Shown: positions 1-64,000 of the stretch, piece by piece
Layout: each line of letters starts with the position of its first letter
Numbering within the stretch: the first letter of the stretch is position 1
From: Pegoplata infirma
Taxonomy: Eukaryota > Arthropoda > Insecta > Diptera > Anthomyiidae
Length of the DNA: 64,000 nt
Assembly (NCBI GenBank): GCA_963921195.1
Contig: OY992540.1
Location: forward strand, 22,518,262 to 22,582,261
Direction: 5' to 3'
Notes under the pieces: model-generated
The model's database searches: none
What the model saw: the letters and a program-made list of their open reading frames with translations, nothing else
What the model was told of the DNA's origin: nothing
Position numbers and translations under genes: made by a program

Positions 1-2934
1 TGATAAACGATATTTATTAAACGAATACATAAATATTAAAAGATAAAAATGTTACACGGTTTTTGTGCAGACTTCTAGAATACATTTTCTAAAGTATTTT
101 TGCCTCCTAAACATAAATCTGTCATCAGAAAAAGTTGTATCGCCTTCTCGAGATATAGGCATTTTAGTTTTTTGTGGACCAATACCTCAAAACCAACAAT
201 TCTTTTAGTATTGGAAAAATGTATGTTAAATTTTTATATGAGGGTTTCTGCGTCAACCGAGCCACCCCTCTCTCCAAAATTGGTATGAGTTTAAAATTTT
301 TTTAAAAAATTTTGAAATTACTTAAAAATATTTACTTTTGAATGCCGAGAGACACCTTTTAAATTTCTATTGGCTGATCCAATGTGGCGCCCAATTTGTA
401 AAAAATATTACAGATTCGCTTAACTCTTTATATATGGGTTCTTGTGGTCGCTTAAAAAGAACTTGCAGTTCGATTTTTAAAATTCAAAATGGCGGACCCA
501 ACATGGCGACCAATATTTTTAAAAATAAACCGATTTGTTTGAAACTTTATATGCTCGGGGTTTTGGGGTCGCTAAAGAAGAATCTGAAGTTAGATTTTCT
601 AAGTTCAAGATGGTGGATCCAACATGGCGATAAATGATCCGACCCAGTGGCGTATACAGGGGGGGGCCGCGGGCCCGGGAAATAGGAATAATGTCTTAAA
701 ATATTAGCATTTTTCTCAGAATCTAAGACTTTTTCTATAGGAAAATTTTCTCAGAATCCGAGAGTTTTTCTTTAGGAAAAATATTTTAGAATCTAAGACT
801 TTTTGTATACTGTTTTCTTTTTTAAAAGGTCTCAGAATCTGAATAATTTTTCTTAAAGAAAAGGCGAAGATTTTCTCAGAATCTAAAACTTTTTGTGTAG
901 AATGTTTCAGAATCTAAGAAAATGTGCTAGACTAGAAATATCTCAGATTCTGGGAAAATGTCTTACAATCGGAATCTTTTCTTTTAGAAAAGTATTTTAT
1001 GAATATATTTATAGAATCATTTTCTAAAGTGACTTTTTCCCGAGAAACGTTTTTCATTGAAAATATGATTTAGAGTCTTTCACTTTTTCTATAACAAAAA
1101 CTGTCTTAACTGGAAATTGTCATAGAATCTTAGACTTTTCTTTGAAAAAAATTTCAGATTCTGATAATATTGGAAAAATTTATCAGCATCTGATACAATT
1201 CACACATTAAAAAAAGACTTAAGTCTCTCAAAAAATTTTAAAATATTAAAAAATTTTAATTTTTTCCCCAACAGTTTTAAACTTACAAAAAAATTAAGAA
1301 TCTGATTGTGTTACATTCAGTCATAGAGTAAAAAAAGGAACAGAGGTACGATTAGCGAAAACTTCGTGGAACCCAAATTGAGAACTACGATTATTTCAAG
1401 GCGGGCTCTTTTAGATAATAGAATAGATAAATTGTTTTGTTTTCTTTTCATTTTCCTTTTAAATGCATTCGTTTTTTTTTTCTTTACTTCCTTTTGAAAT
1501 GATGGGTTTATTGTAAAAACTCGATAAGCAACCGTTCATTTTATGGTGGTTTTTGCTTTAAATCTTTTAAAATAATGTAGAAAATAGAACTTTTTCAGAA
1601 CTTTTATTCTTAATATACTTGTACGAAGGGTTGAGGCAAGACTTCTGTCAAAAATCTGTCAATGGAACATCAGCAGAAGGCGAAAAACACGAAAAAATAA
1701 AATGTTGCTTATCAAGTTCTTGCAGTAAGCCCTTCAAATGTATTTAGGGTTTCACTTTTTTCTTCGATTTCCTTTTGAAAGGTATTTGGGGTTTCTCTTT
1801 TTTTCAATTTCCTTTTGTAAGTATTCTGGGTTCTAGCCCGAGATAATCGAAGTTCACGGCTAAAAAAATTAACAAAAGAAGTGCGTTTTCATCCGTAATA
1901 TCTCTTATTCTTCTTTACTTTGTGATTCAGTTCAAGGAAAAGATCGAGACAAATTCTAAAACATGTGCTGTTATAAAAATTTATTGTAAAAAATTGACAA
2001 CAAATTTTGGGCCCCCACCGAAATAAAATCCTGGATACGCCCCTGATCCGACCTAATATTCGGTTCGGCTAAAAAGCCGAGGCGAATATTCTGCCACATT
2101 TTTGGCCGAATAAAGAATAATTATAAGATATTGTAGTCACGTGTTGAAAAATGCACCAAACTCGTTTATGAAAAATTTCAAGCAAATCAGGTTACATAAA
2201 AAAAAATGGTCGCCATGTTGGATCCGTCATTTTAAATTTGGGAAATTCTACTTCAGATTCTAATTTAGCAACCCAAAATGCGTAAAAAGTTTTAAGTCAA
2301 TTATTTTTAAAAAGTATCGCCATATTGGATCCGCCATTTTGAACTTAGAAAATCAAACTTCAGACCCAAAAAACCAGTGCATACAATATTTCAAGCAAAT
2401 CGGTTTATTTTTAAAAATATTGGTCGCCATGTTGGGTCCGCCATTTTGAATTTTAAAAATCCAACTGCAAGTTCTTTTTAAGCGACCACAAGAACCCATA
2501 TATAAAGAGTTTTAAGCGAATCTGTAATATTTTTTACAAATTGGGCGCCACATAGGATCAGCCAATAGAAATTTAAAAGGCGTCTCTCGGCATTCAAAAG
2601 TAAATATTTTTAAGTAATTTCAAAATTTTTTAAAAAAATTTTAAACTCATACCAATTTTGGAGAGAGGGGTGGCTCGGTTGACGCAGAAACCCTCATATA
2701 AAAATTTAACATACATTTTTCCAATACTAAAAGAATTGTTGGTTTTGAGGTATTGGTCCACAAAAAACTAAAATGCCTATATCTCGAGAAGGCGATACAA
2801 CTTTTTCTGATGACAGATTTATGTTTAGGAGGCAAAAATACTTTAGAAAATGTATTCTAGAAGTCTGCACAAAAACCGTGTAACATTTTTATCTTTTAAT
2901 ATTTATGTATTCGTTTAATAAATATCGTTTATCA
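1..2934. mobile_element. Foldback-type element, long inverted arms
   Basis: The first bases of the window are the reverse complement of bases up to 2934 (position n pairs with 2935-n), almost without mismatch for roughly 550 bp. The inner parts of the arms are made of diverged direct repeats of about 100-130 bp, each holding a GGATCCAACATGGCGA-like core (near 485, 612, 2215, 2325, 2430). The right arm has more repeats than the left. A hAT element (645-2045) sits in the loop region. The 62-codon frame at 100-288 and its identical mirror at 2647-2835 are only consequences of the palindrome. The element may extend left of the window, so its true end and target duplication are unknown. Confidence 0.8.
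645..2045. mobile_element. Non-autonomous hAT element with 8-bp TSD
   Basis: The ends are CAGTGGCGTATACAGG and, inverted, CAGGGGCGTATCCAGG, which fit hAT termini. The 8-bp duplication ATCCGACC lies at 637-644 and 2046-2053. The first 500 bp carry a degenerate ~30-35 bp repeat with core CTCAGAATCTAAGACTTTTT. No transposase frame is visible in 1401 bp, so it needs a helper. It interrupts the foldback element; removing it and one TSD restores a continuous target. Confidence 0.88.
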
Positions 2935-4588
2935 TTTTTTTTCCATACACACATACGTATGTATGTGTATTCAATTTTTATTGTTTTCAAATTGTAATAT
3001 ATTCAGTTTTTAAGTTTTCTAAACAAGCATGTTAAATATTTTCAAATTTACCAAATTGCAATTTTCGGAATTTGAAATTTACATTTTTAGCATTTTAAAT
3101 GTTTTGAAATTTGCTAAAATTGCAATTTTAAAATTTGCTGTGGCCAGTTTTTTTTTTTTAATTTTAAAATTTTTAAATTTGCTGTCACCAGTTTTTTTTT
3201 CATTTTCAAATTTTCAAATTTGCTAAAATATTTTCTTCAGAAATTTTAAAATTTGAATATATTCATTTTGAAAATATGTTCAAGTTTGAATCTATAAATT
3301 AGCAATTTAAAAAATTGCTTTAGTATTCTAATTTTTAAATTAGCAATAAAGAAAAATATTGAAGGCGTGAAATATTTGTAGTATTATATTGTTTAAAAAA
3401 TTTTTTGTGTATGCTAATTGTAAACCCTGTTTAAAAGCACTCCAAATAGAAGTACTCCGTACTTTTTTTGCTGGGTTCTTAAAAAGTTGTACATAACTTT
3501 TCATTGTTCGTGTTCTGATTCATTCAAATTTAAAAGTCCTTTTCAAAATTGAATGCAGTAATTGAAAAAATATCCTTGGGAAACTACTAAAACTTCCTTA
3601 TTCCTCAACAACTCATAAAATATTTATCACAAATCCTTTTTTTTCTTCAATTTCTTAAGAAAGTTAAGACATTACACTAATTGGTAGGATACAAAAAACC
3701 ACTAAAAAGACTAGTTCATGATAAAACACTTAAACAGTGGCGCCGGAATTCGTGGGAATTTGTTGACAGTTTAACAAAATTTACATAATATTTATGTTTT
3801 TTTTATGTTTATACACAAGTGTCAAAATTAACGCAACACTCATTAAATGCTTGTTAACCTTATGAGTGGTAACATTACGTACGTGCAACCTACAAACACT
3901 TAGAAATGAGCGTGACTCCTTGTTTTCCCATTGTAGTTGTTGGTTTTGAGTGGTGCACAGTAATGTAAAACTTTTTTTTTATTTTACAAAATTGTCGCTA
4001 ATTACTTTTGCTACATGTTACAGGCATGTTCTCGTACATGTTTAGTAAACTACTTACAACTGACCATATGTGTAACACGAAACCACAATTATCATAAGTA
4101 TTAAAAAAAGGGAAAAAGGGTGGTTTTGAGTATTCAAAAGAAATAGTAGTAAATTATTTTAAAACATGAAAGAAAAATTTAAACAAATTTAAACAAATTA
4201 GTAAAATGTTTCAAAATTCGTTTAAAATTTTTCTTGTTAAACTAAATTTCTAAATTCCCTTTCAAAAATTTATTGATTGATATTTTTTGTTTTAAATCTC
4301 CTTCAATTGGTTACACTTTCTTCAATAAATCCCTCAATATTAGTCAAGCTTGTCAGTATAACAAATTTTCTGTTGTTCAAATATTAACAACTTTTTTTTT
4401 TTGTATAATTGTGCAAATTATCTAAAAAATTTGTGATTTTATACCTTAAAAATAAATGTTTTTAAAAATGTATCTCATACATAATTGATCGATTAGTTGT
4501 GTTTTTTTAAAGACAATATTATCCTGTGAAGCACCCTACTGTCAAACCGTATAATTTGTATGAATGTGGTAGACCTTATAAACCAGTG
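2935..4588. other. A+T-rich stretch, nothing recognised
   Basis: Simple A/T-rich DNA with scattered AAATTTTAAAATTTG-like runs (3030-3330) and a short self-complementary ACATACGTATGTATGT patch near 2950. I see no coding region, RNA gene or element end. The 65-codon frame at 3029-3226 is low-complexity Phe/Leu/Ile and looks accidental. Confidence 0.6.
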
Positions 4589-4860
4589 CACTATAGGAAA
4601 TTTTACCCATTTTTTGGCCAAAAGTCAAAATTAAAATTTTTGCAAACATTATTTTTTTTCACATTAATATAAAAAAAACTTAACAAAGTAAACAATTCTT
4701 TCTCAATTTTCGACAGAATTGATGTACTGTCACTTTATCAGTAGTTTTTCTTGCAATTTCTTACTTAGTTATAAAATAACGATTGAGAGCAGCGAATTTT
4801 GTGATAGCTTCTAACAAAAGTTTTTATATTTAGAATTTATAGTTTTTAAAAACTAAAAAA

Positions 4861-5582
4861 TGGAAAATAATGTCAAAGGTGAGTACTTTAATGATAAATA
4901 GTAAAATGTTGGTGAACTCATCTATTAGATCGATTTTATTGGAAAAATTGAAGTGACCTTAAGATGAACTTATTGAAGTATGAATTGGAATTTTATTTTG
5001 ACTTTAAAAAAAATGATAGCATATGTTAGCTATAAAACCATAAAAGTTCTCTAGGACAATCAATTACCTTCCGAATTTAAAAAATTTCAAGGTCGGATAT
5101 GTGCAAACTTTTTTTTTATACCCATTTTTCCAGGTGACTACTGAGTGCCAAATTCAGAGTTATTTAATACATGGCGAGAGAAATAAAGCAGAGGTGGATA
5201 AGGAGCCGCTATTTCTGACCATTTCTTTGCATACATTGCTGAGAGTGAATGTTTCGAAAACTTTAAACAATATATAAAGGAGGAATTAAGAATATTTTGT
5301 TCAAATATAAATATGAAAAGGATTAAAAGTTGTAGGAGTTTGAAAATTTTTGAAAGACAGCATGCTGTTTGGCTTAAAGGCAATACTTGGCTAAAAAAAA
5401 CTTGAAACGCAGCCTGCCTCCACTAAATCGAAACTTGGGCGACCGCAATTAACTTTTTTGTCAAAATCTGCGAGAACAAAAATACGAGTTACAGCAGAAA
5501 TCTCTAAAGATCTAAATAGGGAAGTTGAGCCCCTAGCTCTTGCATCATCTACGGCTGCCCGTAGTGGCATTTTGAAATGTAG
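4861..5582 (+). pseudogene. Decayed transposon-encoded protein, unrecognised family
   Basis: A candidate start ATG at 4861 is followed after six codons by a GTGAGT donor-like site; an acceptor-like TTTTTCCAG ends near 5131. Downstream, one frame reads ISDHFFAYIAESECF...FKQYIKEELRIF...LKIFERQHAVWL up to a stop near 5405. A second frame, from about 5409, reads a basic stretch with LGRPQLTFLSKSARTKIRV. The order 'charged helix, WL, then GRPxxxFxxxSxRTK' resembles proteins carried by some insect DNA transposons, but I do not recognise a catalytic core. At least one frameshift and one stop break it. The intron is a guess, because joining those two sites leads quickly to a stop. Confidence 0.45.
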
Positions 5583-5704
5583 TTGACGACTTGGAACTCA
5601 AAATTAAAATTTTTGAATAAAATCCTTATTAAAAAGTAGATTTGTTTGACACTTCTTAACATTGTTAAAATAAATTTCTACTGTTATCTTCGAAAGTTAG
5701 TGTA

Positions 5705-5865
5705 CACTCAAAAAAAAAAATATTGTAAAAACAGTTTAGAAAACCATATAATCTATCAAGGATCTAAAAAATCTTAGATGCGGCAACTTATTACCCGGGA
5801 TCCCTGTTTGGAACTAATTATTAGGTAATTTTTTAGGTAACTTTACTAATTTTTTTTTTTGAGTG
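5705..5865. mobile_element. 161-bp TA-flanked MITE
   Basis: The ends are CACTCAAAAAAAA and its inverse TTTTTTTTTGAGTG, with the dinucleotide TA on both sides (5703-5704, 5866-5867). This is the pattern of a mariner-type MITE. It lies inside the 4589-6001 transposon and so is younger than it. Confidence 0.75.
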
Positions 5866-6001
5866 TATGAAAACCTTTAAGAGTCACTCCCTCCCTCTAA
5901 AGAGTCTTCCAAAAGTCAAATAAAAAAAAATCAGTCAAATCGGTCCAGCCGTTTGGCTGTAAATAATTTTGGCCAAAAAAAGGGTAAAATTTCCTATAGT
6001 G

Positions 6002-6757
6002 CAGTGGTGTAACAAATTGATTTTTTTTTTTTTTCAATTGAGTAGAGTTGTTGGACATTGTTTGGTTTTTATTTTTTGGCGCAAACTATATATTTATTGT
6101 GCAAAATCTTTTACTTTTTTTTGAGGACAAAATCAATGTAATAATGTACAATAATTTTGCTTGAAATTATAATTTCATGCTCAACAACACATGCCAAAGT
6201 GCTAAAATATGTTTTTTTTTTTTTTAATTTTAGAGAAATTTTACAAATAAATTTTAAGATATTTTCTGTGGTAATAATATCATCAGTTTAACGCCTATTT
6301 GTCAAGTTAACCGTTGCAAATTTTTAGAGATTTTTTCTTGTATCTCAATTAATTGAGTAGAAAAATGTTTAAAATTTAAGAACAAGATGAAATATAACGG
6401 TTGAAAATGTTTCTACAGTTTTGTTTTACTGGTCCTTATTTGGAAAATTTTTAATTTTTGCTGCTCCTACACCCTGGATTTGTTAAAAGACCTTATAAGT
6501 AAATGTTAAAATTTTGGAATAATCGATTAACTCTTTGTCCTCGCGAGAATCAAAGTTTCGAGTTTTGGGAAAAAAGTTACTCAATTAAAAAAAAACGAAT
6601 GCGTTAGAAAATGGATAAAAATATATTTAAGTTTACTACAATTTTGTTTCAGAAAATTTAAAAAAAAATAATTTCGGGGATTTGAAAAATGTGTTAAATT
6701 CAATTTTTTTTTTTGGTTCTCAAATTTATATGGGTTACGGATATCGCAAAAAGTTTA
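6002..6757. other. A+T-rich stretch, nothing recognised
   Basis: No gene, element end or repeat could be assigned here. The stretch contains T-runs and short hypothetical frames only. Confidence 0.55.
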
Positions 6758-6758
6758 T

Positions 6759-7516
6759 ATTTATGCCCTACACTACTCTGTAGTACAGTGTATAATGAGT
6801 TTGCGCTGATGTTTGTAACTACCCAAAATATTGGTCCTAGACCCACTATAAAGTATACCGATAAGCCCAGAATCACATTTTGAGTCGATTTAGCTATGTT
6901 TGTCCATGTAAACCGTGTAAACACGATACAGCTCGCAATTTTTAACCAATTGACTTAAAATTTCAAACTTAAGCCTCTCTTGCCCCAAGGACGAAGCCTA
7001 TTGAAATTAATTCATGTTTAGACCTAGCCCCATATAATGGTACTCTTTAATTTTGGCTCAAATGACTCTAATAACCGTATTATAATAGTTCTTCTTTCGA
7101 AATTTAGCTGGTAAAAGTGTTTTGTATTGACAAATCTCTATTCCGAAGAAATCGGACCAGTTCTTCTTGTAGCCCACCTTCACGATATTCACATAAATCT
7201 CTCAAATTTTTGCAAAAATATAAAATATTTTATTAAAATTTTGTTTGTGTGTGTTTACCGCGTACTTTAATAACCTAATCAAATCTGATTATAATCAGAC
7301 CATTTTTGGACCCCAATGAAAATTTCGCCCGATATTCAGTTAAAAATGTTTGTTGGCTACAAATAGAAGCCTATTTCATTCAAATCTGGTTTGTGAGTGT
7401 TTTTTACAATTATTAAGGATTTGATAAAAAAATATTTGAAAAAAAACTAAGAACCCATTTTCCGGAGTGTAGGGTATTATATGGTCGGTCATGGCAGACT
7501 ATAATTTTCTTACTTG
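6759..7516 (+). mobile_element. mini-me-like repeat, type B
   Basis: It begins with a hairpin (CCCTACACTACTCTGTAGTACAG, written here in two halves around the TAC loop) and runs through ATTGGTCCTAG, CGATTTAGC and GCCCCAAGGACGAAGCC blocks that recur at 16481, 18507/19698 and 30370. It ends with ACTATAATTTTCTTACTTG. Dipteran mini-me repeats, usually grouped with Helentron/DINE-1 non-autonomous rolling-circle elements, have this organisation: hairpin, GTCY tract, T-T insertion. The GTCY tract is degenerate in this copy. Confidence 0.65.
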
Positions 7517-7517
7517 T

Positions 7518-7735
7518 TATACCCTCTACTCTAGTGATAGAGGGTATATATAAGTTTGTCATTCCGTGTGTAACACCTCGAAATATTGGTCTACGACCCC
7601 ATAAAGTATATATATTCGTGATCCTCGATCGATTTTAAGATGATCTAGCGATGTCCGTCTGTCTGTTAAAAACACGCTAACTTTTGAAAGACTTTACGGA
7701 AGCTCCTGAAGTTTGGCATATATCTTGGGCATTAC
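7518..7735 (+). mobile_element. mini-me-like repeat, type A, truncated
   Basis: It starts with the hairpin TATACCCTCTACTCTAGTGA and continues into GGTCTACGACCCCATAAAG, the GATCTAGCGATGTCCGTCTG block and AAACACGCTAACTTTTGAAA. It breaks off after about 220 bp. It directly abuts the type B copy, separated by a single T. Confidence 0.7.
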
Positions 7736-8354
7736 TCACAACAACAAATAACAAATTGTTTTAGTCCAATGGACTATCATATGTAAAACTGTTTTAAATA
7801 TTTTTGTTGGTTATTGACAATCGTTGTCTTACTAGTATAGTACAATTTCTTCGTCTTTCTAATTCCCATTGTAGATAGAGTCGAATATGTATTAATATTT
7901 TAGTTTGTGCGCAAACGATTTGTCATTAGACTCGTTTGCTACTTTTTAGTCAATCGTTTTTTGCTTAATAATCTTGACAATGGAATCTAAATAAATTTAA
8001 AACAGAAAAATAATTTTCTTGAAAATTATGCTATGAGAATATAATGGTTTTAATTAGTAAAGAAAATAATGGCCTCAAGCCAGAATAAACATCCTCAAAA
8101 TATAATATTTTAAAGGTCGAATAAAACAGTTTTTATTTTTTATAAAAATTATTCAGAATTTGAACTAAATTCAACAATTAGTTATATTAATTAAATATTT
8201 AATTAATATTAAGCTGAAAAAACAATAAAAATATTAATTAAAGAAAATTAAAAATTTGATTAAACAATTAATTATATTAATTAAAAATTTTATTGATATT
8301 AAATTAAAAAAAATTAAAATTTTAATTAAAATAAAATATACCATATTATTTTCT
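7736..8354. other. A+T-rich stretch with two repeat fragments
   Basis: Around 8065-8120 the words GGCCTCAAGCCAGAATAAAC and AAAGGTCGAATAAAAC resemble the Penelope-like unit at 37520-37600. From about 8155 to 8358 the sequence is a TTAATTAAA-rich repeat ending in TATTATTTTCTGTA. That matches one half of the TA-flanked CACAGAAAA element at 20939-21701. The rest is unassigned. Confidence 0.4.
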
Positions 8355-8740
8355 GTATACAGGTTGTAAATGTGAACCGATTTTTTGGAAATTCAGAATT
8401 TAAGCTTTTATCAGGATAATAAACAAGTGCCTTGATTTTTTTTTTTAATCGGACCTACAAGGAAACTATTTCAGGGTGGACACTACATTTTTAATAAAAT
8501 TTACAGATGTTATAGGTGAAACAAATAAAGGGGAACTTGTCTTATGTTTATGTTTTTGAATTGCAGATGGGCGCTGGTCATTGCAACTCAAATGCGTGAC
8601 TCAAAAAAAAAGTGAATCACGTGTGGGTGATGTTCATTTAAGTCATGTGAGTGATTTTCATTAAATCATTATAAGTTGAAAAAATTCTGAGTTGGTGATT
8701 ACAGAGTAAGTCGAATTTTTGCGTGTGTGATTAATTTTTT
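8355..8740 (+). repeat. Dispersed repeat R, copy 1
   Basis: The sequence from GTAAATGTGAACCGAT through GGACCTACAAGGAAACTATT and TCAGGGTGGACACT to TCGAATTTTTGCGTG recurs at 31095-31430 and 31440-31725 with the same order of blocks. No coding potential or element ends are evident. Confidence 0.65.
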
Positions 8741-8794
8741 GTTAGCTTGATTTAATTTGTTTTTAATAACGGATTTATTTGTATTTTTCTTACA

Positions 8795-9261
8795 AAAACA
8801 TTGTCTTATGGTCCTAGGCAGGGTAAGTTCGGAAATGAGCCAAATCAGACCAGGGAAAAAAAGTTCTCCCTTGAAGAACTAAACCAACCTCTTAAAAAAA
8901 ATTTTTGAGGTTTTTTTGTATTTTTGTGAACCAAATGAGACTTCTGCGAACATAAAAATTTTCGTTTATAGTCCTGCGCTTGGACCCAGGGGATTAATAA
9001 ATGTAGCTTTTTTGACCGTCCCTCTTTTAAGGGCGTGAATAAAAAAATAATTTAAATAATTATAAAACTATAATACTTTATGCACAAATCAGACAAAAAT
9101 GAACTTGAACACATACCGTGAGGGCGAAGGAGTCACACAGCTCACCGACCCCTCCCCCTACCTGCCCCCCCCCCTTAAAACAACACTCCTGTAAATTTAT
9201 TTTTTTTACATGTTGGAGGGTATAATAGATTCGGTACAGCCGAATTTAACACTCTCACTTG
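8795..9261 (+). mobile_element. mini-me-like repeat, type C, 3' part
   Basis: It matches the second half of the complete type C copy at 27143-27831, from TGGTCCTAGGCAG onward. It ends with the hairpin ATTCGGTACAGCCGAAT, then TTAACACTCTCACTTG and a T-run. The region contains C-rich runs at 9145-9175. The 5' half is missing. Confidence 0.65.
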
Positions 9262-10143
9262 TTTTCAATGTTTTTCCGACGGAGGATCCTACATTCCAAA
9301 TTTAAAGTGTCTAGGACAATTATTTCAGGAAATATAAAAAGTACCAATATATTTTTTTCTTATTCCATAAGAATAAGCAATTTTTTCAGAGGTGGTTATG
9401 GATCTTCAAAGTACCTTTCCCCCTGGACCCATTGTACCCGTTTACAAATTTAATAAGTGTAGGACCCCAAGACATATTTCAAGATTTAAGATTCAGCCAT
9501 CTATCTCTTTTCGTAAAGCTCCATTGTGATTTCATCAAACAGACGGATGGTTTCATAACGAAGTTTCAGCTGGAAAAACAAAATCTCATGGGAGTGACTG
9601 CATTGTTCTTCATATTTCCTGTGAAATTAAACAGACACAAATAGTGTCGATTCAGACACAAACATTTTCTGAAAATTTGTTACATAGCGTTATTCTTAAA
9701 ATTTGATCTTAACATTATTCTACATAATATTTCATTTATCAAATACTATTGCCCTAAAAAATATATTTCATAAGATTAAAAACAATATCCTTGTTACAGA
9801 TTCTAACACTAAATTTCATTGACATATTGGAAATTTTATTAATAGATTTGTTTAAACATATCCTTTTTTTAAGCACAGCAAAAAAAAAGGCAAATCCTTT
9901 AAATACACATGTATCTCTTTGTCAAATAGCCAGCAAGAAAATGGTGTTAATAACAAGCTTCTATCGCAGCAGAAAAAACTGAAAAGGGTCTACCATAAGA
10001 TACAATTGGTTACACATACTTTCTTCTTCCTTCAAATTTTATATTTTCCACCCATTGCTATACAAATATTTACAATGTGGCTTATTTACACCAAAGGATG
10101 GGTTCACTAAAAAATGGAAGTTAATTTGAAAGCGTAAGAAAAA
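9262..10143. other. Unassigned stretch
   Basis: Several overlapping 60-70 codon frames occur, but none has recognisable motifs. I see no element termini or repeats shared with the rest of the window, apart from a possible remnant at 9270-9340 that resembles the helitron-satellite wording (GATCCTACATTCCAAATTTA). Confidence 0.45.
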
Positions 10144-11139
10144 CAAGTAGAAAAGTTAAATTCGACATGGCCGAATCTATGAATACCCTCCACAATGCCC
10201 ATTTTAAGTGATAGTAAATTTTCTAACGTGAAAAAAATAACAGTTATGATTAGAAATATTTAATTTTGTGTAAAAATATTTGTTTTTTAGTAGTTTTTGA
10301 AAAAAAAAAAATACTAATTTTTTTTTGAGTGTAAAATTTTTTTTTTGAGTGTAAAATTTTTTCGAATTTTACATTCAAAAAAAAATTTACTATTTTTTTT
10401 TTGAGTGTAAAATTTTTTCGAATTTTACATAAAAAAAAAATTTACTAATTTTTTTTTTGAGTGTAAAATTTTTTTTGAGTGTAAAATTTTTTTCGAGTTG
10501 TTGTTTTGATATAAAAATATTTTTGAGTGACAAAAATACGTTTTAAAATATTTTTGTGACTTACCAATGGTTTTAAAACAGGTTTAACGGGTTTTCACCA
10601 CGTGAATTTAAGGTGAAGCTACTCTGATATTCACGGTTTTGCTAATAACTTTTGAACCACTGGACCGATTTGGCTGAAATTTAATACGAACTAGGCTGGA
10701 GGAACGAAAAATATATATGCCAAGCTTCAGCATCCTCAGAATTGATTTTCGAAAGTTATAGTGCTTTTTATCTCATAAATTCACGAAAAACCCTTGCCGA
10801 AATTCAGTCTTTTGCTCATAACTTTTGAACCACTGGACCGATTTCGCTGGATTGCAATACCAACCTGACCAGGTAAATGCCCAACATATATGCCAAACTT
10901 CAGGAGCCTCCGTAAAGTCTTTCAAAAGTTAGCGTGTTTTCAACAGACAGACAGACAGACAGACGGACAGACGGACGGACGGACGGACGGACGGACGGAC
11001 GGACATCGCTAGATCGTCTTAAAATCGATCGAGGATCATGAATATATATACTTTATGGGGTCCTAGACCAATATTTCGAGGTGTTACAAACGGAATGACA
11101 AACTTATATATACCCTCTATCACTAGAGTGGAGGGTATA
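10144..11139 (-). mobile_element. mini-me-like repeat, type A, full length
   Basis: In reverse orientation it runs from ACAAGTAGAAAAGTTAAATT (with the GGCCGAATC half-hairpin) to the palindromic CTCTATCACTAGAGTGGAGG end. It includes a GACAGACAGACGGACGGACG microsatellite (10943-11003), the complement of the (GTCY)n tract typical of mini-me elements. Near 10310-10500 is an array of TTTTTTTGAGTGTAAAA units. Related full copies lie at 43862-44738 and 50285-51285. Confidence 0.75.
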
Positions 11140-11664
11140 AAAATATAAATTGACCAAGTAGTCAACCATAATCAACCTCAGTGGCCAGAAATCACATTTG
11201 ACCAAGTCAATAAGTTTTAAAGTAAATATTTTATATAAAGAATTATTTCTATATGTAGTGTAGTACAGTATAGTTCAGTTAGTGTATATTTATTTTGGGG
11301 GTCCAAAGAGAAGAAGAATAAGTATAAAAAGGATATCCGTTAATCATGAAGGATGAAGGATATGGTAACCCTGAAGAATATAAAATACACAAAAAGGTGA
11401 CAAATATTTTTTTTTTTGGATTTTATTTTATAATGTAACATATGCTAGACTAAAGGTTACTTCCGGTCAATTTGTTACAATTGTTCAGAAAATAATATTT
11501 TCTATACAAAAAGATTTATTTAATTTAAAATCAGCACGTTTGAAAATTATTTAATTTAAAGAATTATTTTAGTTGTTATACAAAAAAAAAAAGTAAAAAA
11601 TTTAAACTTGACTTTTGTATTTTTTTTATTAATATTTCAGTTAGGTTTCGCGTGGATATAGGTA
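11140..11664. other. Unassigned A+T-rich stretch
   Basis: No gene, RNA or repeat end recognised. Confidence 0.5.
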
Positions 11665-12438
11665 CACTCAAAATATTTTGTAGACAAAAACAAATGAAAA
11701 AACATTAAAAACCAGTGGTAAAACAATTGAAAACCATCCCAGTAATTATTCATTTGTTTAAACAAACATCAACATTAATTTTTTACTGTTAATAAAATTT
11801 TCTAAAATAAATAACATTGAACATTAAAAAATACCGTCACTTTCATTTTTTTTACCAACAAGATCAAAAAAATAACCTACGAAAACATTAAAAATTAATG
11901 ATTTTTGTGTTATTTTTACCAACAATATCAAAAAAAAAAATTGCTTACGAAAACATTAAAAACTAATGGTTTCGTAGGTATTTTTTAAAATTTTTCTATT
12001 GAATTATTATTTAAAAAATTTTTAATAAAATTTTGAGGAATCGATCCCGCAATCAACTACATTCTGGCCAGACACTAACATATTTTTATATTTCTATAAA
12101 TATTTTTTTTAATTTTTTACTACAAGAAAATAACCCACACAAGTACGTAAAAACTAATGATTTCTCCTTAAAAAGTGCCAACAATTTAAAAAAAAAAAAT
12201 AACGTACACAAATCATTAAAAATTAAAGAAGAATAACTTATTTTTACTTACAGAACAAAAATAAATGACTTTTAAAGTTGAATGCTAATGAAAGTCTATG
12301 TTTTTTTTTTGTTGTTATTTTTGAAACAAAGAACAGAAATAGTCATTTAGAAAAACTAAACGTTAAACAGATGTTGTTTCTTTTAAAAACGGCAAAACGT
12401 AAAAATTTTTAAATAAACTACAAAAAGTTAATAACATA
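11665..12438 (-). mobile_element. TA-flanked repeat E, copy 1 (A box lost)
   Basis: It starts with CACTCAAAATATTTTG after a TA (11663-11664) and is the inverted counterpart of the complete copy at 23985-24775. The far end is eroded where the jockey-type LINE begins. In this copy the segment holding the pol III A box is deleted, but the B-box part (GGAATCGATCC, reverse strand, near 12038-12050) remains. Confidence 0.7.
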
Positions 12439-14005
12439 GAAAAATCGTTGTTGCTGGCGCTTTCAACGTCCATAGCGAATCGTTGCTTACAGACTCGAGT
12501 CCAGAGGGTCATTAGGTTGAACTCTTTGCAGTACACAACCACCTGACAAACTAGTGAAGGCGCCGACACACAACCCGTATGGAGAAGTCCAACATGATAA
12601 TACCCTTGACCTTTTTTTAACTTCGCATACTGGTAAATACTTTGCTTGCTCTCCCCTCTCGGTAGTTCGGACCATATGACTGTATCCGCATCCTTTTTCT
12701 ACAGCGATCTTCGTTTTGGTTCTGGTAACGAAGCCCTCGGTTTTTCTGAAATTTTTGCTGGCAGTTCTGTTTTACCTGAAATGTAATCAACGACTTCCAG
12801 CACTTTCTAGAGTAAAATGTTCCATGTCTAATATATTTTTTAGGACACGAGCGGTCAGGAAGTTTCTGGTCTGACTTAACGTTGATTAATAATCTCCAGA
12901 ACTAGATAGTATTCCAGCACTTGTTTTAAAAAAGGGCTCTTTAACACGCTCGCTCTTCCACAGCGAAAACTTTTCAGCATATTATACCTTGCTGGTATTT
13001 TTCCTTTATGCTGAAAAGTAGCCAATGTCCAAACAATACCGAAAAAAAGTGACGTCTCGATCCCCGACAACTACCACCCGAAAGCCATTTGCTCTCTACG
13101 CTCTCTAAGGTTATGGAGAGTATAGTAAACAGTACCGTTTTAACCATAAGGGCACACTGGGCACGTGCCCCGACCTAAAAGGGCTTATTGAGCAACATTT
13201 TTTTTTTTAAAGAAAGGTTCACATTTTTGTACAGAAAAATTCTCAGAATCTGTTGGATTGTTCGTATACATCTGAGATTTTTTCTATAGGAAAAATTTGA
13301 CCCACATCAAAAGTCTCAAATTCATAGAAATTTTTTCAACATAAAAGGCTTCAGATTGTGACATATTTTTCGTACAGAAAAAGTTTCAGATTCTGATATT
13401 TTAAAAGTTTAAATTTCATAGAAGTTTTTCTAAAATAAAAAGGTCTCAGATTCCGAGACATTTTTCATAATTTCACATTCACATTCTGAGACATATTTTG
13501 TATAGAAAAAGTTTCAGATTGTGAGACATTTTTATATAGAAAAAGGCCTAGGTTTTAGATATTTTTCGTAAAGGAATCAGAATCTGAGAATTTTTCGTAT
13601 AAAAAAGTCTCAGATTCTGAGACATTTTTCGTGTAGAAAAAGTCTCAGTATCCAAGACATTTTTCGTATAGAAAAAGTCTCAGATTCTAAGACACTACTT
13701 TTCTTTAGAAAAAGCGACCCTGATGGTAAACTTCCATCTTGTCAAATTATTTGGAGTTCTATTGTCTGCTAAATGATCGATGGTTTTCGTAGGGGATGTT
13801 CAACTGGGGACTTAATGGCGTTCTTTTCGGAACGGTGAAGTCAATCCATTCATTGTCTTGGTGAAAGTAAGATTGTTGCCTTGGATATTTCTAAGGCTTT
13901 CGATCGTGTTTGGCACCATGCACTCATCACGTAGGTACGAGCATTTGGCGTATGTGATACTTTCGCTCGTGTTATCACGTGCTTTATCGGTAATCGTACC
14001 ATTCG
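12439..14005 (+). pseudogene. Decayed jockey-type LINE (endonuclease and RT pieces)
   Basis: Translated pieces in different frames follow jockey-clade order. IVVAGAFNVHSESLL (12440-12485) corresponds to the GDFNAH endonuclease motif. NTLDLFLTSHTGKY (about 12600-12640) is the LDLFLTS motif. LVLKKGSLTRSLF, TIPKKSDVS and PDNYHPKAICSL (12915-13100) match RT motifs 1-2. After an insertion (13146-13722) come GFRRGCSTGDLMAFFSERV, IVALDISKAFDRVWHHAL (RT motif A, catalytic Asp) and FIGNRTIR (about 13780-14003). Many frameshifts and stops make it non-functional. The D1 element cuts it off at 14006. This is the same family as the fossil at 45600-52110. Confidence 0.8.
13146..13722. mobile_element. Minisatellite-filled insertion in the LINE fossil
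   Basis: It splits two RT motif blocks of the jockey-type fossil. The left border is near AAGGGCACACTGGGCACGTG and the right near GCGACCCTGATGG. The body is ~35-bp repeats with CTCAGATTCTGAGACATTTT and CGTATAGAAAAAG. The same repeat type fills the hAT at 645-2045, so this is probably a related hAT whose ends have eroded. No clear target duplication is visible. Confidence 0.55.
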
Positions 14006-14854
14006 CACTCAAAAAAATACGTTAGTAGATTTACTAATTTTTTTTTTGCTAATGCTAGTTAGCTAACTTTTAGCAAATTTTTAGTTGAGATTAGCATGTT
14101 AGCAAAAAATTCTTGTAAACTTCATTTAGCACATTAGCAATTTTAAACAAACTTTGAACTAATTTCTTTTGCTAAATTTGAAATTGAGTTGACAACATTT
14201 TTACAAGATTTTTTGCTAACATTAGCAAAAATAAATGGTATTTTTTTTTTTTATTTTCAGAAAACTTAAAATGGCGCTATCTCGGAAACTAAGCCAGATA
14301 GAGCAAAATGGAGGCCATTTTTGGTTCTTAGAATCTCCATAGTATCGTCGGTCCTCTTCACATGTGTGGACCCTAATGGGACCTAACTTTGGATCCAAAA
14401 AAGTTAGCATTCCCGAAAATTTTAAAATGCTCATATCTCGGTAAATATTGCCGACACAACAAAAAGTCCAAAAGAATTTTTGTAGCTCTCAACACGTAGA
14501 ACAATACCGCAAAATATCCAAAAGCTCTCCGAGTAATATTTTTGAAGTTATCGAGTTTTTTAATTCTCAAGACCCCAGTGATCCCCTAAAATCACGTATC
14601 TCAAAAACTAAGCAAGGTAGAGCGAAACGGACACAAATTTTGGATCAAAAACTATGACGATTTTTAAGGAACCCAACTAAGTCTAGACCCATCGGGGTCT
14701 GGACCTATTGGGTCCAAACCCAATGGGGTCCTCAAATGTGTATGAACTAAGTTCAAAAAAAAAAAAAAATTTTTTAATTATTGGCAAAACATTTTTGCTA
14801 ACTTTAGCAAAAAAATTGTGGGTTTTTGCTAACATTACAGTTTTTTTTTTAGTG
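14006..14854 (+). mobile_element. TIR repeat D, copy 1
   Basis: The ends CACTCAAAAAAA and TTTTTTTTTTAGTG are inverted repeats. The core carries blocks shared by all D copies: GGCGCTATCTCGGAAACTA, ATGGAGGCCATTTTTGG, CTCACATCTCGGTAAATA-like words and a G/C-rich GACCCCAATGGGGTCC region. The flanks read CG and CA instead of the TA seen at other copies. It terminates the LINE fossil. Confidence 0.6.
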
Positions 14855-15534
14855 CATGTTGTCGTATATGGGGGTTTTCGTGTCAACTGACACAACTTTT
14901 GAAACCGATGTCTTCCGATCGGGATGAAATTTGCACCAAGGTTAGTCCTATTGGATAGTAGCTCAGATAGTAGCTCGCTTTCAGCGAGATCGGTCAAGGA
15001 CTCTCTGAGTTAGAGGGGGTCGAAATTTGACATTTTGGCCAAAGAGGTGTTTATTCTCATTCATGTAACTTCTTACCTATTTTTTTTAGCAAAATGTGTC
15101 CCAAAGAGTTTAGATAGCTATTTCTTCAGTCTTTCGAAAAAAAATTATAAAAAAAATAAAAAAAAAATTTTTGATTTTTTTTCTTAAAAATCTAAAACTT
15201 GTTTGACTTTTTCCTCAAATTGGGCCCTTTTTTTTTCTTTTGATTCAAAAGAAAGCTTAGGTCTTTTCCTTTAAGAGCTATGGGGTCGCTTAGTGGGATG
15301 CGAGTGGGATATCTATGAAAAAATTATTTTTTTAACTTTGGAACACAAAAAACGGTTCTTCAATTTGCACTATTAGGCGTGGGATAGCTAACCAGTTTTC
15401 GATTTCGATCCGCTATACCCTCTAATTTTTATAGGTTCGAAAAAGAAAGTACGAGCCAAAAAATGGGGGCGGTGGGGTGGGGCCATATGGCCCCTCATCG
15501 GGGTCAAAGTTGGGCGTAAAGAGGTAAAATCATC
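14855..15534. other. Unassigned stretch before a satellite
   Basis: No gene recognised. The first bases (CATGTTGTCGTATATGGGGG) might be the continuation of the LINE fossil, but only a few codons would match. The 104-codon minus-strand frame at 14683-14997 crosses an element border and lacks motifs. Confidence 0.4.
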
Positions 15535-15944
15535 AAAAAGCCCCAAAACTGCCCTAGAAACGCCCCTGGAGGGGTGCAATGTGAGACGAACCTCCAATAA
15601 TTTTTTGCCCCCAACATTTTTCTTGAACATACCTTACCCCTATTTCCACTTCCTATGGAGGCTCCCACACAAAACATTTTTAAATAATTTGATCCTACCA
15701 TTCTAACTTACCCTAAAGTGCCCCAAGTGGAGCCAAATGTATGACCGACCCCCATTATTTTATTAATTCCAAAATTTTTTGCGAACACACCTACAATGTA
15801 TCTTTAACCATTAAGGTGGTCCCCATACATTTCTTTTATTTTTTATAAATTTGTTTTATTAAACCAGCTCCTACCGCCCCTACCGTGCCTCCTAGAGAGG
15901 CAAAAATTATGACCAACCCCCATTATTTTTTAGTTACCAACATT
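15535..15944. repeat. ~165-bp diverged tandem repeat next to the gap
   Basis: At least two and a half units are visible (from about 15548, 15714 and 15872). Each has a CCCCT...GAG(G)GG block, then ATGACC(G/A)ACCCCCATTATT or its variant, then an AACATTTTT-like block. The array runs straight into the run of N. Confidence 0.6.
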
Positions 15945-16144
15945 NNNNNNNNNNNNNNNNNNNNNNNNNNNNNNNNNNNNNNNNNNNNNNNNNNNNNNNN
16001 NNNNNNNNNNNNNNNNNNNNNNNNNNNNNNNNNNNNNNNNNNNNNNNNNNNNNNNNNNNNNNNNNNNNNNNNNNNNNNNNNNNNNNNNNNNNNNNNNNNN
16101 NNNNNNNNNNNNNNNNNNNNNNNNNNNNNNNNNNNNNNNNNNNN
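15945..16144. other. Assembly gap (200 N)
   Basis: Exactly 200 N, a conventional placeholder length. It begins inside the tandem repeat, which probably caused the gap. Any reading frame across it is meaningless. Confidence 0.97.
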
Positions 16145-16480
16145 GGTATTCTTTGTGATAATGTGGATGCATTACTTTGAGTCTCATCGCCTGTTAAAAT
16201 CATCAATGCTGCAATGTATAAAATAAGAGATCCTATACCTTATTTTATACCTTATTTGGTAATCTAAGTTTTGCTGGGTACTTTAGTAGTATTTCGATCT
16301 CTTAAAATAGAGGGCATTAAAACTTGTTTTTTCAAATGTAGGATTTGCCATGGAAACAAAACATTAGGAAACAGTCATTTAGGAATTTCTGATTCTATAT
16401 GGGTAAATGGGATAAGAAAATTAGCTTAGGTACTTTTGAATTCTTAAAATAACATTCTAAAAAAAATGTTTTAGGAAATT
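16145..16480. other. Unassigned stretch after the gap
   Basis: No features recognised. Confidence 0.5.
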
Positions 16481-17062
16481 TCGATTCTAAGGACAAAGCC
16501 TATTGAAATTAAAAAAGATCGGTCCATGTTTGGACCTAATCCCCATACTCCTAGCCATACAAATGACTCAAATAACAGCAATGGGATCGTAACTTTTCGA
16601 AATTTTACGGGTAAACATATTTTTTTTTCACAAATCATCATTCTACATTTTAAAGAAATCAGCTGGTTCTTCCTGTAGTCCCTATACAAACCACCCTCCC
16701 GATATTCACATGAATCCTTCAAAATTCATAAAAATAAGAAAAATTTGATAAAAATTTAGTTTGTAGGTGTTAAGTATATATTTTGGTAGCCTAATCAAAT
16801 TTAAATATATAAATGGACCATTTTTGAACTTAGACACCATATAAAAATTTCGTCCTATATTCGGATAAATCGGTCTATTGGCAACAAAAATATGCCAATT
16901 TCACGAAAATTTGGTTTGTGCGTGTTTTCTACACCAATTGAAGATCGAACAAATGACAGATCCAATCGGTCCATGTTTGGACTTCTGACCCATTTTCCGA
17001 AAACACTGGCGTAAGGCATCATATGGTCGGTTTTGACCTAATATAATTTTCATACTTGTTTT
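16481..17062 (+). mobile_element. mini-me-like repeat, type B, 5'-truncated
   Basis: It shares GGACAAAGCCTATTGAAATT, TCCATGTTTGGACCTA and the terminal TGGTCGGTTTTGACCTAATA (half-hairpin GGTC...GACC) with the type B copies, and ends with ATTTTCATACTTG before T's. The hairpin start and GTCY region are missing. Confidence 0.6.
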
Positions 17063-17700
17063 AAATTTATAGTGCCCAACTAGTGGGGAAAATGTTACTT
17101 TTTATAACTATTGAAATAAAGACTTCATGAACGTGTGTTACACGGAAAGGAAACTACATGGATCCAAATGGAATGGAAAAAGAAACGAAATGAATTAAAA
17201 TTAGGAATGAAATGGAATGGAACAGGATAAGAAATGGAACACATTTTTTTACTCTGAATTTGTTTTCACACAAATTTTACTTTACTCAATATTTTCTTAA
17301 CTCAAAATTTTTTCAATCAAAATTTGATTTACTTTAAATTTCCTAATTTGGGGTCGGACCCGATGGGTCCAGACCCCGATGAGCCCAGACCAAGTTAGTC
17401 CCTTTTAAAAACTGAACAACTTTAAAACATTTACTCAAAGAGCTTTTATTTATTTGTACGTATTAAGAGCTACAAAAATGTCTTTAGACTTTTTGTTGTA
17501 TCGGCAATATTTACCAAGATATGAGCATTTACAAATTTTCGGGAATGCCAACTTTTTTAAATCCAAAGTTAGGACTCACTCATGTCTACACATCTGGCGA
17601 TACTGTAACTATTCTAGGAACCAAAAATGGCCGCCATTTTGCTTTAGTTTTTTTTTGCTTAATTTTTTTTTTTGAAAAAACATGTTATGAAAAATTTATG
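17063..17700 (-). mobile_element. TIR repeat D, copy 2, borders unclear
   Basis: From about 17240 the sequence carries D-family core words in reverse order relative to copy 1: GACCCGATGGGTCCAGACCC, AGAGCTACAAAAATGTCTTT, TTGTATCGGCAATATTTACC and GGAACCAAAAATGGCCGCCA. The stretch 17150-17245 is a loose AATGGAATGG-like microsatellite. Terminal repeats are not clear. Confidence 0.5.
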
Positions 17701-18168
17701 ACGGTAGATTCCCCTACAAAAGACAGTTAAAACTACTACATTTGCTGTTGTTTAGGCGTCCACTACATTTTACGGTAAAATCAACCAAAAATTGTTGTTT
17801 TTAACTATTGATTAACAACTACAAAAAACCAAAAAAAATAGTTCAAATTAAAGTTGTTTTTACTGTAACTAAAATTGTATGAATTTTCTTCTAAACACCA
17901 AAGGCGGTTAAAAATATTTGAAAATAAATCCTGCTGCATCTGACACTTCCAACTCCTTCAACACATCCGTTTTTCTAAAAATTTCTAGAAAATTAGAAGT
18001 TTTTTTATAGAAATAAAACAACTACATAAAACAACTGTTACTACAATGTAGTAATTTTTTGTATTTATTTTTAAAACGACTAAAAAATATTTTTGTTTGA
18101 GATTTTTCATACAAAAACAATTTAAGTTGTAGTTGAAAACAACTACTACTACTTACTACACAGAAATA
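17701..18168. other. A+T-rich stretch with facing ACTACTAC words
   Basis: AAAACTACTACA near 17730 and GTTGTAGTTG/AACAACTACTACTACTTAC near 18125-18165 suggest a small inverted-repeat element, but no target duplication can be defined. Confidence 0.3.
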
Positions 18169-18506
18169 AACGAATTGTTATATTGACCCCCATATTTGTG
18201 AATACAATTAACTTTTTCACTGAAAGTGCTCCTATACGGAAATTTGTGATATCAACTAACGTTTGTAAATATTGATTGTTGAAAAAAAAATTTAAAAAAA
18301 TTGATAAACGAGTCTGTAATAGTTCTCTAAAATTATTATTTGTATTGACAAACGTACAAAATCTTAAATTTTTTTCAACAAAGAAATTCAGCAAACAGAA
18401 TTTGTTGATCTGACAAATGTAAAAAATCTTATTTTTTTTTTCAACAAAGAAATTCAACATACACAAAAACTATTTGTTGACATGATAAAATAATTTTGAA
18501 ATAAAA

Positions 18507-20319
18507 CAAGTAAGAAAATTATAGTCGGTCAAGACCGACCATAAAATGCCCTACACCAGAGTATTCCGGAAAATGGGTCCCAAGTTCAAACATGGACTGA
18601 TTAGATCTATATTTTGTCAAATCTTTAATAAGTGTAAAAAGCACTCACTAATCAAATTTGAGTGGAATAGGCTTCTTTTTGTTGACAATAAATCACTTCA
18701 ACTGAATATCGGGCGAAATTTCCACATGGGACCAGTGTTGCCAGAACTTGATAATCAAAAACGGCTAAATCCTTAAAAAAAACGGCTAAAAAACGGCTAA
18801 AAAATGGCTAAAAAAAAGGCTAAAATTTATATTTTACTTTTTAAGAAAATCTAATGTAAATTCATATTTTGTACCGTTTTTTATACATATATTAAAATAA
18901 GGAGATCTTTTCTTACTGTTTTGACATATTTTAAATAAAATAAAGAGAGTTCAAAACACTTTTTTAATGATTTAAATATAAAATTTATATTAAAATTTTT
19001 TATAAAAATATATATAAAAATGTTGACTACAAAAAATTTATTTATGTTATTTTGGCTTAACAAAATTTTTTCAACACGTGAATTCGAAGTGAAACTTTTT
19101 ACCCTTGGGACCGTTTTCGCTAAAAACCTGACCAGAAGAATTCCAAAAATACGTATGCCAAGATTCAGCAATCAGCCTTCAGGTTGAGTTTTGAACGTTA
19201 GCGTATTTTCAAAAGACAGAGAAACGGGCATCGCTAGATCGTCTAAAATTTAGTATAATGTTTATGATGTGAATATGACAAAAATATACGTGATTTTATT
19301 CCAGACTAGTGTTAATAAAAATGCAAATATATGAAAAACAATTACCTACTAACAAAATAAACCAACATTTAAAATCCTTCTGATGATAACAGAAAGCTCT
19401 ATAATTTTTAGAAATTAAATTTTCTCCTAGATTTTTCACCTTAAACCTTTATAACAAATAGTATCGGAGTCTGTGATCGATCTGTAAAAACTTAAAAACC
19501 AATAAATTCTCTTTTTTAGTATAAAAAACACACTAAAAATTACTTTTTAACAGAAAACTCAAAAATGGCTAAAAAACTGCTAAAATATTTTCGAAAATGG
19601 CTAAAAAAACGGCTAAGAGCTAAATGCCTTTTTCTCCGGCTAAACGAATTCAAAAGGAGCTAAATTTAGCCGGAAAATGGCTAAATTGGCAACACTGCAT
19701 GGGACCTAAGTCCAAAAATGGTCCGATGATAATCAGATTTGATAAGGTTATTAAAGTACGCGTTTAACATACACAAACAGAATTTTAATTAAATATTTTC
19801 TATTTTCATGAAATTTGAGAGATTTATGTGAAAATCGGGAAGGTGGTTTGTATGGGGGCTACAATAAGAACTGGTTCGATTTCTTTAAAATTTGGAATGG
19901 TGATTTGTGTTGATAAAACATGATTACCTGCCAAATTTCGAATAGATACCTGTTAAAATGCGTCTATTAGAGTCATTTGAGCCAAAACTAAAGAGGACCT
20001 TTGTATGGGGGCTAGGTCTAAATATGGACCGATTTTTTCCAATTTCAATAGGCTTCGTCCTTGGGCCAAAAGAGGCTTAAGTTTTAAATTTCAAGTCAAT
20101 TGATTAAGAATTGCGACCTGTATCGTGTTTACACCGTTTACATGGACAGACGGACGGACGGACAGACGGACGGACGGACGGACATCGCTAAATCGACTCA
20201 AAAATTGATTCTAAGCCGATCGGTATACTTAAAAGTGGGTCTAGGGCCAATATTTCGGGTAGTTACAAACATCAGCACAAACTCATTATACCCTGTACCA
20301 CAGTGTGGTGTAGGATATA
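18507..20319 (-). mobile_element. mini-me-like repeat, type B, interrupted by a hAT
   Basis: In reverse orientation it starts with ACAAGTAAGAAAATTATAGT followed by GGTCAAGACC, and resumes after the hAT. It continues through a GACGGACGGACGGACAGACG microsatellite (20143-20183) to a palindromic end CCCTGTACCACAGTGTGGTG. This is the most complete type B copy in the window. Confidence 0.7.
18733..19697. mobile_element. Non-autonomous hAT element with perfect 8-bp TSD
   Basis: Termini are CAGTGTTGCCAGAACTTG and, inverted, CAGTGTTGCCAATTTAGCC. The duplication CATGGGAC is exact (18725-18732, 19698-19705). Subterminal regions are packed with AACGGCTAAAAA repeats, plausible transposase binding sites. 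The interior includes a decayed type A mini-me-like fragment (about 19065-19265). No transposase frame. Confidence 0.9.
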
Positions 20320-20523
20320 ATTATTTATATAATAAGTTTGTTGAAAGCAAAATCGAAATTTTGAAATATAAACAAACTGGCGGCCGTTTTTACTAAATGT
20401 TTGGTTGATATCATGTTTGGTAGATTTACAATTGATGTTTGTTGATTTAAATTTGACGATTTTATTTTCTGTGTACACAAATGATCGTCATGTAGTAACT
20501 GCAATAATTTTCTAAGTGTACAT

Positions 20524-22022
20524 TAGCGCGTCCCGAATTCGGCTTTTTTTCGAATTTGAAAATGCTTGCCCCCCTAAAAGATGGGGACTTAGGAGCCATT
20601 TACGGAAAAAATAACAAAAAAAGTTTTGGACAAAAAACCAGTTGGCTACCAGCGGCTAAAGATTGCAATCTCAGTGCATTTTGAAAATTTTTATTTTTTG
20701 TTTTTTAAAAAATGTATGCCAAAAGTTGCGCAATATAGAGTACATTCCGGGAAAATTATTAATAAAATTTCCATGGAGTAATTTTGGTGCAGCGTTGCAT
20801 TTTAAAGATGAAAAGTGCGTACTTAAATTTTTTTTATTTTTTCTTTTAAGCTAAATTGGTCTCAAAAGCTGTGCAAAATAGAGCACATTCATTAAAACTG
20901 TGTCAAAGCAAATTTTGAGACTAATTTACACAGAAAAAAATAAAAAAAATATTTAATTAAAAAATTCGTAGATTTAATTAAAAAATTATTTAAATCCGGA
21001 CCAATCACTAAAATGCGCAAATAAATTAAAAATATTTGTATGTCGTTAATTAAAAATAAATGGATATTTATTTAATTAAAAACTTAATACTATAAATTAA
21101 AAAATTTAATTAAAATTTAAAAAACAAATAATTAAAATTTTAATTATATAAATTAAAAAAATTAATTAAAAATAAAATAAAAAAAAAAAATAATTTGTAA
21201 AAACATTCTTTTTGAATAAAATAGTTTAAAAAAAAATATTTCTTCAAACTTTACCAAATTTATTTATGCCGTAAAGACATAGTCAGTGAGATGATTTTAT
21301 AAAGTTGATTATAAACCTTTCATATACATACACATAAAACTATAAACAAAATGAGAATTCAAAAACCTATGTGAAAAATAAAAAAACTTTCAACAAACTT
21401 TTTATACTTATGTATTTTTTTTTGTATGTAATACAATGCAAGCGAAAAACACACACTCGCACACACACGGAAAACAAAACAAAAAAAAAAATAAGTAAAG
21501 CTAGAAATTTAATTAAACATTTAATTATATAAATTAAATACTTAATTAATATTAAATTTGAAAACAATTAAAATATTAATTAAAATAAAGTTAAAAATTT
21601 AATTAAACAATTAATTATATAAATTAAAAGTTTTATTAATATTAAATTAAAAAACAATTAAAATTTTAATTAAAATAAAATATACGATATTATTTTCTGT
21701 GTAGCTTAAAAGAAAGAAAAAGTAAAAATTAAGTTCACCTTTTTATCTTTGAAATGCAATGCTGCAACAAAATTACTCCATGGAAATTTTATTAATATTT
21801 TTCCTGGAATGTACTCTATATTGCCGAACTTTTGGTGTCAAATTTTTGGAAAACAAAAAAAAAGTTTTTTTTTTTTAAATGCACTAAGATTGCAATCTTT
21901 AGCTGTTGGTAGCCAACTGGTTTTTTGTCCAAACATTTTTTTGTTATTTTTCCCGTAAAAGGGTCCTAAATACCCATCGTTTGAGGGGGCAAGCTAAAAA
22001 AAATTGAATTCGGGACGCGCTA
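20524..22022. mobile_element. Long-armed hAT-type foldback element, 8-bp TSD
   Basis: The ends TAGCGCGTCCCGAATTC are inverted at 22006-22022, with GTGTACAT duplicated on both sides (20516-20523, 22023-22030). The arms are about 300-400 bp and contain matching words such as CCAGTTGGCTACCAGCGGCT, GATTGCAATCT and AATTTCCATGGAGTAATTTT. The TAGNG start and 8-bp duplication suggest the hAT superfamily. A TA-flanked element occupies the loop (20939-21701). Frames here (for example 20663-20854) are palindrome artefacts. Confidence 0.82.
20939..21701. mobile_element. TA-flanked TTAATTAAA-rich element (CACAGAAAA ends)
   Basis: The ends CACAGAAAAAAATAA and TATTATTTTCTGTG are flanked by TA (20937-20938 and 21702-21703). 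Almost the whole body is built of ATTTAATTAAA-like words with a CA-rich patch at 21455-21470. A half copy lies at 8155-8358. The same end sequence bounds the 18169-20473 element. Confidence 0.65.
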
Positions 22023-22030
22023 GTGTACAT

Positions 22031-22352
22031 TGGAAAAAACTTCATCAAATCTAAGACGATAAATATTATAAACTAATTTGTAGTAAATTGGGTTCTATTC
22101 TAAAACTAAAGAATAGGAGTATGTCTTAAAAATAAAGATTTTTCTCATATATTTAGGGAAAATTTCTTTGGCGGTAAGAATTTTTTTCATGTATTAGGGA
22201 ATTTCATTAAACGAAAATTATGAACTATTTAGCAGTACACGAACAGTTTAGAAAATTTCTAAACTTTAAGTTAAATTTAACTAAATTGTAGGAAAATTAA
22301 TGAACGTTATTTAAGAAAGTTGTGCCCAAAACTTAAGTAAGGTCTTTTTACA
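22031..22352 (-). mobile_element. Fragment of repeat D (left-end part)
   Basis: Words such as CTAAAACTAAAGAATAGGAG, AAGATTTTTCTCATATATTT and TTTCTTTGGCGGTAAGAATT match, in reverse, the left part of the D element at 46938-47283. Confidence 0.55.
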
Positions 22353-22356
22353 CCCT

Positions 22357-22775
22357 CCACTCTAGTAAAAGAGGGTATATATAAGTTTGTCATTCCGTTT
22401 TTAACACCTCAAAATATTGGTCAGGGCCCTATAAAGTATACATATATTTTCATGATCCTCGATTGATTTTAAGTCGATCAGGCGATATCTGCCCGTCTGC
22501 CTCTTGGAAACACGATAACTTTTGAAAGACTTTAGTAAGGCTGCTGAAGTTTGGCATAAATGTTGGTCATTTACCTGGTCAGTTTGGTATTGCAATTCAG
22601 CAAAATCGGTCAAGTAGTTAAAAAGTTATAAGCAAAAGACTGAATTTCGGAAAGGGTTTTTTTTGCGTATTTACGTGATAAAAAAACACGCTAACTTTCG
22701 AAAAACAATTCTGAGGCTGCTGAAGCTTGGCATATACATTTGTCGTTCCCCTGGTCCGGCTGGTGTTGAATTTTA
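22357..22775 (+). mobile_element. mini-me-like repeat, type A, 3'-truncated
   Basis: It runs from the hairpin start ACACCCTCCACTCTAGTAAA through CATTCCG, the CGATCAGGCGATATCTG block and AAACACGATAACTTTTGAAA to GTTCCCCTGGTCCGGCTGGT, then loses similarity. The GTCY tract is short and degenerate. Confidence 0.65.
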
Positions 22776-23982
22776 TTATGCAAGACTTGCTTAAATATTG
22801 CCCTAGTCTTATGGTAGTTAAAAATGTACTTTTTAAAAAGTACCAAAGTACCAAATTATTTTGTCTCTTTTAAAGAACACATTTGTGTTGGTTTTCCTTT
22901 TTTAATTTTGTAGATATTTTGTAATAGAAAATAGGATCAGTTACATTTTTTAACAAAAAAAAAATATAACACCCTAAAAAATTTACTTTAAATAGTGCAA
23001 ATCAGATAATAGATTCAACGTAATGTTAGACGTTTAAATTGCAAAAAAAAAAAAAAACACACACAAAAAACAATTTGAAATCCTTAGGGTTTGTTTTTTT
23101 TAAAACGTTGTGTTGTTTTCCACAAAGGATTTGTGACAGGAAGTTAGATAATCTTTAAACAACAAATTACAATATTTGTTAAACTATTTGGCTAACAGGA
23201 GCCATTAAAGCCTCTCTTTTAAATAAATTGAAATTGGTTTCTAGTAGTTTATAGGAAGCCCCATAAACCATTTTTTTTTTTCTTAAATGTTAAAAGGTTT
23301 CCTTGACCCCCAGTCCAAGTAATAAACGAAAAAAAAAACTATGTCTATAAGTGAAAGTGTACTTGTCGTATTATTTTACATGTCATGTAATCAATTGTAA
23401 AATTACAAGTCTACGTATAAATATTGTATGCAAATATTATCAGGAAAATGGGGGAAAAAAGGGTAATTTTAATTTTTCTGATGTTAAAAACGGTGTAAAA
23501 GTCAAGTAAACATTGGAAAAATTGGTTGTATTGTTATTGACTGACGTTGAACAAAACACACACAAAAAAAAACACAATTGAAAAAGGATATTTTAAATTG
23601 GGGAGTTATTTTTGCATACACTTTGTGTTATTGAAGGTAGAAATTGTTATTTGTTTTACAATATCATGTAACACCTTAAATAATACGCCAAAAAAATTAT
23701 TGAAATGGTAAATTTTTATACAAATTAGCTTTTGCGAGGGTGACAGCGAAAGTTTAACAATTAAACAAGATTTCACTAGTTCGAGGTCATATTTCTTTAC
23801 TAATCATTACAATGATATTGTCAAAGTAATAATACAGTCTTACAAAATCGAAATTTCCGAATTGGAAAGGGGTGAAACTAAACGCAAATGAAAATTGACA
23901 TTTTACACAACAAACCGCTCAAGGCTTTTTTTAAAGTTGGTGATTTTAAATAATTTAAAATGTTTGTGTACTAAACATGTCC
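22776..23982. other. Unassigned A+T-rich stretch
   Basis: No coding region, RNA gene, element terminus or repeat shared with the rest of the window was recognised in these 1.2 kb. Confidence 0.5.
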
Positions 23983-23984
23983 TA

Positions 23985-24775
23985 CACTTAAAAAATTATG
24001 TCATTAACTGCATGTAGTTTATTTTAAAAATTTTACGTTTAGTCGTTTTTAAAGAAAAAACATTTGTTTGATGTTTAGTTTTTATTAATGACTACTTCTG
24101 TCCTTTGTTTCAAAAATAACACACTAAAAAATAAAGACTTTCAATAACATTTAATTTTTAAAGTCATTTATTTTTGTTATGTAAGTAAAAACTACTGATT
24201 ATTCTTTAAATTTTTAATGATTTGTGTAAGTAATTTTTTTTGAAGTTGTTGGTATTTTTTAATGATATATCTATCATTAGTTTTTACCTAAAAAATTCAA
24301 AAAAATGTTTATAGAAATATAAAAACATGTTTGTATCAAGTGACTTTGGCACGATGGGTAGAGTGTCTGGCCAGAATGTAGTTGATTGCGGGATCGATTC
24401 CCCAAAATTTTATTAAAAATTTTTAAAAAAAATATTTCAATAGAAAATTGTAAAAAATTACCTACGAAAACATTAAAAATTAATGATTTCGTAGTTTATT
24501 TTTTTGGAATTTGTTGGTAAAAATAACAGAACTATTATTAATTTTTAATGTTTTCGTAGGTTATTTTTTTTCGAATTTGTTGGTGAAAAAGATTGAAAAA
24601 ACCGTAATTTTTTAATGTTTAATGTTATTTATTTTAGAAAATTTTGTCAACAGTAAAAAATAAATGTTGCTGTTTGTTAAAACAAATGAATAATTACTGG
24701 GATGGTTTTCAATTGTTTATTCACTGGATTTAAATGTGTTTTTCATTTGTTTTTGCCTACAAAATATTTTGAGTG
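23985..24775 (+). mobile_element. TA-flanked repeat E, copy 2 (complete)
   Basis: The ends CACTTAAAAAAT and AAATATTTTGAGTG are inverted repeats, flanked by TA (23983-23984, 24776-24777). Length is 791 bp. The body has a palindromic zone (CGAAAACATTAAAAATTAAT against its inverse around 24460-24560) and a tRNA-like core at 24345-24405. There is no protein-coding frame. Copies 1 and 3 lie at 11665 and 40017. Confidence 0.78.
24345..24405 (+). other. tRNA-like core with pol III A and B boxes
   Basis: TGGGTAGAGTG (24355-24365) resembles a tRNA A box and GGATCGATTCC (24391-24401) a B box. The spacing is close to that in a tRNA gene. The wording resembles an arginine-type tRNA D arm and T arm, but an acceptor stem and anticodon arm cannot be folded, so it is not a functional tRNA gene. 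It is repeated with few changes at 40394-40450. Confidence 0.6.
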
Positions 24776-24777
24776 TA

Positions 24778-25122
24778 CTTTAGGGGGCCCTGGTGGTGCC
24801 TTTATTGGACATGTGGGGTCCAACGTCCAAACTTAAGTTCGAAATTTTGTTAGCTTTTACCGGTATAAGTTCGCTGCAATCGAACTTTATACTTACTGAA
24901 TAGCCAAATTATTAAAAATAAACCACTGTGCACCGTTGCGTATGATTGTTATTTAAAGGCAATTACAAAATTAAGCATAGGCCACTTATACAGTTTTTAA
25001 CGCGATCTTATACACTTGATTACAAAATATCTGGTGGTCAAAAATCTTTTCCATCACATCATGTTTTTGAGAAAATTGAGATCAAAGTTCAAGAAAATCG
25101 CCGTTTTGGCATTTTTGGAAAC
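24778..25122. other. Unassigned stretch
   Basis: No recognisable feature. The 60-codon frame at 24946-25128 runs into the adjoining MITE and has no motif. Confidence 0.45.
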
Positions 25123-25125
25123 TCA

Positions 25126-25386
25126 TAGCGGATGAACCCGATGTAATGTCGATTTAAAAATAAGTCGAGGTTTAAGATTAAACATTACCCCTTAAGATGC
25201 AGAACTCATTTGGTCCAGTTGCAATAACCGTTTGGGCACCAATTGTCAATGATGTCTTATTATCCAGTATCGAAATAAAGTTTTTGAGGGAAATACCTTA
25301 TTAAAAGAAAATTTGGGCTCCTAGGGTTAAAACGACTGATCAAATGACTTATATTTAAGTCGTCAGCACATCGGGTTCATCCGCTA
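25126..25386. mobile_element. 261-bp MITE, 3-bp TSD
   Basis: The terminal inverted repeats are TAGCGGATGAACCCGATGT, with further complementarity through an AAATAAGTCG/CGACTTATATTTAAGTCG block. TCA borders both ends (25123-25125, 25387-25389). A 3-bp duplication fits a PIF/Harbinger- or CACTA-like origin. No coding region. Confidence 0.7.
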
Positions 25387-25551
25387 TCAGTTGTTAAATA
25401 TGTCCAAAAACGCGATTTTTTTTAATTTCTTAATGAAAAAGTTTTGTGACCGGATTTGTTACCAGAAGAATAGTTGTAATTGTGTGTATAAGGTGGAGTT
25501 CAATTCCCATCATATTACGCTGTACAACAATTACGAACTTTTTTGTATAAT

Positions 25552-25935
25552 CATGATCCTCGATCGATTTTAAGACGGTCTAGCGATGTCCGTCCGTCTG
25601 TATGTCTGTTGAAAACACGCTAACTTTTGAAAAACTTTACTGATGCTTCTCAAGTTTGGCATATATGTTGGACATTTACTTGGTCAGGTTGGTATTGCAA
25701 TTTAGAGAAATCGGTCTAGTGCTTCAAAAGTTATAAGCAAAAGAGTAAATTTCGTCAAGGGAATTTACGAGATAAAATTTTTTATTACTTTTCGTTTTCA
25801 TGGTCTGATTTGTATTTAATTTCAGCAAAATCGGTCTAGTGGTTGAAAAGTTATTAGCAAAATTGTGAATTTCAGATTAGTTTCACCTTAAATTCACGTG
25901 TTGAAAAACTGTTAAACAAGTTTTAAAAACACTAC
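25552..25935 (+). mobile_element. mini-me-like repeat, type A, internal fragment
   Basis: It starts abruptly at ATGATCCTCGATCGATTTTA and runs through GTCCGTCCGTCTGTATGTCT, CACGCTAACTTTTGAAAAAC and AAATCGGTCTAGTG to CACGTGTTGAAAAACTG. Both ends of the element are missing. Confidence 0.65.
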
Positions 25936-26585
25936 ACCATTTCAAGTTGATGTTGAAAAAATACAAATTGATATTGAGAATTGAAAATTGATATTGAGAA
26001 AAAGCAAATTGATATTTAGAAAAACAAATTAATATTGAGAAAATACAAATTGATATTGAGAAACAAAAATTTATATTGAGAATACACAAATTGATATTAA
26101 GAAATGAAAATTGATATTGAGCAACACACATTGATATTGAGAAATAAAATTTCATATTGAGAAAATAAAAATTGATATTGGGAAAAGACAAATTGATATT
26201 GGGAAAAGACAAATTGATGTTGGGAAAAGACAAATTGATATTAAGAAATAAAAAATTTAAATTAAGAAAATACAAATTGATATTGAGAAAAGACAAATTG
26301 ATATTAAGAAAATACAAATTTATATTGAGAAATTAAAAAAATAATATTGAGAAAATACAAATTGATATTGAGAAAAAGAAAAGTTGAACTTGATATTGCC
26401 GTTTTGATCATTGTCAATTTTTAATTTTTTACTGACAAAATGGATTTGCCTTTACTCAATATCAATTTGTATTTTCTCAATATTAATTTGGAAATTCTCA
26501 ATATCAATTTTGTTTTTCCCAATATCAAATTTTTACATTTCAATATCAATTTTTCTTTTCTCAATATTAATTTTTATGGTGCTTA
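25936..26585. repeat. ~21-bp minisatellite in two opposed blocks
   Basis: From about 25946 to 26375 a unit near AAATTGATATTGAGAAAATAC is repeated about twenty times with drift. After a 60-bp spacer the reverse-complement unit TCAATATCAATTTGTATTTT is repeated at 26450-26575. The 21-bp period gives a 144-codon minus-strand frame with seven-residue repeats (INLYFLN type), which is a by-product. Confidence 0.8.
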
Positions 26586-26965
26586 TGAAGCAAAATATTT
26601 TCAAAAAGCATGAAAAAAAATAATTTTTCCAACATTTTGCTTCAAAAGAACCACAAAAAGTTTTTAATAAATTTTTTCAAAAATTTTAATTGTTCGAAAG
26701 GTCTCTAGCAATAATTTGGCTTTTACAGATTGAAAAAATATCAATTAGTCGACGAGTTATAGTCAAATAACCATATAAACAGTATGCTGAAATTCAGCAT
26801 TTGACTGCAAAGTTCGAAGGTCGATAAAAAAAATTCGAACTAACATAAACAAACGCCGCGATACAGGTCTTCTTATTTAGCCTCTATTTTCACCCCTCAC
26901 TCTCAGAATCGACCTAACTTTTGCTAACCTAAATTTGTTCTACAGTGTTATTTAAACCAGCAGCG
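26586..26965. mobile_element. Half copy of a foldback element
   Basis: It matches the right arm and centre of the palindromic element at 46018-46661: TTTTAATTGTTCGAAAGGTC, CAATTAGTCGACGAGTTATA, TGCAAAGTTCGAAGGTCGAT and the end AACCTAAATTTGTTCTACAG. The left arm is absent; the minisatellite occupies its place. Confidence 0.65.
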
Positions 26966-27142
26966 GCCATCGATCAAAATTTTAAATCAAAGTTTTTTTC
27001 GAGCACTAAAAAGAATGAAATGAAAACAAATTTTAAAATTTTTTTAAAAAAGTTTTTTTAACATAAGACAAAAGCGCCATTTTTTTAATTTTTGGGCAAA
27101 ATTTCAAATGGCTAATCTCGAAAACCGTTCGCCCGATTTTTT

Positions 27143-27831
27143 TATACCCTCCAACCACAGTATGGGGGTATACTCACTTTGTCATTCCGTTTGTAACGTA
27201 TCGAAATATCAATCGGGGACCCCATAAAGTAGATATATTATTCATCTATGATCGATTCTTAGACTTTTCTAGAATGTCCGTATGTCCGTCCGTCCGTCTG
27301 TATAAGACACGATGCAGTCCAAAATAAAAGAGATAGACACGTTAAATTTGGCAGGAATATGTCTTTTGGTCCTAGGCAGTTTAAGTTCGTAAATGGGCAA
27401 AATCGGACTAGGGGGAAAAAAGTTCCCCTTTGAAGAACTTAACTAACCTCTGAAAAACGCCATATTTTCTCAGGTTTTTTTGTATTTTTGTTAAGCAAAT
27501 GAAACAATTTGATGCCAGAAAAAGTTCAAGGTCCTGCACTTGGACTTGGGAAATAAAAAAAATATTTTTTTTTTTGCCCGCCCCCCTTTTGTGGGCGTGG
27601 ATTTTAAAAATGTTTTTTAATAATGATAAAATCGTATTACTTAAGCTCAAAAAGCATAATAAATAAATTTTTAAACATTTATCGCATTGGTTTATGTGTC
27701 CCCCAATGACCCCTTCTGACCCCCCCAAAAAACGCCACTGCAATTTTTTTTTTTTTAATTTTTTTTTATCTGTTGGATGGTATTATAGATTCGGCACAGC
27801 CGAATTTAACACTCGCACTTGTTTTTTTTTT
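27143..27831 (+). mobile_element. mini-me-like repeat, type C, complete
   Basis: It begins with a hairpin (TATACCCTCCAACCACAGTA, then GGGGGTATA) and has a GTCCGTATGTCCGTCCGTCC tract (27277-27300). It ends with the hairpin ATTCGGCACAGCCGAAT, TTAACACTCGCACTTG and a T-run. The second half contains a poly-T/C-rich stretch (CCCGCCCCCCTTTTGTGGGC). It is preceded by T's, consistent with insertion between T residues. Confidence 0.7.
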
Positions 27832-28199
27832 TTAATTTTTCAAAAATACAATTTTTATTGTGAAAATTTTCCAAAAATCAAAAACTTTGACCGATCGCGT
27901 CACGGGTTAAATAATCGAATTTAGCTCAAATTAAGTATAAATAAAAGTTCGTCTTGAGTTCTATGGATTCTTAAGAGAAAGGAATTTTAAACTTTTTTTT
28001 TTAATTTCTTAAATGTATGTATAAATAGCGATATCTCGAAAACCGTTTGACCGTTTTTTATTTTTTTTAACATGATAATGTTTTTAGGCTGGTGTCTAAT
28101 TTTAAAAAAGTTGCAGTACGCCACCTCATTTTCACTATATAAGCTAACAATTAACGAAAAAGAAAACAAGAATTACTATTTTCATTTTCTTAAATCCAA
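27832..28199. other. Unassigned A+T-rich stretch
   Basis: No features recognised except repeated ATCTCGAAAACCGTT wording (28029), also seen at 27115. Confidence 0.45.
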
Positions 28200-28990
28200 A
28201 AATTTTAATAACTTGGGTTTGTAAAATTTTTTTTTGCAATAAGCTTAGACTTGGTCAAAAAGAAGTTTTGGTAAAAAAATGATTTTTTTCACGAAAAACA
28301 AAATTATGTTAAAAAAAATTTTTGTTAAAAAAAAATACGCGATTTTTCCTTTTTTTTGTCAAAAATATGTTCGTACTTGTTTAAATACCATTTTGTGTTC
28401 AATTATGTTCACATATGTCAAACAGAAGCCGAATTAAAGCATTTTGTATTTTTAGGTTATGTTGAATGTACTGAAATTTTTGAGGCGTGCTTACATTTTC
28501 GTTCATAACTTTTGAACCGCTGAACCGATATCGCTCAAATGCAATACCAAACTTCTCGGGAGAACTTCCAATTAATATGTTAAGTTTCAGTCATCTCTGT
28601 GCAATATTTTGTCCGTGACAGCATTTTCCAGAGACAGACAGACGGACATCGCTTGAATGTCTTAAAATCGATCGGGCATCATGAATATATATACTTTATG
28701 GGGTCCCAGATCGATATTTCGATGAGTTACAAACGAAATGACAAACTATCTCTATCACTAAGTGGAGGGTATAAAAAATTTAATGAACCCAAAATTTTTG
28801 GTGAAAAAAAAATTTGATAAAAAAATTCATCAAAAACTTTTTTTCATCAAAATTTTTTTTCACCAAAAATTTTGGGTTTATTAAATTTTGTTTAACATAA
28901 TTTTGTTTTTCGTGAAAAAAATTATTTTTTTTACCAAAACTTCTTGTTGACCAAGTCTAACAATAAGCTTTTCGAAAAAAAATGTTCCAT
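28200..28990. repeat. Inverted-repeat unit split by a mini-me-like repeat
   Basis: GCTTAGACTTGGTCAAAAAG...AAGTTTTGGTAAAAAAATGA (28240-28320) is inverted at 28880-28975. A second palindrome reads CCAAAATTTTTGGTG/CACCAAAAATTTTGG at 28788-28875. Between them lies a type A mini-me-like copy (28495-28773). The outer arms suggest an A/T-rich foldback element whose borders are unclear. Confidence 0.5.
28495..28773 (-). mobile_element. mini-me-like repeat, type A, short
   Basis: In reverse orientation it contains CATAACTTTTGAACCGCTGA, a short GACAGACAGACGGACATCGC tract, ATCGATCGGGCATCATGAAT and the terminal CACTAAGTGGAGGGTATA. The 5'-side third found in full copies is missing. Confidence 0.65.
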
Positions 28991-29090
28991 TTGTTTATCA
29001 AATGTACATAAAAAAAGTGAGAGTGTTATATTCTTTGGTGCCGAATCTTTTATACTCTCCAAAATGTAAAAACATTTTTTTCGACTTATT
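28985..29090 (-). mobile_element. Terminus of a type C mini-me-like repeat
   Basis: AAGTGAGAGTGTTATATTCT, GGTGCCGAATC and TTATACTCTCCAAAATGT match the inverted type C end. Only about 100 bp remain. Confidence 0.5.
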
Positions 29091-30309
29091 TTTGCACTCA
29101 CTTACGAAATGTACAACTCTTTTGGTGTTTTAATAGGGTCCTCGACTGATATTTCAATTCGTTTTGCATGGGATAGCAAAGTAATATAACATTATTTTTT
29201 CTAAAAAAATTTTGCTTTGGCAAGTACACCCAAATCTTACGCAAAACATTATCATGATTTAATGTTTTGGGCAAGAGTACAAAATTCGAAGGCATTTTTT
29301 TTGATATTTCTGTTCAACACATTAAAATTAAAAAAAAAAAAAAATATGTATCGGAAGACACATTTTATTAGGCCCACTTTAAGAACCAATTCTTTGAGTT
29401 GAACTTACATTTTTTATTTAAAAATCTTTTCAATCACACCACGTATAAATATTTATACCAACAAAAATACTTATGTAAGCAAATGTCATCGAATACAATA
29501 AAGGTTGCTATTTGTGCAAAAAAAAGGGTTTCGAGTAAAAGGCTAATTGTTAGTACACACTCGAAAAAAACAAAAAAACAATGACTTGGCCCCAACTCTA
29601 AATTTGTAATTAGAGACAATTAACAAAAGGTCATTATTTACACAAAATAACAACTAATGAAAAAATCAATATTATTTTAAACAATAATAATAACGTGACA
29701 ACACATGTACGAAAAAACACATACATACATACATCCAGCGACATTTTTTAACCCTTATTAATGATGTTGAAAATATTTATAAGTTAACAAAAATATATTT
29801 CAATTAGATTTTTTTTTTTGCATTTTATTGTATTTAAGCTTTTCACACTTTGAAACGCGTATGTACAAATGTGATTTTCACACTCAATGCTAATGAATAC
29901 ATGCTGTGTCAATATAAAATGTTGACAAAACACAAATCAAAACGACATGGCTTACAAAATTGTGAAAGAAAAGGACTCGAAAAGGAACTTTTATTTTTTT
30001 TACTATGTGTAAGTTGAGAGTAATCACAGCAAGTTTATTATACAAAAAAAAAAAAAAGAAACTATTAAAAATTATTGAAGTAAAAAAAAAAGAAAAGTAA
30101 CATACGATTCAATTATATTTTACAATTTGAAATTGTCCTGCAAAAGGACCACAGCGTGTAACCTTTTGTTGGATGTATTGAATAAAACACAGTACATGCA
30201 ATTATTTTGTTGCTTGAAGAAACTTTATGTTAAAAAATTGAATTTTAAAGGGGTTTATTTTTTGTTACGCAAAAAAAAATTTTTTATTTAAAGTTAAAAT
30301 ATAGCAAGC
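29091..30309. other. Unassigned A+T-rich stretch
   Basis: No gene or element recognised in 1.2 kb. There is a CATACATACATACATC microsatellite near 29720 and several poly-A runs. Small frames at 29098-29619 have no motif. Confidence 0.5.
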
Positions 30310-30690
30310 ACAAAATTTAAATTCGTATTGGTCGAATTAATTAATACCCTCCACATTTCCAAAAATATTTTATACCCTACACCACTCTGTGGTACAGGGT
30401 ATAATGAGTTTGTGCTGATGTTTGTAACTACCCGAAATATTGGTCCTAAACCTACTTTCAAGTATACCGATCGAATCAGAAATACGTTTTGAGTCGATTT
30501 AGCGATATCTGTCCGTTCGTCTGTCCATCTAACGATTTAAGCACGATACAGGTCGAAATTTTCAATCAATTGACTTTAAATTTGAAACTTAAGCATATTT
30601 TGGCCCAAGGACGAAGCCCATTGAAATGGGAAAATACCGGTCCATGTTAAGACCTAGCCTCCATACAAACTCCCCCTTTGAATTTGCCTC
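30310..30690 (+). mobile_element. mini-me-like repeat, type B, 5' part, inside an end fragment
   Basis: At 30318-30360 a degenerate inverted terminus (AAATTCGTATTGGTCGAATT, AATACCCTCCAC) is followed from 30370 by the type B hairpin CTACACCACTCTGTGGTACA. The type B copy continues through GTTACTACCCGAAATATTGG-like wording and GCCCAAGGACGAAGCCCATT to about 30690, where similarity stops. Confidence 0.6.
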
Positions 30691-31094
30691 CATCCTCATT
30701 TATTTCCACAACTTCACTTGTATTTTTATGTTCTTTTCACATTTTGTTTCTTTTTTACTTTTGACCAAGGATGGGTACCAATTCGATAAAAGTATTGGTA
30801 TTGGTATTGGTTTTTAAAATTATATTAGTATTGGTATAGGTATTGGTTTTCATTTTTTGTTGAATTGGTATAGGTTTCGGTATTGGTTTTGAATTATTTA
30901 GGTATTGGGTATTGGTATTGGTTTTAGCCTCGAATTGGTATCGGTTTTTAATAAGTATTGGTATTTATCTTATATCGGTTTTGGTATTTGTATGCAAAAG
31001 GTTTTGTCGTTAATATTAATTTATTTAACGTACGTCGTCCTTCTGTCCGCCCACAGTGCACACTGGGGCGTGATGGTAGGTTTTTTGGCCAAAA

Positions 31095-31725
31095 GTCTCT
31101 ACAGGTCGTAAATGTTAACCGATCTTTTTGAAATTCAGAAATTAAGCCTATATTAAGGTAATTAATAAGTGCCTTGAAAGTTTTTGAAATCGGACCTACA
31201 AGGAAACTATTTCAGGGTGGACACTTTATTTTTAATCAAATTCACAGATGTTATAGGTGAATCAAATGAAGAGACACTTGTCTTTTGTTTATGTATTTGA
31301 ATTAGAGATGGTCTGTGGTCCCGTTATTTGCGTGACTCAAAAAACCACGTGATTAAGGCGTGAGCGATTTTTATTTAAATCACGTGATTATTGAGCGATT
31401 TTCATTTAAATTAAGTGACTATATTAGGGTAGGTTAACCTAACGTAACCTAGGGTAATAAATAAGTGCCTTGAAACTTTTTAGATTCAGACCTACAAGGA
31501 AATTTTTTCAAGGGTGGACACTTCATTTTAATTAAAATTTACAGATGTTATAGATTAAACAAATGAAGAGACACTTGTCTCTTGTTTATGTATTTGAATT
31601 GGAGATCGTCGCTGGTCCCGTGATTTGCGTGACTCAAAAAAGTGATTTTCATTTAAATCACGTGATGTTGAGTTGAAAAATTCTAAGTGAGTGTCTAGAG
31701 AGTGGGTCGAATTTTTGCGTGAAGG
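31095..31725 (+). repeat. Dispersed repeat R, copies 2 and 3 in tandem
   Basis: Two copies (about 31095-31430 and 31440-31725) repeat GGACCTACAAGGAA(A), GGGTGGACACTT, AGATGTTATAG and GACACTTGTC in the order of copy 1 at 8355. The second is 5'-truncated. The join contains GGTAGGTTAACCTAACGTAA, similar to a LINE tail. Confidence 0.65.
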
Positions 31726-31737
31726 ATTTTTTTTTTT

Positions 31738-32235
31738 TTGAAAAACCCCTTTAAAAAAAATAAATAAAAAAAAAAATTGTGGAAACCTCATTTTTAAACT
31801 CATCGTTATCAAAAGTTCTACGCCCTTTCAAAAAACTGTCTGAGCCAGAATTATCCTTTCTATCCCAACTTTCCAAAAAATTTGCCCGCTTGTGTCCGTT
31901 TTCAAAAATGGAATTAAAATAAATTTTATAAAAAAATAAAATTTATAAAAAAATTCGAATTTTTTTTTTTTTTGAAAACTCCCTTTTAAAAACTCATCGT
32001 TATAGAAAGTTCCACGCCCTTTCAAAAAACTGTTTGGACCAGGATTATCCTTTTTATCCATACTTTACAAAAAACTTGCCCGCTTGTGCCAGTCAACACA
32101 AATTGAAATGCCAAAAATTTAAAAAAAAAAATAAAAAAAATTTTGTGAAAACCCTCTTTTTTAAACTCGTCGTAATCAAAAGTACCACATTACTTCAAAT
32201 CGGTTTTTTGTGTATTCGGGTTTCATTTTATCCAG
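31738..32235. repeat. ~190-bp tandem repeat, about 2.5 units
   Basis: Units start near 31738, 31965 and 32110. Shared words are AAACTCATCGTTAT, CACGCCCTTTCAAAAAACTG, CCAGGATTATCCTTT (with variants) and TTGCCCGCTTGTG. No coding potential. Confidence 0.6.
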
Positions 32236-32634
32236 TATTAATATAGAAATAAATATGTTTGTACTTGTGGAAAAACTTAAAAATTGTTAATTCATAAAAT
32301 TAATTTATTCAATTATAAAATGCTCATTTTAACAACTTTAGATTTGTTCATCTCCCTTTCTATTAATACTTTAAACGCAGACAAAAAATGGGAAAAAGGG
32401 GCAGGTCAGTCTTAATGCTAGTAAACCAACGAAGATTTTGGCGTCCTAAGTTTTGGATTATGTCGCGGAACATTTTGGGAAAACTATTCAAAATTGAACA
32501 ATTTTAAAAAATTTAAATAAAAAAAATTAAAAAATCACAAAAAAACAGAATCAAGAACATTTACAAGTTGTACATCCTTTTGTCTTAATAATGTATAAAT
32601 TTGTTAGCCTTTTTGATAACGGTACACTGAAAAA

Positions 32635-33815
32635 AAATTTTACCATTTTTAAAGCATGTTGAACTTAATTTAAAAAAAGAAGGGTATGCGAGGGCTCCAA
32701 AGATATTAATTCTTCTTCCAAGTATTTTTTTTCCTAAAACATAGTAATGCATTTACTTAAATATATCTTAAAAGTAAGTAAAATTGTACTTATTCTAAGT
32801 TTAATTGTTTTTATGCAGAGGAAAAATATTTTTTTAAAATAAGTAAAAATTTCCTTAAACTTACGGATTCTGTGGACCCAATGGAGTCCCAATGTGAGGA
32901 CCCTACGGGCCCCCAATATATGGGGTCCGCCCATGAGTATGTGCGTACACTATTATAGGGTCACTATTGATTTTGATCCAAAATTTTGGTCAGAATCGCT
33001 CTATTTGGCTTAGTTTTCGAGATCTGGGAATGGGGTCTTGAGAAATTTGATCATGAAATAACTCGAAAACTATAACTCGGAGAGCTTTCAAGTCTTCGGC
33101 GGTCATATTCTACACGTTAAAGACTACAAAAATGCCTTTAGAATTTTTTTCGTATCTGCAGTATTTGCAGAGTTATAGGCATTTGAAAATTCCGCGAAAA
33201 TCGAAATTTGGGTTTAAAGTTAGGGTCTCATGGGGTCTTTAGATGGGACCCCCAAATGGGGTCCCCAAAATACCTCAATTTTAAATATTTTTTTCTTAAC
33301 TTAAGTCAATTCTTTCTTAAACTGATGAAGATATGGATTCAAATAAAGTCAATGAAATAAATAAAATAAAGATTAATTTTTTCTTAACTTAAAACAAAAA
33401 TTGATTAAATTAAAGAAAATGCGTTTTGGAATTAAAGATTAGTACTTATTTGATTCAATGTCTTGAAAATGTCTATACTATTTTTAAGTAAGTTACGTAC
33501 TTATTTATTTTTTTTGCACACAATTTAAATTTTTTTCTTTTAAGTAAAACAAAATTTTTAAATAAACCCTTTTTTTATTAAATGCAATCAATTCGCCATT
33601 AATGTAAAGAATATTTAACTTAATTTAAAAAAACAAATTAAGGAAAACTTTTGTGCTTTTTTAAGTATTTGCATTTACTATCTTCAAGTTTATTTTCTTT
33701 GTTTTAAGTAAAAGCACCTTATATTAAGTTAAGTTGAAGTAAATAATAAAAAAAATTGTGTACTTAAATTAATAACAGTGTTTATTTAATTTCAGTATAG
33801 TTATTTTTTTCAGTG
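32635..33815 (+). mobile_element. TA-flanked element D-prime, copy 1
   Basis: The ends CACTGAAAAAAAATTT and TTATTTTTTTCAGTG are inverted, with TA on both sides (32633-32634, 33816-33817). Length is 1181 bp. The A/T-rich outer thirds contain CTTAAAAGTAAGTAAAATTG-like words. The core has GGACCCTACGGGCCCCCAAT and AACTCGAAAACTATAACTCG, distantly like the D family. No coding frame. Confidence 0.8.
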
Positions 33816-33817
33816 TA

Positions 33818-35182
33818 TATGGAGATTTAAACATAAATATTTTATTTTTGATTGATCATTCCAAGAGAATGGCTGTACCTATTTTTACAAAAATTACAGA
33901 CAATGTGGCATCAAGTCATACTTAATACAATAGAGCATTCACTTTTTCTAATTTTCTAATTTTTTTTTTATCAATTGTAAATAGTTTTTTTATGCATTTG
34001 TGCCTTTTCATTGGCATTAGTACAAATAATGCCAAAAAATTTCATTGGCAATAAATGCTAATGCTTTTTTGACAGTGGCATTAGTTCCAACTAGTGCCAA
34101 TGAAAATTCAATGCAAATTAAAAATTCCCATGTATGGGTTAGATTGACCATTGTACAATCGTCAATATTACCCACACACGATTAATATAAAAGAAGAAGG
34201 AGAAGAAGTGCAAAAATCATAATAAATCTATTTGACAGCATTCATCGCGCGGAGGAAAAATTAAAAAAATCCCTAAAATTTTTTTATATATTTATATTTT
34301 GGAGGGTATAAAAAATAAAAATGCGTAACAAATTACGTAATTTTTATTGGTCAGTTTTTACTCCATTTATGTCCACTGTACCAATGCGAGAAGAACTTAT
34401 TTTTCGCTTCTTTTTTAAATAATAATGATAAAATTAAAGTTAAAGCCAACTAAATCAAAAGTGGTTTACAAAAATATATATTTTAAGGCGTTTTAATTTT
34501 ATCTCTTTTGAGAAAAATTAAAAAAAGGAAATTTTATAAAACTAAAGGCCTATTCACACCTGAGGTGAAATCTCGTTCGAACGAGATTTCGATCATATGG
34601 TCTGTATCATTTTATACACAACCATATGATCGAAATCTCGTTCGAACAAGATTCACCTCAGGTGTGAATTGGGTATAAGATTCAATTTTATTTTTCCTTT
34701 TTTGGAAAAAGGTACTTTTTTAGTGAAATTAGCACCGGCAGATCTTAAAAATCTTGTCAAAAAAAATGTTTAATATTCCGTTATTCCAGAAAAGCCATAT
34801 AAATTGCGGTGGTAAGGGTAGATATTTTTTAATTGCAGAAAGATGACACTTAACATTTGTAACAAAATATACCTGAAATTCATCCTTTCATACATATTTT
34901 TTTAAGTGATTGAAATGGGTTATCGTGCCCCTTTTTCGGTTTTAGATCTTTTTGTAATTACACGGGCAAATTTTTTTTCTTATATGGAGTTCACAAGTTG
35001 TTTAACAAAACACCAATAACTGAATAAAAACGTAATGGATACAGAACAAATAATTTTTTAAACACGTAGCCCTTAAACTCTCAAAAATAGCAAGTGTGAA
35101 CCGCACATTATGCATTCTTAAATTCTTTTATAATATGACTGTGCCTCTAATAAAACAAACAAAATATTTTTTCTGGATTCTG
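33818..35182. other. Interior of the large hAT between the two D-prime copies
   Basis: The stretch has CATTGGCATTAGTAC/CATTGGCAATAAATG words near 34010-34105 that look like a small palindromic repeat. The better-defined palindrome is at 34548-34673. The rest is unassigned. No coding region. Confidence 0.5.
34548..34673. mobile_element. 126-bp palindromic MITE-like element
   Basis: The arm CCTATTCACACCTGAGG, then GAAATCTCGTTCGAAC and GATCATATGG, is mirrored after a ~20-bp loop almost perfectly. TTCGAACGAGATTTCGATC shows the inner palindrome. No convincing target duplication is visible. Confidence 0.65.
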
Positions 35183-36358
35183 CACTGAAAAAAAAATTTA
35201 CCATTTTTAAAGCATGTTGAACTTAATTTAAAAAAAGGAGGGTATGCGAGGGCTCCAAAGATATAAATTCTTCTTCCAAGTATATTTTTTCCTAAAACAT
35301 AGTAATGCATTTACTTAAATATATCTTAAAAGTAAGTAAAATTGTACTTAATATAAGTTTAATTGTTTTTATACAGAGGAAAAATATTTTTTTAAAATAA
35401 GTAAAAATTTCCTTAAAATTACGGATTCTGTGGACCCTATGGAGTCCCAATGTGAGGACCCTACGGGCCCCCAATATTTGGGGTCCGCTCATGAGTATGT
35501 GCATACACTATTATAGGGTCATTAATGATTTTTATCCAAAATTTTGGTCAGAATCGCCCTATCTTGCTTAGTTTTCGAGATATAGGAATGGGGTCTTGAG
35601 AAATTTGATCATGAAATAACTCGAAAACTATAACTCGAAGGGCTTTCGGGTCTTCGGTGGTCATATTCTACAAGTTAAGGACTACAAAAATGTCTTTAGA
35701 ATTTTTTTCGTATCTGCAGTATTTGCAGAGTTATGAGCATTTAAAAATTCCGCGAAAATCGAAATTTGGATTTAAAGTTGGGGTCTCCAGATGAGGCCCC
35801 CAAATGGGGTCCCCAAAATACCTTAAGTATTTGTTCCTTAGGTTAAGTAAATTTTTTCTTAAACTGATGAAGATATGGATTCAAATAAAGTCAATGAAAT
35901 CAATAAAATAAAGATAACTTTTTTCTTAAATTAAAACAAAAATTTATTAAATTAAAGAAAATGCGTTCTGGAATTAAAGATTAGTACTTATATGATTCAA
36001 GGTTTTGAAAATGTCTATACTATTTTTAAGTAAGTTACGTACTTATTTATTTTTTTTTTGCACACAATTTAAATTTGTGTCTTTTAAGTAAAACAAAATT
36101 TTTTAATAAATCCTTTTCTTCTTAAATGCAATCAATTGGCCATAAATGTAAAGATTATTTAACTTAATTTAAAAAAACAAATTAAGGAAAACTCTTGTGC
36201 TTTTTTAAGTATTTGCATGTACTATCTTCAAGTTTATTTGCTTTGTTTTAAGTAAAACCACCTTATATTAAGATAAGTTGAAGTAAATTCAAAAAAATTT
36301 GGTTACTTGAATTAATAACAATGTTTATTTAATTTCAGTATAGTTATTTTTTTCAGTG
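35183..36358 (+). mobile_element. TA-type element D-prime, copy 2
   Basis: It is nearly identical to copy 1 over its whole length (1176 bp), with ends CACTGAAAAAAAAAT and TATTTTTTTCAGTG. The flanks are TG on both sides, not TA. It has the same orientation as copy 1, 1.37 kb downstream of its end. Confidence 0.8.
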
Positions 36359-37050
36359 TGGTGTTGTGACATATAATTTTGTAAGACTGCTTGGTTAAAA
36401 TTTTGGGATTTCCAAAAAAGGACATTAGTATTTTTTTTTACAACGCAAAGAACAGTGCAGTGACATTCAATATATGTGCATCACATATTAATAATGTTTG
36501 CAAAAGAAAAAATTTCATTACAGAAAAGGTCTAAATTTTTTAAGATATACTTTTATTAGGGGTCATAAAAATCACGTAACGTGACAAAAATATTTGTTTT
36601 ATGTTTTTATGGCTTTTAAAATTCAAGTTGCTAAATCCGTTATATGTTATATGACTTTGCATGCAAACGATTACTGATCGATGTAACATCTTTTGTAAAC
36701 ATCTGTAGCAATTCGTTAGTCAGGTAAAACCTAGTAATGTGATGGAAAGAAAATGTTTGACGTCACAATTAAAACAAACGAAAATAAGAATACAAAAAAC
36801 CCGAAACAAAACCGATACGAAAGTAGAAAAAAATGAATTGGTATTGGTTTTTTATTGGTATTGGTTTTGAAGAATAAAAGTATTGGTTTTTAATTGGTAT
36901 TGGTAGTGGGGAATCAGTATTGGTTTTTTATCGGTATTGGTATCGCACAAATAAAGGTATTGGTTTTTAATTGGTATTGGTTTTCAATTTGAATTGGTAT
37001 TAACGGGTATTGGTATCGAAAAGGTATTGGTACCCATCATTGCTTTTGAC

Positions 37051-37233
37051 ATTTATTTATTTTAACTCAAATTTTATTAGTTATTTTGTTTTAAGTTGAT
37101 ACTTATTGTTTTATTTTAAGTTTATGAGTTTATTGAGATTTAAAAATTTTCGCTAATGTTAAACCACGAGACTTTCTTTTAAATAATGGCGTCGTTGTTA
37201 AAATTGTTGAAAACTCATTTTTAACATGATTAA
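37051..37233. other. Short unassigned stretch between hAT and Penelope-like remnant
   Basis: A+T-rich, no features recognised. Confidence 0.4.
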
Positions 37234-38078
37234 GTGTGTTTTAATTTTTATTAAATAATAAAAATTAGTTATTTATTCGACCTTTTAATTGTGCAATGAA
37301 AAAGAGTTTATTCTGATTCGAGGCCTTCTCATGTTCCCCATTATGAATTAACATAACAAGTACTTATGATAACTCTACTTTCTTTATTAGGATATTCTCC
37401 CATTAAATACCCATAGCCAAAATTTTTGAAAGCAAGAAACTCTATGAGTATTTAATGGGAGAATATCCTAATAAAGAAAGTAGAGTTATCATAAGTACTT
37501 GTTATGTTAATTCATAATGGGGAACATGAAAAGGCCTCGAATCAGAATAAACTCTTTTTCATTGCACAATTAAAAGGTCGAATAAATAACTAATTTTTAT
37601 TATTTAATAAAAATTAAAACACACTTGGTAACCCTCTTGATACGAGAGAATTTGTTTTCTATAACAGAAGGCAAAAACAAAAACTGTATTTAACAACTAC
37701 CGAAGGTAGTATATGCAGTAACCAAAAAAACTTGCCTTCAAATTATATTTGGTGTAATGCTGGTGTAACTTCGAAAATCATATTTGCTTTCTCACTAAGT
37801 TGAGATTATTTAGAATATGAATATTTGATGTTTGCATGCTAACGGTATTACCTTATTTTCTAAAGAATTCTGATGATGGGGGAATTGGAACACCCCCGAA
37901 ACGATCGTCAATTCATTCCTGAAAATTGCCAAAATTTTTGAAAGCAAGAAACTCTATGAGTATTTAATGGGAGAATATCCTAATAAAGAAAGTAGAGTTA
38001 TCATAAGTACTTGTTATGTTAATTCATAATGGGGAACATGAAAAGGCCTCGAATCAGAATAAACTCTTTTTCATTGCA
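37234..38078 (+). mobile_element. Penelope-like element remnant with repeated units and ribozyme
   Basis: A 151-bp unit (GCCAAAATTTTTGAAAGCAA to TTTTTCATTGCA) occurs at 37416-37566 and again at 37928-38078, reading as identical. The first unit and what follows it, to about 37622, is also inverted at 37234-37412, so the left half is a palindrome. A hammerhead ribozyme fold immediately precedes the second unit. Penelope-like elements are known for partial tandem copies with pseudo-LTRs, inverted flanking pieces and type I hammerheads in those repeats. No reverse transcriptase frame survives in this remnant, so the assignment depends on the architecture and ribozyme. Confidence 0.6.
37855..37926 (+). 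ncRNA. Type I hammerhead ribozyme (Penelope-type)
   Basis: The invariant core is complete. CTGATGA lies at 37870-37876 and GAAA at 37898-37901. The minimal stem III is A-C/G-U around the loop GATC (37901-37908), followed by cleavage base C37909 in the GUC triplet. Stem I inner helix: GAATT (37865-37869) with AATTC (37910-37914). After an internal loop, an outer helix: ATTTTC (37855-37860) with GAAAAT (37921-37926). Stem II: GGGGG (37878-37882) with CCCCC (37893-37897); T37877 is unpaired, the one departure from the ideal fold. A tiny stem III and bipartite stem I are typical of hammerheads in Penelope-like elements. Confidence 0.8.
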
Positions 38079-38320
38079 TTTTTAACATGTTTATCATCAA
38101 AATGATAATTTCCCACATGGCGCCATCTTGAAATAAAAAGTAGTTCTTACATACTTAATTCAAAAAAATATAATTTTAAAATCATAACTCTTAACTCTTA
38201 ACTCTTAAAATTTCAACTTAATTATTAAAATTTTTCTAAAAATTTTTGGGATTTTAAAAATGAGTATGAACATTTTTGATTTCAATACGATTTTTTCCCT
38301 CCGTTTAACAAAAGTTTTTA

Positions 38321-40014
38321 CACTCAGAAAACAATTGAGCTAAAAAATGGGAAAACTAACTAAATTCAAGAACATTTGATAATGATTTAGCTCTATTGCC
38401 ATGTTTTTCTTCTTTTAAGTTCATATTTTTCTTAAAAATAAGAGAAAAAAAATTTTAAATATTATGCCAATTTGAACTAAAAAATGGGAAAAATATTATT
38501 TCAATTTAGTTCATACACATTTGAGGACCCGATTGGGTGAAGACCCCATTGGCCCCGAACCCGATAGTTTCAGACCCCGATGAGCCCCGACCCAGATGGC
38601 TCCTTAAGAATCGTTACAGTTTTTAATCCAAAATGCTTGTCCGTTTCGCTCTACCTTGCTTAGTTTTTGAGATACGTGAATTTAGTGGACCACTGGGGTC
38701 TTGAGAATTTTAAAAACGCGATAAGCTTTTACTCGGACAGCTTTTGGGTATTTGGCGGTCTTGTTCTCCATGTTAAGAGATACAAAAATGATATGGAACT
38801 TTTTGTTGTGTTGGCAATATTTACCGAGATATGAGCATTTAAATTTTCGGGAATGCCAACTTTTTTACATCAAAAGTTAGTACCCATTGGGATTCACACA
38901 TGTGAAAAGAACCGGAGATAATATGGTGATCCAAAGAACCAAAAATGGACTCCATTTTGGTCTATATGGCTTAGTTTTCGAGATATCGCCTTTCTTTTCT
39001 AAAAAAAAAAATCCCAAGTTAGAGTCCCCGCACAACAATGTCGGGGCGGGTGACGTTTTCGGCCATGAGAGAGTATGAGTCCCCGCACAACAATGTCGGA
39101 GCGGTTGACGGTTTCGGTCGTGAGAGAGTATAGGCGCAAAACAAAGGCGGCAGCGGGAAATTCAGTCAGGCGTTGATATGTACACTATTTTTAAATTTTT
39201 CGGCACTTTTTTTTTTAATTTTATTGTTTTTTTTTTTTCATATAAATTTGATTTTCTTATATTCAATAGTTTTTTTTTGTGTGTTTTTTTAGAATTTTAA
39301 ATATTTTTTCTTTTAGAGATCACATTTTTTTATTTACTTTATCGAAAATAATCGAAATATTTATAAAAATGTGGTAACATTTTCATATCAAAAATTCAAA
39401 GAGAGAGAGAAACCGACACAAAAATAAAATTGATTTTATTCATGCGGTTTTCGGTCGAGCGTTTTTTCTTGCCAAATTTGTATGAAAAAAACGTCACCGA
39501 CATTGTTGTGCGGGGACTCTATAGGCGCAAAACAAAGGCGGCAGCGGGAAATTCAGTCATTCGTTGATATTTACACAATTTTTCACTTTTTAGACACTTT
39601 TTTAATTTAATGTTTTTTTTTTATTTAATATCAATTTGGTTTTCTCATATTGATTCGTTTTTTTGTGTTTTTTTAGAATTTTAAATATTTTTTTTTTAGA
39701 GATCACATTTTTTTGTTTACTTTATCGAAAATAATCGAAATATTTATAAGAATGTGGCAACATTTTCATATCAAAAATTTGAAGAGAGAGAGAAACCGAA
39801 ACAAAAATAAAATTGATTTTATTCAAGCGGTTTTCGGTCGGACGTTTTTTCTTGCTAAATTTGTATGAAAAAAACGTCACCGACATTGTTGAGCGGGGAC
39901 TCTTAGAAAAAACTTACTCAAATCTAAGAAGATGAACTAATTGGTAGAAATTACGTCCTAAAACTAAAGAAGAGGAATATGTATTTAAAATGAAGATTTT
40001 TTCATACACTCAAA
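38321..40014 (-). mobile_element. TA-flanked repeat D, copy 3, with a nested Harbinger-like element
   Basis: It starts with CACTCAGAAAACAATTGAGC after TA (38319-38320). The G/C-rich core (GGACCCGATTGGGTGAAGAC, GACCCCGATGAGCCCCGACC) and AGATACAAAAATGATATGGA/TTGTGTTGGCAATATTTACC words follow, in reverse order relative to copy 1. After the insertion at 39022-39902 it resumes with TCAAATCTAAGAAGATGAAC and ends at 40014, where element E copy 3 begins. The far terminus is lost. Confidence 0.7.
39022..39902. mobile_element. Harbinger-like multimeric element, TTA target duplication
   Basis: The outer ends GAGTCCCCGCACAACAATG and, inverted, GAGTCCCCGCTCAACAATG are bordered by TTA (39019-39021, 39903-39905). 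Inside, a second left end occurs at 39077 and an internal right end at 39519. The body word AGGCGCAAAACAAAGGCGGC occurs twice (39130, 39523). So the element is a partial dimer with an extra 5' end. TTA duplications fit PIF/Harbinger. No coding region. Confidence 0.72.
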
Positions 40015-40016
40015 AA

Positions 40017-40690
40017 ATTATGTGATTAACTGTTTGTAGTTTATTTAAAAAATTTTACGTTTAGTCGTTTTTAAAAGAAAAAACATTTGTTTAATGTTCA
40101 GTTTTTATTAATGACTACTTCTATCCTTTGTTTCAAAAATAACACACTAAAAAATAAAGACTTTCATTAACATTTAATTTTGAAAGTCATTTATTTTTGT
40201 TCTGTAAGTAAAAACTACAGATTATTCTTTCAATTTTTAATGATTTGTGTAAGTATTTTTTTTTTTAAATTGTTGGTATTTTTTAATGAGATATCATTAT
40301 TTTTTACCTACACAAGTAGGTTATTTTTTTTGTAGAAAAAAAAAATCAAAAAATTATTTATAGAAATATAAAAACATGTTTGTATCAAGTGACTTTGGCA
40401 CGATGGGTAGAGTGTCTGGCCAGCATGTAGTTGTTTGCGGGATCGATTCCCCAAAATTTTATTAAAAATTTTTAAAAAAAATATTTCAATAGAAAATTGT
40501 AAAAAATAACCTACGAAATCATTAATTTTTAATGTTTTCGTAGGTTATTTTTTTCGAATTTGTTGGTAAAAAAGTATGAAGAAACCGTAATTTTTTAATG
40601 TTTAATGGTATTTATTTTAGAAAATTTTGTCAACAGTAAAAAATAAATGTTGATGTTTGTTTAAACTAATGAATAATTACTGGGATGGTT
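40017..40690 (+). mobile_element. TA-flanked repeat E, copy 3, 3'-truncated
   Basis: It starts CACTCAAAAAATTATGTGAT after TA (40015-40016) and follows copy 2 closely, including the tRNA-like core (A box 40404-40414, B box 40440-40450). It is cut at TGGGATGGTT, where copy 2 continues for another ~75 bp. A reverse transcriptase fossil begins at the cut. Confidence 0.75.
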
Positions 40691-40704
40691 TAGGAGGCTA
40701 AAAA

Positions 40705-42200
40705 ATTAACAACCTAAAGTATGCAGATGATTATAATAGCATCGAACTGCCAACAATTAAAATTCATTATAAATAGATTTTTAACCAGTGCTGCCAGAAG
40801 TGACGATTTTTCATCATTTTGACGATTTTTCCATGTAATTTTGCAAAATGATGACTGACGATTTTCTGATTTGATTCCCATACATTTTGACGATTTTTTG
40901 TAACTCCACATTTATTCACAAAAATAAAAATTTGAAACTTTTTTAATTTTACTATGGTTATGAAAACAAATATTAAATTAAATTCGATTACAATAAAATA
41001 CAGAAGAAAGACACAAATTTACAACATTTCATTGTCTTTTGGAAATATAACTGTACTTTAAAAATTATGTCGTTTTAAAGTCATTCATTTTTGTATGAAT
41101 GAATGAAAAAATAAATGATTATTCTTTTAATTTAATTGTTGCTATTTTTACATGAAAAATCTTTTTTTTTTATTATTTGAATTCCCAGTGAACAAACATA
41201 CTCTCTAGTGACTCCAAAAATGGAGCAAATATTCAAAATTTTTGTATGAAAACGATTCATCCAAAAGAGCTCTCTTTTTAGACTCAAAAACTAAAACTCA
41301 GAGAATAATTGGAGTCTTTCTCGATAAATTTCAAACAATATACTTGATACGCTAGTTTTAAGCTCTTTTGACTCAGTTTTTTTGGGGTGTTTCCGAAGGC
41401 TCATTTTAAGCTCCAAAAAGGTGATTTTTTTCTGACAAAAAATGTTTGATACTAAAAATTATTTTTTAAAATTTATATCCTTTTTAAAATCTGAAAAAAA
41501 ACTGCCCGAAAAAATCATTATTTTTCCGTGGGTCTTAACGGTGTCTTATTTGAAGCGTTCTAAAGTTCTAAAACAAATAACACTTGTTTTAAATGACTTT
41601 GTAGTTTGTTTTCTATAGTAAAAATACATGTAAGAAATTTTATTTCTTTAAGATTTAGGGCATATTACTCAATGAAAAGTTAGCTTAGCCGATTTAACGG
41701 AACGTTATGTCAAAATTTGTATGAAAAAGTTAAATTTAACGGAGAGTTATTTTATAAAGGAGCATTGAATAATCCAGACTTAATGATATTTATTGTATCA
41801 GCAGATAAAATTGAATGTTGAAATAAATCAAAAATCGAATGACTTTCAACTATTTTGTCACTTGTTTTAAAAGAAAATTCCTTTTTATTTACCTAAAAAA
41901 TATTTTGTGTACGTAAATTTTAAAAATGAATTAAACAAAAGTGGATAGAACAAATTTTGCGTTTTAAAATTTTAAAAGTTTATCAAAAATTGTTTTTTTT
42001 TTAATTTTTTTAAAGTGTCAATTTTTTGACGAATTTTTTTTTAAACTTTTGACGATTTTGACGATTTTTTCCACATTTTGACGATTTTTCACAAAAAACA
42101 GCCTAGCAGCACTGCTTTCAACACACAGCAACACTTATGGACTCCAAATCAATGTGTCGAAAACGAAGTGTACGATTTGGAATAGAATGCCAAATTATGG
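40705..42200 (+). pseudogene. Reverse transcriptase fossil split by a hAT
   Basis: The left piece reads NLKYADD (40711-40731), the RT motif C with the catalytic Asp pair. After the hAT (40786-42114) the right piece reads YGLQINVSKTKCTIWN (about 42137-42184), the motif D region that normally follows YADD by some 30 residues. The family is uncertain; it is a non-LTR-type RT unlike the other two LINEs in the window. Only about 150 bp of coding sequence remain. Confidence 0.65.
40786..42114. mobile_element. Non-autonomous hAT with TGACGATTTT subterminal repeats
   Basis: The ends are CAGTGCTGCCAGAAGTGACG and, inverted, CAGTGCTGCTAGGCTG. TTTTTAAC (40778-40785) and CTTTCAAC (42115-42122) are an 8-bp duplication with two C/T differences. 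TTGACGATTTTT repeats crowd both ends. It resembles the 18733-19697 element in terminal sequence. No transposase frame. Confidence 0.8.
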
Positions 42201-42365
42201 GTTTCGATGCGTTACACACGGAATGACAAATGATGTTATAAAAACATTTTGAAATTGAAGGTTTTTGAAAATTGAAAAATCGGAAAATTTTACATGTAGG
42301 ATCCTTTTTCTTATCCAAGAGGAGAACATATTAAGAAAATTAAAATTTTCAAACAATAGGTAAAA

Positions 42366-42863
42366 GTAATACTGCTTATATTATTATTGTATCTATCGAG
42401 ATAAAAACTATAGAACGAAATGAAATGGAATGAGGAACGACATGGAATAAAATTTTTTTAATGAACATTTTTTATCAATAATTTTTTTTTTTAATTTTTC
42501 ATCGAAATTAACATGATCTAGGTCTAACCGGGGTTATTTTAATTTAAAAAAAAAACTCTACACAGTATTTGTAAAGGACCTAAACCACCACAATTAAATA
42601 AAATAGAGATTTGTGTAATACTGCTTATATTATTATTGTATCTATCGAGATAAAAACTATAGAACGAAATGAAATGGAATGAGGAACGACATGGAATAAA
42701 ATTTTTTTAATGAACATTTTTTATCAATAATTTTTTTTTTTAATTTTTCATCGAAATTAACATGATCTAGGTCTAACCGGGGTTATTTTAATTTAAAAAA
42801 AAAACTCTACACAGTATTTGTAAAGGACCTAAACCACCACAATTAAATAAAATAGAGATTTGT
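42366..42863. repeat. 249-bp perfect tandem duplication
   Basis: 42366-42614 and 42615-42863 read as identical, from GTAATACTGCTTATATTATT to AATAGAGATTTGTG. The unit contains AACGAAATGAAATGGAATGA. No coding region. Confidence 0.85.
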
Positions 42864-43861
42864 GTAGGGAAGAATTTCAGAGAGGGGTTCTCACATTCTG
42901 ATTTTAGGACATGTTAGTTAGAAACAGTTTAAAAGAACAATGTCACAAACTTTCCAACCCACTTTATTATCGCTTTATTCAACTGTAGAGTATTTAAAAT
43001 AAGAACACGACATGCAAAAAAAAAATGTTGAAAGGAAACCAAAGCAGCCGCGTCATTGTGGGCTTGTGACCCCGGCCACATTATTGGGCTACCAAAAAGC
43101 AACCCCGAAATACAATAAAAATCCAAAGGACACTTGATAACTCTTGATATGAATTCGATACAATACCTTGTGTCTCATATGAATGAGTAGAAGTGGAACA
43201 ACAAAAAAAAAGTGTTGAACGAGTGTTCGCAATTTTAATAGTTGCAAAACATCACAGTACAAAGAAAAAAAAAGCAAAAAATATAAATTAATTCAAATAA
43301 AATTATGTTACGCATGTTTGGTTGATTGAATAAATGACACCATCATACCCTGTTGAGACATACACAAAAACTCATTGACTCTTTTATTTTCCTTTAGGAA
43401 CTTTTTATATGAGTTTTTGACGCGGCTGGTGTTTTGAGGCAGCCTTATTATAAAGTATTTTTTTTTTTTTTTTTGATATTTGAATTGTATCAAAACATTT
43501 TACGGTTCGCTGACAGCCCTAGCCAAAAAAAATGTTATTATTGTTGCTCAAATAATGACAGCGTAAGGGAAAATAATGTGTTGTTAACCTTTAAACAAGG
43601 TAAGGATTTTATTATTATTTTTTTTTACTTTGTCTAATAGCAACAAATCCTGGGATCATCCGTTGACAACGAACTATGCCAGCGTAGCTAACTAACGCTA
43701 AAGGTATATGCTCAAAACACATGCAATTTCTGCAATTAAAGTGTCAAACTATGACAGCCAACGTTGGAATCAAAGAAAATTTTAAAAATCTTTATTTTAA
43801 AAGGAGAAAAAAAAACAGAGATTAATTTTTTAACGTTTCTTTAAAATGATTTCATTAAAAA
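42864..43861. other. Unassigned stretch
   Basis: No gene or element was recognised. Several ~60-codon frames lack motifs. Confidence 0.5.
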
Positions 43862-44738
43862 ACAAGTAGAAAAATTAAATTCGACTTTGCCGAATCTATG
43901 AATACCCTCCACAATGCCCTTTTTAAGTAATAGTAAATTTTATAATGTGAAAAAAATAAAATTTTTGGTTAGAAATATTTTATTTTGTGTAAAATAGCTT
44001 TTTTTTTGGTAATTTTTGAAAAAAAAAATAATTTACTAATTTTTTTTTTGAGTGTAAAATTTTTTTTGAGTGTAAAATTTTTATCGAGTGTATTTTTTTT
44101 TGTTTAGGTGTAAAAAAATTTTTGAGTTACAAAAATACCTTGTAAAATATTTTTGTGACTTTCAAATGTTTTTAAAACATGTTTAATGGGTTTTCAACAC
44201 GTGAATTTAAGGTAAAACCAATCTGAAATTTACGGTTTCGCTAATAACTTTTGAACCACTAAACCGATTTGGCTGAAATCTAAAACGAACCGGACCAGAG
44301 GAACGACAAATATATATGCTACACTTCAGCACCCTCAGAATTGCCGTTCGAAAGTTACCGTGTGTTTTATCTCGTAAATTCCAGAAAAACCCTTGCCGAA
44401 ATTCACTCATTTGCTTATAACTTTTGAACCACTGGACCGATTTCGCTGGATTGCAATACCAACCTGACCAGGTAAATGCCCAACATATATGCCAAACTTC
44501 AGGAGCCTCCGTTAAGTCTTTCAAAAGTTAGCGTGTTTTCAACAGACAGACAGACAGACGGACAGACGGACGGACAGACGGACGGACAGACGGACGGACG
44601 GACATCGCTAGATCGTCTTAAAATCGATCGAGGATCATGAATATATATACTTTATGGGTTCCTAGACCAATATTTCGAGGTGTTACAAACGGAATGACAA
44701 ACTTATATATACCCTCTATCACTAGAGTGGAGGGTATA
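43862..44738 (-). mobile_element. mini-me-like repeat, type A, full length
   Basis: Same organisation as 10144-11139: ACAAGTAGAAAAATTAAATT start, TTTTTTTGAGTGTAAAATTT units, CACGTGAATTTAAGGT, a GACAGACAGACGGACAGACG tract (44545-44603) and the CACTAGAGTGGAGGGTATA hairpin end. Confidence 0.75.
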
Positions 44739-45599
44739 AAAAATATATTTTTAATAGTATCATTCCCTCCAAATCCTATTTACTGTTTTTAAGAAACACA
44801 AACAAACATGTCAGCTTAACTAGTTTTCTATTAAGACATCCTTTTCCTGATTGTATCCTTTATAACTCACGAGCTATTTCTCCCCAACAAAATTCAATCA
44901 ACAGCTGTTCTTTAGGTAATTTATGTTTATTTCAAATTCAATTTAAGAGTTATAGAATTTGAAAAATCTTAAATCAACACCTTTTTCTTGTGTATAAACA
45001 ATAATATAAAAAACTATCTGCTCCTTTTATTTTATTAACCCACGTGTGTTTATCAAAATGCCATTAAGGATAATATATCCTTTAAGTTTTCATAAACTCT
45101 TGAAATATCATATTGTATATTTGTTGAATTCTTTGGAAAACTATAAGTGTTTTGAAGTTGTGAATTGGCACGGTATGTAACCACTTCTGGAAAAAAAAGT
45201 GAGCAAGAAGTGTTAAAATGTTTAACAATATGTGGATTTTTGTGGTGTAAGTGTTTGGAAAGTTCCAAGTAGTTAATTTTTCCTTTAAAATTGTTTAATA
45301 ACATTATTTGGAATTAGTTTATATTCTAGACACTTGTAAGTACTTGCAGGCGACAGTAATGAAGTTAATGTTCTAGAAGGCGAATAGATTATTTGATAGT
45401 TAATAGACCTTCAAAAATTAATATGAGTTTAATAAGAATTAAGAGATCTGGAAAAATTAAATAAAGGGATCAAAATTGTTGAAATTAAGAAACAAAGCCT
45501 TGACCTTTCTTAACCTTTTTGACATTTTATAATTAAGGTTAATTTGTATACCCTCCAAAATGTATAAACAAAAAAAGCAATAAATTGATAGCAATAGTC
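44739..45599. other. Unassigned stretch
   Basis: A+T-rich, no recognised gene or repeat. The minus-strand 83-codon frame (45053-45304) has no motif. Confidence 0.5.
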
Positions 45600-46017
45600 C
45601 ATATTATACTCCACATCACAAATGGCGAAATGGGAATACTCTCGACCTTTTTCTTAATCCACATTCTGACAAATATGAAGTAAAAACTTTTGCACATCAT
45701 TGTAGTTCGGATCTTTGCACCATTTCTGCGTGGCTGTAGGCAAAATCGCCCAAAAATAAAATTAAATTTCGCCTAAAAATTTTTCATACAAATTTGGGCC
45801 ATATTTCATATGAAAAGTTAACCAAACTTTTTAGCACATTTTCATAGTTTTTGGGCAAAATTTCGAAATAAAAAAATGGATATTTTTCATTACGAAAATT
45901 GACCAAAAATAAAATATGAAAAATTGCCTACTTTAATTTTATTTTGGTTTTAATTTAAAAATCTTTAAATGTCAAAACTGAAATAAGTCTCAATAAAAGT
46001 TTTATTGAGACTTTTTA

Positions 46018-46661
46018 CACTGTGGAACAAATTCAGGTTAGCAAAAGTTAGTGAGGGGTGAACATAGAGGCTAAATTAGAAGACCCGTATCTTGGCGTTT
46101 GATTATGTTAGTTCGAATTTTTTTTTTAATCGATCTTCGAACTTTGCAGTCAAATGCCGATTTTAAGCATATTGTTTATATGGTTTTTTGGCTATAACTC
46201 GTCGACTAATTGATATTTTTCAATCTGTAAAAGCCTAATTATTGCTAGAGACCTGACCAACAATTAAAATTTTATAAGAAATTGATTTAGAAAATTTTTG
46301 TGGTGCTTATAAAGCAAAATTTTTTTTTTCATGCTTTTTGAAAATATTTTGTTTCATAAGCACCACAAAAATTTTCTAAATCAATTTTTTTAAAAATTTT
46401 AATTGTTGGACAGGTCTCTAGGAATAATTTGGCTTTTACAGATTGAAAAATATCAATTAGTCGACGAGTTATAGCCAAAAAACCATATAAACAATATGCT
46501 GAAAATCGTCATTTAACTGCAAAGTTCGAAGGTCGATTAAAAAAAAATTCGAACTAACATAAACAAATGCCGCGATATGAGTCTTCTAATTTATATTTTA
46601 TTTTCAACCCTCTTTCTCAGAATCGACCTAACCTTTGCTAACCTGAATTTGTTCCACAGTG
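46018..46661. mobile_element. Palindromic foldback element
   Basis: CACTGTGGAACAAATTCAGG at the left is inverted at the right end (46642-46661). The arms are complementary over about 300 bp and meet at 46340 with almost no loop. Internal words include TTAGTCGACGAGTTATAG and its inverse. A half copy lies at 26586-26965. No target duplication could be identified. Confidence 0.75.
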
Positions 46662-47286
46662 AAATCCTAGTTCTTCTATCCCGACTCTTTTAAAAGACGA
46701 TCAAGCATTTACTGAACCGGTTGATAAAGCTAGACTGTTAGCTGGTCACTTTGCAAGAAATTCTTTCTTTCCGGAAAATAATCAACCACTGCCCAAACTC
46801 GAAACAGTGATCAATGACATTATCACGTCCTTTTTATCTCATTTTACCGTGCGGGAGTCTTTCCCTTTTGGTATTGGTAATGACTTCTCTCGATTTATTT
46901 CGAGCTTTCCTCAGACATCGTTCTGTATGTGTTGTTACACTAAAAAAAACAATAGTTTATAAATTTTCCCACAATTTAGATAAATTTAACTAAAAGTTGA
47001 GAAATTTTCTTAAGTGTTAGGAAAAATTTTAGTTCATGTACTGTTAAATAGTCCATTATTTTCCTTAAATGGAATTCCCAAATACATGGAAGAAATTCTT
47101 ACCGCCAAAGAAATTTTCCCTAAATATATGAAAAAATCTTTATTTTTAAGACATATTCCTCTTCTTTAGTTTTAGGACGTAATTTTCTACCAATTAGTTC
47201 ATTTTCTTAGATTTGAGGAAGTTTTTTCCCCCATTTTAGTAAAATTTTAAACAACTCGGGCAAATTTTTTTTTCACAAAACTTAAA

Positions 47287-49659
47287 ATGGCTGACGCCCA
47301 AGCATCTGAAATTGCTTCGGAAATAATAAATATGCCAACATTAATCTGGGCGATAAAAAGCTTCAGGCCCTATAAATCCCCGGGACCTGATGGTATAATC
47401 CCGGCTGAGTTGCAGCAAGTGTCGGACTATATAGCCCCGTTGCTGTATAATCTATACACAGCATGCATCAACTGGTCGTATATTCCTTTAAAATGGAGGG
47501 ATACCAGAGTCGTATTTATCCCGAAGGCTGGGAAAAGTTCCCACACAGCTCCGAAGGATTTCAGACCAATTAGTCTGTCTTCTTTTTTGTTAAAGACAAT
47601 GAAACGAATGATAGACTCATATTTGCGTAGAGTGATTGACCCGAGGTTGTTTTCGACAAAGCAACATGCATACAGCAAGGGACGATCAACGGAAACAGCT
47701 CTTCATGAGCTCGTTGGTACCATCGAGAGATCGCTTTCGGTAAAGGAGTACACTATGGTGGCCTTTCTTGATATTGAGGGGGCTTTTAATAATGTCATCC
47801 CAGAATCGATAATATTGGCATTGTCTGGTCTGGGAGTAAAGCGTGAAATCGTTTTAATGGTGGAAAGCCTACTTGCCAGTAGACGTATAACGTCTGAATT
47901 GGGAGCGTCCGTCATATCTCGATTTGTCAATAGGGGCACACCACAAGGAGGTGTTCTTTCGCCGCTTCTTTGGAACCTGGCACTGAATTCAATGCTACTA
48001 TCTCTAGAAGCACGTGGTTGTCATGTTGTCGCATATGCTGACGATGTCGCGATAGCGGTAAAGGGGAAGCATCTGCCAACATTGCGGGACATTCTTCAGG
48101 GTTCTCTGAAAGATCTGTCTAAATGGGCAAGAGACTGTGGTCTAGGAGTTAATCCTAGTAAAACAGAGCTTGTTTTATTTACAAGGAAAAATAAGATTCC
48201 TGCTTTTGATCCTATTTCTCTGGACGGTACTGAAATCACCTTCTCAGATGGAGCCAAGTATCTTGGAGTATTTCTAGATAGGAAGCTGAATTTCAGGCGT
48301 AATATTGAGGAACGGGTGAGAAAAGCAACGATTGCTTTGTATTCCTGTAAAAGGGCCATTGGAAAACGATGGAGTTTTAGCCCTCAAGTCGTTCATTGGA
48401 TCTATACAGCAGTGGTGCGTCCAATTTTGCTGTATGGAATCATTGTCTGGTGGCCTGCTTTAGAAACAAAATCGAACTGTGACTTTATCACGAAGGTACA
48501 GAGAATGGCGTCAATGTGCATCACTGGTGCTCTTCGTACTACACCTACGGCTGCATTAGAAATCCTCCTTCACCTGATACCCTTGGACATATTGGGTAGG
48601 CAGTATGCAGCTGCGTCGGCAATTCGACTTAATAGCACGCTGCAATGGAGGAGCAGCGATTGTGGCCATAGCGCGATCTTGAAAAAGATAACAATACCAC
48701 AAAATGTGGATTGTGCTCCCTCTTTGAGCCTCTTTGAGCGCCACTTTACCACTATGATACCATCCAGGGAGTCTTGGATGGGGGATACTCCGGGAAGTGG
48801 AGCTACCATAAATTTTTACACAGATGGATCGAGGCTGCACGAACAAGTGGGCTTTGGGGTCTATTCGGAAGAGCTTGGATTGAGCCTGGCTCGTAGATTG
48901 CCAGATCATTGCAGTGTCTACCAGGCAGAGATGCTGGCAATAAAGGAAGTGGCTGACTGGTTGAGCTGCAATGTCTTGTCTACAACCGCAGTCAACATCT
49001 ATACTGACAGTCAAGCCGCGGTCAAGTCCCCGGATTCAATGTTTCTGAAAACAAGATCTGCCCTTAACTGCCGCACGTCTTTAAATGAGATGGCCAAGCA
49101 GTTTAACATACGACTCATATGGGTCCCAGGGCACAGAGACATTCCAGGGAATTGCAAAGCCGATGAGCTTGCAAGACTAGGAACTACCTTACAGGTTCCA
49201 ACAGAATTGGAATGTGTTGGTATGCCTCTAGAAACTTGCAAGCAAAACCTACGGCTTTGTTCTGCGACGGAGACTAATCAAAGATGGGCAAATGGATGGA
49301 CGTGTGAGACAACACGACTGATTTGGCCTTCTCTTAATCAGGGGCGCACAAGTAAGCTGATATCGCTTCCAAGAGGAGAGATTTCAACGGTGGTTTCTAT
49401 AATTACCGGACACTGTCTTATAGGGAAGCACGCAGAGCGGTTAAATGTGCCGTCGAATGACTTTTGCCGAAGTTGCATGGATGAAGAGGAGTTGGAAACT
49501 ATCGAACACTTTATTTGCCATTGCCCGGCACTTTCTGGTCAGCGACTTGCTTCACTGGGATCTAGGGAGCTGTACGATCTTTCAGATTTGTCGGATGTTA
49601 AAATTCAACATCTAAGGAGTTTCATAAGAAGCTCAAAATGGTTTAACGACAGGGACTAG
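47287..49659 (+). CDS. LINE ORF2 fragment: reverse transcriptase + RNase H + zinc knuckle
   Basis: An uninterrupted frame of 790 codons. RT motifs in order: YKSPGPDGI (about 28-36), RPISLSSF (about 93-100), FLDIEGAFN with catalytic D162, TPQGGVLSPLLWNL (218-231), YADD (250-253), LGVNPSKTELVLF and YLGVFLDRKLNF. An RNase H domain follows: FYTDGS (D513), YQAEMLAI (E548), YTDSQAA (D574), WVPGHRDIPGN (H616) and KADELAR (D626). A C-terminal knuckle has C727, C730, H741 and C746. The order RT, RNase H, knuckle and the sequence style fit the LOA/I/R1 group; I favour LOA-like. The first ATG is inside the target duplication, so Met1 is not the element's own start. All catalytic residues are intact, but with no endonuclease or promoter the copy is not autonomous. 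Minus-strand frames opposite it are shadows. Confidence 0.93.
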   Translation: MADAQASEIASEIINMPTLIWAIKSFRPYKSPGPDGIIPAELQQVSDYIAPLLYNLYTACINWSYIPLKWRDTRVVFIPKAGKSSHTAPKDFRPISLSSFLLKTMKRMIDSYLRRVIDPRLFSTKQHAYSKGRSTETALHELVGTIERSLSVKEYTMVAFLDIEGAFNNVIPESIILALSGLGVKREIVLMVESLLASRRITSELGASVISRFVNRGTPQGGVLSPLLWNLALNSMLLSLEARGCHVVAYADDVAIAVKGKHLPTLRDILQGSLKDLSKWARDCGLGVNPSKTELVLFTRKNKIPAFDPISLDGTEITFSDGAKYLGVFLDRKLNFRRNIEERVRKATIALYSCKRAIGKRWSFSPQVVHWIYTAVVRPILLYGIIVWWPALETKSNCDFITKVQRMASMCITGALRTTPTAALEILLHLIPLDILGRQYAAASAIRLNSTLQWRSSDCGHSAILKKITIPQNVDCAPSLSLFERHFTTMIPSRESWMGDTPGSGATINFYTDGSRLHEQVGFGVYSEELGLSLARRLPDHCSVYQAEMLAIKEVADWLSCNVLSTTAVNIYTDSQAAVKSPDSMFLKTRSALNCRTSLNEMAKQFNIRLIWVPGHRDIPGNCKADELARLGTTLQVPTELECVGMPLETCKQNLRLCSATETNQRWANGWTCETTRLIWPSLNQGRTSKLISLPRGEISTVVSIITGHCLIGKHAERLNVPSNDFCRSCMDEEELETIEHFICHCPALSGQRLASLGSRELYDLSDLSDVKIQHLRSFIRSSKWFNDRD

Positions 49660-49757
49660 TAGGGAAACCTATTACGTTCCCGTGGTATCACAATGGACCT
49701 CAGAGTCTACGTGTGTTGACGTAAAACGTCAGCAGCCACTTACAACCTAACCTAACC
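47291..49757 (+). mobile_element. 5'-truncated LINE (RT-RNase H type) with TSD and CCTAA tail
   Basis: TAAAATGG flanks both ends (47283-47290, 49758-49765), in the D-family word ACTTAAAATGGCG. The element starts within the RT region, so the endonuclease and any ORF1 are missing, as expected from incomplete target-primed reverse transcription. It ends about 100 bp after the stop in CAACCTAACCTAACC. The short 3' UTR includes GTTCCCGTGGTATCACAATG, wording seen in LINE tails of higher flies. Confidence 0.88.
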
Positions 49758-50284
49758 TAAAATGGCGATAGCCATTAGAAAGCAAAATGGAGGCCATTTT
49801 TGGTTCTTTGAATCTCCATAGTATCGCCGGTCCTCTTCACATGTGTGGACTCCAATGGGTCCTAACTTTGGATTTAAACATTCCCGAAAATTTTAAAATA
49901 CTCATATCTCGGTAAATAATGCCAACACAACAAAAAGCATTTTTGTAGCCCTTAACACGGAGAACAAGGCCGCCAAATACCGAAAAGCTCTACGAGTAAT
50001 AGTTTTAAAGTTATAGAGTTTTTAAAATTCTCAAGACCCCAGTGTTCCCCTAAATTCACGTATCTCAAAAACTAAGCAAGGTAGAGCGAAACGGACAAAA
50101 ATTTTGGATCAAAAACTATGAAGATTCTTAAGGGATCCAACTGGGTCTGGGCCCATCGGGGTCTGAACCTATCGGTCCGAACCCAATGGGGCCTTCACCC
50201 AATCGGGTCCTCATATGTGTATGAACTAAATTGAAATAAAATTTTTCCCATTTTTTAGTTCAAATTGGCATAATAATATTTTTT

Positions 50285-51285
50285 TATACCCTCCACTCTA
50301 GTGATAGAGGGTATATATAAGTTTGTCATTCCGTTTGTAACACCTCGAAATATTGGTCTAGGACCCCATAAAGTACATATATTTATGATCCTCGATCGAT
50401 TTTAAGTCGATCTAGCGATGTCCGTCCGTCCGTCCGTCCGTCTGTCTGTCTGTCTGTCCGTCCGTAGAAAACACGCTAATTTTTGAAAGACTTTACAGAG
50501 GCTACTGAAGTTTGGCATATATGTTTGTCATTTACCTGGTCAGGTTGGTATTGCAATCCAGCCAAATCGGTCCAGTGGTTCAAAAGTTATGAGCAAAAGA
50601 GTAAATTTCGGCAAGGGTGTTTCGCGAATTTACGAGATAAAAAACACGATAACTTTCGAATGACAATAATGAGACTACTGAAGCTTAGCGTGTATCTTTG
50701 CCGTTCCCCGGGTCTATTTGGTTTTAAATTTCAGCTCAATCGGTCCAGTGGTTCAAAAGTTATAAGCAAAACCCTGAATTTCAAATTAGTTTCATCTAAA
50801 ATGCCACGTGTTTTAACAAGTTTAAAAAGCATTGGTGGTAACTAAACAATGCTTTTCAAACTTGTTTAAATTTTAAGCAATGCTTTTTAAACTTGTTTAG
50901 TTTTAAAAGCATTGGTAACTTAAAAACCACAGTCGAAAAAAATTTTACACTCAAAAAAAATTTTACACTCAAAAAAAATGTACACAAAAAAAAATTTATT
51001 TTTTTTTACAAAAATTACAATATTTTGTGTACATTCGTACGTGCATTCACTCAGAAATATTTTTACAGTAAAAAATATATTACACTCGAAAAAAATTTTA
51101 CACTCAAAAAAAATAGTAATTTTTTTTTTTTTTTAAATGACAAAAAAAAGTTTTTTACTCAAAATAAAATATTTCTAATCAAAATTGTTAATTTTTTCAC
51201 GTTAAAAAATGTACTACCCTTTAAAAATATGCATTGTGGAGGGTATTCATAGATTCGGCAAAGTCGAATTTAACTTTTCTACTTG
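50285..51285 (+). mobile_element. mini-me-like repeat, type A, full length
   Basis: It starts TATACCCTCCACTCTAGTGA and has GTCCGTCCGTCCGTCCGTCT (50418-50465), GCTAATTTTTGAAAGACTTT and repeated AAATCGGTCCAGTGGTTC blocks. It then has two AATGCTTTTTAAACTTGTTT words that form a palindrome (50828-50915) and TTTTACACTCAAAAAAAA units (50944-51115). It ends GATTCGGCAAAGTCGAATTT, AACTTTTCTACTTG. It lies between T-runs in the D element. Confidence 0.78.
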
Positions 51286-52110
51286 TTTTTTCTTTCCTTA
51301 TTTTTAAGAAAAATATGAATTTAAAAGAAGGAAAACACGGCAATGGAGCTAAATCATTATCAATATTCCTTGAATTTAGTTAGTTTTCCTATTTTTTAGT
51401 TAAATTTTTTTCTGAGTGTATAGATGGGTTCTCTTTTTCTTTTTTTCTTAACGACCTTCTTAGTCAAACTTCAAATCCCTTCTTCTCTTTTGCAGATGAC
51501 AGCAACATTTTTCATTAATTTTCCTTTGATAGTAGGCCAAGTCTCATGGGAGTTGAGGGCAAGAGGTAAATTATATATGACGAACTTAATCAGGACCTGT
51601 TGACAATCTCCAAGTGGGGTTTTGCAAATAGGGTAAAGTTTAAGATACGCAAGTCTCAACGTTGCATGTTATAGGTCAACATTCTACGGAATCAACAGCT
51701 TCATCTGTACCTTTGGGTGGTGTAGGTATCGAGGAATCGAACACTCTTGATGTTCTGGGCATGAAAAATTAGTGTCCGTTGGAATAAGCACGTTTTTCAA
51801 ATGTCGAAAGAAGCATTCAAGTGTCACGGTTTTTTAAAACCGCGTTAAAAGTACTTCACCTCATCCAATATCCCTAATATTTATACCACCTATATCCGAT
51901 CGAAGATGGAAAACAACTCCCACATATGGGCAGGGGTTTTAAAGTCTATTTTGGAGCTCTTGGACAGTGTCTTAAGGAGGGTGCTGATGCTTATCAGTGA
52001 CAATAGGGTATTCAACTCTGTTGAGTTATTGGTCTACTTCCCATCGTCAGGCGGTACGTATTATTATTGTCCGATTGACCTAAGATTTGGACTACATAAG
52101 TTTTAATTCT

Positions 52111-52740
52111 GTTGCCAAACAAAATTTGCCTGAACTTTAAAAATCGTAAGAACAAACTTATTTCCATAAAAAAAATTTCAGACTACAAAATTCAAAAAAA
52201 ATTAAACACAAAGTTAACGTTTTCCCTCATTCAATTAAAATAACTAATTGAATTGGATAAGAGATTTTTTAAAATTTATTGCTTGATATTTAGTATCCGT
52301 TCTCAAATGTTTTCAAATTTAGATCAATGATAATATTGTTTTAAGGTCAGCTGTTTCGTTATACATATGCTCGCTGTAAAAAGACATCCTGTTGAGCACG
52401 AGTCTATCTTTCATTGACACTTTTGATATCAGTAAAGTGTCTATATTAAATATATAAAATATATATGCATATATGCAAGTACAGAAACCTGTATAATATC
52501 TGTAAAACCCATTGGCATAACTTCTTCAAAATATTTTTTTTTTAATTCTGCATTACAACTACAGCAAAAACTATTCTTGATTGTCATGTTCAAAGGATAA
52601 CCGCTGGAACCATAATTATCTCTAGTTTTATCCTTGACAGTAGTTAAGATATGAAAAGCAGTATTTCTCTATAGTTTTTTTGTTATATATTTAACAACTT
52701 TTCATCACGTCTGCTACTTTCTTATCACGTCTATAACATT
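52111..52740. other. Unassigned stretch
   Basis: No gene or repeat recognised. The TATATAAAATATATATGCATATATGC patch near 52450 is simple sequence. Confidence 0.5.
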
Positions 52741-53189
52741 TACAGTGTATCACAAAAGTATTTTGCCTATGCAAAATATAATGAAATTTAAGTAAAAAAA
52801 CACTATAAAAAATATTTATTTTTAAAAATAAATATATGTTTTATTAAATATTAAATAAGGGAAGATTAAACTTTAGTTCTGTATCTTTAAACACTTAATT
52901 TTAATTTTTCATGCATGAGATTTTAAAGAAAATATCAAATTATAACTCATTTTTCAGCTCACAAAAGTATTTTGCTTTTTTAATTTTACTATATAATTTT
53001 ATTAATTTATTAAAAAAATTTACAATTTTAATATTTTGACTGGTATTTATGTTAGCCAGAACTAATTCCAGACGTCTAGGCATTAATTCCACTAAATTCA
53101 AAAAAATTTGAATAGGTATTTTGTACCATTCTACTTCTGGTGCTTGTTTTAAAGTAGTTTTTATTGAAATGTTGTGTTACATGATTTTT

Positions 53190-53640
53190 TCGTCGAATAA
53201 GCTCAAAGATTTTCGAGAGGATTCATGTAGGGACTTTGTGGTGGTGTTGCCGGATGTTTGGCGTTGTATAAAAACCACTTTTTAACGTCAAAAGCTGTGT
53301 GTTGTGGCACATTATCACGCTGGAAGTAAAACCCTTTTCGCGATAGCCCCATTTGGTCAGCACTGGTAAGTTAATTTTTCCTCGAAATGGATAAATCTCT
53401 ACATGACTACCCATAGTTTCATTAATAAACACTAACTGGCCCATTTCAAGGCCGACATAAAGTCTTTAAAGACCAGAGAACCACTACCATGTTTTACCGT
53501 TGATTTTATATTTTTTGTATTTAAGGATTTATTTGGCTTTCGCAAGACCATACGTCATTCATCACACCCAAAAATGTTGAATTTGGTTTCGTCACTGCTT
53601 ATTTGAGTTTTTCAAAACTTTATTGGGTCAGATGGACGAC
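53190..53640 (-). pseudogene. Tc1-like transposase, C-terminal half, left arm
   Basis: On the minus strand the order is SDETKFNIFG (around 53565-53596, first catalytic Asp), VLRKPNKSLN, TVKHGSGSLVF, GQLVFINE, FYFQRDNVPQHTAF (53287-53330, second Asp) and PPQSPYMNPLENLW (about 53199-53247, third acidic residue). This is the DDE core of Tc1/mariner transposases, which cut and join transposon ends. The N-terminal DNA-binding part is absent, and stops and frameshifts break the frame (for example the change after FKDFMSALKW). Confidence 0.8.
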
Positions 53641-54035
53641 GTATGGTCTTGAGAAAGCCAAATAAATCCTTAAATATAAAAAATACAAAATCAACGGTAA
53701 AACATGGTGGTGGTTCTCTGGTCTTTTAAGACTTTATGTCGGCCTTGAAATGGGCCAGTTAGTGTTTATTAATGAAACTATGGATAGTCATGTTAAGATT
53801 TATCCATTTTGAGGAAAAATTAACATGCCAGTGCTGACCAAATGGGGCTATCGCGAAAAAGGTTTTACTTCAAACGTGAAAATGAGTCAAAACACACAGC
53901 TTTTGACGTTAAAAAGTGGTTTTTATACAACGCCAAACAACCGGCAACACCACCACAAAGTCCCGACATAATCCTTTCGAAAATCTTTGGGCTTATTTCG
54001 ACGGAAAAATCATGTAACACAACATTTCAATAAAA
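53625..54035 (+). pseudogene. Tc1-like transposase, C-terminal half, right arm
   Basis: The mirror copy reads RMVLRKPNKSLN-like sequence near 53640, then TVKHGGGSLVF, GQLVFINE, RENESKHTAFDVKKWFLYNA and TPPQSPD. The second catalytic Asp position reads Glu (RENE), and the NPxE motif is lost by frameshift. It lacks the first SDE motif, which lies only in the loop region read from the other strand. Confidence 0.75.
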
Positions 54036-54452
54036 ACTACTTTAAAACAAGAACCAGAAGTAGAATGGCACAAAATACCTATTCAAAATTTTTTGAATTT
54101 AGTGGAATCAATGCCTAGACGTCTGGAATCAGTTCTGACTAACAATTAATACCATTAAAAATATTAAAATTGTTAATTTTTTTAATAAATTGAAAAAATT
54201 ATATAGTAAAATTAAAAAAGCAAAATACTTTTGTGAGCTGAAAAATTAGTTATAATTTGATATTTTCTTTAAAATCTCATGCATGAAAAATTAAAATTAA
54301 GTGTTTAAAGAAACAGAATTACAGTTTAATGCTCCCTTAATTAATATTTAATAAAACATATATTTATTTTTAAAAATAAATATTTTTATCGCGTTTTTTT
54401 ATTAAATTTCATTATATTTTGCATAGGCAAAATACTTTTGTGATACACTGTA

Positions 54453-55074
54453 TCTATTGTTTTTCAAAATTGAACAACAGATTTCATAATAAAAATGGTT
54501 GTTTCCATTTTCAAATTAAACATCATGTCTCAATAACAGCATCCAGCACCTCGTGCCGTTTTAGTATCATCTTTATTGTCTTATTGACATTAGACAATAA
54601 ATACCGACAAATGTTACTCTAATTGCCACACTTAGCAGGACATTTACGGTTATGGTATTTTTAGGCTAAAATACATATTATATACTATGAAATACATAGT
54701 TTACATGTACTTCCATATATTTGCTAAACCTTTCTCTTTGTGCTGTTCTCGTCCTATAATAATGTTATCAATTGTTAACAAAAACAAAAAAAATATGTCC
54801 TGTTGATTTCTAACCTTATTGTTATAATAGACTTTGCATCTGCTTAAATTTTAGATTTTGTTTCAAAACTTGAAAAAGGTTTTTTGCGAAAATAAAACAG
54901 CTTTTTCTGGCCAACAATTTACGGTTAAGGAAAGGACAACAATACTCCTTTATCTAAAAGGTATTTTTAATAATGACCAATTGTAACGATACAAATGAGT
55001 CAAACGGTTTTCGATGTTGTGTGTAGAAAAGAAGTACATACTTTTAGGCTCAAAGAAAAAATAAAAATGGCAAA
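54453..55074. other. Unassigned stretch
   Basis: No gene or repeat recognised. Confidence 0.5.
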
Positions 55075-57912
55075 TCTATATATATAAAAGAGTGTGGTGA
55101 CTGACTGACTGACTGACTGACTGATTGGCAATAATCATCGCCCAGCCCAAACCGCTGAAGCTAGAGACTTGAAATTTGGAATGTAGGTTCGGCTCCCGAC
55201 AAAACCACCCACTAAGAAGGGATTTTTGGAAATTCCGATTCTAAGGGGGCAAAAGGGGGAAAATAGGGCCCTTTGGGGGATTTTGTATCTTTTGAACTAA
55301 TAGTCCTAGAAACTTCAAATTTGAACTCTAGGATTCTCTCGCGGAAATAAAATTTCGAAAAAAATATTTTTGGAAAATTCCGCCTCCAAGGGGGGAAAAA
55401 GGGGAAAATAGGGCAAATTGGTACATTTTTTATATTCTAAACAAATGGTCCCAGAAACTTGAAATTTGAAGTCTAGGACCCTCTCGCGGAAATAACATTT
55501 TGGAAAAAGTAATATTTTGGAAATTCCGTTTCTAAGGTGGGGGGAGGGCGAAAATAGGGCAAGTTGGTACATTTTGTATCTTCTGAACTAATGGTCCTAC
55601 AATTTTGAAATTTTGAATATAGGATACTCTCGCGGAAATAAAATTTTGAAAAAAGTACTTTTTTGAAAATTCCGGTTTTAAGGGGGACAAAAAGTGGGAA
55701 ATAGGGCAATTTGGTGAATTTTTAACTAATGGTCCTAGAAACTAGATATTTGAACTATAGTATCCTCTCGGGGAAAAAACATTTTTTTACTAAAATTTTT
55801 TCACTCAAAATTTTTTTTCACTCAAAATTTTTTTTCACTCAAAATTTTTTTTCACTCAAAATTTTTTTTTTTACAAATTTTTTGTTTTACAAATTTTTTT
55901 TTTTACAAATTTTTTTTTTTACAAATTTTTTTTTTTTACAAATTTTTTTTCACTCAAATTTTTTTTTTTCCTCAAAATTTTTTTTCACTCAAAATTTTTT
56001 TACTCAAAATTTTTTTTTCACTCAAAAATTTTTTTTTACTCAAAATTTTTTTTCACTCCAAAAATTTTTTTACAAAGTTTTTTTTAACTCAAATTTTTTT
56101 TTTCACTCAAAATTTTTTTTCACTCAAAAAATTTTTTTTTTGGTGGAAATAGGACGATTTTGAACATTTTCTATATTGTGAACTAATGGTCCCAGAAACC
56201 TCAAATTTGGACTATAGGATCCTCTCGCGGAAATAATATTCTGAACAAAGTACTTTTTTAAAAAGGCACTTCTAGAAGGGGAAAAGGGGGAAAATTGGGC
56301 AATTTGGTACATTTTCTTTTCTCTGACCTAATGGTCCTAGAAACTTAAAGTTTGGACTATAAGATCCTCTCGCGAAAAAACATTCCGAAACAAAGTTTTT
56401 TTTTCAATTCCGCTTCTAGGGTGGTAAAAAGTGGGATAATAGGACAATTTGGTACACTTTGTATGTTCTGAACTAATTTTCCCAGAAACTTAAAAATTTT
56501 GACTATGGGATCCTTCGCGGAAATAACATTGTGAAGAAAGCTCTATTTTGAAAATTTCACTTCTATGGGGGAAAAAGGGGGAAAGTAGGGTAATTTTGTG
56601 TCTGCTGAACTAATTGTCGTAGATCCTTGAAATTTGGGCTGTACGATCCTCTCGCGGAAATAACTTTCTGAAAGAAGTACTTTTGGAAAATTCCGGTTTG
56701 TATCTGCTGAACAAATAGGACTGCACGATCCTCTCGCGTGGACTGCACGATCCTCTCGCGGAAATAACATTCTGAAAAAAGTACTTTTTTGAAAATTCCT
56801 CTTTAAAGGGGAAAAAGAGGAAGGTAGTGCAATTTTGTATCTGCTGAAAATATGGTCCTAGATACTTGAAATTTGGAGTGAACGATCCTCTCGCGGAAAT
56901 AACATTCTAAAGGAAGTACTTTTTCATAATTCTGGGGGAAAATCGGTAAAGTAGGGCAATTTTGAATCTGCTGAACTAATGGTCCTTAATATTGAAATTT
57001 AAACTGTACGATCCTTTCGCGAAAATAACATTCTTAAAGAAGAACTTTTTCAAAAATGCTGCTTATACGGGGAAAAAGGGGGAAAGTAGGGCAATTTTGA
57101 ATCTGCTGAACTTAAGGTCCTAGATACTTGAAATTTGAAAAAGGGGGTGAGTGGGGTAATTTTGAATATGCTGAACTCATGGTCCTAGATACTTGAAATT
57201 TCAACTGTACGATCCTCTCGCGGAAATAGCATTGTTAAAGAAAAACTTTTTTTAAAAATTAAGCTTCTACGGGGAAAAGGGGGAAAGTAGGGCAATTTTG
57301 TATCTGCTGAACTGTCATTGTTAAAGAAAAACTTTTTTAAAAATTCCGCTTCTATGGCAAAAAAGGGGGAAAGTAGGACAATTTTGTATCTGCTGAACTA
57401 ATGGTCCTAGATACTTAACCGAAAATAACATTCTAAAAGAAGTACTTTTTTGAAAATTCGTTTTTAAAGGGGGAAAATGGGGAAAGAAGGGCAATTTCGT
57501 AGCTGTTAAACGAATGGTCCCAGAAACTTGAAATTTTAACTCTATGATCCTCTCGCGGAAAAAACATTTTGTTAAATGTAATATTTTGAAAAATCCTTTT
57601 ATAAGGGTGGGGGTGGGGGTGGGGGGTAGAAGTGGTTTAATAGGGCAATTTTGTATCTTCTGAACAAACTTGAAATTTTGAATCTGGATGCACTCGCGGA
57701 AATTATTTTTTGAAAAATATATAGTTTTTTGAGAATTTTGGTTTTAAGGAGGCCCAAAAGGGGGAAAAAGGGCAATTTGCTAAACTTTAAACTAATGGTC
57801 TTAGAAACATGACATTTGGAATATGGGATCATATCGCGGCAATAACATTCTAAAAGAAGTACTTTTTTTAAAATTTCGCTTTTGAGGGGGAGAAAAGGGG
57901 AAAGTAGTGCAA
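55075..57912 (+). mobile_element. Helitron unit 1, no 3' end
   Basis: It contains the 5' terminus, then ~125-135 bp units with CTCTCGCGGAAATAACATT and AATGGTCCTAGAAACTTGAA, the T-rich CACTCAAAA block (55785-56140), and more units. It stops at GGGAAAGTAGTGCAA, where unit 2's 5' end begins. The equivalent place in unit 2 is near 60615. Confidence 0.8.
55785..56140. repeat. TTTTTTTTCACTCAAAA minisatellite, block 1
   Basis: About twenty units of ~17-20 bp alternate CACTCAAAA or TTACAAA with T-runs. A second block is at 58608-58895. The translated Phe-rich frame (55729-56163) is an artefact. Confidence 0.8.
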
Positions 57913-60900
57913 TCTATATATATAAAAGAGTGTGGTGACTGACTGACTGATTGGCAATAATCATCGCCCAGCCCAAACCGCTGAAGCTAGAGACTTGAAA
58001 TTTGGAATGTAGGTTCGGCTCCCGACAAAACCACCCACTAAGAAGGGATTTTTGGAACTCCCGATTCTAAGGGGGAAAATAGGGCACTTTGGGGAATTTT
58101 GTATCTTTTGAACTAATAGTCCTAGAAACTTCAAATTTGAACTCTAGGATCCTCTCGCGGAAATAAAATTTCGAAAAAAATATTTTTGAAAAATTCCGCC
58201 TCCAAGGGGGGAAAAAGGGGAAAATAGGGCAAATTGGTACATTTTTTGTATTCTAAACAAATGGTCCCAGAAACTTGAAATTTAAAGTCTAGGACCCTCT
58301 CGCGGAAATAACATTTTGGAAAAAGTAATATTTTGAAAATTCCTTTTCTAAGGTGGGGGGAGGGGGAAAATAGGGCAAGTTGGTACATTTTGTATCTTCT
58401 GAACTTATGGTCCTACAATCTTGAAATTTTGAATATAGGATACTCTCGCGGAAATAATATTTTGAAAAAGTACTTTTTTGAAAATTCCGGTTTTAAGGGG
58501 GACAAAAAGGGGGAAAATAGGGCAATTTGGTGAATTTTGAACTAATGGTCCTAGAAACTAGATATTTGAACTATAGTATCCTCTCGGGGAAAAAACATTT
58601 TTTTACTAAAATTTTTTCACTCAAAATTTTTTTTACTCAAAATTTTTTTTTCACTCAAAATTTTTTTTTACAATTTTTTTTTTTTTTTTAAATTTTTTTT
58701 TTACAAATTTTTTTTCACTCAAATTTTTTTTACTCAAAATTTTTTTTCACTCAAAATTTTTTTTTTTTACTCAAATTTTTTTTTCACTCAAAAATTTTTT
58801 TTTTTACAAATTTTTTTTCACTCAAAAATTTTTTTTTTACAAATTTTTTTTCACTCAAATTTTTTTTCCACTCAAAATTTTTTTTCACTCAAAAAAAATT
58901 TTTTTTTGGGGGGTAAATAGGACGATTTTGAACATTTTCTATATTGTGAACTAATGGTCCCAGAAATCTGAAATTTGGACTATAGGATCCTCTCGCGGAA
59001 ATAATATTCTGAAGAAAGTACTTTTTTAAAAAGGCACAAAGGGGAAAATTGGGCAATTTGGTACATTTTCTTTTCTCTGACCTAATGGTCCTAGAAACTT
59101 AAAGTTTGGACTATAAGATCCTCTCGCGGAAAAAACATTCCGAAACAAAGTTTTTTTTCAATTCCGCTTCTAGGGTGGTAAAAGGGGGATAATAGGACAA
59201 TTTGGTACACTTTGTATGTTCTGAACTAATTTTCCCAGAAATTTAAAAATTTTGACTATGGGATCCTTCGCGGAAATAACATTGTGAAGAAAGTTATATT
59301 TTGATAATTATGCTTCTAAGGGGGAAAAAGGGGAGAGTAGGGTAATTTTGAGTCTGCTGAACTAATGGTCGTAGATCCTTGAAATTTGGGCTGTACAATC
59401 CTCTCGCGGAAATAACTTTCTGAAAGAAGTACCTTTTGAAAATTCCGGTTTGTATCTGCTAAACAAATAGGACTGCACGATCCTCTCGCGGAAATAACAT
59501 TCTGAAAAAAGTACTTTTTTGAAAATTCCGCTTTAAAGGGGGAAAAAGAGGAAGGTAGGGCAATTTTGTATCTGATGAAAATATGGTCCTAGATACTTGA
59601 AATTTGGAGTGAACGAACCTCTCGCGGAAATAACATTCTAAAGGAAGTACTTTTTCAAAATTCTGGGGGGAAATCGGGAAAGTAGGGCAATTTTGAATCT
59701 GCTGAACTAATGGTCCTTAATACTTGAAATTTAAACTGTACGATCCTTTCGCGAAAATAACATTCTTAAAGAAGAACTTTTCAAAAAATCTGCTTCTACG
59801 GGGAAAAGGGGAAAGTAGGGCAATTTTGTATCTGCTGAACTAATGGTCCTAGATACTTGAAATTTGAACTGTACAATCCTCTCGCGGAAATAATATTCTA
59901 AAGGAAGTACCTTTTGAAAATTCCATGGGAAAAAGGGGGTGAGTGGGGTAATTTTGAATCTGCTGAACTCATGGTCCTAGATACTTGAAATTTCAATCGT
60001 ACGATCCTCTCGCGGAAATAACATTGTTAAAGAAAAAGTTTTTTAAAAATTACGCTTCTACGGGGAAAAGGGGGAAAGTAGGGCAATTTTGTATCTGCTG
60101 AACTAATGGTCCTAGATACTTAAAATTTGAACTGAACAATCCTATCCCGAAAATAACATTCTAAAAGAAGTACATTTTTGAAAATTCGTTTTTAAAGGGG
60201 AAAGAAGGGCAATTTCGTATCTGCTAAACGAATGGTCCCAAAAACTTGAAATTTTAACTCTACTCTCGCGGAAAAAACATTTTGTAAAAAGTAATATTTT
60301 GAAAAATCCTTTTATAAGGGTGGGGGTGGTGGGTAGAAGGGGTTTAATAGGGCAGTTTTGAATCTTCTGAAAAAACTTGAAATTTTGAATCTGGATGCTC
60401 TTGCGGAAATTAATTTTTGAAAAATATATTTTTTTGAGAATTTTGGTTTTAAGGAGGCCCAAAGGGGGAAAATAGGGCAATTTGCTAAACTTTAAATTAA
60501 TGGTCTTAGAAACAAGACATTGGGAATATGGGATCATATCGCGGCAATAACATTCTAAAAGAAGTACTTTTTTGAAAATTTCGCTTTTAAGAGGGAGAAA
60601 GGGGGAAAGTAGTCCAATTTTGTATATGCTAAAGTAATGGTCCTAGATACTTGAAAATTGGACTGTACGATCCTCCCGCGGAAATAACATTCGGAAAGGA
60701 ATACTTTTTTAAAAATTCCTCTTTTAAGGGGAAAAAGAGGGGAAAATAGAGCAATTTTGAATCTGCTGAACTAATGGTCCTAGATACTTGAAAATTGGAC
60801 TGTACGATCTTTCCGCGGAAATAACATTCGGAAAGAAATACTTTTTTAAAAATTCTTCTTTAAGGGGGAAAAAGGGAGAAAGTAGGCCAATTTTGTATCT

Positions 60901-62200
60901 GCTGAACAAATAGTCCTAGATACTTGAAAATTGGACTGCACAATCCTCTCGCGGAAATAAAATTCGAATGGAGGACTTTGTGGAAAATTCCGTCTCTAAG
61001 AGGGAAAAAGGGGAAAGTAGGCAATTTTGTATCTGCTGAACTAATGGTCCGGGAGACTTGAAATTTGGACTGTACGATCTTTTCGCGAAAATAACATTCT
61101 GAAAGAAGTACTTTTTTAAATATTCCAATTTTGAGTTGGAAAAAGGGGAAAAGTAGGGCAATTTTGTATCTGCTGAAATAATGGTCTTATATACTTGAAA
61201 TTTGGACTGTACGATCCTCTCGCGGAAATAACATTCTCAAGGAAGTAATTTTTTGAAAACTCTACTTTTAAGGGGGGAAAAAGGGGAAGGTAGGGCAATT
61301 TTGTATCTGCTGAACTAATGGTCCTCGATACTTAAAATTTAACTGTACGATCCTCTCGCGGATATAACATTCTAAAAGAAGTACTTTTTTTTAATTCTGC
61401 TTCTACGGGGGAAAAGGGAGAAAGTAGGGCAATTTTGAATCTGCTTAACTAATAGTCCTACATACTTGAAGTTTGGACTGTACGATCCACTCGCGGAAAG
61501 AACATTCTAGAAGAAGTACTTTTTTGGAAAAATCTGCTTCTATAGGGGGAAAAAGAGGGAAAGTAGGCCAAATTTGAATCCTCTTGCGGAAACAACATTC
61601 TAATGGAAGTACTTTTTTGAAAATTTCGCTTCCACGGGGAAAAGGGGGAAATTAGGGCAATTTTGTATCTGCTGAACTAACGGTCCTAGATACTTGGATT
61701 TGGAGTGTACGATCCTCTCGCGGAAAAAACATTCTGAAAGAAGTACTTTTTTTGAAAAATTTGTTTTATAGGTGGAAAAGGGGGAAAAGTAGGGCAATTT
61801 TGTATCTGCTGAACTAATGGTCCTAGATACTTGAATTTTTAACTGTTTTGTTTCTGCTGAACTAATGGTTCTAGATACTTGAAGTTTTGACTGTACGATC
61901 CTCTAGCGGAAATAACATTCTGGAAGAAGCACTTTTTTAGTAAATTCTGCTTCTAGGGGGGAAAATGGGGAAAGTAGTTCAATTTTGTATCTGCTGAATT
62001 AATGGTCCTAAATACTTGAAATTTGGACTGTACGATCCTTTCGCGGAAATAACATTCCTAAATAAGTACTTTTATGAAAATTCTGCTTCTAATGGGGAAA
62101 AAGGGAGAATGTAGCGATACTTAAAATTGGTACTTTACGATCCACTCGCGGAAATTACATTCTGGAAAAATAATTTTTTGAATTTTCGCTTCAATTTGGT
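56300..62200. repeat. ~130-bp Helitron-borne satellite with CTCTCGCGG core
   Basis: Dozens of diverged units. The consensus order is AATGGTCCTAGATACTTGAA, GGACTGTACGATCCTCTCG, CGGAAATAACATTCTGAAAG, AGTACTTTTTTGAAAATTCC, GCTTCTAAGGGGGAAAAAGG, GGAAAGTAGGGCAATTTTGT and ATCTGCTGAACT. Minus-strand frames here (many begin MPYFPLF) are repeats of this unit. Confidence 0.85.
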
Positions 62201-62426
62201 ACATATAGTTCCTTATGCACTAATGTTACTTGAAACTTAAAGTTTGAACTATGGGATCGTTTCGCCAAAATAAAATTTTTTGCAACTTTAAATCTACTCA
62301 AAATATAATATTTTAAAGGTCGAAACTAACAATTTTTATGTTTAATTAAAAATTAATAAGAATTTGAAGTAATAAAGTTGTTTTTTTACAGCTAACCGGT
62401 AACGAAGTACCGGGCGAGTTAGCTAG
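57913..62426 (+). mobile_element. Helitron unit 2, complete
   Basis: It repeats the layout of unit 1 (5' end, satellite, CACTCAAAA block at 58608-58895, satellite) and continues for a further ~1.6 kb of satellite, a short unique tail (62280-62395) and the Helitron 3' hairpin. The tail includes CTCAAAATATAATATTTTAA, also seen near 8095. Confidence 0.8.
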
Positions 62427-62576
62427 TGTATGTATATGCAAAGCTTCAGCATACTGCGAATTGTCTTTGGAGAATTAGTGTGGACATAAATACTATTTAT
62501 TAAATAGCTATATCGTCTTAAAATAAATCTTGGATCATGAATAATTATGCTTTATAGACTCCTAGACCGATATTTC
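62427..62576 (-). mobile_element. mini-me-like type A fragment after the Helitron
   Basis: TATATGCAAAGCTTCAGCAT, TATCGTCTTAAAATAAATCT, GGATCATGAATAATTATGCT and CTCCTAGACCGATATTTC match the inverted type A repeat with decay. The hairpin end is replaced by the LINE that follows. Confidence 0.6.
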
Positions 62577-62753
62577 CGATATTTGACCGGTCCTCACAGC
62601 AGTTGGGTCTATGCCCCGGGATCGACGCGGGAATATCAAATCCGCCTAAGGACTGCAAAACCTCGGACACTGGAGTGCAGCATGTAGGTATAAGGCACCC
62701 CCAAATAGCACCCCCCCCCCCCCCCCCCAGCAACACCGGCATGCCTGTTCAGA

Positions 62754-62798
62754 CTACTAACTCTCCTAGCCGGTGACATAGAACAGAACCCTGATCCA
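62754..62798 (+). other. 2A-like ribosome-skipping motif, Gly replaced
   Basis: In frame with and directly before ATG 62799 the sequence reads LLTLLAGDIEQNPDP. The 2A consensus is D(V/I)ExNPG-P, where the bond between Gly and the last Pro is not formed. Here Gly is Asp (GAT), which should abolish skipping in this copy. 2A motifs near the N-terminus of LINE proteins are established in several animal and trypanosome families. Confidence 0.75.
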
Positions 62799-63106
62799 AT
62801 GACCAACATGTGTAACAGGTGTGGAAGGTCTTTCACTGGTAAGGCCAAACCCATCAGATGTGCTGCGTGCGGAAGCAGTGCACACCTTCGCTGCTCGGGA
62901 CTGAGGAATGCCGATCTATATAGACCGGACTTCATCGGGCTGAGCAGGAAGATTAAGGAGGTTACGGACTTCATGGACAAGAGAAGCATCCTGATCGCGG
63001 TCCTTCAAGAAACTAAGCTGACCAGCAGGAATCCAATCTCTTGCTCGTCCAGCTATAGCATCATAAGGCAGGATCGCGAAAGGGATAAGGGCGGAGGCAT
63101 TGCTTT
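62799..63106 (+). pseudogene. LINE ORF, zinc finger and start of endonuclease
   Basis: From Met1 (the residue after the 2A-like proline) a finger has C5, C8, C21, C24, H29 and C32, then HLRCSGLRNADLYRPDF, a PHD-like pattern found in jockey-type ORFs. It continues LSRKIKEVTDFMDKRSILIA and VLQETKL, the QET motif with the catalytic Glu. The first endonuclease strand, normally ending FNxNG, is missing between PDFIG and LSRKI, an internal deletion. A 1-base loss near 63107 shifts the frame; the frame that opens at 62799 ends at 63182 out of phase. Confidence 0.78.
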
Positions 63107-63109
63107 CTT

Positions 63110-63946
63110 GTGCATGATTCCGTTAACTTTCGACCGCTGTCCATCACATCGAACGACGATCACCTGGAACTCCAGGGGATAGCCGTCCGATCGGGAGAGG
63201 ATGAGATAGAAATTGTGAACGTCTACATCCCTCCAACAGCGGCCTGCCGTTCCGGATATGGCCCTTCCATTGCATTTTTAATGGAAGGCGATAATAGAGT
63301 CTTACTCGGTGACCTAAACGCTCACCATGATAGCTTACATTCTGAGCTGGAAAATGATGCGAGAGGTAACATCTTCGCTGATGAAATTGACAATACAAAT
63401 TACTGTGTTGTCAACGAGAGGAACCCTACTCGCATCACCGCAAACTGTCGTAGCTCACCAGATCTTTCGATAGTCAGCCCTGAACTTTTGGCCTTCATCA
63501 CCTGGCATGCCGACATCGCCCTCAACTCTGACCACATCCCAATTACCGTCAAGATTGCAAAAAGTCCGGACTTTATATCTGCTATAGAACGGACTTTTGT
63601 AAACTTTCGGAAGCAATTCCGCAATCTTACTTCTCCCTCAACAACATCGAAGGGAGAACGTAATATAAGAAAGATCTTGGTCGATGCGAAAAACCGCTGC
63701 ATCCTGGCTGGACGCATAGCAAAAATGCGCCCAAATTTCCTGCCGGAGGTATGTCGCTTAGCAGATAGACGAGATGCCATCCGGAGGAAAAATGCAGCGG
63801 ACCCTCGTTCAAGGCAACTGAACGCCGAGATTGATGCTCTAGTCTCTGCTCACTGCAAGGACCTGTGGTTATGGCACCTTGAAGAGTCGGATAAAGGTTC
63901 TAAGCGTCTCTGGTCGGCGATAAAAAAATCTTTCGAATCCCCGTAG
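63110..63946 (+). pseudogene. LINE AP-type endonuclease, main part
   Basis: This 278-codon frame continues the preceding piece after the shift. It begins HDSVNFRPL and contains VNVYIPP (37-42), LLGDLNAHH (65-73), RNPTRI, SSPDLSIVS (115-123) and SDHIPITV (140-147, with the catalytic His). These are the conserved motifs of LINE endonucleases, which nick target DNA. The linker ends KRLWSAIKKSFESP. The TAG at 63944 appears to be a frameshift: the next frame reads RRSGRPTLTFESGTPLDSQ to the window end. Met1 is not a real start. Confidence 0.85.
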
Positions 63947-64000
63947 AAGCGGAAGACCCACTCTCACTTTTGAGAGTGGCACGCCGCTTGACTCCCAAAA

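Follow-up and report, generated by a model that had tools for sequence, protein, structure and literature searches.

Penelope-like elements (PLEs) have been proposed as the helpers of retrozymes on circumstantial grounds (Cervera and de la Pena 2020, PMC7229834). The protein of the Anolis PLE cuts and extends both target strands, and internal starts are described in an AC-rich stem-loop at two sites, the optional tail being the interval between them (PMC11167929). In the same system, the start site was reported not to differ between the strands, the hammerhead was dispensable for insertion in vitro, its in vitro cutting required protein, and the ORF begins at stem II (PMC11167929). Rotifer PLEs carry an optional 31-bp tail at one inverted pLTR, and self-priming on the antisense template was favoured for them (PMC3846280). 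How PLEs insert, the origin of head-to-head copies and of the tail at one end, and the movers of animal retrozymes are questions that bear on these papers.

We compared with these systems a hammerhead-bearing insertion in a window of 64,000 nucleotides from Pegoplata infirma, the window being the whole stretch of DNA that was analysed. The insertion at 37229-38076 is probably a non-autonomous retrozyme-like retroelement whose 512-nt unit is moved in trans by a PLE; we place the probability of this reading at about 0.72.

The hammerhead motif and the insertion that carries it

The first-pass annotation had described a complete hammerhead core in order at 37851-37926, including a bipartite stem I of 5 + 6 pairs and a two-pair stem III with a 4-base loop, and each of these parts was found where it had been placed (Table 1). 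The core CUGANGA / GAAA / NUH runs in order with stem I open, as in type I hammerheads, and the loops of stems I and II are both present. The one irregularity that it had pointed out, an unpaired U at the base of stem II (position U10), is also there. This extra U after A9 can be regarded as a tolerated variant because of published data on the CChMVd hammerhead, in which a U in place of the extra A10 made trans-cleavage 3-4-fold faster (PMC3705267).

Table 1. Coordinates of the hammerhead motif and of the insertion around it (unit positions are counted from the predicted cut, u1 = A37910 and u512 = C37909).
Feature	Position	Strand	Detail
Left target-site duplication CATTTTTAACATG	37216..37228	+	13 bp, exact repeat
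Filler ATT, 3 nt, between duplication and left arm	37229..37231	+	letters
Left arm, inverted partial unit, u229 to u45	37232..37416	-	98.9% identity to unit
Arm-junction overlap, 4 nt	37413..37416	+	
Right arm, u16-u512 then u1-u167	37413..38076	+	99.8% identity to tandem unit
u136-u212, region common to PLE 3' end	37533..37609	+	alignment
TAA, u399-401, in TCTCAC-TAA-GTTGAGA	37796..37798	+	DNA-transposon-like inserts here in other copies
Type I hammerhead motif	37851..37926	+	predicted cut after C37909
Stem I, outer	37855-37860/37921-37926		6 pairs
Stem I, inner	37865-37869/37910-37914		5 pairs
CUGAUGA	37870-37876		
Extra U between A9 and stem II (U10)	37877	+	sequence
Stem II	37878-37882/37893-37897		5 pairs, all G-C
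GAAA	37898-37901		
Stem III	A37901-U37908 and C37902-G37907		2 pairs enclosing GAUC
GUC	37907-37909		predicted cleavage 3' of C37909
Right target-site duplication CATTTTTAACATG	38077..38089	+	13 bp

A loose type I descriptor matched only once on the two strands of the window, at the hammerhead site, and had no match in 60 dinucleotide shuffles per strand. The plain core pattern likewise occurred once in the 64 kb against 0.00 expected, which bears out the annotation's view that a chance origin is unlikely. The lack of a significant Rfam score would speak for a chance match; with these counts, the position of the motif upstream of a PLE-like start region and its retention in 49 copies, that explanation is scarcely credible.

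The annotation had named the lack of a significant covariance-model hit as grounds for giving up the hammerhead, and no such hit was obtained. Rfam Hammerhead_1 aligned in the correct register at 37867-37912 with a non-significant 11.3 bits (E 4.9) against a cut-off of 34, the RF00163 gathering cut-off being a curator's threshold and not a biological definition. The model was absent from the matches at E<=10 when a longer stretch was used, and the scan of the window gave no gathering-score match anywhere. The PLE loci L052-L055 and the insertion L003 likewise gave no RF00163 gathering-score match.

The folding of the 76-nt hammerhead stretch was not unusually stable (z -1.03). In the fold of lowest energy (-17.1 kcal/mol) the cleavage strand is base-paired to the core; this predicted inactive fold is 7.9 kcal/mol more stable than the hammerhead fold (-9.2 kcal/mol). 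Within 37871-37909, GAUGAU can pair with AUCGUC, which is predicted to switch the ribozyme off. Two ATG codons at 37873-37878 overlap the core and stem II, as the Anolis PLE ORF begins at stem II, but open a frame of 22 codons only.

The motif was identical to the majority sequence in 31/49 complete copies (31 insertions), and it varied less than its neighbourhood: we counted 15 changes over 3528 motif sites and 77 over 10566 sites of u230-450 (P 0.016). The annotation had proposed that further copies be searched for compensatory stem changes. Copies were indeed found, and they are very alike. Only C37860U (L038) and C37895U (L039) are stem changes present in all copies of multi-copy insertions; each keeps a G-U pair, so that the non-compensatory changes named as the annotation's other ground for refutation were not seen there. 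Both are one-sided, and there was no two-sided change among the 49 complete copies. The hammerhead is genuine as a sequence motif and is a predicted ribozyme of a known kind.

The motif sits inside an 848-bp insertion built head to head, an element that the annotation had not recognised. On the + strand of the window, the duplicated target CATTTTTAACATG occurs only twice, at 37216 and 38077. The left arm ends on the outside at 37232, in start site B (..AAAACACACTT), and the outer end of the right arm is start site A (..TTTTTCATTG). The right arm spans one unit boundary and contains a direct repeat with a spacing of 512, and an inverted repeat joins it with the left arm. A further, internal site A lies at 37564 within the region common to the PLE, and an internal B at 37626 just outside it.

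The insertion holds no ORF of 100 aa or more, and a 497-nt part of the unit folds strongly (z -5.05). The six frames of the unit gave no match to 120 PLE-type proteins (best E 0.43). Derivation of the unit from a PLE ORF by internal deletion was rejected on this ground and because the frame from ~37871 found no relative at E<=10 among 7 candidates.

Other copies contain DNA-transposon-like inserts at u399-401, whose termini are CAAGGGAAGT..ACTTCCCTTG and which come with duplicated TAA (L063:599-1186, L064:599-1186, L067:199-797). TAACAA/TAATTG footprints occupy the same place in L021, L036, L037 and L042, the two arms of L036 carrying different ones. The site was thus targeted repeatedly, within a small hairpin. 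Elsewhere in the window, a LINE-type reverse transcriptase with RNase H and named relatives from flies lies at 47287-49659, and an endonuclease-reverse transcriptase domain at 63110-63946. A perfect 249-bp tandem duplication at 42366-42866 (2.0 copies, 100% matches) is either very recent or an assembly artefact, and long satellite-like arrays with periods of ~135-146 bp and GGTCCTAGA..CTTGAAATTT blocks occupy 55222-62031.

The repeat family, its start sites and its arm junctions

The genome (1.384 Gb, 813 contigs) was searched with two parts of the unit. A 300-nt query, for which 40 of 1487 candidates were scored, gave at least 47 matches with identities of 96-100%. These 47 correspond to 32 separate insertions, and every one was read. 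The 167-nt query u1-u167 gave at least 44 matches, 40/44 of them 100% identical (40 of 825 candidates scored); its first six rows supplied six further insertions, so that 38 were read in total. The near-identical matches and the many candidates indicate a sizeable and recent family, which offers hundreds of candidate young copies with both start points readable from the genome. Its members combine the non-coding tandem units and type I hammerhead of non-LTR retrozymes with the head-to-head or tandem copies, the tail at one end and the short target duplication of PLE insertions.

Target duplications of 12-14 bp flank 20/32 insertions and are exactly 13 bp in 15/32; among mismatched left-right flank pairs, taken as a control, 12-14 bp duplications were found in 16/992. 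L003 and L031 contain tandem units, as would be expected if the unit were a satellite-like repeat spread by DNA recombination and not by reverse transcription. This origin is very improbable given that the insertions are dispersed over five large contigs (among the matches listed), mostly have their own short target duplication and have fixed ends.

The arms of the typed two-armed insertions face outward, and their outer ends fall at two places, site A at ~u164-u169 (..TTTTTCATTG) or site B at ~u223-u234 (..AAAACACACTT). One side carried A and the other B in all 24/24 typed two-armed insertions among the 32. The same was seen in 3/3 typable cases among the six further insertions, giving 27/27 over the 38 read (P 7e-9 if the ends were independent at 0.5), with types assigned by hand and unblinded. 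The end of L066 was scored as B though it lies at ~u223, a few bases short of the others. L007 and L030 were rejected as exceptions, as wider stretches show their B ends beyond later inserts.

The 11/38 insertions left untyped comprise L031, which is a B/u140 insertion and not A/B; L005 and L025, each with one end unresolved and without a good duplication; and L041, in which neither end was typed. The others are the one-armed L043 and L044 (A) and L045, L046, L063 and L065 (B), and L067, whose left side lies outside the stretch read. A rare third end type was seen at GGCCT(CG) in L031:1964 (u140) and in the PLE copy L054:4385. The two copies end at matching places (the u140 equivalent), a possible minor start site.

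In 22/24 insertions a distance of over 10 nt on the unit separated the inner ends of the two arms. The 24 arm junctions comprised overlaps of 0-6 bases (14) and 11-21 bases (3) and gaps of 2-32 bases (7). As the inner ends are mostly unmatched, two separate joined cDNAs are favoured over one folded-back cDNA. In fold-back self-priming a single cDNA copies itself, so that one priming event yields both arms, a route that palindromes at the inverted junction had suggested for bdelloid PLEs (PMC3846280). The two exceptions L010 and L019, with inner ends within 10 nt, fit such copying, as does a mean circular distance below expectation (105 vs 128, P 0.06). The short PLE copies L068 and L070, in which the ends of the two arms are no more than 10-12 nt apart, point the same way, yet their near-equal inner ends may be a common RNA 5' end. 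Fold-back predicts a repeat of one and the same arm and inner ends that meet at one unit position, in conflict with the 22/24 junctions, and the arms begin at two different sites in 27/27 insertions, which makes it improbable. The A/B pattern agrees with two target-primed cDNAs, each begun on its own target strand, and is a poor match for fold-back self-priming.

The predicted hammerhead cut was crossed by 37/48 arms, by only ~3 and ~10 nt in L008 and L009, and therefore the template was mostly uncut or religated. The longest arm, in L003, reaches 2115 nt or 4.1 units, and is the longest head-to-tail run in the 38 insertions. A circular template would be the simplest account, and uncut multimeric RNA would also be expected to give such arms. 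Inner ends lay within 3 nt of the cut in 1/48 cases against 0.56 expected; with no pile-up there, a cut 5' end has left no footprint. The apparent stop at the cut of arms in L009, L024 and L026 arose from alignments broken at the unit boundary; with a tandem query these arms continue to u503, u498 and u500. The inner ends are non-uniform (KS P 1.6e-6), a result that carries no weight because the copies were found by a u230-u512 query, which biases inner ends away from that region.

The hammerhead could be a passenger that no longer matters, the PLE enzyme reading uncut multimeric transcripts. The unenriched cut, the more stable inactive fold and the weak model score all agree with this, and Anolis PLE hammerhead mutants still insert in vitro (PMC11167929). 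G12 is lost in L028 and both G12 and C17 in L034, each with one complete copy, so that the losses may or may not have been present in the template. A passenger would not account for the lower variation of the motif, a modest signal at P 0.016, and with no head-to-tail run beyond 4.1 units in the 38 insertions, only a rare source would supply templates that are long multimers. On balance we regard the passenger role as rather unlikely.

Sequence variants were compared between the arms of 31 insertions. Eleven one-insertion variants were present in every covering copy of both arms, among them 6/6 copies in L003 and, twice, 4/4 in L031, which indicates one source sequence in those insertions. A further 94 one-insertion variants covered by both arms were not in every copy and reflect later mutation or copying error. 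Among multi-insertion variants covered by both arms, 3 agreed and 37 disagreed; 24 of the 37 disagreeing rows are recurrent u139-147 deletions or u398 transposon footprints, and 13 are unexplained. The arm differences at u398 were rejected as a sign of two templates, since they look like TAA-CAA-TAA / TAA-TTG-TAA footprints of a DNA transposon.

A Penelope-like element of the same genome

A genome search for GIY-YIG gave five loci (88/88 candidates scored). Three of them, L049/L053, L050/L054 and L051/L055, form one PLE family, 97-99% alike over their common part, and L048/L052 is a relative at 85-86% over the longer matches; the fifth locus, L047, was left out of the comparison. The ORF of L053 contains RVT_1 (reverse transcriptase) and GIY-YIG domains, both above the cut-off, and its named relatives are fly proteins. 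A hammerhead-like motif lies 3' of the ORF, with CAGAUGA (U4 = A), an extra U, stem II GAAACUC/GAGUUUC, a stem III of at most one pair, and a cut expected before GGC. The stem II of L052, GAUACUC/GAGUAUC, is altered on both sides in a way that preserves the pairs. The PLE ends A and B lie ~64 and ~99 nt past the expected cut.

The first-pass annotation had linked the hammerhead to Penelope-type elements by geometry, and the link holds beyond geometry alone, as the unit shares its start region with the PLE 3' end. The alignment of u136-u212 with that end scored 34, against 17.1 +/- 2.4 for shuffles (maximum 26, n=300) and 29 for the best other stretch among 434 from the PLE loci. Both carry, in the same order, the 8-mer GGCCTCGA and an exact block of 16 nt, TAAAAGGTCGAATAAA, and in this alignment the PLE end A falls within ~5 nt of the A of the unit. 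Duplications of 13 bp were also found at the PLE copies L054 and L071. These likenesses support a link between the hammerhead unit and the PLE of the same genome.

A search with the PLE end gave at least 53 matches (40 of 604 candidates scored), including 15 loci with a minus/plus pair within 1 kb. All 15/15 pairs were head to head and 14/15 were A/B, the letters having been read for 6/15 and the other 9 typed by match ends alone. L068 was unclear by match ends and A/B by its letters, and the other 13 were A/B by match ends. The remaining copy, L069, is A/A and has no repeat of 9 bp or more as a duplication.

Four of the six short PLE copies read (L068, L069, L070 and L072) have an arm end at L053 position 6671-6674, and ~180 nt upstream of the motif are missing from L068, L069 and L070, between GTAAGT and TATAG. 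L053:6671-6936 accordingly looks like a putative RNA 5' end followed by a GTAAGT..TATAG intron, L072 sharing the end only. These copies look like cDNAs of a spliced RNA that ran to the 5' end. The 512-nt family has no common inner end of this kind in a sample biased by the query; the absence fits an endless template and is given no weight.

The proposed insertion cycle and known systems

The reading that we prefer, a 512-nt retrozyme-like unit moved in trans by a PLE, can be laid out as a cycle of five steps. First, a multimer of the unit would be transcribed. Second, the type I hammerhead, present as a motif, would cut once per unit after C37909, and the ends would be religated to a circle. 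Third, the PLE protein would bind the common start region and cut an AT-rich target with a stagger of ~13 bp; the duplication is observed, and the shared sequence and equal duplication length point to the enzyme. Fourth, both nicked strands would prime reverse transcription, one at A and the other at B, on the same RNA or on RNAs from one source, in line with the A/B rule observed and the common source found for some insertions. Fifth, the extent of each cDNA would vary, in many cases exceeding one round, and the cDNAs would be joined head to head, as in the anatomy of the insertions.

A broader idea, towards which we lean slightly, is that PLE-type integration is two-headed, with an RNA carrying two fixed start sites ~35-62 nt apart, one per target strand, and the hammerhead-made circle serving as an endless template. 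If true, a two-headed reaction would account for the head-to-head structure as well as for the tail at one PLE end only. The family provides a testable rule, with A on one strand and B on the other.

Among known systems, the metazoan non-LTR retrozymes have a non-coding, AT-rich unit with a type I hammerhead, tandem units, target duplications of more than 4 bp and PLEs as suspected helpers, as here (PMC7229834). The unit here is 512 nt long against ~150-450 nt in those elements, and its hammerhead differs from theirs in the two-pair stem III and split stem I (PMC7229834). The insertions here are also head to head, whereas the main text of the retrozyme paper does not contain the word 'inverted' (PMC7229834). 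Plant LTR retrozymes (PMC4918200; features via PMC7229834) are similar as non-coding retroelements with a hammerhead and circular RNA, and differ in their type III hammerhead, LTRs and 4-bp duplications (PMC7229834). The circular RNA is a feature of the plant elements (PMC7229834) and a proposed intermediate of the 512-nt element. The plus-strand hammerhead of CChMVd also has one extra nucleotide between A9 and stem II; it belongs to a viroid, and the extra base is A and not U (PMC3705267).

PLEs with a pLTR, a tail and a hammerhead include Poseidon of Anolis (PMC11167929) and Pen2a of Adineta vaga (PMC3846280). Both share with the present family head-to-head arms, a tail at one end, a short duplication and a start site in AC-rich sequence 3' of the hammerhead, and unlike them the 512-nt element has no RT/endonuclease ORF (PMC11167929, PMC3846280). 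The tail interval is ~62 nt in the 512-nt unit, 35 in the PLE of this genome and 30-40 as published. The PLE family L052-L055 resembles the unit in its GGCCTCGA..AAGGTCGAATAAA start region, A/B ends, 13-bp duplications and extra U10. It differs from the unit in coding for RT and GIY-YIG, in its CAGAUGA, and in what seems to be an intron upstream of the motif.

A pairing rule for A and B over many insertions is not stated in the parts of the Poseidon and Pen2a papers available to us (PMC11167929, PMC3846280). To the literature found, the present analysis adds that rule across insertions, evidence against fold-back copying in the 512-nt family, and sequence evidence for a tie between a retrozyme-like unit and a PLE within one genome. 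With a 512-nt unit the element falls outside the reported size and is not a strict metazoan retrozyme, and without an enzyme it is not a PLE. On its sequence features, we propose that the 512-nt element works like a retrozyme moved by a PLE, which would have a candidate role as its helper.
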